IMG/VR virus record: IMGVR_UViG_3300032282_002348
Coordinates: 1-28,399 of that record
Strand: one strand, 5' to 3'
Source of the DNA: a virus
DNA: 28,399 nucleotides
Shown here: in pieces, positions 1 to 28,399 of the stretch
How the letters are laid out: every line of letters starts with the position of its first letter
How positions within the stretch are numbered: position 1 is the first letter of the stretch
Program-made: the position numbers and the translations under genes
Notes under the pieces: model-generated
Databases searched by the model: none
Told to the model about the DNA's origin: nothing
Seen by the model: only the letters and a program-made list of their open reading frames with translations

Positions 1-25
1 GTTGTTGTCCATAGATACAGTATGG

Positions 26-790
26 TCACTTTGTCTTGTGTTGCCAAGTCTTTATTTCGGTTGTCCAAATCCAGCCGTCATTGAAACGATGAGCCTGCCA
101 AACCTTCCACTCGTTTCCTTCAATGACCCCATAAGTCCAGCCAAGACCCCATTGAGACGTTGCCAAGCGGTTCTTGGCGTATTCCATCTCTTTTTTAAGG
201 CACATACATCCACCAGAGAAACCGACAACTCCCCCGTGCTTTTTAGCGTTTGCTGAGCCAATTCGATGTATATGTCCCATAATGACTGCCCCGCCAGCAG
301 TTCCGTAGTGAGTAGCGTGTTCTTCAATTGCGTATCTATTGCAAGTATAGCCGTGCACGAAGGAGATAGGGCCAATCCTATGTACTCCAAGGTCGGCGTG
401 ATAGGGGTAGATTTTCTTGCATCCGAGAGTCTTGAGATTGCTCTTAATCTTCTGGTCAAGGTCGTTGGCATAATCTCGTACGACACCGCTGCTTGAGTTG
501 TTGTAGAGTTGAGCGAGTCTATCTTCGTGGTTTCCATAAAGAAATACAGTAGGCTTCATCGCCTCTATGAACTCGATGCCGGATTCGACATCTTCATAGA
601 GGGATTCGTGAGATTCGTTATCATTGGACGATACGCCGCGTCTGAGAGAACGGAAGTCAAAACAATCGCCAAGGTGCACTCTGTGCTGTGGCTTGAACTC
701 CTTGAGGAACTGCTTGAAACCTTCAAATGCGATAGGGTCGCACTTGTCGCCGTGATTATCGCCAACGGCTACGAATGTCTGGTATTTCAT
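26..790 (-). CDS. Calcineurin-like metallophosphoesterase
   Basis: A 254-residue protein with the full set of dinuclear metal-binding motifs of the calcineurin-like phosphoesterase family: GDNHG (residues 10-14), GDCFD (41-45), GNHED (86-90), a HG pair (146-147) and GHIHR (172-176). The family hydrolyses phosphodiesters or phosphomonoesters in nucleic acids, nucleotides or proteins; the substrate here is unknown. The start at 790 is chosen over an in-frame ATG at 817 because it forms an ATGA overlap with the stop of the upstream gene and begins the conserved beta strand directly. It is the last gene visible in the leftward replication/recombination operon, so a role in DNA processing or nucleotide clean-up is plausible but inferred. 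It lacks the extra domains of SbcD/Mre11. Confidence 0.9.
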   Translation of the reverse strand: MKYQTFVAVGDNHGDKCDPIAFEGFKQFLKEFKPQHRVHLGDCFDFRSLRRGVSSNDNESHESLYEDVESGIEFIEAMKPTVFLYGNHEDRLAQLYNNSSSGVVRDYANDLDQKIKSNLKTLGCKKIYPYHADLGVHRIGPISFVHGYTCNRYAIEEHATHYGTAGGAVIMGHIHRIGSANAKKHGGVVGFSGGCMCLKKEMEYAKNRLATSQWGLGWTYGVIEGNEWKVWQAHRFNDGWIWTTEIKTWQHKTK

Positions 791-1011
791 TGTTTTGAAT
801 TGATGTACTGAACCCACATGTCTTTTGCTAGTTTATGTTGTACTCTGTACAGTTCCGTGGTGCAACAGCAATCGTTTGGGTTCTTGATTGGGTTAGGAAG
901 TATGAACGAGAACGCCTTGCAGATACCCTCTAGGACTTCGACCTTGTTCTTGAGATGGTTTATCTCAAGAGTCTTTTCGTCCAATTTGGGCTTTGAGTTC
1001 TTTGATTTCAT
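787..1011 (-). CDS. Small hypothetical protein with helical N-terminus
   Basis: A 74-residue protein starting MKSKNSKPKLDEK. The N-terminal half is basic and then predicted helical (TLEINHLKNKVEVLEGI, heptad-like leucines). The C-terminal half carries a run of three cysteines (DCCCTTE). The start at 1011 gives a 47-base overlap with the upstream gene; a longer version from 1092 would lie almost wholly inside that gene. Its stop overlaps the start of the metallophosphoesterase in an ATGA, which suggests translational coupling. No family is recognised. Confidence 0.55.
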   Translation of the reverse strand: MKSKNSKPKLDEKTLEINHLKNKVEVLEGICKAFSFILPNPIKNPNDCCCTTELYRVQHKLAKDMWVQYINSKQ

Positions 1012-1183
1012 TTTCGTGTTGTAGTCGTTCGCTTTCGAGCATCTCTGCAAGTTGTGCGATGTTTCTTTTGAGAACAGATATTTCAAGCGCATTCTCTAGT
1101 GCTTCCTTGAGAGTCGTAGGCTGAACAGACAGAACTTTTGCTGCAATTTCAATGAGTTTGTCTTTATCGTTCTTTTTTGCCAT
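965..1183 (-). CDS. Small coiled-coil protein
   Basis: A 72-residue protein. The first half (MAKKNDKDKLIEIAAKVLS...TTLKEALENALEI) looks helical. The second half is strongly charged with regular hydrophobic spacing (NIAQLAEMLESERLQHENEIKELKAQIG), typical of a coiled coil. No known domain is recognised. It overlaps the preceding Zn-ribbon gene by 20 bases and the following gene by 47 bases, so it belongs to the tightly packed end of the leftward operon. It may be an oligomerising adaptor; that is inference only. Confidence 0.6.
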   Translation of the reverse strand: MAKKNDKDKLIEIAAKVLSVQPTTLKEALENALEISVLKRNIAQLAEMLESERLQHENEIKELKAQIGRKDS

Positions 1184-1349
1184 TTCTCTTTAGTTTTCTG
1201 GTTGGGTCTGGTCTTATTCTTTTTCCACATTTAGGGCAAAAGAGGCAGACATATCCGTAGAATTGATGTGATGTTCCATTATGATATGTGACCTTGAATG
1301 AACTAGATAATTGGTTTGGCTCTATGGTTTCGACGTGCTTGCATTTCAT
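1164..1349 (-). CDS. Small Zn-ribbon-like protein
   Basis: A 61-residue protein with cysteines arranged as CxH (C3, H5) and a CxxCxxC cluster (C35, C38, C41, context CLFCPKCGKR), followed by a very basic tail. This pattern suggests a zinc-binding ribbon or knuckle with nucleic-acid contact. The start at 1349 (MKCKH) is preferred to an ATG at 1370 because it forms an ATGA overlap with a 23-codon ORF upstream and places the first cysteine at residue 3. The gene lies directly downstream of tRNA-Arg in the leftward operon. Its precise role is unknown. Confidence 0.65.
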   Translation of the reverse strand: MKCKHVETIEPNQLSSSFKVTYHNGTSHQFYGYVCLFCPKCGKRIRPDPTRKLKRNGKKER

Positions 1350-1417
1350 TGCTTTTCGTCTGCTAGGCAAAACAGGAAGCCGATGACAAACACGCTGACT
1401 TCGATTGCTTCAACCAT
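1346..1417 (-). CDS. Possible 23-residue hydrophobic micropeptide
   Basis: An ATG at 1417 opens a 23-codon frame with acidic ends and a hydrophobic core (VSVFVIGFLFCLA), long enough to be a short membrane segment. Its TGA stop overlaps the ATG of the Zn-ribbon gene as ATGA, the same coupling seen elsewhere in this operon. It sits between tRNA-Arg and that gene. It could be a leader peptide that couples translation, a small membrane protein, or chance; there is no homology evidence. Confidence 0.3.
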   Translation of the reverse strand: MVEAIEVSVFVIGFLFCLADEKQ

Positions 1418-1424
1418 TGGAAAA

Positions 1425-1496
1425 TGACCCGTCTAGGAATCGAACCTAGATTCTCTGCTTAGAAGGCAGATGTTCTATCCGTTGAACTAACGGGTC
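1425..1496 (-). tRNA. tRNA-Arg(UCU)
   Basis: A full cloverleaf reads on the minus strand: acceptor GACCCGT/ACGGGTC with discriminator A, D-stem GTTC/GAAC, anticodon stem TCTGC/GCAGA with loop CTTCTAA (anticodon TCT), and T-arm CTAGG-TTCGATT-CCTAG. CCA is not encoded. It decodes AGA/AGG, arginine codons that appear frequent in the virion genes. It is embedded in the leftward operon, far from the main tRNA array. Confidence 0.95.
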
Positions 1497-1524
1497 TTTT
1501 GATTGTTTGGGGGGTTATTTGGGG

Positions 1525-2322
1525 TTAGAACGGAACGTCGTCGCCAGACTCGGTTTCATCCTGTTCGGAAGGTTGTTCGCTGTTCTTGAGTGCCCAGAGA
1601 GCCTGTGCAGACGACTTGAGGGCCAAGTCCTTAGCACCGACCTTACCCGTCTTTTCCCACGGCTTCGGTTCCCAAGTGGTAGCCCAATACTTGAGGTCAT
1701 TAAGGGGCAAGTCCTTGAGGGCAGTCCCCTTTGCTTTGCCGAACGGAACAGGCAGGTCAAAGTTGACTTCGCCCGTGATTTCGGCGGATGGTGCGTTGTT
1801 TGTCTTGGTGAGATTGACAGTCTTGCTCACGTAAGTAGTGGAAGGCTGAGAACGAACCACGCGGTCTGCTTCAGCATCATCATCATCCGTAGCGATGCCG
1901 GCGACGGCAGCGAGTGAATAGCGACGAAGGTAAGAAATGATAGAACCAGCGTCCTGACCCTTGACGTTATCGCCAACGGGGATTGAGATGCTTTCCATCA
2001 TAGATGAACCTGCTTCGTGGATGATGGTCGTATTGACACCGATGCTCTTGCTGTCAGACGTTGGGAACTGAACAATGGCAAGCCCGTGCTTGGCAAAGAT
2101 GGGCTTCACAAGTTCAAGGTGAGCCGACAGAGAAGCATACTTGTTCTTGTGGAACGGATTGGTGCTATCTGCGTGGACATCCTTGGTCTCGGCAATAGCC
2201 TTGACAAGAGCCTTGTGCATAAGTGCTCGGTTAGCGTGAAGGGTTTCGAGGTAGTCTGGTGTTTCGTTCATGGTAGTGAAATCTTGGAAAAGTTCGGCGG
2301 TGTATGTGGGTCTGTATTGCAT
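1525..2322 (-). CDS. erf: ERF-family single-strand annealing protein
   Basis: A 265-residue protein with the ERF superfamily core: KYASLSAHLELVKPIFAKHG (residues 61-80) and GQDAGSIISYLRRYSLAAVA (122-141), followed by the acidic stretch DDDDAE (146-151). ERF proteins bind single-stranded DNA and anneal complementary strands during phage recombination. After a linker, residues 193-248 (FGKAKGTALKDLP...) resemble a small accessory domain seen in some phage recombination proteins. The last residues, ESGDDVPF, look like the acidic C-terminal tip of SSB, which may dock partner enzymes. The start at 2322 lies three bases after the methyltransferase stop; an internal ATG at 2271 is an alternative. 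With the PD-(D/E)XK exonuclease in the same operon it likely forms an exonuclease/annealase pair. Confidence 0.9.
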   Translation of the reverse strand: MQYRPTYTAELFQDFTTMNETPDYLETLHANRALMHKALVKAIAETKDVHADSTNPFHKNKYASLSAHLELVKPIFAKHGLAIVQFPTSDSKSIGVNTTIIHEAGSSMMESISIPVGDNVKGQDAGSIISYLRRYSLAAVAGIATDDDDAEADRVVRSQPSTTYVSKTVNLTKTNNAPSAEITGEVNFDLPVPFGKAKGTALKDLPLNDLKYWATTWEPKPWEKTGKVGAKDLALKSSAQALWALKNSEQPSEQDETESGDDVPF

Positions 2323-2325
2323 TGG

Positions 2326-3024
2326 TTAATTGGAGATATCGAATAGTTGAACGTTTTGGTCAAGTCTTTTTGCGATGATTTCGCAATATTTTTCGGAGAT
2401 TTCCACCCCGACTGACTTGATACCTAGGTTCTGGCAAGCAAGATTGGTAGTTCCAGAGCCAGAAAAAGGTTCAAACACAAACGTTGGTTCAGTAACTTTG
2501 ACCAATCTCGTCATAAGTTCAAGAGGAATCTGACAAGGATGTTCAGTTTTTTCTTCGTTCTTGTTCTTGATTTGATTGATTTCCCACCAATCGTAAAGCC
2601 TTGCTGAATGACCTTCTTCCATTCGTTTTATGCAACGAGGGTCTTTAAGGTCTTTGTATGGCTGTCCGTCTTTGGTTAGGTCTGGCTTGCATCCAAACCA
2701 AGCGATGCTTCTGGACTGTCTAGGAGTGTTTGATGGATAAACCCAAGCAACCACCCTGTCTGGTACTTTGTTCATATGCAAAGCAATCTTGAACATAGCC
2801 TCTGGGTAGTTGATTATCACGCTTTTGTTTGAGAACCAGAACTTTATCCAATCGAGGTATGCTTTCTCGCTCTTGGCATCGTCATAGTAATCATAATGAT
2901 ATCCAAGGTTATACGGAGGGTCGCTGATTGTGGTATAGCCATCCGGCAACGCAATCTTCTCAAAGACTTGGTTAACGTCTCCTAAATAGATTGTAGTAAG
3001 GCTGTTTTGGTAGTAAGGTTTCAT
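2326..3024 (-). CDS. DNA (adenine-N6 or cytosine-N4) methyltransferase
   Basis: A 232-residue protein with beta-class amino-methyltransferase motif order: catalytic DPPYNLGY (residues 35-42) comes first, HPCQIP (162-167) marks the target/cofactor loop, and the SAM-binding FEPFSGSGTT (184-193) with an acidic residue in GVEIS (about 208) lies near the C-terminus. This is the N6_N4_Mtase family. DPPY is the usual form in adenine methyltransferases, so N6-adenine is favoured. The start forms an ATGA overlap with the helicase loader stop. No restriction enzyme lies beside it, so protection of phage DNA from host restriction, or control of replication initiation, are the likely roles. Confidence 0.92.
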   Translation of the reverse strand: MKPYYQNSLTTIYLGDVNQVFEKIALPDGYTTISDPPYNLGYHYDYYDDAKSEKAYLDWIKFWFSNKSVIINYPEAMFKIALHMNKVPDRVVAWVYPSNTPRQSRSIAWFGCKPDLTKDGQPYKDLKDPRCIKRMEEGHSARLYDWWEINQIKNKNEEKTEHPCQIPLELMTRLVKVTEPTFVFEPFSGSGTTNLACQNLGIKSVGVEISEKYCEIIAKRLDQNVQLFDISN

Positions 3025-3689
3025 TCGTTGGTAGCACCTACGATATCGAAATAGTCACGAAAGCGACCGATGAGTGCTGCTCCTAGTTCTTGGTCATCAA
3101 ATCGAGCAAGGAGGGAAGAAGAGTTGAAATTGGTAGTGACGATAGTTGGTCGGTGATTGATAGTGCGTTCGTCAATGACGGCGAACAGGTCGCAAGCAAC
3201 ACGTTGTGTCGTGCGTTCTTTGCCCAAATCGTCAATATATAAAAATGGTGCATAGATTAGTTTTTCGAGTCGCTTGGAGTGGTCATACTTGTTGAATCCG
3301 TCCTCGATAATCTTCTCGAAGTTACGCATCGTCAAGAACGTTTGTGGCTTATGATGCTTCTTCCAATGGCGACGAGAGACCTCCCAAGCCGCACGTGTCT
3401 TGCCAAGACGAGTAGTGCCGTGCAACAGCAACGAGCGTTCAGACCAGTTGCTCCAATTGATTGCAACGTCTTTCATCTTGCTACAAGGGATTTTGTCCAC
3501 GATGGTGCGTTGGTATTCTATGGGCATGCCAATCGGCTCGACAGCCCACTCAGCACCACGCTTAGGGTCGTAGTTCTCGGAATACTTGTGCTCGCACAAC
3601 GGGCAGAACTTCCAGTCGGGCCAGAGCATCTGTCCGTTCTTTTGAAGCGGAATCCAATCACCGCCACAGTCGCACTTGTTAGAAGGCAT
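3021..3689 (-). CDS. DnaC-like AAA+ helicase loader
   Basis: A 222-residue protein. It opens with a four-cysteine zinc site (CxC at 6-8, CPLC at 29-32), followed by an AAA+ ATPase: Walker A GTTRLGKT (91-98), Walker B LYIDDLG (150-156), sensor I region TIVTTNF (182-188) and arginine finger in IGRFRDYF (207-214). This is the DnaC/IstB layout; such proteins place the replicative DnaB helicase on single-stranded DNA at an origin. No phage helicase is seen in the window, so the host helicase may be the client. The start at 3689 overlaps the initiator gene by 11 bases; the in-frame extension to 3803 runs through initiator sequence and is not needed. Confidence 0.9.
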   Translation of the reverse strand: MPSNKCDCGGDWIPLQKNGQMLWPDWKFCPLCEHKYSENYDPKRGAEWAVEPIGMPIEYQRTIVDKIPCSKMKDVAINWSNWSERSLLLHGTTRLGKTRAAWEVSRRHWKKHHKPQTFLTMRNFEKIIEDGFNKYDHSKRLEKLIYAPFLYIDDLGKERTTQRVACDLFAVIDERTINHRPTIVTTNFNSSSLLARFDDQELGAALIGRFRDYFDIVGATNE

Positions 3690-4347
3690 TGTGGTCGGCT
3701 TGCGAGAGGGGCTTGGAGTTTGAGGGCTTGCCGTATTGCTGTCTTGGAGCAAAAAGCCCAGACCAGCCGTTCTGAATAGAGTTTCGGATTGATGTAGTGG
3801 CATCGGTTTCGGTGAGTGTCGTTAGTAGGTTTAGTTGTGCCAAGATGGTCGATGGAGTCAAGGGCTTATTTGCCTGTTTTCTGTATTCCATCCAATCTGC
3901 CCAAGCGGATGCAAAGTCAGCCCCATGAGGCAAAGCAGGAAGCATCAATGCCTTTATATCTCTATTACTATTCTTCCTATTACTATATGTGCCAGTTTTC
4001 TGGCGGGGGGGTCGCTTATTTTCTGGCGGGGTGTCGCCAGAAATCTGGCGGGGGTCGCCAGCAGTAAGCGATACCGTGGTGCACGTCTTGATGGTGCGGT
4101 TGCATTCGCCGTCGACAAATCGGGTAACGTAATGCTTGCGTTCAAGTTCTGCAATCGAAGAGCGAACGCTAGACTCAGACAGACCAAGCATATTGCCAAT
4201 GTATTCATTGCTGGCAAAGCAGCCCTTGTCGTTGTCAAGGGACTGAATGATGGCAAAGATTAACTTGGCACTAGCCGTTAGGTCAGAGTCAAGAAGTACC
4301 TCTCTGGGGATAAACACCCCAGAGAACTTGGAATACTGTTCGGACAT
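3679..4347 (-). CDS. Winged-helix replication initiator-like protein
   Basis: A 222-residue protein. The N-terminal 80 residues (VFIPREVLLDSDLTASAKLIF, then SNEYIGNMLGLSESSVRSSI and ELERKHYVTRF) form a HTH_36-type winged helix as found in phage replisome organisers. A low-complexity linker (about 95-130, rich in P, R, K, N) is encoded by G/C-rich repeats that look like iterons. The C-terminal part (FASAWADWMEYRKQANKPLT) resembles domains that contact the helicase loader. Its position immediately before a DnaC-like loader supports an initiator role, comparable with lambda O and P. The start lies two bases after the exonuclease stop. No single named family is certain. Confidence 0.75.
   Translation of the reverse strand: MSEQYSKFSGVFIPREVLLDSDLTASAKLIFAIIQSLDNDKGCFASNEYIGNMLGLSESSVRSSIAELERKHYVTRFVDGECNRTIKTCTTVSLTAGDPRQISGDTPPENKRPPRQKTGTYSNRKNSNRDIKALMLPALPHGADFASAWADWMEYRKQANKPLTPSTILAQLNLLTTLTETDATTSIRNSIQNGWSGLFAPRQQYGKPSNSKPLSQADHNAF
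3977..4064. repeat. Iteron-like repeats inside the initiator gene (origin candidate A)
   Basis: An AT-rich run ending in CTATTACTATATGTGCCAG is followed by three copies of a CTGGCG(G)n unit. The units include the near-palindromes GCCAG-TTTT-CTGGC (3991-4004) and GCCAG-AAAT-CTGGC (4036-4049), and TTTTCTGGCGGGG (4019-4031). The G-runs are 4-7 bases long. The same 19-base AT-rich block and the same palindrome (with an AAAA centre) recur at 15689-15716. An origin inside an initiator gene is known from lambda O; the role here is inferred. Confidence 0.55.
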
Positions 4348-4349
4348 TT

Positions 4350-5189
4350 TTAGTCGATTAGATGTTGCGGAAGCGTGTCGGTTGTTTCCCTATCCTGCCA
4401 GATGGAGACAGTAGCGGGAACTTCAGCGTGGCTAAACGAAGGCCAGAGGTCAAGCAACTTGCAGTTGGCATAGCGGGAAAACTCTTTCTCACAGATGTTC
4501 CCAGCGACGTTGAGCGTGTAGTTATTCGGCTTGACAAAACCAAGCGAGAATGGGGACTTCTTTTCCAAGAAGCCGAACACGAAGTCCGGAGTGCGTCCAT
4601 ACTTCTGCTTAATAAGATACGAGTAGAAAAATGCTTGGATGTGATACATGTTGGTGTACATCGCCGTGCGACAAGCATCAAGCGTAGGAGTTACGGAGAT
4701 GGACTTCAAGTCTATGACAGTATTGGTTTCTTCGTCATACAGGTCGATGCGACCTTTCACCTTCACGCCAAACATCTCACCGATGATTGCGTTCTCAACG
4801 ACGCACTTCTTGGACGACCAATGCTTCTTGAAGAATGCGTTGCTGTGTGCAGACCTGCTGGACTCGATGCAGATGTCAAACTCGTCTTTCTTCAAGACGA
4901 CCTTGTTGGGATTGCTTGCAACAAACTCGTCCCAGATAAGACGACCTTCACGGGTGCGTCGGTCAACTTCTGGTGCGTATGTGTAGGCATCAGCAAAGTC
5001 AGACGGCGTAAGAACAGCCGAGTGGATTGCAGTCCCAAGACGCATAGCGGCAGTTTCTTCCTGCGGAGTGTTGAGGTAGTCCTTGTAGTGCTGTGGGCTG
5101 ACAAGGAAGTGCTTGAACGAGGAATAGTTCAGAGCATCAATGCGGGAATACTCTTCGTTGCTGATGTTGGTGTTGAGGTCGTTAGGCAT
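4350..5189 (-). CDS. PD-(D/E)XK exonuclease (RecE/exodeoxyribonuclease VIII-like)
   Basis: A 279-residue protein of the PD-(D/E)XK nuclease superfamily related to the DUF3799/RecE C-terminal domain. It shows an N-terminal region with YSSFKHFLVSPQHYKDYL, the LGTAIHSAVL helix (51-60), a conserved acidic residue in VVENAI (about 132), KGRIDLY with D149, VIDLKS with D160 and K162, and the QAFFYSYL helix (185-192) of the QxxxY type. These enzymes degrade one strand from a DNA end to give the single strands used by an annealing protein; the ERF gene in the same operon is the obvious partner. An inverted repeat overlaps the start codon and its upstream GAGGAG. Confidence 0.9.
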   Translation of the reverse strand: MPNDLNTNISNEEYSRIDALNYSSFKHFLVSPQHYKDYLNTPQEETAAMRLGTAIHSAVLTPSDFADAYTYAPEVDRRTREGRLIWDEFVASNPNKVVLKKDEFDICIESSRSAHSNAFFKKHWSSKKCVVENAIIGEMFGVKVKGRIDLYDEETNTVIDLKSISVTPTLDACRTAMYTNMYHIQAFFYSYLIKQKYGRTPDFVFGFLEKKSPFSLGFVKPNNYTLNVAGNICEKEFSRYANCKLLDLWPSFSHAEVPATVSIWQDRETTDTLPQHLID

Positions 5190-5213
5190 ACTCCTCGGAG
5201 TATCCCGAAGGGA
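5187..5213 (-). promoter_or_regulatory. Inverted repeat over the exonuclease start and RBS
   Basis: Read on the minus strand, a CCC-TTC-GGG stem is followed at once by ATACTCC-GA-GGAGTAT, whose last bases run into the ATG (GAGGAGTATG). The 7-base arms are perfect. The element contains the best Shine-Dalgarno-like GAGGAG of the leftward operon and lies in the only clear gap (5190-5222) between RusA and the exonuclease. It could be an RNA hairpin limiting translation or a protein operator. Confidence 0.45.
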
Positions 5214-5222
5214 AATGCCAAG

Positions 5223-5651
5223 TCAAGTCAGTTTCTTTAAAATAATCTCAATCCTTGGCTCTGGGTGATACCATTTAAAGCTCGATTTCGAGCATATAAA
5301 CGAGTCGTCCTTCAAAAAACCTTCTTTGGTAAGGGTGTCAAGGATGGTTTTCTCAGAGTTATCAAGGTCTGGTCTGGTGGTTTTCCACGCTGCTGACTCC
5401 TTCTTTTTTTGAGAAGTCGATTCAGGCCAAGGGAAGTAAAACCTAATCTCAATGTGGACGGGACAATCCCACGGCTCGGCTGGTTTCTTACCTCTTATCA
5501 GCGCGGCAAATGTATTCGTCCATTGTTTAATCTCAGACTTCTCGTATTTGCCTACGAAGAAGCCGCCGCCCCTCCTACGCATAACCCTTAAAGCCGACTG
5601 ATGCGTTGATTTTGTAGGAGGATGCTTGACAAGCAGGTGTATCGTGTCCAT
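5223..5651 (-). CDS. rusA: RusA-family Holliday junction resolvase
   Basis: A 142-residue protein with the RusA signature: an N-terminal basic segment (LRVMRRRGGGFFVGKYEKSE), the acidic core RPDLDN (93-98), a conserved Asp in TILDTL (D105) and KDDSFI (DD 115-116). RusA dimers cut four-way junctions using clustered aspartates. Length is close to the usual 120-150 residues. The start at 5651 fits the family's short N-terminus; an ATG at 5687 would overlap the divergent gene. It is the first gene of the leftward operon, directly behind a minus-strand sigma70-like promoter whose predicted transcription start falls almost on the ATG. It would resolve the joint molecules made by the exonuclease/ERF pair. 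Confidence 0.9.
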   Translation of the reverse strand: MDTIHLLVKHPPTKSTHQSALRVMRRRGGGFFVGKYEKSEIKQWTNTFAALIRGKKPAEPWDCPVHIEIRFYFPWPESTSQKKKESAAWKTTRPDLDNSEKTILDTLTKEGFLKDDSFICSKSSFKWYHPEPRIEIILKKLT

Positions 5652-5654
5652 ACT
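5626..5654 (+). promoter_or_regulatory. Sigma70-like promoter for the rightward operon
   Basis: A perfect -35 box TTGACA (5626-5631), a 17-base spacer and a -10 box CATACT (5649-5654, 4 of 6 matches) point rightward. The expected start is near 5661, about 15 bases before the ATG at 5676. It lies within the RusA start region and beside the minus-strand promoter. Confidence 0.5.
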
Positions 5655-5658
5655 TCTC

Positions 5659-5687
5659 TTAATACCACGCAAGCGATGGAATATCAA
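5659..5687 (-). promoter_or_regulatory. Sigma70-like promoter for the leftward operon
   Basis: On the minus strand TTGATA (5687-5682), a 17-base spacer and TATTAA (5664-5659) match the sigma70 consensus at 5 of 6 and 4 of 6 positions. The predicted start near 5652 is practically at the RusA ATG (5651), so the transcript would be leaderless or nearly so. It faces the plus-strand promoter with the two -10 boxes only a few bases apart. Confidence 0.45.
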
Positions 5688-6200
5688 CCAAATAATGACC
5701 CTCTGATAAAGGCAGGCGGTTCAATGCCGAAGCCCGTATTGAAAATAGCGGAGAAAATGCTCAAGGAAGGGAGAACCTGCGAGGAGACAGCAAAGATAGT
5801 GTCCGTGAGAAAGCAGACCATCGTTAATCTCCGCAAGGAGATGGAAGGCGAAGGCAAACTCGAACTTGGTGCTTGGAAGAAAGAGGTAGCCGGCGACATC
5901 GCAGAGTTTGTGAGAAGAGCCGCCTCCAGACTTGTTAATAATGTGGACAACATCCCTATTGGGCAGTTGCCTATGGCTATGGCTATTTCGATTGACAAGG
6001 TAAGGGACTTGGCGGATGCTCCGACCATCAGAGTTGAGACCCGCCTTAAAATCTCCCAAGATGAACTAAATAAGGCATTTTCACTTGACTCCGAGCCAAT
6101 CGACATTATCAACACAGAACAACCACCACACGATGAACCAACAACAAATAATCGAACTGAATCAAAAGATTTGGGACAAGTCGAAGAAGAACTACCTTAA
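5676..6200 (+). CDS. Helix-turn-helix DNA-binding protein
   Basis: A 174-residue protein. Residues 20-58 (KPVLKIAEKMLKEGRTCEETAKIVSVRKQTIVNLRKEME) read as a resolvase-like helix-turn-helix. The middle is helical (WKKEVAGDIAEFVRRAASRLVNNV), then a conserved-looking IPIGQLPMAMAISIDKVRDLADAPTIRVETRL segment. Phage proteins with this layout are often annotated as DNA-binding or small terminase-like proteins; I cannot decide between a regulator and a packaging role. ATG 5676 is chosen because it lies 15 bases after the predicted transcription start; ATG 5622 would precede the promoter. It is the first rightward gene and is well placed to regulate the divergent promoters. The acidic C-terminus overlaps the next gene. 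Confidence 0.8.
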   Translation: MEYQPNNDPLIKAGGSMPKPVLKIAEKMLKEGRTCEETAKIVSVRKQTIVNLRKEMEGEGKLELGAWKKEVAGDIAEFVRRAASRLVNNVDNIPIGQLPMAMAISIDKVRDLADAPTIRVETRLKISQDELNKAFSLDSEPIDIINTEQPPHDEPTTNNRTESKDLGQVEEELP

Positions 6201-6879
6201 GTGCAACAAGGACGTTTCGTTCATTGAACGATGCGAAAACGCAGAGCATGACGGATGCCGTATGCTTGCAGACGCTGAAAAGCGAATGAAGTCGTTTGAG
6301 AACTTCAACTACGGACACGCTAGACGTGAGTTTGGTCGCTCTGCTTGGATGTATGTGTTTTCTTCTTGGTATGCTTACTGGGCCAGCAAGAAAAAGAACT
6401 ATCTTCTCAGCCTTGACAATACGTATGACGACTACAACCAACTCGATGCTGTAATCAAGAACACGCTTGAAAAAGTCAAGCAGGTAGGTCTTGACTGCAC
6501 GTTGGCATTCAATAACAACTTGGCAGACAAACACTCACCGCTTGAGTTCATTGCAATCGAGCCAAAGATTGTGTTTACCGCAGAAATCACCGAAGATATG
6601 ATGGCTCAAAACGAGGCTGAATCTGATTCTGATGCGTGGATTAGTGGTGGTCGCAACATGCGCAACATCTTTGGTCATACCCACGTTGGCAACCTGCATA
6701 GCAACTTTGTGGTAGCAAATGACGCATACGGACAGTACATTACTGTTGACGACAATGCAAATGCTTGGACTGCCAGAATCCCTGCAAACGAGATGATTCA
6801 GACGGCAATCGCCAACAACGCTCCGTTCCACCCTATCGTCACTACCACTCCTCTTGTCAACATTGCTTTAGAAGCCTAA
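6133..6879 (+). CDS. Hypothetical protein, 248 residues
   Basis: A 248-residue acidic/neutral protein with no recognised domain. The first half is helical and rich in aromatic residues (FGRSAWMYVFSSWYAYWASKKKNYL at about 75-100); the second half has more beta character (PKIVFTAEITEDMM, FVVANDAYGQYITVDDNANAW). The start at 6133 sits behind an A/C-rich leader typical of this genome and overlaps the preceding gene by 68 bases; an ATG at 6085 would overlap further. It is the second gene of the rightward operon and is followed after six bases by the next gene. Function unknown. Confidence 0.75.
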   Translation: MNQQQIIELNQKIWDKSKKNYLKCNKDVSFIERCENAEHDGCRMLADAEKRMKSFENFNYGHARREFGRSAWMYVFSSWYAYWASKKKNYLLSLDNTYDDYNQLDAVIKNTLEKVKQVGLDCTLAFNNNLADKHSPLEFIAIEPKIVFTAEITEDMMAQNEAESDSDAWISGGRNMRNIFGHTHVGNLHSNFVVANDAYGQYITVDDNANAWTARIPANEMIQTAIANNAPFHPIVTTTPLVNIALEA

Positions 6880-6885
6880 CCCCAA

Positions 6886-7299
6886 ATGAAAAACAACAAA
6901 AATCCAGACGACTATTCCGACGTGCTAGACTCGCTCTACATCGAAGATAAGTCCGTTCTCACCCGCAAGACACCCGTAAAGTTGATGCTCCAGATTATGA
7001 ATGGACATATCGACCGCTTTAAGGCGTGGCAAGCACTACGTCTTGTCCATTCTGGCGAGGAAAAGTGCTACTTCCCTCAGTATGGCATCCTTACTGTGTT
7101 CTCACTTGCCAAGGATATGGATGAGTTCAAGCGTCTGTATGACCAAGGAGTTCAGATGCTTCTTGATGAAGGTGTCGTGTCTGACGATGAATACGAGCAG
7201 GACTTGGAACAACAGAAGATTATGTTCAAAAAAGACTTGAAATCTCAAAAAAAGAAGGCAAAGTCTAAGAAGTTCAATCCCAACAACCGACTCAACTAA
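6886..7299 (+). CDS. Hypothetical protein with basic C-terminus
   Basis: A 137-residue protein of unknown function. The N-terminus is acidic (NPDDYSDVLDSLYIEDKS), the centre is globular (MLQIMNGHIDRFKAWQALRL ... YFPQYGILTVFSLAKDMDEF), and the last 35 residues form a charged helix ending in a very basic tail (KKDLKSQKKKAKSKKFNPNN) that could touch nucleic acid. It starts six bases after the previous stop and ends one base before the next ATG, so the three genes are probably cotranscribed. Confidence 0.8.
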   Translation: MKNNKNPDDYSDVLDSLYIEDKSVLTRKTPVKLMLQIMNGHIDRFKAWQALRLVHSGEEKCYFPQYGILTVFSLAKDMDEFKRLYDQGVQMLLDEGVVSDDEYEQDLEQQKIMFKKDLKSQKKKAKSKKFNPNNRLN

Positions 7300-7300
7300 A

Positions 7301-7723
7301 ATGCCCAACAAAATCCAAGACTCCGTGAAGGCATCCGCTTCCTTCGCTTACGCAAAGTCCGTCGCCTGCAACTCACGAGAAGCGGCTCGCTTCTTCTCGT
7401 TCTTTGCTGATGATGCTGACTTCAACAGCACTACTCACATCGTCAAGAGCATCCTCGTTTCCGCCAGCCGAGAGCCAAAGGTCAACACTCATCAGTTCGA
7501 ATACGTTCTAACCAAGAACGGCGTATGCACTCCTACGCGCTCCAAGTTGGTTATGGAATACCAGCGTCAGACGAGAATGCTCGAGAACATCCGCAAGTTG
7601 CGTGAAGCCAACAAGAAGTTGTGCGACTCCATCTTGGAAAGCATCGACACCGCAGAAGCGGAACTCGCCAGCGACAAGCGTGCTTACATTCTGGACATTC
7701 TCAGCCAGCGTGTAAATCCTTGA
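7301..7723 (+). CDS. Hypothetical protein with helical C-terminus
   Basis: A 140-residue protein. The N-terminal half is alanine/serine/phenylalanine rich (KASASFAYAKSVACNSREAARFFSFF); the C-terminal half is a long charged helix (YQRQTRMLENIRKLREANKKLCDSILESIDTAEAELASDKR) that may be coiled coil. No known family is recognised. It is the last gene before the structured leader and tRNA array, so the array may be transcribed from the same promoter. Confidence 0.8.
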   Translation: MPNKIQDSVKASASFAYAKSVACNSREAARFFSFFADDADFNSTTHIVKSILVSASREPKVNTHQFEYVLTKNGVCTPTRSKLVMEYQRQTRMLENIRKLREANKKLCDSILESIDTAEAELASDKRAYILDILSQRVNP

Positions 7724-7725
7724 CT

Positions 7726-7816
7726 TACAGGCGCTTGCGATAGAGGCAAGCGTGTCTGAAAAGCGGTTCGCTCCTGCGTAGCGGGAGTGACGTAAGTTCC
7801 CACGATGGGAAGCCGC
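7726..7816 (+). ncRNA. Stem-loop-rich leader of the tRNA array
   Basis: Three strong hairpins lie between the last gene and the first tRNA: CGCTTGC/GCAAGCG (7732-7752, 7-base loop), CTCCTGC-GTA-GCGGGAG (7771-7787, one G-U pair) and TTCCCA-CGA-TGGGAA (7797-7811). GCGG (7763-7766) can pair with CCGC (7813-7816) and enclose the last two, giving a three-way junction. An ACTTAC/GTAAGT pairing is also possible. It could guide processing of the tRNA precursor or be an independent small RNA. I do not recognise a known class. Confidence 0.4.
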
Positions 7817-7834
7817 ACGTTCTTTCTCATAGCC

Positions 7835-7909
7835 GGCACAATAGTTCAATGGCAGAACACCTGTTTTGTAAACAGGCGGTTGCAGGTTCAAGTCCTGTTT
7901 GTGCCTCCA
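7835..7909 (+). tRNA. tRNA-Thr(UGU)
   Basis: Acceptor GGCACAA/TTGTGCC, discriminator T, then an encoded CCA. Anticodon stem CCTGT/ACAGG with loop TTTGTAA gives anticodon TGT; T-arm is GCAGG-TTCAAGT-CCTGT. First tRNA of the array and the only one with a clear encoded CCA. Confidence 0.95.
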
Positions 7910-7912
7910 TTT

Positions 7913-7997
7913 GGAGAGTTGGCAGAGTGGTTTATTGCATCTGTCTTGAAAACAGAAGTTGAGAAATCAACCGCAGGTTCAAATCCTGCACTCTCCG
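7913..7997 (+). tRNA. tRNA-Ser(UGA)
   Basis: Acceptor GGAGAGT/ACTCTCC with discriminator G. Anticodon stem TCTGT/ACAGA with loop CTTGAAA gives TGA. A long variable arm (class II, as expected for serine) precedes the T-arm GCAGG-TTCAAAT-CCTGC. Only CA follows the discriminator, so CCA would be added or repaired by the host. Confidence 0.94.
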
Positions 7998-8004
7998 CAT
8001 TTTG

Positions 8005-8076
8005 CATCGAGTAGCGTAATGGCATCGCACTTGCTTTGGGTGCAAGGGATTGCAGGTTCAAGTCCTGTCTCGGTGA
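8005..8076 (+). tRNA. tRNA-Pro(UGG)
   Basis: Acceptor CATCGAG/CTCGGTG (one T-G pair) with discriminator A. Anticodon stem CTTGC/GCAAG with loop TTTGGGT gives TGG; T-arm GCAGG-TTCAAGT-CCTGT. The three-base 3' end CCA is not encoded. Confidence 0.92.
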
Positions 8077-8082
8077 CTTTAC

Positions 8083-8154
8083 TGAAGGATGTGTGGTGGC
8101 TCACCAGAAACTCTCATAAGGTTTCCAATGCAGGTTCGATTCCTGCTCCTTCAA
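8083..8154 (+). tRNA. tRNA-Met(CAU)
   Basis: Acceptor TGAAGGA/TCCTTCA with discriminator A. Anticodon stem AAACT/GGTTT with loop CTCATAA gives CAT; T-arm GCAGG-TTCGATT-CCTGC. CAU could be elongator Met, initiator Met or lysidine-modified Ile. The separate tRNA-Ile(UAU) in this array makes Met more likely. Confidence 0.88.
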
Positions 8155-8160
8155 CTTTGA

Positions 8161-8241
8161 TGGCGGTATGTCCGATGGACGGACAGCAGACTGTAAATCT
8201 GTTGAGTTCGCTTAAAGTAGGTTCGATTCCTGCACCGCCAA
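8161..8241 (+). tRNA. tRNA-Tyr(GUA)
   Basis: Acceptor TGGCGGT/ACCGCCA with discriminator A. Anticodon loop CTGTAAA gives GTA. A long variable arm is present, as in bacterial tyrosine tRNAs, followed by T-arm GTAGG-TTCGATT-CCTGC. It is the only one of the array with G34. Confidence 0.92.
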
Positions 8242-8249
8242 GTTCTTTA

Positions 8250-8320
8250 GGGGCGTTCTTTCAATGGCAGGAAATCCCGTTTGCATCGGGACAATGGGAG
8301 TTCGATTCTCCCCCGCTCCA
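8250..8320 (+). tRNA. tRNA-Ala(UGC)
   Basis: Acceptor GGGGCG pairs with CGCTCC (one G-T), and discriminator A follows; the seventh pair is a T/C mismatch. Anticodon stem TCCCG/CGGGA with loop TTTGCAT gives TGC; T-arm GGGAG-TTCGATT-CTCCC. The G3-T70 wobble near the acceptor end is the alanine identity element. Confidence 0.9.
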
Positions 8321-8327
8321 CTTTTTA

Positions 8328-8399
8328 GGATTCGTAACTCAATGGTAGAGTAGCGGACTTTTAATCCGTTCGTTGTGGGTTCAAGTCCCACCGAGTCCA
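8328..8399 (+). tRNA. tRNA-Lys(UUU)
   Basis: Acceptor GGATTCG/CGAGTCC with discriminator A. D-arm ACTC/GAGT, anticodon stem GCGGA/TCCGT with loop CTTTTAA gives TTT; T-arm GTGGG-TTCAAGT-CCCAC. Confidence 0.94.
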
Positions 8400-8405
8400 T
8401 CTTTG

Positions 8406-8477
8406 GCGTTAGTAACTCAATGGTAGAGTGCTTGTTTTCCAAACAAGTTGTTGCAGGTTCAAGTCCTGTCTGACGCA
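8406..8477 (+). tRNA. tRNA-Gly(UCC)
   Basis: Acceptor GCGTTAG/CTGACGC with discriminator A. D-arm ACTC/GAGT, anticodon stem CTTGT/ACAAG with loop TTTCCAA gives TCC; T-arm GCAGG-TTCAAGT-CCTGT. Confidence 0.94.
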
Positions 8478-8482
8478 CTTTC

Positions 8483-8555
8483 GGGGGTATAACTCAGCGG
8501 TTAGAGTGGACTCTTTATAAGGGTTAAGTCGTGGGTTCAAATCCCACTATCCCTA
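8483..8555 (+). tRNA. tRNA-Ile(UAU)
   Basis: Acceptor GGGGGTA/TATCCCT (two G-T pairs) with discriminator A. D-arm ACTC/GAGT, anticodon stem GACTC/GGGTT with loop TTTATAA gives TAT; T-arm GTGGG-TTCAAAT-CCCAC. UAU reads AUA. Most bacteria read AUA with a lysidine-modified CAU tRNA instead, so this isoacceptor is notable. Confidence 0.9.
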
Positions 8556-8561
8556 TTTTTC

Positions 8562-8632
8562 ATCCAGATGGTGTAATGGTAGCACAAGAGGTTTTGGTCC
8601 TCTTTGTAAGGGTTCGACTCCCTTTCTGGGTT
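8562..8632 (+). tRNA. tRNA-Gln(UUG)
   Basis: Acceptor ATCCAGA/TCTGGGT with discriminator T. D-arm GTGT/GCAC, anticodon stem AGAGG/CCTCT with loop TTTTGGT gives TTG; T-arm AAGGG-TTCGACT-CCCTT. Last tRNA of the array. Confidence 0.9.
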
Positions 8633-8650
8633 CTTTTCAAAAAAAGCCTC

Positions 8651-8679
8651 TTGACTGAAGGCTACGGATTGGCGATAGT
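8651..8679 (+). promoter_or_regulatory. Possible sigma70-like promoter after the tRNA array
   Basis: TTGACT (8651-8656, 5 of 6), a 17-base spacer and GATAGT (8674-8679, 4 of 6). The predicted start near 8686 leaves a leader of only a few bases before the ATG at 8689. A similar TTGACT...GATAG pair occurs at 7720-7743 but with a 13-base spacer, so it is not counted as a promoter. Confidence 0.35.
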
Positions 8680-8688
8680 GTTAGTCCA

Positions 8689-8874
8689 ATGGCAAAGAAA
8701 CAAAAAACCCTCCAAAAAATCGACCCGACCGCCTTTTCTCACGCTGACGTAAAGCAAGCGTTGATTAAAAACTACTTCAACGGAAAGGTTGAAGGACGAG
8801 AAAAGCAAGCACTCAACTTTCTCCTAGAAATCGCACTATTCAACCTAACCAAACTAAACAACAACAACATCTAA
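8689..8874 (+). CDS. Small hypothetical protein
   Basis: A 61-residue basic protein (MAKKQKTLQKIDPTAFSHAD...) with a mainly helical composition and an asparagine-rich tail. No domain is recognised. It begins the gene block after the tRNA array, just behind a possible promoter, and its TAA overlaps the next ATG (TAATG), which supports it as a real, coupled gene. Confidence 0.6.
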   Translation: MAKKQKTLQKIDPTAFSHADVKQALIKNYFNGKVEGREKQALNFLLEIALFNLTKLNNNNI

Positions 8875-9383
8875 TGAGCCTAGAAACTAACGATTGGACT
8901 TACTGCAATCTGTGGATTTCCACCGCTGGTTGCGACCAAGAGGACTTGCATGCTCTCGATACTCTCATCGAGGAACTGCGTGACCTTGACGATGATTCTC
9001 CTCTCACTTTCTTCAACCATTGCGAAATCCCAGAGTGCTTAATCAGCACTTGTGGTGATGAAACGCCGGAGGTCGAAGCAAGCAATGAGCGCTCTTGCGG
9101 ATATCGCTACCTGCATCAGTTCACGAAGCAGGAGTGGGGCTGTGCGTTCGATGCAGTCGAAGCCAAACTTGGGTGGACTGACGACGAAATGGCTTTCTTC
9201 ACTTTCCGCACTTCCAGCAATCCTCCTCTCGGCTGGCTTGAGAAAGTGTCCACCCTCTATCCTCGCCTTATGTTTGAACTTGAGGCGGTAAACGAACTTG
9301 ACCTTTGGGACGGCTTTACTGTAATGTATGTAAACGGCAAGCAAGTGGATTATCGCCACGACAAAAAGCAGCCCAAGAAATAA
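8874..9383 (+). CDS. Api92/YubB-like ferredoxin-fold protein (divergent)
   Basis: A 169-residue protein. Its C-terminal half (EWGCAFDAVEAKLGWTDDEM, FFTFRTSSNPPLGWLEKVSTL, LMFELEAVNELDLWDGFTV, YVNGK) follows the pattern of the DUF1281/Api92-like ferredoxin-fold family: a WG motif, an aromatic strand ending in a PP turn, a short helix, then a strand with conserved acid. Such proteins are common in phages and plasmids; their function is unknown, although a role in nucleic-acid or anti-host contexts has been discussed. The next gene is a clearer member of the same family, so the two look like diverged tandem paralogues. Cysteines are frequent in the first 90 residues. Confidence 0.75.
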   Translation: MSLETNDWTYCNLWISTAGCDQEDLHALDTLIEELRDLDDDSPLTFFNHCEIPECLISTCGDETPEVEASNERSCGYRYLHQFTKQEWGCAFDAVEAKLGWTDDEMAFFTFRTSSNPPLGWLEKVSTLYPRLMFELEAVNELDLWDGFTVMYVNGKQVDYRHDKKQPKK

Positions 9384-9405
9384 CAATAATACAACCAACA
9401 CAACA

Positions 9406-9975
9406 ATGCCTAACTGGACTAGCAATAACGTAACAATAACCTGTAACGATAAACATACACTAGAATCGGTGACTATCTTCTTGAAGGGGAACGAGCATGG
9501 TTCGGAGTCACGCTTGTTTGACTTCAGGAAGGTAGTCCCTTACCCGCAGGAACTACTTGACCTTTGGGTGTTTGAAAACAAAGCATTGCAAGAGAAGGAC
9601 GAAAAAAAGAAGGAAGAAATGTTAAAGCAAGTAAATGCTGAAAGCAAATATCTCAAACAAGAATACGGAGTAGATAACACATACGCGTTTCACATTGAGA
9701 AGTGGGGAACTAAGTGGAACGCTTGCGACGTTACTCGCTCTGACATCAAGCAATCTGGAGATGTTTGGAGCGTGTTCTACTACATGCAAACCGCTTGGTC
9801 TCCTCCTATGCCTGTGTATCTGGAACTCAGCAAAAAGTTCAAGAACATCACCATCTCCATTGATTGCAGCGATGAAGGCAGTATGTATAACCCGTTCCAC
9901 GCTGTTATCAAGAATGGCGTAATCGTGGAGGAGTTTGAAATCGAACCGGACGACCAAGATGAAATCCCCTTCTAA
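9406..9975 (+). CDS. Api92/YubB-like ferredoxin-fold protein with SSB-like tip
   Basis: A 189-residue protein that opens with MPNWTSNNVTI, the classic start of DUF1281/Api92-like proteins, and carries WGTKWNACDV (100-109) and MQTAWSPPMPVYLELSKKF (127-145). A charged helix (KALQEKDEKKKEEMLKQVNA) is inserted near residues 59-78. The function of the family is not settled. Unusually, the last residues, PDDQDEIPF, look like the acidic SSB tail that recruits DNA-repair and replication enzymes; the ERF protein of this phage ends in the similar DDVPF. The start follows an A/C-rich leader without Shine-Dalgarno sequence. The stop overlaps the next gene. Confidence 0.85.
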   Translation: MPNWTSNNVTITCNDKHTLESVTIFLKGNEHGSESRLFDFRKVVPYPQELLDLWVFENKALQEKDEKKKEEMLKQVNAESKYLKQEYGVDNTYAFHIEKWGTKWNACDVTRSDIKQSGDVWSVFYYMQTAWSPPMPVYLELSKKFKNITISIDCSDEGSMYNPFHAVIKNGVIVEEFEIEPDDQDEIPF

Positions 9976-10189
9976 CAAGAAGATAAGCGTGTCCGTAAAA
10001 GCGGCTGCTCTGATGCTTGGCATCAATGAGCAAACGCTTGAGGACAGTATTCCTCTCATTCTCCTCATTGATAAATGCAAAAAGGACGATGAACTTTACG
10101 ACTTGGAAGCGTTGAGGGCTGAGTATGCAAACAGGCACTCAGTCGTAGACCTTATTCTTCACGGAAGAAAAGACTTGGAGATTAAGTAG
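9959..10189 (+). CDS. Small helix-turn-helix-like protein
   Basis: A 76-residue protein beginning MKSPSNKKISVSVKAAALMLGINEQTLEDSI. The segment SVKAAALMLGINEQTLEDSI resembles the helix-turn-helix of excisionase/MerR-like small DNA-binding proteins, although the fit is loose. The start at 9959 overlaps the previous gene by 17 bases; an ATG at 9935 is also in frame. It is the last gene before the amidoligase cassette and could be a small regulator. Function is not established. Confidence 0.6.
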   Translation: MKSPSNKKISVSVKAAALMLGINEQTLEDSIPLILLIDKCKKDDELYDLEALRAEYANRHSVVDLILHGRKDLEIK

Positions 10190-10219
10190 ACCAAATATGA
10201 TTTCAAACTTTTCAAACGT

Positions 10220-10234
10220 GGAACGGTTGTAAAG
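10220..10234 (+). repeat. AACGGTTGTA motif, left copy
   Basis: GGAACGGTTGTAAAG lies in the 92-base gap before the first cassette ORF and is preceded by TTTCAAACGTG. Its core AACGGTTGTA recurs at 13537, 13762, 13847 and 13932, and TTTCAAACGTG recurs just before the 13932 copy. It is the only copy left of the cassette. Confidence 0.6.
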
Positions 10235-10281
10235 ACTAATAACTCCAGGCCACCCATACACGCAAAAAACAAAATCAACAA

Positions 10282-10530
10282 ATGACGCAACACGTTAAAT
10301 CTTTTTCAACACGCAATAGGCGTTATCAAACTGATGCAAGCACAAGAACCGCTACGCTGTTTGATTCTCAAAAACCAATAAACTCGCCAGTCAGATCAGT
10401 CGCGCCGGCGCAGCAAAACCACATCAACACTACGTGGATACACGCAACGCTATTGGAACTTCATTCGGTCGAAGATGTTCGCTTGCATTCAGAGGTATTG
10501 AATGACGTTCGCAGGTGCTTCAATGTTTGA
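10282..10530 (+). CDS. Hypothetical ORF A of the amidoligase cassette
   Basis: An 82-residue ORF starting MTQHVKSFSTRNRRYQTDAS, basic at the N-terminus and without a recognised domain. Its leader (GCAAAAAACAAAATCAACAA before ATG) is nearly the same as the one upstream of the amidotransferase (CCAAAAAACAAAAACAACAA), which supports real translation. Base use (many ACGC, GCAAC) resembles the two large cassette genes. Its stop overlaps the next ORF by eight bases. It might be the protein or peptide acted on by the cassette enzymes, but this is speculation. Confidence 0.45.
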   Translation: MTQHVKSFSTRNRRYQTDASTRTATLFDSQKPINSPVRSVAPAQQNHINTTWIHATLLELHSVEDVRLHSEVLNDVRRCFNV

Positions 10531-10774
10531 CGTAACACAACGCATGCAACACTTCACGCAACGAAACACGAAAAAGGTTCTTGACGCTACCATTGCAAGC
10601 AATGATGCAATGGCCCGGCACGATCAGAACTTGTATTATTGCGACGAATGTTTCACTATTTTATCGACATTACCAGGTCGCACGCTATTCTCGTATCTGT
10701 TGAGAGTGATCAAAGCATTAAGGCAAACCGTCGCAATACTTGTAGCAATACCGGTATGCGATCGCTTGCATTGA
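10523..10774 (+). CDS. Hypothetical ORF B of the amidoligase cassette
   Basis: An 83-residue ORF starting MFDVTQRMQHFTQRNTKK, with a CDEC pair near residues 41-44 and a hydrophobic C-terminal stretch (LFSYLLRVIKALRQTVAILVAIPV) that could be amphipathic or membrane associated. ATG 10502 is an alternative start in the same frame. The eight-base overlap with ORF A is operon-like. About 70 bases of A/C-rich leader separate it from the amidotransferase. No homology is recognised and it may be noncoding. Confidence 0.35.
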   Translation: MFDVTQRMQHFTQRNTKKVLDATIASNDAMARHDQNLYYCDECFTILSTLPGRTLFSYLLRVIKALRQTVAILVAIPVCDRLH

Positions 10775-10847
10775 TACTGCAACATCCGTTGCGTGTATTA
10801 CTATCAGCACAACCCAAAAAACAAAAACAACAAAACAACACAAACAC

Positions 10848-11918
10848 ATGTGCAAACTAATCGCCATGTCCACCGCCGCGTGCAAAAACACTCGGCAAGC
10901 ATCACGTCTGGTGCTTAAAATGAGCACGCTGCTCGCAGCCTCGCAACGCGATGGCTTCGGGTATGCAATCAATACGAGCGATGGCGTTTTCTCCGAACGC
11001 TACCTCGACCCTAAAACCTGCGAAGGTATGGGTGAACTCAAGGCTAGCAGGGATTTGCTTCCTGCAACGCTCCAAACGCAACTGACGTATGGAGTCGATT
11101 ACGACCAGCAAGGCATCATTCCTAGCAAGGGTGCTGTGAAGGGTTGCGTGATCGCTCACGGCAGAACCGCTACTTGCGGTAAGAACATCGCTAACACGCA
11201 TCCTTTCACCGGTTGCGAGAACGGACAGCGTTGGACTATCGCTCACAATGGTGTCGTTGAATGGAATGGTGAAAACCTTCCGTTGCAAACGACGTGCGAT
11301 AGCGAGCACCTGTTGAACTGCTTCCTCTACAAGCAAGGCGAGCAGTCCTTCCATGAAGGCATTGCTGGCTACGCTGCTGTTGTTGGCATTAATCCGCAAG
11401 GTGAAATGTTCGCATTGCGTGACGATCGTGCACCCTTGTATGTCTCGTATGTCAAGCAACTCGGTTGCTACATCATCTGCACGGACAACACGCATTGCGA
11501 GGACATTGCTGACTTGATCAGCGACTTCAACGGTCTCAAGAATAGCACCGTTACCAATCCTATGATGATTGCTCCGTATGTGAAGCATACGTTCCATGCA
11601 AATGGTGAAATCTCGTCCGTATCGTTCCCCAAGTTTAAGAGCACTATGACCTATTCTAGCACCGCTAGCGTTTATCGCAGTCTGGGTAGTGCTGGTGCTC
11701 CTGGCTTTGGTAGCAGCGCTTGGGATGACGATTACACTCCTTATCGCGCTCCTATCATTAGCACTCCTGCTACTCCTGCCGCTCCCGCTAGCACCACTAG
11801 CACCGGTAGTTCGCAAGTGCCTGACGTAAGCGATCTGGACGAACTCCGCCAGCAACGCATCAGCGAGTATCGTCGCAACCGCAACCTCAACCACAAGCCG
11901 TGGAAGCAGGGCAAGTAA
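10848..11918 (+). CDS. Class II glutamine amidotransferase (Ntn hydrolase)
   Basis: A 356-residue protein. The initiator Met is followed directly by Cys2, the N-terminal nucleophile of class II (GlmS/PurF-like) amidotransferases. Other active-site elements are in order: QRDGFGYA (33-40), HGRTATCG (104-111, glutamine-binding Arg106), NTHPF (116-120), HNG (133-135, oxyanion region) and CDSEHL (150-155, Asp151). The domain would release ammonia from glutamine. There is no PurF, GlmS, Asn synthetase or GltB partner domain; residues from about 200 complete the fold and the tail (about 300-356) is Pro/Ala/Ser/Thr rich, then basic. The amidoligase gene starts seven bases downstream, so ammonia or amide transfer to it is the natural hypothesis. 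Arginine codons are mostly CGY and serine often AGC, unlike the virion genes. Confidence 0.92.
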   Translation: MCKLIAMSTAACKNTRQASRLVLKMSTLLAASQRDGFGYAINTSDGVFSERYLDPKTCEGMGELKASRDLLPATLQTQLTYGVDYDQQGIIPSKGAVKGCVIAHGRTATCGKNIANTHPFTGCENGQRWTIAHNGVVEWNGENLPLQTTCDSEHLLNCFLYKQGEQSFHEGIAGYAAVVGINPQGEMFALRDDRAPLYVSYVKQLGCYIICTDNTHCEDIADLISDFNGLKNSTVTNPMMIAPYVKHTFHANGEISSVSFPKFKSTMTYSSTASVYRSLGSAGAPGFGSSAWDDDYTPYRAPIISTPATPAAPASTTSTGSSQVPDVSDLDELRQQRISEYRRNRNLNHKPWKQGK

Positions 11919-11925
11919 ACAACTA

Positions 11926-13536
11926 ATGCCACACTTCTACTCGCTCAACACTTACGGGTTCGGCAACGAATCCAACCAAAACAACCAAAACAACACCATG
12001 TCGCAAGACAACACCGCTAGCACCGCTAGCAATGACAACACGGGTAGCCCTGCTACCATCACGCTCAAGAACGGGATGCTGGTCTCCAACCGGCGCAACC
12101 TTTCCAAGCGTCAACTCAAAGCGTTCCAGATGATGTGCCGCAACACGCACATGAACGCTCTCACCAAAGACATGCAAGTTCACACGTGGAACAAGTTGCA
12201 CAAGGATGTTCGCAACAATCCGCATCTCGTAATGCTTGCCATCCGCTCTACGCCTTATTTCCATCCGCAGAGCGTTGCTAACGTCACTAGCGAGAACGTA
12301 GTGTTCCGAGTGCAGCAATACTTGCTTGCCAAGTCGATCACGCTCAAGCGTAAGAACAGCACCGGTAGCAATGACGTTACCAATCTGTTCGAGTATTACG
12401 CGAAGCACTCACGCTACCTGCACGCCAACTATCGCTACGAGTGCGAGCATTTCTTGCTTCACTTGGCTCACGAGAACTGTGGCGATGGTTTCACTACGTG
12501 GAGGAATGATTACGACATCTCTGCTATCGCTAATGACGTGCGCAATCAATGGGAATCGTTGCGACACGTGCCTTCTCACATCAGTCGCATCGTTAGTGCT
12601 CGACTTCGTGAGCGTGATGAGCGTGCTGCTAGCGCTCCTATCGTCAAACCGATGAAAGACCGCTTGCAAGAAGAGTATGCACGCATCTATCAAACGCGTC
12701 CTATCCATTGGGCAAACTCGTTGAGTTCTTTCCAGCATCGCATCGCTTCTCGCGTTCGTCCGGATGGTGCATGTGTTGGAATCGAGCTTGAGTTCGTTGC
12801 TGGTCGTGCTAGCAACATTATTACGTGGGATGAAGATGATTTCCCGTTTCAGACGTGGCACACGTTCAAGACGGATGGTAGCATCAATCCCAATACGTCC
12901 GATGAGGCTACTGCTCGCTATCAGGAATACACCTGCTTCATCAACGCTGACAATCCTAACGATTGGAGCGGCGTTCGCAACATTCTTGCTGAGATGACTA
13001 GTAATGGTGCACTTGTCAATAACACCTGTGGTAATCACGTCCACATTGACATGAGGCACAAGTCTCAAGCCACGTATTATCGCATCGCTGGTAGGATGCG
13101 TGATGCGTTTACTACGTGGGCGCATCGTTTGGTCTCACACAAGCGAGCCTACAATCGCTACTGTGGCATCCAGAACGATCACCACAACAACCGCTATACT
13201 GCTATCAATACTGCTTGTTGGAACGAGCATCGAACGCTAGAAGTGCGTATTGGGATGCCAACGCTCAACTACAACAAGTTGTATCTTTGGACGCAGTTCT
13301 TGCGTTACTTGGCTGACAACTACAACCGCATTGAAACCTTTGACGAGTTCATGAGCAGCGATGCACCGCTTCAACTCAAGTTGTACGCTATCAAGCGTAT
13401 CACTAAGTTTGAACCTACTTACACCGCTGCTGGTAAACAAGCCTTGGAAGGGTTCGAGAAGTGGAAGCAATCCTTGGAGTCCGTGTCCGGCATTGATACT
13501 GACTTCACTAGCGTCAACTTCACCGATCGTATCTAA
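11926..13536 (+). CDS. Amidoligase (GCS/glutamine synthetase-like fold)
   Basis: A 536-residue protein. The C-terminal half carries the motifs of the Amidoligase_2 family of COOH-NH2 ligases: GIELEF (285-290), KTDGSI (315-320), QEYT (333-336), CGNHVHID (368-375) and EHRTLEVRIGMP (434-445). The Glu and His residues in these motifs bind Mg-ATP in the glutamine synthetase/GCS fold, so an ATP-dependent amide bond is expected. The N-terminal 270 residues are mostly helical and unassigned; they may select the substrate. The start is uncertain: ATG 11926 follows the upstream stop closely, but ATG 11998 has the better A/C-rich leader and avoids an Asn/Gln-rich N-terminus. Paired class II amidotransferase and amidoligase genes are known from comparative genomics, with unresolved substrates. 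Confidence 0.88.
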   Translation: MPHFYSLNTYGFGNESNQNNQNNTMSQDNTASTASNDNTGSPATITLKNGMLVSNRRNLSKRQLKAFQMMCRNTHMNALTKDMQVHTWNKLHKDVRNNPHLVMLAIRSTPYFHPQSVANVTSENVVFRVQQYLLAKSITLKRKNSTGSNDVTNLFEYYAKHSRYLHANYRYECEHFLLHLAHENCGDGFTTWRNDYDISAIANDVRNQWESLRHVPSHISRIVSARLRERDERAASAPIVKPMKDRLQEEYARIYQTRPIHWANSLSSFQHRIASRVRPDGACVGIELEFVAGRASNIITWDEDDFPFQTWHTFKTDGSINPNTSDEATARYQEYTCFINADNPNDWSGVRNILAEMTSNGALVNNTCGNHVHIDMRHKSQATYYRIAGRMRDAFTTWAHRLVSHKRAYNRYCGIQNDHHNNRYTAINTACWNEHRTLEVRIGMPTLNYNKLYLWTQFLRYLADNYNRIETFDEFMSSDAPLQLKLYAIKRITKFEPTYTAAGKQALEGFEKWKQSLESVSGIDTDFTSVNFTDRI

Positions 13537-13548
13537 GTAACGGTTGTA
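13537..13548 (+). repeat. AACGGTTGTA motif, copy after the amidoligase
   Basis: GTAACGGTTGTA begins immediately after the amidoligase stop codon and just before the terminator hairpin. It matches the first 12 bases of the three 85-base repeats further right. It lacks the GGGGGTTTA half found 31 bases downstream in those repeats. Confidence 0.6.
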
Positions 13549-13558
13549 TGCTGGTATC

Positions 13559-13583
13559 AAGGGTGCGCAAGCACCCTTTTTTT
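13559..13583 (+). terminator. Rho-independent terminator of the amidoligase cassette
   Basis: A perfect stem AAGGGTGC/GCACCCTT closed by a GCAA tetraloop and followed by a run of seven T. It lies 23 bases after the amidoligase stop and closes the cassette transcript. Confidence 0.88.
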
Positions 13584-13761
13584 GTGCTTATTAGTGTATC
13601 AGTAGTTTGCTTGTATTGATATCTAACTATCAAAAATTGCGGTTCCATAAATGCAGCAACCGGTGGTAATGAAACCTCTGTATTTATTAAGGAAAGACTT
13701 GATTGAGTCCATCCAACCATTGATACATTTGCACCAATAAGGATTGATACATGCACAATGA
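13584..13761. other. Intergenic region with a 10-base direct repeat
   Basis: No gene is supported here. ATTGATACAT occurs at 13719-13728 and 13743-13752, each followed closely by GCAC(C/A)A, a spacing that could suit a dimeric regulator. The rest is AT-rich and without clear structure. A 78-codon minus-strand frame runs through the terminator and is not credible. Confidence 0.4.
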
Positions 13762-14016
13762 GTAACGGTTGTAAGCGTTTTCTGCACCACCTGGGGGTTT
13801 AGACGCGAACAATGGCGCTTGCACTAGTTTCATACTACCAAAACGTGTAACGGTTGTAAGAGTTTCAATCCATCACCGGGGGTTTACACCCAAACAACAT
13901 TGCTAGCACTGGTTTCAAACGTGCAATACCTGTAACGGTTGTAAGCAATCATTACCCCAACAGGGGGGTTTAAACAACCTGAAATGAGAATACAACTGGT
14001 TATCACCGGAAAGTTG
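13762..14016 (+). repeat. Three 85-base tandem imperfect repeats
   Basis: Units start at 13762, 13847 and 13932, exactly 85 bases apart. Each begins with the identical GTAACGGTTGTAAG; 31 bases from the unit start comes GGGGGTTTA (the third has six G). The segment between differs almost completely. Downstream parts are loosely similar (CGAACAA/CAAACAA, GCACTAGTTTCA/GCACTGGTTTCA). The third unit diverges near its end. The array lies between the cassette terminator and the terminator of the leftward operon, so it is transcribed, if at all, independently of any gene. Confidence 0.75.
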
Positions 14017-14035
14017 ATTGCGCCAAGCGCATAGA

Positions 14036-14068
14036 CAAAAAAAGAGGCCAGCCCGTAGGCCAGCCTCT
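14036..14068 (-). terminator. Terminator of the leftward accessory operon
   Basis: On the minus strand AGAGGC/GCCTCT, a 2x2 internal loop, GCC/GGC and a TACG loop are followed by seven T. It lies five bases after the stop of the 14073-14432 gene. Confidence 0.8.
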
Positions 14069-14072
14069 GAGT

Positions 14073-14432
14073 TTACTGCACGTCGATTACGATTTCGTGG
14101 AACGGGCTCTGACAAGCCACATCATACCTGCTCGTCATAGCCTGCCATTCCTCCTTCTGCTTGTCATAGAACTCCTTTTCAACGCCCTCATACGGACTCC
14201 AATTGGAGGCGAACGAGAACGAGTAGTGAGTTGGTTTGCCCAACATCTGCATCACGATTGCCACGGCGTTAGCCGGGTTATCGCAGTTGCGAACCAGATA
14301 CTTACGCTCGCCCTTGAACCGCCAATGGTTCGTGAAGGGTTTGCTGTGAGCACCTTGGTTCTCAAGGGTCTGCGTGATGACGATGATTGCTTTGCCAATC
14401 GCAGTAGGTTGCGAGCCGTTGTTTGTATCCAT
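14073..14432 (-). CDS. Hypothetical protein, 119 residues
   Basis: A 119-residue protein of unknown function. It has an N-terminal helix (PTAIGKAIIVITQTLENQG), a basic middle strand region (HWRFKGERKYLVRNCDNPANAVAIVMQML) and an aromatic C-terminal half (HYSFSFASNWSPYEGVEKEFYDKQKEEW). It is the last gene of a three-gene leftward operon, followed by a strong terminator. The codon use is C/G-richer than in the virion block. Only the ORF, its terminator and the shared leader hairpin support it. Confidence 0.7.
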   Translation of the reverse strand: MDTNNGSQPTAIGKAIIVITQTLENQGAHSKPFTNHWRFKGERKYLVRNCDNPANAVAIVMQMLGKPTHYSFSFASNWSPYEGVEKEFYDKQKEEWQAMTSRYDVACQSPFHEIVIDVQ

Positions 14433-14451
14433 GGGGGAAAGTGAGGAAGAA

Positions 14452-14473
14452 GTGGGGAGGTTGCCCTCCCCAC
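14452..14473 (-). terminator. GCAA-loop hairpin, copy 1
   Basis: GTGGGGAGG/CCTCCCCAC with a GCAA loop on the minus strand, 20 bases after the 14494-14793 stop and 19 bases before the ATG at 14432. It is followed by a pyrimidine-rich stretch rather than a clean U-tract. An identical hairpin stands after the next gene upstream. It may act as an attenuator, a processing site or a weak terminator. Confidence 0.5.
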
Positions 14474-14493
14474 GAAACCTTCCTAATGCCGGG

Positions 14494-14793
14494 TTAGATT
14501 TTCTTCGTCCGAATCATACGGAGAACCTTGTTCAAGGTGCTGGCAACGTCCTTGTAATGGGCGTGCTGACGCTTGAGGGCTCGCTGTTTGTTATTCAGAC
14601 TCCGAATGTATCGTGCCCAGGCAACCCAACCTTGCTTATCGCGAGGGTTGGTGACCAGAGCCTTGTGCACCAACTTACGCTCTTGGATAGCAACATCGGA
14701 GTTCTGCATCACCCATAGTTTATGGGTAGCATAGTCACGCTGTTTGCACGCCTTGAGGTAAGCATCGCACAGGACGCTTTTGGCAGAGAACAT
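14494..14793 (-). CDS. Small very basic protein
   Basis: A 99-residue protein beginning MFSAKSVLCDAYLKACKQRDYATHK and rich in Lys, Arg and His (LNNKQRALKRQHAHYKDVASTLNKVLRMIRTKKI), which suggests nucleic-acid binding. The start at 14793 is chosen because AGAGGA stands seven bases upstream; the longer frame from 14904 would include the hairpin and leader as coding sequence. The leader also contains a GCCTGCA/TGCAGGC inverted repeat (14822-14843). It is the middle gene of the leftward accessory operon. No family recognised. Confidence 0.65.
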   Translation of the reverse strand: MFSAKSVLCDAYLKACKQRDYATHKLWVMQNSDVAIQERKLVHKALVTNPRDKQGWVAWARYIRSLNNKQRALKRQHAHYKDVASTLNKVLRMIRTKKI

Positions 14794-14872
14794 TGAGTAT
14801 TCCTCTTTCGTGTTACGTTGTGCCTGCAACAACCTCTGCAGGCTTGAGGGAGAAGGAATAGAGAGGTAAAAA

Positions 14873-14894
14873 GTGGGGAGGTTGCCCTCCCCAC
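14873..14894 (-). terminator. GCAA-loop hairpin, copy 2
   Basis: Same nine-base stem and GCAA loop as the copy at 14452-14473, here 15 bases after the stop of the 14910-15224 gene and followed by TTTTT on the minus strand, so it is a better rho-independent terminator or attenuator. Confidence 0.6.
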
Positions 14895-14909
14895 GTAAGC
14901 CCAAGGGTT

Positions 14910-15224
14910 TTACTTCTTGGTAGTGCGTTCGATGAGTTCGTCAGCCTCGATGCCGTAATCCTTCATACGCTTGACGAACGCCTCTTCGAGTTCGTTAGAA
15001 CCCTGGAGCACGACCAGCACAGCGTGATCAGAACCTTGGCCCTTGGTCAGTTGAGCCCGAGTGAAGATGTTGAAGCCCCAGCGTTTCGCACCGTTCTTTT
15101 CACGGACGGGGAACGCAATAGCAACACCATCTTCCTTCAGAGCCCGCTTGACCAACTCCAGAGCCTGCTTTTCAGTCGGGCTGTAGGAGTAGGAGGACGA
15201 GAGCACTTCATTCAGTTTAGCCAT
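14910..15224 (-). CDS. Hypothetical protein, 104 residues
   Basis: A 104-residue protein. After a short N-terminal helix it has TEKQALELVKRALKEDGVAIAFPVREKNGAKRWGFNIFTRAQL, then SDHAVLVVLQGSNELEEAFVKRMKDYGIEADELIERTTKK. The alternation of helix and strand suggests a small alpha/beta fold, but no family is recognised. It is the first gene of the leftward accessory operon. Its leader (GGGGAAAGTG...GGAAG as read on the plus strand at about 15276) resembles the leader of the 14073-14432 gene, hinting at shared control. Confidence 0.72.
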   Translation of the reverse strand: MAKLNEVLSSSYSYSPTEKQALELVKRALKEDGVAIAFPVREKNGAKRWGFNIFTRAQLTKGQGSDHAVLVVLQGSNELEEAFVKRMKDYGIEADELIERTTKK

Positions 15225-15640
15225 TTGCTTGTTTTTACCTTTCTATCCGTTTCGGGTCGGGATTGACCCTACTCGGGGAAAGTGGAAGTGGGATAGACCG
15301 ATGGGATGTCAAAGATAGGTCGCCGTAGGTAAGAGGGGAGTCAGTCGGGGGTTTAGACCGCTGATCGCCTACCCCTTGCGGGTCGCTAGTCGGTTCGTCC
15401 CTTGGGATGCCCCCGACATCAACCATCTTGACCCCTGATCGGCCATTTGCGACCCCTTTATTTGATTGTTTAGGGGTTTTTATGACTTTATTTGAGCGAT
15501 TTATGACCGAATGACCGATTTTTATGATTTTGCCTATTTTTGAGCAGGGGCGGAGGGGGTCACGACTTGAGACGAAGTTGAGACTCGAGGTTCATTCACT
15601 CACAAACAATTTTTTCACAAAAAGCATATATCAAAGTACC

Positions 15641-15766
15641 CTGCTAGAAATCTGGTGGGGGGTATATTATATCTACTATTTATATCATCTATTACTATAT
15701 GTGCCAGAAAACTGGCGCCCCCCCCAGCAGAAAACTGGCGCCCCCCCCTCTAAAAATTGGCGGGGT
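15641..15766. repeat. Iteron-like repeats (origin candidate B)
   Basis: Order: AGAAATCTGGTGGGGGG (15646-15662); an AT-rich stretch of about 40 bases; CTATTACTATATGTGCCAG (15689-15707, identical to 3977-3995); palindrome GCCAG-AAAA-CTGGC (15703-15716) followed by G and eight C; a second CAGAAAACTGGCG with eight C (15728-15748); then ATTGGCGGGG (15756-15765). AT-rich DNA beside repeated sites is the usual build of a phage origin. Protein binding has not been shown. Confidence 0.6.
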
Positions 15767-15793
15767 AGCAAAATAGTACTTGCATTTTGTTGG

Positions 15794-15919
15794 ATGGCGT
15801 GCATGTTATTGATTGTTCTTTGGCTCTTAGTTCAATTGCCTTCAGTTCCAAGCGGAATATTAGCGCAAGTGCCCCTTGGATACCTATGGATAATCCCGTT
15901 TATTGCGATTAGCAGATAG
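15794..15919 (+). CDS. Possible small membrane protein
   Basis: A 41-residue frame, MACMLLIVLWLLVQLPSVPS then GILAQVPLGYLWIIPFIAISR, with two hydrophobic stretches that could form a hairpin in the membrane. Holin-like peptides have this build. It lies alone in the noncoding region after the iterons, with no Shine-Dalgarno sequence, so chance is a real alternative. Confidence 0.25.
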   Translation: MACMLLIVLWLLVQLPSVPSGILAQVPLGYLWIIPFIAISR

Positions 15920-15970
15920 GCCTTACGTGCTATAACCGCAATTTTTGGTCGATGTCAGTTTTTATTGCTT

Positions 15971-16037
15971 GTTCTGACGTTGAAATATAGAACACTTGCT
16001 GGACGAGCAAGAGATTTAGTGGGTGGCAGCCACTAAA
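15971..16037 (+). promoter_or_regulatory. Structured leader of the virion operon
   Basis: Hairpins CTTGCT-GGACG-AGCAAG (15995-16011) and TTTAGTGG-GTGGCAG-CCACTAAA (16015-16037) stand before the first virion-operon ATG at 16057; GTTC/GAAC (15971-15993) can form a third. TATAGA at 15986-15991 could be a -10 box but has no good -35 partner. The hairpins are not followed by a U-tract, so they look like 5' leader structure rather than a terminator. Confidence 0.4.
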
Positions 16038-16056
16038 GAGCCCTTAACTTTCAAAA

Positions 16057-16578
16057 ATGACTAAAGAAAAGCAAATCATAAGTCAATATTCGTTGACAAA
16101 GCAGCAACTTTTGGACGCGCGAGCGTCTAGGGAGTTCCAAGAAGGTGTTGATTGGGTGCGTGGTAGTGGTACTGGGCCTCAATCCGCAGTTTCTTGGACT
16201 CCCGGTGGTCTTTCCAAACTGTTAAAGTCAAAAAACGTCGATGTTGCCTTGACAGGCAACATCAGTAGCAAGCAGACCGAGGAAACTAAAGTCGTTGCCA
16301 ATTTGCCCAAGGAAGCCTCTGAGGTGGTCAAGGCTAGTACTGTATCGGACAAGCCCATCAAAGCGTCTCAGGATTCAAATGTGGCGTGTCCGGGCATCGT
16401 TAAGCAGAAGTACCCCAATCGAAAACAGGTCAGATGCGAAATCAGGGGTGAAAGCCACATTGTACTTGTCAAAGATTCGCACTATTTGAGACTTGGCAGC
16501 ATCATTACTGTCAAGAAGCGTGGTGACAACTATGTTTCCCATTTCAAGGTTGATGGAATGGGGAGGATTCATGGGTAG
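16057..16578 (+). CDS. Hypothetical protein, first gene of the virion operon
   Basis: A 173-residue protein. The N-terminal 55 residues (YSLTKQQLLDARASREFQEGVDWVRG ... SAVSWTPGGLSKLLKSK) look like a small DNA-binding head of the kind found in phage regulators. A Ser/Lys/Val-rich linker follows, then a beta-rich C-terminal domain (RCEIRGESHIVLVKDSHYLRLGSIITVKKRGDNYVSHFKV) that resembles a small barrel. The function is unknown; being upstream of TerL it is one of several candidates for the small terminase subunit or a late regulator. It starts after an A-rich leader and overlaps the next gene by eight bases. Confidence 0.78.
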   Translation: MTKEKQIISQYSLTKQQLLDARASREFQEGVDWVRGSGTGPQSAVSWTPGGLSKLLKSKNVDVALTGNISSKQTEETKVVANLPKEASEVVKASTVSDKPIKASQDSNVACPGIVKQKYPNRKQVRCEIRGESHIVLVKDSHYLRLGSIITVKKRGDNYVSHFKVDGMGRIHG

Positions 16579-16840
16579 GAAGAAGAAGCATGGTATCTCT
16601 GAGATTGCTTCTGCCCACGCAAAGGAGCAATGTGAAGGTGTCAGTTCGCAATTTGCGGATATGATGTGCCACTATGGGATGCAGGGATGCCTGTTTGTCA
16701 TTTCACCAAGCGGTGAGCAGTCAGTTTACTGTTTTTCCGATGATGATAGCCCAAAAAACACAATGTCAATCATCAAGCAATGTGCCGAATTGACTTCTGA
16801 CTATCGGAACATAATGCTTGACAAAGATGAGACGTTGTAA
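16571..16840 (+). CDS. Small hypothetical protein
   Basis: An 89-residue protein starting MGRKKKHGISEIASAHAKEQCEG. The centre (HYGMQGCLFVISPSGEQSVYCFSDDD) looks like a short beta meander, flanked by helices. The start is chosen for its overlap with the upstream stop and for GGGGAGG five bases upstream, one of the few good Shine-Dalgarno matches in the window. Function unknown; part of the group of small genes before TerL. Confidence 0.65.
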   Translation: MGRKKKHGISEIASAHAKEQCEGVSSQFADMMCHYGMQGCLFVISPSGEQSVYCFSDDDSPKNTMSIIKQCAELTSDYRNIMLDKDETL

Positions 16841-16855
16841 TTCTATAAACCACCT

Positions 16856-17023
16856 ATGAATAGTAACGCTCGTAAGAAGATTCAGGCCGAAGGTGACCGT
16901 CGCATGAATATGATTGAAACCATGATGCACGGCAAGAAGGTCAAGGACACGAAGAGACATGAGAAGTCAGAATCGAAGTCCTTTGAAGGTCGCGAAAAGG
17001 CGGCGTACAAGCGACAAAAGTAA
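16856..17023 (+). CDS. Small basic protein, 55 residues
   Basis: A 55-residue protein, MNSNARKKIQAEGDRRMNMIETMM..., rich in Lys and Arg along its length and probably helical. It begins 15 bases after the previous stop. The composition suggests contact with DNA or a packaging partner, without proof. Overlaps the next small frame by 65 bases, so one of the two may not be translated. Confidence 0.55.
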   Translation: MNSNARKKIQAEGDRRMNMIETMMHGKKVKDTKRHEKSESKSFEGREKAAYKRQK

Positions 17024-17108
17024 TTCCTTCATAGTCCCAGATGACGATGAATGGGACGAAGAAGAAATTATGGAGTGGGCTAGGGAAAACCCTACTACAA
17101 GCATCTGA
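16959..17108 (+). CDS. Small protein with acidic C-terminus, 49 residues
   Basis: A 49-residue frame with a basic N-terminus (MRSQNRSPLKVAKRRRTSDK) and a strongly acidic C-terminus (VPDDDEWDEEEIMEWARENP). The acidic half lies outside the overlap with the previous gene and has a non-random amino-acid pattern, which suggests it is translated. Its stop is three bases before the next ATG. It could start by reinitiation or frameshifting from the 16856 gene; position favours a packaging or head-assembly helper. Confidence 0.4.
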   Translation: MRSQNRSPLKVAKRRRTSDKSNSFIVPDDDEWDEEEIMEWARENPTTSI

Positions 17109-17111
17109 TAG

Positions 17112-17312
17112 ATGGACAATAACAAACCTAATCGCTTTTCCAGATACATAAATAGTGCTCCGTCTGACGTTGGAAGCACGGAACAGCCACAGGCAAAGAC
17201 GCAAGAGCCAGTACAAAGGCAACCATCTCAGGTCAGCAACAAGAATTCAGCGACAAAACCCAAGAATCAAGCCATACTTAACCTAAAGTCTGGAGACTTC
17301 TGGACTTCATGA
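17112..17312 (+). CDS. Small protein before TerL
   Basis: A 66-residue low-complexity protein (MDNNKPNRFSRYINSAPSDVGS..., many Gln, Pro, Ser, Asn, Lys), probably disordered apart from the C-terminal NQAILNLKSGDFWTS. The stop overlaps the TerL start in an ATGA, implying coupled translation. The position is that of a small terminase subunit, but the length and composition do not look like one. Function unknown. Confidence 0.65.
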   Translation: MDNNKPNRFSRYINSAPSDVGSTEQPQAKTQEPVQRQPSQVSNKNSATKPKNQAILNLKSGDFWTS

Positions 17313-18934
17313 GCGGAATAGAGAGCATTCTCGAGAAGATGACAGACCATCCTGTGCTTGAGAAACCAAGTGAGGATGCTCTAAAGTCCATAATCGCAAA
17401 AAATGGCGCTGATTATCTTGCGAAACTGATTCAACTCAGGGAAGACAAGATATCCGCCGAGAAACAAGACCCCTACAGGCACGGATATGAGCCGTTTCAT
17501 TGGAAAGATGCCGATGAACTGCTCAAATCCAAGGAAGAACTGCTTATTCTTGGCGGAAACCGTGCAGGTAAGACGGAATACGCCGCAAAGCGAGCGATAT
17601 TTACGCTTTGCAACAAGCCGAACGCAATCGTGTGGTGCATTCATACCACTTCCATGTCGTCTATCCAGATGCAACAGAATGTCGTCTGGAAATACATCCC
17701 TTCGGAGTATAAGACGCTCAAGAAAGGTAGGGTTACCAACATTCAGTACACAGTTAAGAATGGATTCTCAAACAATTCATTCGTCTTGCCAAATGGTTCA
17801 CAATGTATATTCATGAACTATGCACAGGACAAGGTGGTTATCGAAGGTGGCGAGCCTGATTTTATCTGGTGTGACGAACTTGTGCCTTTGGATTGGATTC
17901 AGACCCTTAGATATCGTATTCTTACTCGTCGCGGCAGGTTGTTGGTCACTTTTACTCCTATCAATGGATTCTCGCAAGTAGTCAAGGAGTATGTCAGCGG
18001 ATGCACTTTCAAGGAAACAAAGAAAGCCGAACTTTTAAACCAAGACATAATTCACGTACCAGGATGTAAAAAAGGACACATGCCATACATGGCTGAAGCA
18101 AGGTCAAAGACTGCTGCTATAATATGGTTTCACTCTAAGTTCAACGTTTACTCGCCATTCGACCAGATGGTGAAGCAGTTGTCAAACAAAACCGACTATG
18201 AAAAGAAAATCAGAGCGTATGGGTACGCACAAGCGCTCGTCGGTTCGCAATTCCCGATGTTTGGGGAAACGCACATCATCTCGCAAGACAAAATCCCGAA
18301 AGAAGGGACGAGGTACATGTCGTGCGACCCGGCGGGGGCAAGAAACTGGTTCATGCTCTGGCTCTTGGCTGACAAGGATGGCAACTATTATATCTATCGT
18401 GAGTTCCCTGATGAGTCTTTTGGTGAGTGGGCTCTCCCAGATACTAAGCCAGACGGGAGGGAAGGGCCAGCCCAACGCTCGGGAGCGGGACGAGGAATAG
18501 ATGAATACAAGGAGTTGATACTTGAACTTGAGAACGGGGAAGATATCTTTGAACGCAGAATTGACCCAAGAGCGGGTGCTACACAAGCCATCGGCAGAGA
18601 CGGAGGCACTTCTCTGATAGAATTGCTTGACAGCGGAGACAAGCCGATGTATTTCAAGCCAGCCCCAGGAATCAAGATTGAACAAGGCATCTCAATCATT
18701 AACGACTGGCTGTCCTACAACCAGCACGAACAAATCAGCACGCTCAACCAACCAAAACTTTTCATCTCTGAAAAATGCCAGAACCTGATTTACTCTCTCC
18801 GAGAATGGACAGGACAAGACCTTGAGAAAGGTGCAAGCAAAGACCCAATCGACGCACTAAGATACCTAGCCGTATCAAATCCAGAATACCACACTAACAA
18901 AACCTTTACGCCTGTCGGCGGGGGAACATACTAA
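17309..18934 (+). CDS. terL: Terminase large subunit
   Basis: A 541-residue protein with both terminase domains. ATPase: Walker A GGNRAGKT (82-89), Walker B FIWCDE (185-190) and coupling motif TFTPING (214-220). RNase H-like nuclease: CDPAGARN with Asp340, RRIDPRAG with Asp419 and KDPIDALRY with Asp512/Asp515. It packages DNA into the prohead through the portal and cuts concatemers. The family layout and length are standard. It starts in an ATGA overlap with the preceding gene and ends nine bases before the portal. Confidence 0.96.
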   Translation: MSGIESILEKMTDHPVLEKPSEDALKSIIAKNGADYLAKLIQLREDKISAEKQDPYRHGYEPFHWKDADELLKSKEELLILGGNRAGKTEYAAKRAIFTLCNKPNAIVWCIHTTSMSSIQMQQNVVWKYIPSEYKTLKKGRVTNIQYTVKNGFSNNSFVLPNGSQCIFMNYAQDKVVIEGGEPDFIWCDELVPLDWIQTLRYRILTRRGRLLVTFTPINGFSQVVKEYVSGCTFKETKKAELLNQDIIHVPGCKKGHMPYMAEARSKTAAIIWFHSKFNVYSPFDQMVKQLSNKTDYEKKIRAYGYAQALVGSQFPMFGETHIISQDKIPKEGTRYMSCDPAGARNWFMLWLLADKDGNYYIYREFPDESFGEWALPDTKPDGREGPAQRSGAGRGIDEYKELILELENGEDIFERRIDPRAGATQAIGRDGGTSLIELLDSGDKPMYFKPAPGIKIEQGISIINDWLSYNQHEQISTLNQPKLFISEKCQNLIYSLREWTGQDLEKGASKDPIDALRYLAVSNPEYHTNKTFTPVGGGTY

Positions 18935-18943
18935 CTTACTACA

Positions 18944-21148
18944 ATGGCAGAATCAATCTGGGGCAACCCAACAGATAAACTCGCTTTCTCCAGCGACGAA
19001 CCAAACATTCAATACCTCTACGATGAACTGCACAGGTCGCTGTTCTATGGTGGCAACATGTCCAGACTTACGTACTCGGACGATAAGAGAATGTGCCGAT
19101 GGGATGGTCAGTCGGATGACGGAAGGAAGTACGAGCAATACATTGGCTCTTCTCCGTTTCCGTGGGAAGGTGCATCAGATGTCCGCAATAGATTAATCGA
19201 CAACGTAATCAACCAGATGGTCATTCTCCTTATGTCATCGTGGCAAAGGGGTAAGCTCAGAGTGTCTGGAATTGACATGAACGACGCAGAAAAGGCAGGA
19301 GCCGCACAGACCTTGATGAATTGGGTCGTGTCAAACAAACTCAGAGAAGAACTCGAAAGAGAAGCCGAACTCTGGATTCAGTACACATATCAGTTTGGCT
19401 GGTCTGCGATGCACATCGGCTGGGACAGAAAAATTGCCAGACGCAAAGAAACAATCACAATCCAAGACATTCAAATGGCTGCCGCAAAGGGCAATGGAAT
19501 GCTTGCTCAGGCGTTTGAGTCAATCAAGACAACTCCAGAGGGAGACCTTGCTGTTGAGTTGATTTCACAGGCTCTTGTTTGCGATAAGAAGGAGGCAAAG
19601 AGAATCTGTAAATCGCTTTACGAGTTTGGTATGGCTGAGTACGAAATGCCGTACATACAGAAAAACCTGCCTGTTTGCGCAGTTCTTAAGCCATACGACG
19701 AGGTTGCTTTCCCTCCAGAAACGGTGAATTTGCAGGATGCCCGTGTCATTTTCAAGAGAATTTTCATGACCGAAGTTCAGTTCCGTTCAGTCGGACTTTC
19801 CGAAGGTTGGGACGAGGATTTCATTGAGCAAGGTGTTCATACCGCTGGTAAGACTGGATACCTCAAGGACTCAAACCTTATCCCGCTCATCAATACAGTT
19901 CCTAACGCGATTGAAAAAGCTAACAACTTGATCGAAGTTGTGTACTCGTACGCAAGACAACTCGACAAAGATGGCAAGTCTGCAATTTACTACACAGTCT
20001 TTTGCCCGATGGTTGAGAACAAACTGTACGGCAAGCATGAGATTCTTGACTATGCCCACGGAGAGTATCCGTTCATTGAGTTCAGAAAGGAACGCCTTAG
20101 ACGAGCAATTGTTGAGTCAAGAGGTGTTCCGGAAGTTCTGTTCACAGACCAAGAAGAACTGAAGGCACAGCACGATGCCATCCGTGATAGAACAGCCCTT
20201 GAGGTTATGCCTCCTCTAATGGTCAAGAACAGACTGTCAGCCCAGAACAGAATCGGGCCGGGCCAACTTCTGCCTGTCAGAGACCACAACGACTATATGT
20301 GGCTTGCCAGTCAGACGGGCACTCCTCAGACAGCGTTTGCCTTGATGGAAATGGTCGAACAGAAGGTCGCCAAGATGTATGGCCTGTATCACGAAAAGGT
20401 GATGCCAGCCCAAACACAGATGACTCAGCAGTTTGCCGTCAATAACTTCTTCTTGGCTTGGTCTCAGGCTTATCGCCAAATCTTCTCCCTGTGCATGCAG
20501 TACATGCTTCCAGAGGAAGTGGAGAGAGTCTGTGGCGTTCCGCTTCAAGTTGACCTTACCGACAACAACCAGATGTTCGACTTCCAAGTTAAGTTTGACG
20601 TTAGGGAACTTGACACGGATTACGTTCTCGAGAAACTTAAGACAATTAATCAGTTTGTCCTTCCTATGGACTCTGCTGGTGCTATCGACAGAAACAAGTT
20701 GATTCGCAAGATGGTTGAGGCCATTGCTCCAGAAACAGCACACGATATCCTTGTTGATCAGCAGACTGCTACCCAGAAGCAGTACAAGGAAGTCCAGAAC
20801 GACCTCGCTATGATGATGCTTGGTCTTGAGGCTCAATACGTCGAAAATGACCCGCAAGCAGGTTCAAAGATGCAGGCTCTCAATGATATTCTTGGCAAGA
20901 ATCCAAAGGCTCAACAGATGTCAAAGAGCGATGGTATGTTCCAGCAACTGCTCTCTAACTACTCAAAGAACTTACAAATGTCAATTAGCCAACAGCAAAA
21001 TGCCCAAATTGGTAGAACGGGCGTTACGCCTGTTGGCGATAAGTTTGCTGAAGCCCAACAAAAGGGCGAACCGATTGAGGCTGACCCAAATGCCTACATT
21101 CCTGGTATCAATCCCCAGTCGCAAGGACTTGCACAACCTAATCAATGA
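18944..21148 (+). CDS. Portal protein
   Basis: A 734-residue protein directly after TerL. It has the SPFPWEGASDVRNRLID segment (70-86) typical of large portal proteins of short-tailed phages, an acidic/aromatic N-terminus, a long central region (about 250-450), and a helical C-terminal part rich in Gln and Met (about 480-700) that would form the barrel and crown. Portal dodecamers form the DNA gate of the head and bind TerL. The tail after residue 700 is Pro/Gln/Asn rich and likely disordered. Its stop overlaps the next ATG (ATGA). Confidence 0.9.
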   Translation: MAESIWGNPTDKLAFSSDEPNIQYLYDELHRSLFYGGNMSRLTYSDDKRMCRWDGQSDDGRKYEQYIGSSPFPWEGASDVRNRLIDNVINQMVILLMSSWQRGKLRVSGIDMNDAEKAGAAQTLMNWVVSNKLREELEREAELWIQYTYQFGWSAMHIGWDRKIARRKETITIQDIQMAAAKGNGMLAQAFESIKTTPEGDLAVELISQALVCDKKEAKRICKSLYEFGMAEYEMPYIQKNLPVCAVLKPYDEVAFPPETVNLQDARVIFKRIFMTEVQFRSVGLSEGWDEDFIEQGVHTAGKTGYLKDSNLIPLINTVPNAIEKANNLIEVVYSYARQLDKDGKSAIYYTVFCPMVENKLYGKHEILDYAHGEYPFIEFRKERLRRAIVESRGVPEVLFTDQEELKAQHDAIRDRTALEVMPPLMVKNRLSAQNRIGPGQLLPVRDHNDYMWLASQTGTPQTAFALMEMVEQKVAKMYGLYHEKVMPAQTQMTQQFAVNNFFLAWSQAYRQIFSLCMQYMLPEEVERVCGVPLQVDLTDNNQMFDFQVKFDVRELDTDYVLEKLKTINQFVLPMDSAGAIDRNKLIRKMVEAIAPETAHDILVDQQTATQKQYKEVQNDLAMMMLGLEAQYVENDPQAGSKMQALNDILGKNPKAQQMSKSDGMFQQLLSNYSKNLQMSISQQQNAQIGRTGVTPVGDKFAEAQQKGEPIEADPNAYIPGINPQSQGLAQPNQ

Positions 21149-21396
21149 TAAACGAAGATAGACTTAAAGAGAAACTCCAACTGTCAATGGAGTTTGAATC
21201 GTCAGACCTATGGGATTCGATTCATTACGTCATAGACACAGCCATCAAGTCCGAACTGTCAAATGCAGTTTCTCAGGGCATTGATGAAACTAAGCGAGCC
21301 CACCAATGTGGACGAGCAGAGTCTTTGATGTACTTTAAAGACCTTCTCATAGAAACAAGGGAAGTGGCAAGACGTAATGCTGGAAGAAGTTCTTGA
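21145..21396 (+). CDS. Small helical protein between portal and scaffold
   Basis: An 83-residue, probably all-helical protein (EDRLKEKLQLSMEFESSDLWDSIHYVIDTAIKSELSNAVSQG...). It overlaps the portal stop by four bases. Small genes at this place are common in podovirus-like genomes, with mostly unknown roles in head assembly. No domain is recognised. Confidence 0.72.
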   Translation: MINEDRLKEKLQLSMEFESSDLWDSIHYVIDTAIKSELSNAVSQGIDETKRAHQCGRAESLMYFKDLLIETREVARRNAGRSS

Positions 21397-21440
21397 CAAA
21401 ATAAGAAACCTTGTTATCTGTTAATTTAGTTTCTGCGAAC

Positions 21441-21446
21441 TATAAA
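21441..21446 (+). promoter_or_regulatory. Weak promoter candidate before the scaffold gene
   Basis: TATAAA in the 64-base gap 21397-21460 is a good -10 box, but the best -35 at 17 bases spacing is only CTGTTA. The gap is one of the few in the virion operon, and an extra promoter for scaffold and capsid would make sense. Weak support. Confidence 0.2.
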
Positions 21447-21460
21447 AACGCTGGTGATAT

Positions 21461-22471
21461 ATGATTACAGACCCTGCTGATAACGGTGAAGCACTAAACC
21501 CCGTGGAAAACGATGTCGGAATCGTCAATAACGATAACTCTTTTGACGCTCAAATCAAAAGCATTCTCTTCTCCGATGAAGAGTTGGAGGGCCAGCCGGA
21601 GCCTCAGTCAAACGAAAGCGAAGTCCAAACGGAGGAGGAAAAGCCAGAACTTGAAGCGACAGCCGACGGGCAAGAACAGCAAGATACTGAAACTTCCGAA
21701 TCAGATGATGGCGAAGCAGTTCATTCACAGGAAGAAGGTAAAGCAGAACAAACCGAACAAGAGGTTTCTGGCTTCCAAAAGCGAATCGACAAATTGACCG
21801 CCCTGCGAAAGCAAGCGGAAGAAAAGTCGGAAAAACTTGAGGAAGAGATTGAGTCGTACAAGTCAAGACTTTCTGAACTTGAAAAGGCTAGCGAAAGACC
21901 GGCTACATCAGCCGAAAATCCATTCGCTGACCTTGATACGGAAGATAGAATCAAGGCTGAATACGAACAAGCAAGAGAACTCAGGTACAGATGCGAAGCC
22001 AACCCAGACGGGTTTGAATACGATGGGAATTATTTCTCCGCCGCACAGGTGAGAGATTTGAAACTCAACGCTATGAAGGCTATGGAAGTCCAACTTCCAA
22101 AGCAACTTGAATTCGTCAAGGCTAGAAACCATTGGAAGCCTCTTGCACAAGAGACCTACCCTTGGTTCAAGAATAAGGAATCGCAAGAGTACAAACTCGC
22201 ACAGCAGGTCATCAAGAACTTCCCGAAGTTCAAGGATTTCCCTGACTACGAGATGTTCGTCGGTGATTACGTCCGTGGCTACATGGCACGAAACGCAGCA
22301 TCCATTACGAAGAACAAGCCTGCAAAGGCAGTTCCTCAAATGCAGGTTCGCCCCACTTCTTCTCCAACTCAAGCGAGCAAAACTGACATTTCTTCTCGCA
22401 AGATTGAAGATCGATATCTGAAAACTCAGAATCGAGATGACCTCAAACAGATTGTGTCAAAATACCTCTAA
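21461..22471 (+). CDS. Head scaffolding protein
   Basis: A 336-residue protein with typical scaffold build and position directly before the capsid gene. Residues 1-100 are very acidic and low in complexity (EELEGQPEPQSNESEVQTEE), residues 103-145 form a coiled coil (KRIDKLTALRKQAEEKSEKL and on), the middle is helical, and the last 60 residues are basic (KNKPAKAVPQMQVRP ... RKIEDRYLKTQNRDDLKQIV), the end that usually binds the capsid protein. Scaffolds guide prohead assembly and leave afterwards. Sequence families of scaffolds are weak, so the call rests on composition and position. Confidence 0.82.
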   Translation: MITDPADNGEALNPVENDVGIVNNDNSFDAQIKSILFSDEELEGQPEPQSNESEVQTEEEKPELEATADGQEQQDTETSESDDGEAVHSQEEGKAEQTEQEVSGFQKRIDKLTALRKQAEEKSEKLEEEIESYKSRLSELEKASERPATSAENPFADLDTEDRIKAEYEQARELRYRCEANPDGFEYDGNYFSAAQVRDLKLNAMKAMEVQLPKQLEFVKARNHWKPLAQETYPWFKNKESQEYKLAQQVIKNFPKFKDFPDYEMFVGDYVRGYMARNAASITKNKPAKAVPQMQVRPTSSPTQASKTDISSRKIEDRYLKTQNRDDLKQIVSKYL

Positions 22472-22486
22472 TACTATATTACCGCT

Positions 22487-23557
22487 ATGGCAATGCTCAC
22501 AGAACGCACTCTCTCACAGGCCAACAAACTTGGTCGCAGAGAAGAGATTGCAAACCTCATCTCACTCGTCGATGCTAAGAACACCCCCTTCTCCTCAATG
22601 GCGAAGAAGGGCTCTCAGCCCCAGCAGACTCTGTTCCGCTGGCAGGTCGACTCACTCCCCGAACCGAAGACCACCGGCACAGTCGATGGTACTGACGTTA
22701 CGGCGGCTGACTACGAAAACTACGTGAAGACGGATACAAAGCAGTACAGAAATGAACTCGCTGCGTATATCCAAATCTTCCGTAGAAGCACAAGAGTCTC
22801 CAAACTCACGCAGTCCTCGGTCACCAACATCGCTGGTGTCAAGGACGAACTCGCTAACAACGTCGCTAAGGCGATGCTGATGCTGAAGCGTGACATGGAA
22901 AAGACCTTCTGCTCGTCTAACGTTTCTCAGGCTGAAAAGACAGTTTCAAGCGTGGTCGTTCCTTACCAGACCCGTGGTCTTGATAAGTGGCTCGTTAAGG
23001 CTGCTGACAAGGACACCAACGAGAACGCCACAATCGTCCCTGACGAATTCTGTCTTCCGTTCACCTCTGGTGATGCTACATCGTCTTCCGTGGTCACAGG
23101 CAACCTGTCTGACCTCACAGAACTGACCATCCAGAACCTGCTTACTTCACAGTACAAGCAGACCGGTCAGTATCGCTCGTATGACTGCCTCGCTGGCCCC
23201 CTCCTCAAGAGAGCCGTGACGAACCTCGTCTATACGACCAAGGAAAACGCTGACGCTAACTCACCGCAGTCCGTCCGTACCTACAACAGAGATGCTACTG
23301 ACTCCTCGTACGTGTCGTCAATTGACGTGTTCGAAGGCGACTTTGGCTCTCTCCGTATCCACCCGTCCCTGTTCCTTAAGAACTTCACAGTCGGTTACCT
23401 GATTCCCTTCGACCTCGTTGAAATCCGCTACGGCGGCAACGTCGCTGAAGTGACCTCGCTCCCCGACTATGGTGGTGGCCCTGCTCGTCTCATCGAAGCC
23501 GTCGCTGGTCTGTGCGTGCACAACCCGCTGGCCTTCGGTAAGCTCGACTTGACCTAA
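22487..23557 (+). CDS. Major capsid protein (SU10-like)
   Basis: A 356-residue protein, right after the scaffold. The N-terminal region NLISLVDAKNTPFSSMAKKG and LFRWQVDSLPEPKTTGTVDGTD fits the SU10/DUF5309 family of HK97-fold major capsid proteins, as do the central YIQIFRRSTRVSKLTQ segment and the C-terminal LRIHPSLFLKNFTVGYLIPFDLVEIRYGG stretch. It forms the icosahedral shell. Codon use is biased to C-ending codons (for example AAC, ACC, GTC), which would suit high expression. No immunoglobulin-like or decoration domain is seen. Confidence 0.87.
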   Translation: MAMLTERTLSQANKLGRREEIANLISLVDAKNTPFSSMAKKGSQPQQTLFRWQVDSLPEPKTTGTVDGTDVTAADYENYVKTDTKQYRNELAAYIQIFRRSTRVSKLTQSSVTNIAGVKDELANNVAKAMLMLKRDMEKTFCSSNVSQAEKTVSSVVVPYQTRGLDKWLVKAADKDTNENATIVPDEFCLPFTSGDATSSSVVTGNLSDLTELTIQNLLTSQYKQTGQYRSYDCLAGPLLKRAVTNLVYTTKENADANSPQSVRTYNRDATDSSYVSSIDVFEGDFGSLRIHPSLFLKNFTVGYLIPFDLVEIRYGGNVAEVTSLPDYGGGPARLIEAVAGLCVHNPLAFGKLDLT

Positions 23558-23566
23558 ACAGTCCTA

Positions 23567-23938
23567 GTGTCAGACATAGTTGAAAGTCTGGCAGAGGTGA
23601 TACCCTCCCACATTCGAAAGGATGTGGAGAGGGTTCTTCTCTCTGGTTGGAGAATGGAAGAAGTTAAGGCTAAAGCCCAAGCCAAACAACTTGCTTCTTT
23701 TGGTCACGCCAATGCAGCCCGAAGCCTTGATGGCATCGGTGAACTGAAGGCTAGAATACCAGAACAAGCGTTCCATTATTGGGGTGTGCGTCTTGGCTAC
23801 GAGTGCTGGCAAGACAAACAGTTCCTTAACGAGTTTCTGAGAGATAATCCAGAATCTGCCGTTAAAAACAGGGTTAAACGCACTATGGTCGGAGGTGCAA
23901 AAGGCATCTTTGACGCTAACGGATTTCTAATTAAATGA
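23567..23938 (+). CDS. Hypothetical head-associated protein (GTG start)
   Basis: A 123-residue protein starting with GTG nine bases after the capsid stop; the first in-frame ATG would remove about 29 residues of good sequence. The sequence is mostly helical (HIRKDVERVLLSGWRMEEVKAKAQAKQLASFGHANAARS), followed by a globular part (FHYWGVRLGYECWQDKQFLNEFLRDNPESAVKNRVKR). Its stop overlaps the next ATG. Genes in this place usually act in head completion; no specific family is recognised. Confidence 0.75.
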   Translation: MSDIVESLAEVIPSHIRKDVERVLLSGWRMEEVKAKAQAKQLASFGHANAARSLDGIGELKARIPEQAFHYWGVRLGYECWQDKQFLNEFLRDNPESAVKNRVKRTMVGGAKGIFDANGFLIK

Positions 23939-24786
23939 GAACTATTGACTTTGAAACAATCCTTGCACAAGGACTTCAACTTGCTGGACTTGACAGAGAT
24001 AATGTCAACGAGCAAGACTTTAATCAAATTAGAGATTTCGCCAATTTTAGGCTTAAACGAGCGTGGGAATACGACGTTTGGCCCGACTTGGTTCGCATTA
24101 CAGCGTTTCCAGTCGTTAATTCAAACAACATTCATTACGTTGTCATTCCTAATAATGGCATCGTTACCAATACTGCTGGCACTTTCAAGGTCAGCGTGGG
24201 TGACATTATGCAGGTCACCAAAGAAGACCCAAGAGGAATGGGCAAACATACAGTCGTAGGTTTCAGCATTGATGAAGTCGAACAGGCCGTCAGCGGAAAC
24301 GTCTATACGACAGTCCGTAGGGTCATTCTTGACGCTGCTGATACTACCGAAGTTTATCTTACATACAGACTTGAATGCCCGGAATTTATTGGCAATCTGT
24401 ATGTGTCTGGGAATAACTACTATCAAAACCAGATAGTCTATTGGGCATATCAGTCAGGAAAGTACTTTGCTCCAACATCAAACTACCTGTACTCTGGCAA
24501 GAAGGGCAATTTCTGGAAATGTTTGGTCAATACAACGTCAGCACCAAACGTAAACGGCAATTCAGAGCCAGCCGCAACAGACCAATGGGATAAAATCAAG
24601 ATTCCAGCCTTTCTTGGTCAATATCTTATCAAGGGAATCCATGCTGATTGGCTCAAGTCAGAAATGCAGATTGAACTAGGTCAGGCAATGGAAGCAGAAG
24701 CACAGTCTTTGCTTGACTTTGAGATTCAGAAAGTCATTGTACAGCAAGGCCGCTCACCAAAACTTAACTTTAACCAAATATACTAA
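23935..24786 (+). CDS. Head-tail adaptor-like protein
   Basis: A 283-residue protein. The N-terminal segment (FETILAQGLQLAGLDRDNVNEQDFNQIRDFANFRLKRAWEYDVWPDL) is helical and typical of head-tail connector proteins of short-tailed phages; the middle is beta-rich with an aromatic insertion (NNYYQNQIVYWAYQSGKYFAPTSNYLYSGKKGNFW, about 163-197), and the C-terminal helix (ADWLKSEMQIELGQAMEAEAQSLLDFEIQKV) closes the fold. It probably sits below the portal. The assignment is by position and pattern; a tail tubular role is an alternative. Confidence 0.7.
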   Translation: MRTIDFETILAQGLQLAGLDRDNVNEQDFNQIRDFANFRLKRAWEYDVWPDLVRITAFPVVNSNNIHYVVIPNNGIVTNTAGTFKVSVGDIMQVTKEDPRGMGKHTVVGFSIDEVEQAVSGNVYTTVRRVILDAADTTEVYLTYRLECPEFIGNLYVSGNNYYQNQIVYWAYQSGKYFAPTSNYLYSGKKGNFWKCLVNTTSAPNVNGNSEPAATDQWDKIKIPAFLGQYLIKGIHADWLKSEMQIELGQAMEAEAQSLLDFEIQKVIVQQGRSPKLNFNQIY

Positions 24787-24787
24787 C

Positions 24788-25087
24788 ATGTCAGTCATTC
24801 AAATCTCATCACCGTTTCATAAGAAGTTTGTTCATGCTGACTACACAGTTGGTACTGTTGCTACAAACGTTCTTACAGCCGTCAATCCCGGCGAGAAGCG
24901 TGTGAGCACAATCATCCAGAACAAGTCAGCCACAGCGACATTGACCCTTATCTTCAATGATTCTGGTACGGTTGGATTTACCCTGCAACCTGCTACTCTG
25001 TTTTCGATAGATAACTACAATGGCACGATTAGAATTGCTTCTTCGGCTGCTAACACATCTGTTCACATTGCTTACTCGCTCGTATGA
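24788..25087 (+). CDS. Small beta-rich structural protein
   Basis: A 99-residue protein of alternating beta strands (ADYTVGTVATNVLTAVNPGEKRVSTIIQNKSATATLTLIFNDSG). The layout resembles small beta-sandwich or decoration-type virion proteins. The start at 24788 follows the previous stop by one base; the frame could extend to 24713 inside the previous gene, which is unlikely. Role in head decoration, tail or spike is undecided. Confidence 0.72.
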   Translation: MSVIQISSPFHKKFVHADYTVGTVATNVLTAVNPGEKRVSTIIQNKSATATLTLIFNDSGTVGFTLQPATLFSIDNYNGTIRIASSAANTSVHIAYSLV

Positions 25088-25118
25088 ACAAATCTGTTAG
25101 AGTTCTAATTACCAAAAC

Positions 25119-26357
25119 ATGTCTGTCCAAATCAGTCCTAATCTTCCCGCAAACGTAGTCGAGATTGGCAATGAGATTACTCAAGCCAAGATTGACCAAC
25201 TAAATGCAGGTACTGTTGCAACCCAAGAATGGGTGGCTAGCAATGCTGTAACCATTACGTATCTTCAGACGTATTACCAGCCTTTGTCTGGTATGTCGTC
25301 TTATTTGACATCGACAACCGCTGCTTCGACTTACCAGACTATTTCTGGCATGTCGTCGTATTTGACAAATGCTACCGCTAGTGCTACGTATGCACCAAAG
25401 GCATCGCCTACGTTTACAGGTACTGTGACCATTCCTGCTGGTGCTTCAATCAGCGGTTATGCTTTGCTTGCTTCTCCAACGTTTACTGGAGACCCCAAAG
25501 CACCGACACCTGCAACCACAGATAACGATACATCAATTGCTACTACTGCATACGTCAAGAGCAACCTTACATCATATGCAACACAAACATATGTAAGCAA
25601 TCTTTATCAGCCTCTGTCTGGAATGTCTGCTTATGCCACAACGTCTTGGGTTAACTCTCAGGGTTATCTTACAGCGTCTGCTCTTACAGGCTACGCGACT
25701 ACTTCTTGGGCAACGTCTGCTTTTGCAAACAAATTTGATTCTAATGGAGTTTATGGTGCAGTTTACGATGCTCCCGCAGATTATGAAATCTACGGAAGAC
25801 AAAATAATGCTTGGGTTGCCATAACTGGCGGTGGTAGTGGTGGTCTTACAGATGCACCTAGTGACAATCTTACATATGGCAGAAACAACGGTGCGTGGGT
25901 TGCCATTGACGGCGGAGGTAGTGGCGGTGGCATTTCTGATGCGCCTAGCGATGGTCAATCTTATGTAAGAAAAGATGCAGGTTGGTATGACCTTAGTACA
26001 TATTTGACATACCAAAGTTATGCAACTCAGTCTTTTGTTACATCTCAGGGGTATTTGACTGCCAAAACAGTTCAATCCGTAGGGAGTGGTTACCAAATAA
26101 CGCTTGGAGACCAAAATAAGGTTCTTCTGTTTACGACTACAATGGGATATGACACCATTAATCTGATGCCAGACTCTCTTCAGTCATTTCCCGATGGCAC
26201 GGAAATTACTATTTGCCAATATCCAAACATTACAGGCAACCAGATTTCTGGATATTGGGCCGGTCAACCGCTTATCAATGGGACTGGCAGCGTTGCGTTG
26301 ACACAAACTGTTCATAAACTCGTCAAAATTGGTTACGACCAATGGCTTTTTTCATAA
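25119..26357 (+). CDS. Tail fibre/appendage protein with repeats
   Basis: A 412-residue protein rich in Ser, Thr, Gly, Ala and Tyr, typical of phage fibres. Two YQPLSGMS(S/A)Y units (53-62, 163-172) and a third SGMSSYLT unit, two SPTFTG units, and the phage-fibre motif TPATTDNDTSIATTAYV (130-146) lie in the first half. Then come three DAP-x-D ... YGRxNxAWVAI-GGGSGG repeats (about 217-242, 245-270, 274-290). The last 100 residues are non-repetitive (ITLGDQNKVLLFTTTMG...), which may be the receptor-binding or trimer-forming tip. The fibre would bind the host surface. No chaperone gene is seen downstream. Confidence 0.85.
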   Translation: MSVQISPNLPANVVEIGNEITQAKIDQLNAGTVATQEWVASNAVTITYLQTYYQPLSGMSSYLTSTTAASTYQTISGMSSYLTNATASATYAPKASPTFTGTVTIPAGASISGYALLASPTFTGDPKAPTPATTDNDTSIATTAYVKSNLTSYATQTYVSNLYQPLSGMSAYATTSWVNSQGYLTASALTGYATTSWATSAFANKFDSNGVYGAVYDAPADYEIYGRQNNAWVAITGGGSGGLTDAPSDNLTYGRNNGAWVAIDGGGSGGGISDAPSDGQSYVRKDAGWYDLSTYLTYQSYATQSFVTSQGYLTAKTVQSVGSGYQITLGDQNKVLLFTTTMGYDTINLMPDSLQSFPDGTEITICQYPNITGNQISGYWAGQPLINGTGSVALTQTVHKLVKIGYDQWLFS

Positions 26358-26470
26358 TCATGCTTGCTACAATTGCTATTATCACAATCTTTTCTTTCGG
26401 TGCGTATTGCGGATACAAGGTCGGAAAAGACGTTGTTGATTTCATTGAAAAGTTCAAAAACAAAGAATAA
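26342..26470 (+). CDS. Small single-pass membrane protein
   Basis: A 42-residue protein, MAFFIIMLATIAIITIFSFG then AYCGYKVGKDVVDFIEKFKN. One strongly hydrophobic N-terminal helix is followed by a short charged tail. It overlaps the fibre stop by 16 bases and its TAA overlaps the next ATG (TAATG), so it is well integrated in the operon. A holin-like, spanin-like or membrane-anchoring role is possible; no lysis gene is seen in the window to decide. Confidence 0.55.
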   Translation: MAFFIIMLATIAIITIFSFGAYCGYKVGKDVVDFIEKFKNKE

Positions 26471-28119
26471 TGCCTGCAAGAGAATACCTAGTTGATGGTG
26501 ACCAAGGGTTCATCGGGCTTAATTCTAGGGACAACCCCTTGAATTTAGGAAAGAGTTTTGTGTCTAAATCACAGAACTTTAGACTAGACAGGGGTGTTGC
26601 CGTACTTAGAAAAGGTGCTAAACGTATCACTACTGCAGCCGTTGAGGCTCTCGGTGTCATCTATGGTGCTTGCACCTATACTACCGCTACAGGCGTTGAA
26701 TACGTTGTGCTTGTGTTAGGGGATAAGATTTGTATTTTTGACCCAGATTCAGAAACTGTTGTTCAAACTATTTCATTTCCTAATGGAGAAGTAATAACCT
26801 CTAGCGACCCAATCGACGTATATCAAGCACAGGGCGTTGGTTATGTTTATATTTGCAGAGGATTCTCAAAGACAACCCTAAGATGGAACGGAACGTTTGT
26901 TGCTGGTTCTATTCATATTCCCGGAGTTTCTACGCATAAAGACTACCCAAACTCAGTACACGCAGTTTATTATGGCAACAGACACATTGTTCAAATTGAC
27001 CAAAATACAATCAAGGTAAGCCATTACCTTGCTGACAACGGATGGTCGTCACTTGATATGTTCAGTATCAACGATGGCTCGTCTGATGCTCTTGTTGGAA
27101 TTACGCCTTGGACTTTGAATGAATTTATCATCTTTATGCGTAATAGCATAATGTATGCGTCTGTTGGAATTGGTGCTAACCTTCAAGGAGAACAAGCCCA
27201 AGAAAATGATTCATATGTTAAATCGCTTGCAGTTGACATTGGGTGTATTGCAAGAAAATCTGCAGTTCAGGCCGGCGGAGGAATCATCTTCCTTTCTGAT
27301 AATGGTGTTTACATTCTTAATCCTCAAGGAGCAGCCCCAGGCGGAGGCGCAGCCAATACCCCAGAAGGCGTGAGAATCCTGACACTTGCTGAACCTCTGT
27401 CTTCCACAATAAATGACGTTATCTCAAGGATTAACTTCAATCACGTAAGTAAGGCGGTTGCAGTTTACTGGGAAAATAGATATTATCTCGCCGTTCCACT
27501 TGACACAAGTACAAAAAATAACGCCATTCTTGTCTACAACTTCATCAACAAGGCTTGGGAGTCTGTTGACATTTACCCTACTGAGTTTAACGTAAAGAAC
27601 TTCATTGTGTCAAAACGTGGTAATAAGAGAAGAGTATTTGCCGTTGACCAAGAACTTGGATTGTTTTTGATGGAAGAACTTGACTGGGATGAATATGGTG
27701 CAGCAACTGCATTGCCAATTCTTCCCTTGACAGACGAAGATACGTTTGTTCTTGACACACCAAGTGCTATCTTGCAACCTTCTGCGTTCAAATCATACCA
27801 AATTCAAGGTGAATTGATAACAAGGGCATATTCGTTTGAAACCAATAGAGAAAAGCGATTCTCTGGAATACAGGTAGATACGTATGCACCGGCAGGAGGA
27901 GTTCTTTATACAAACGTCATAGTGACAAACCCAGATACAGAAACCGAACTAATCAGATATGGTATCTCGTCAGACGAGGGTACAATCCTAAGACTTCCCG
28001 TAAGAAAATGCGGTCAATACATTCAAGGAAGGTTTTTGACGACAAACTCAAGACCATCAGTTTACTCAACTACGCTTAGTGCACTAGTCATTGGTTACAC
28101 CAATAAATCACAAAAATAA
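26470..28119 (+). CDS. Large tail protein of short-tailed phage type
   Basis: A 549-residue beta-rich protein. The N-terminal region FIGLNSRDNPLNLGKSFVSKSQNFRLDRGVAVLRKGAKR is of the kind that begins many podovirus tail proteins. The middle consists of repeating strands (GVEYVVLVLGDKICIFDPDSETVVQTISFPNGE; GVGYVYICRGFSKTTLRWNG; NRYYLAVPLDTSTKNNAILVYNFINKAWESV) that suggest a beta-propeller. It probably forms part of the tail tube or its hub below the adaptor. Start and stop codons overlap both neighbours (TAATG at both ends). No specific named family is claimed. Confidence 0.78.
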   Translation: MPAREYLVDGDQGFIGLNSRDNPLNLGKSFVSKSQNFRLDRGVAVLRKGAKRITTAAVEALGVIYGACTYTTATGVEYVVLVLGDKICIFDPDSETVVQTISFPNGEVITSSDPIDVYQAQGVGYVYICRGFSKTTLRWNGTFVAGSIHIPGVSTHKDYPNSVHAVYYGNRHIVQIDQNTIKVSHYLADNGWSSLDMFSINDGSSDALVGITPWTLNEFIIFMRNSIMYASVGIGANLQGEQAQENDSYVKSLAVDIGCIARKSAVQAGGGIIFLSDNGVYILNPQGAAPGGGAANTPEGVRILTLAEPLSSTINDVISRINFNHVSKAVAVYWENRYYLAVPLDTSTKNNAILVYNFINKAWESVDIYPTEFNVKNFIVSKRGNKRRVFAVDQELGLFLMEELDWDEYGAATALPILPLTDEDTFVLDTPSAILQPSAFKSYQIQGELITRAYSFETNREKRFSGIQVDTYAPAGGVLYTNVIVTNPDTETELIRYGISSDEGTILRLPVRKCGQYIQGRFLTTNSRPSVYSTTLSALVIGYTNKSQK

Positions 28120-28399
28120 TGCCTCAAATTAAATGCCCAAGTAACTACGTTCCGCTTCAGCAGGTCACGGCTGATAACCTCAACGGACACGTAAATAATG
28201 CAACGCTTCAACCCGGTGCTGTTGATTCTCAAACTGTGCTTCCTACAATTGCAGCCGATGACGCATTGCTTGCGTACGATAAGTCTGCACTTACGCTTAA
28301 TAAGGTGGAAATTGGTTCTCTTTTTACCAACAATTTCCCAATCACGTCAGAGTCAATCACTTCAAGCACGATAAACGCTGCAGCCAACAATGATGTCAA
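28119..28399 (+). CDS. Structural protein, 5' part only
   Basis: A frame open from ATG 28119 (TAATG overlap with the previous stop) to the right end of the window; 93 codons are visible. The sequence (MPQIKCPSNYVPLQQVTADN..., with GAVDSQTVLP and KVEIGSLFTNNF) resembles the N-terminus of a tail or fibre-associated protein. The position supports a virion role; the missing part prevents identification. Confidence 0.65.
   Translation, partial: MPQIKCPSNYVPLQQVTADNLNGHVNNATLQPGAVDSQTVLPTIAADDALLAYDKSALTLNKVEIGSLFTNNFPITSESITSSTINAAANNDV

Follow-up and report, generated by a model that had tools for sequence, protein, structure and literature searches.

A paired glutamine amidotransferase and amidoligase in a phage genome fragment, related to the LUZ24 and phiEco32 cassettes

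Amidoligase cassettes occur in hundreds of phage genomes; LUZ24 gp18 alone matches 282 records. An Amidoligase_2 enzyme is found with a class II glutamine amidotransferase (GATase) in phiEco32, in LUZ24, PaP3, tf and UFV-P2, in RIO-1 and PSA-HP1, in PA11, in OM43 phages and in Arthrobacter phages. The larger cassette of LUZ24, phiEco32 and RIO-1 comprises a PF14395 ligase, Amidoligase_2, the class II GATase, an ATP-grasp enzyme and a gamma-glutamyl cyclotransferase. The prediction that these enzymes modify peptidoglycan or peptides reportedly goes back to Iyer et al. 2009. The set has been named the peptidoglycan modification cassette and hypothesised to prevent superinfection (PMC5498523, PMC6256558, PMC10580990, PMC11945000). 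For phage ZRK32, which carries an amidotransferase, an amidoligase, a "glutathione synthase" and a cyclotransferase, a role in auxiliary metabolism was proposed; host growth effects of the whole phage were credited to these genes, which were not isolated (PMC10945688). We found no experimental test of these genes in the literature, and no experiment showing a cell-wall change for any member.

Ligases that work with a partner acting on glutamine or gamma-glutamyl bonds include MurT-GatD of Staphylococcus aureus and EgtA-EgtC of the ergothioneine pathway. MurT-GatD (see also PMC3267633) offers an analogy only, its folds (Mur ligase and class I GATase) being unrelated, and EgtC is an amidohydrolase rather than an ammonia donor.

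The window analyzed here is a 28,399-base IMG/VR virus record from a phage not in culture. Its relatives are mostly 43-45 kb, and the window is therefore probably a piece of a larger genome. The original prediction placed a two-enzyme GATase and amidoligase cassette at 10848-13536, and this was borne out: both reading frames are intact, they lie on the same strand with seven bases between them, and each matches its Pfam family (Table 1). Decay of the pair into pseudogenes was ruled out by the intact frames and by dN/dS among relatives. The pairing itself was already known. Profile alignment (hhalign) indicates that the pair is homologous to LUZ24 gp19 (GATase, 95.7%) and gp18 (amidoligase, 94.8%, E 5.5e-8) and so belongs to the phiEco32/LUZ24/RIO-1/Arthrobacter-phage cassette. 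The locus had been put forward as the best candidate in the window for an uncharacterised system; it is less so than claimed, since the same families occur in known phage cassettes, although the target is still a prediction in the literature.

In LUZ24 gp14-gp22 (Bruynoghevirus; also PaP3, tf and UFV-P2), as in the window, Amidoligase_2 (gp18) directly adjoins the class II GATase (gp19). Unlike the window, LUZ24 has an extra PF14395 COOH-NH2 ligase (gp16), an ATP-grasp enzyme (gp21) and a cyclotransferase (gp22). The GATase of LUZ24 has 510 aa and its amidoligase, which lacks a long N-terminal domain, 391 aa, against 356 and 536 aa in the window. The phiEco32/RIO-1/PSA-HP1/phiM6 cassette includes the same two families, and the window and its relatives carry these two of its enzymes only. 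In Arthrobacter phages Ottawa and Salgado the amidoligase likewise adjoins the GATase, and neither PF14395 nor an LUZ24-type ATP-grasp enzyme was found in them. They differ from the window in having a cyclotransferase just upstream, an amidoligase of about 325-340 aa and the reversed gene order. Their cyclotransferase genes, Ottawa gene 64 (L093, 1905-2372) and Salgado gene 97 (L094, 1710-2162), are annotated as hypothetical and match gamma-glutamyl cyclotransferase PF06094. In OM43 phages MEP401 and MEP402, which infect marine methylotrophs, an amidoligase (PF12224) and a GATase (PF13522) were reported together (PMC10580990), a likeness to the window taken from the published description, not from sequence.

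Table 1. Features of the amidotransferase-amidoligase pair and its flanks, in window coordinates
Feature	Position	Strand	Evidence
Class II (Ntn-hydrolase) GATase, 356 aa	10848..11918	+	Pfam GATase_6/GATase_4, invariant residues, PDB-matching model, hhalign to LUZ24 gp19
Amidoligase_2 (COOH-NH2 ligase, GS/GCS-like), 536 aa as called; likely start 11998 (512 aa)	11926..13536	+	PF12224, hhalign to LUZ24 gp18, Foldseek BFVD
Amidoligase catalytic domain, about residues 278-525: GIELEF, TDGSI, CGNHVHID, RYTAIN, EVRIGMPTLN	12757..13500	+	Alignment (n=24), conserved columns
Helical N-terminal domain of amidoligase, model helices at about residues 57-277, fast evolving	12076..12756	+	AlphaFold model, dN/dS
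Probable amidoligase mRNA leader: 7-bp stem with GCAA loop (GGGTTCG-GCAA-CGAATCC), then CA-rich unstructured stretch	11954..11997	+	Folding, match in relative L001; role as leader putative
Terminator-like hairpin and T run directly 3' of the cassette	13559..13585	+	8-bp stem, 4-nt loop, T tail

Pfam places the first protein in GATase_6 (E 1.1e-9; 38.8 bits, cutoff 27) and GATase_4 (E 1.1e-7). Cys2, Arg106, the HNG motif (His133-Asn134-Gly135) and Asp151, which the original prediction had singled out, are invariant in 27/27 sequences; thus the catalytic cysteine, N-terminal after Met removal, the glutamine-binding Arg106 and Asp151 and the oxyanion Asn134-Gly135 are all kept. Against NCBIfam, EgtC (1.9e-4) and PurF (2.7e-4) came out best and about level, with all matches far below the curated cutoffs. 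The structural model is moderate (pLDDT 63). It gave 56 PDB matches at E <= 0.001, down to 5.9e-9, with PurF first, followed by the GlmS glutaminase, EgtC and 1te5, and at the level of this model the protein has an Ntn glutaminase fold. We assign it, from its sequence, as a class II (Ntn) GATase with an intact catalytic set and predicted glutaminase activity. Its C-terminal tail is rich in Ser, Thr and Pro and carries KPWK close to the end.

The window amidoligase clears the Amidoligase_2 (PF12224) cutoff of 22 only barely (22.2 bits, E 1.5e-4). Tested one by one, 24/24 aligned amidoligases matched the family at E <= 0.001, the best at 8.3e-16. The main motifs claimed for the enzyme are present: E287, E289, D317, S319, E334, H371, H373, N428 and R441 are invariant in 27 sequences and E439 is kept in 96%. 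The GS/GCS-type acidic, His and Arg motifs are retained, and both proteins keep their catalytic residues intact. The AlphaFold model (pLDDT 81 overall), in which the catalytic domain covers about residues 278-520, retrieved phage amidoligases from BFVD with Foldseek, including those of Pseudomonas phage tf and Salinivibrio phage CW02, at E down to 1.5e-14. Its top three PDB matches were glutamine synthetases, all weak (E 0.02-0.14, prob 0.28-0.72); searching the PDB by profile gave no match for this protein. Motifs and profiles together identify the second gene as encoding a predicted Amidoligase_2 enzyme of the glutamine-synthetase/GCS type. Homology to the PF14395 ligase was considered and dropped, the comparison giving no useful match (2%).

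The amidoligase probably starts at ATG 11998 (Met25) and not at 11926. We favor the later start because a CA-rich leader like that of the GATase gene precedes 11998 but not 11926, and because the hairpin upstream of 11998 is near-identical in the relative L001. This GCAA-loop hairpin folds at -10.3 kcal/mol in the window and is part of 30 nt that L001 shares without a change; in L001 the loop is the same and the stem reaches 10 bp; the proteins of L001 and the window are only 49% identical. The genes at 8874, 9406, 10282 and 10848 also have CA-rich leaders in which a Shine-Dalgarno sequence is not obvious. Starting at 11998 gives a protein of 512 aa and an intergenic gap of 79 bases. The original prediction of extra N-terminal residues thus stands as regards the domain, but its size would be about 250 residues rather than about 270. 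With this start, 11926-11997 would be the mRNA leader of the amidoligase, and the peptide MPxFxSLNTYGFGNES would owe its conservation to that of the RNA. Both cassette genes are preceded by a hairpin and a CA-rich, unstructured leader free of a Shine-Dalgarno sequence (11954-11997 and 10758-10847), and relatives have short hairpins and AACCC ahead of the amidoligase start. Together, hairpin and CA-rich stretch may mark a kind of mRNA leader, or a processing element, specific to the phage.

The model of the N-terminal domain has pLDDT mostly 85-95 at residues 51-280 and is weaker near 141-150, 181-200 and 231-240. Within the clade its mean identity is 23%, versus 53% for the catalytic domain, and its dN/dS is 0.21-0.59 versus 0.03-0.24, about 2 to 10 times higher. 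In the other amidoligases examined this domain is short or absent. This fast-evolving domain may be the best candidate for target recognition. Homology of the domain to the LUZ24 GATase found no support, and the N-terminal region of a prophage amidoligase (L088) gave no significant match to it (i-Evalue 12). Among distant amidoligases (L084, L085, L087, L090, L091, L086, L088 and L092), some N-termini resemble a helix-turn-helix by eye, for example TFREIAEACGYADAGTARYAW in L091; judged in this way, the resemblance suggests a DNA-binding segment fused to the amidoligase.

Searches with tblastn against isolate phages (both proteins) and plasmids (amidoligase) gave no match, and relatives were therefore taken from IMG/VR. 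GTDB genomes scanned with the amidoligase profile yielded no relative, and close relatives of the pair were found as IMG/VR contigs only. These fall into two clades: a close one with about 11 distinct contigs, whose GATases are 51-63% identical to that of the window, and an intermediate one with about 15, among them some near-duplicates. The two genes are adjacent and on the same strand in 26/26 distinct contigs of these two nearest clades, where they were never found apart; the 26 include contigs retrieved through one gene alone. Most of the close clade has the order GATase-amidoligase, and the reverse order is found in L012, L020 and the entire intermediate clade. Because adjacency is unbroken in both orders, it is stronger evidence of joint function than a fixed order would be. 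Farther out, an MCGI-type amidotransferase adjoins the amidoligase in 8/12 loci. The two proteins diverge in step (Spearman 0.83 overall; 0.67 within the clade, Mantel p 0.0004), a correlation to which shared phage ancestry contributes, and both genes are under purifying selection (dN/dS 0.06-0.45). We conclude that the two enzymes, each of a known family, are inherited together.

What is new here, as judged by profile searches, is a two-gene form without three enzymes that the known cassettes have: a cyclotransferase, a second ligase and an ATP-grasp enzyme. When the window and 15 related contigs (34-65 kb) were searched over their full length, neither PF14395 nor a cyclotransferase (PF06094, PF13772) nor a RimK ATP-grasp came up. 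The LUZ24 ATP-grasp protein had no match in the window or in any of the 9 relatives tested, and a hidden AIG2_2 or RimK partner was rejected for window and relatives alike. The earlier remark that no classical biosynthetic partner is present agrees with these searches, which found none in the window fragment or in the 15 contigs searched whole. Positive controls detected the cyclotransferase in LUZ24, phiEco32 and RIO-1, and PF14395 in LUZ24 and phiEco32; they missed the PF14395-like ligase of RIO-1, and the control ATP-grasp enzymes fall below the RimK cutoff. The absence of partners holds for these profiles, which a strongly diverged partner could escape, and for virus records that may be fragments.

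The neighbor of the amidoligase varies among phages. It is the GATase in the window, the GATase and the cyclotransferase annotated as hypothetical in Ottawa and Salgado, and a cyclotransferase with no neighboring amidotransferase in Geobacillus GR1, Bacillus 035JT001 and L089 (L089 read by eye). Neither enzyme neighbors the amidoligase in a Porphyromonas phage, L086, L088 and L092. Since some phages carry an amidoligase without a neighboring amidotransferase, ammonia supplied by the latter is not essential to the amidoligase family. With the other enzymes left out of the two-gene form, two proteins should suffice for the core reaction, which makes the long-standing prediction directly testable; the pair is useful mainly as the simplest version of the cassette to test.

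How might the two enzymes act? Our preferred reading, held tentatively, is that they form a co-working amide-forming module, a reduced phiEco32/LUZ24/RIO-1 cassette that most likely amidates a peptide carboxylate of the host envelope. The amidoligase would use ATP to activate the carboxylate as an acyl phosphate and would then couple it to an amine. The N-terminal cysteine of the GATase would attack glutamine, most simply supplying ammonia, which would make the pair a glutamine-dependent amidating enzyme, much as a glutaminase is coupled to a synthetase in MurT-GatD or GlmS. The N-terminal domain of the amidoligase would recognize the target, perhaps a carboxylate of a peptidoglycan stem peptide or precursor, and the changed envelope may protect the infected cell against competing phages or tune lysis. 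We infer the ammonia transfer, the direction of the reaction, the target and the purpose of the pair alike. For the target, whether peptidoglycan, protein or metabolite, we follow published prediction only, with a peptidoglycan peptide as the leading guess. Peptidoglycan, modified to block superinfection, had been listed among the plausible targets from the outset, and the same prediction is in print for the known cassette. A bolder version, which we consider improbable, is a minimal self-sufficient two-subunit amide synthetase whose variable N-terminal docking domain picks different host targets in each phage and makes a new envelope or protein amide.

Gamma-glutamyl amidases, too, can have a class II amidotransferase fold, as in EgtC and in Dug3 of the Dug2-Dug3 complex. 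The bond that they cleave is also the one cleaved by cyclotransferases, so gamma-glutamyl groups may be both attached and taken off by the cassette. Perhaps, then, the amidoligase joins an amino acid to an amine, like gamma-glutamylcysteine synthetase, and the GATase cleaves gamma-glutamyl amides, the tag being gamma-glutamyl or another aminoacyl group? We regard this as a strong and close rival to the amidation reading, though somewhat less likely. The neighbors of amidoligases across phages, class II amidotransferase and gamma-glutamyl cyclotransferase, occur singly or together, and both break gamma-glutamyl bonds; a free-standing GATase fits, as do its GATase_4 match, its best NCBIfam match to EgtC (below the curated cutoff) and the presence of EgtC among its structural matches. 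However, the best structural matches are the PurF and GlmS glutaminase domains, and ammonia transfer explains the consistent pairing equally well. Moreover, the amidotransferase and cyclotransferase co-occur in LUZ24, RIO-1, phiEco32 and the Arthrobacter phages, and the two types are thus not simply interchangeable. Modification of a host or phage protein, with side chains or termini tagged and the variable N-terminal domain choosing the protein, seems improbable. The helical, fast-evolving N-terminal domain would suit it, and Iyer et al. 2009 are said, by their title, to have predicted that amidoligases of this class modify proteins, but no evident target stands out among the conserved neighbors of the pair in relatives. 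Of the alternatives we consider a metabolic role least probable, in which the pair would produce a small amide compound or redirect glutamine nitrogen in favor of the infected cell: such a role was proposed for ZRK32 (PMC10945688) but from growth effects of the whole phage, not of these genes, and the 15 related contigs yielded none of the partners sought.

Several features of the surrounding DNA were also recorded. All 9/9 clade relatives compared carry, near the pair, a homologue of the gene at 8874-9383 (34-44% identity), and the gene at 9406-9975 matches PHROG 12644, of unknown function, and weakly the same proteins in three relatives. The terminator scan found 8 in total versus 5.4 (sd 2.5) in shuffles, a modest excess only. 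About 2 kb upstream of the pair lies a ten-tRNA array (7835-8633; Thr, Ser, Pro, Met, Tyr, Ala, Lys, Gly, Ile-TAT and Gln), and an extra tRNA-Arg is found at 1425-1496 on the minus strand; the relatives of this tRNA-bearing phage are only about 44 kb. Downstream of the cassette, an 85-nt unit that includes GTAACGGTTGTAAG is repeated in tandem at 13744-13960. This motif recurs as a 16-nt copy at 13536-13551, the first base of which is the final base of the amidoligase stop codon; a further partial copy occupies 10198-10247. Identical 22-nt hairpins (GTGGGGAGGTTGCCCTCCCCAC) occur at 14452-14473 and 14873-14894, about 400 bases apart, and at 15705-15748 a 23-bp sequence is exactly duplicated in tandem, with a C8 run (CAGAAAACTGGCGCCCCCCCCAG).
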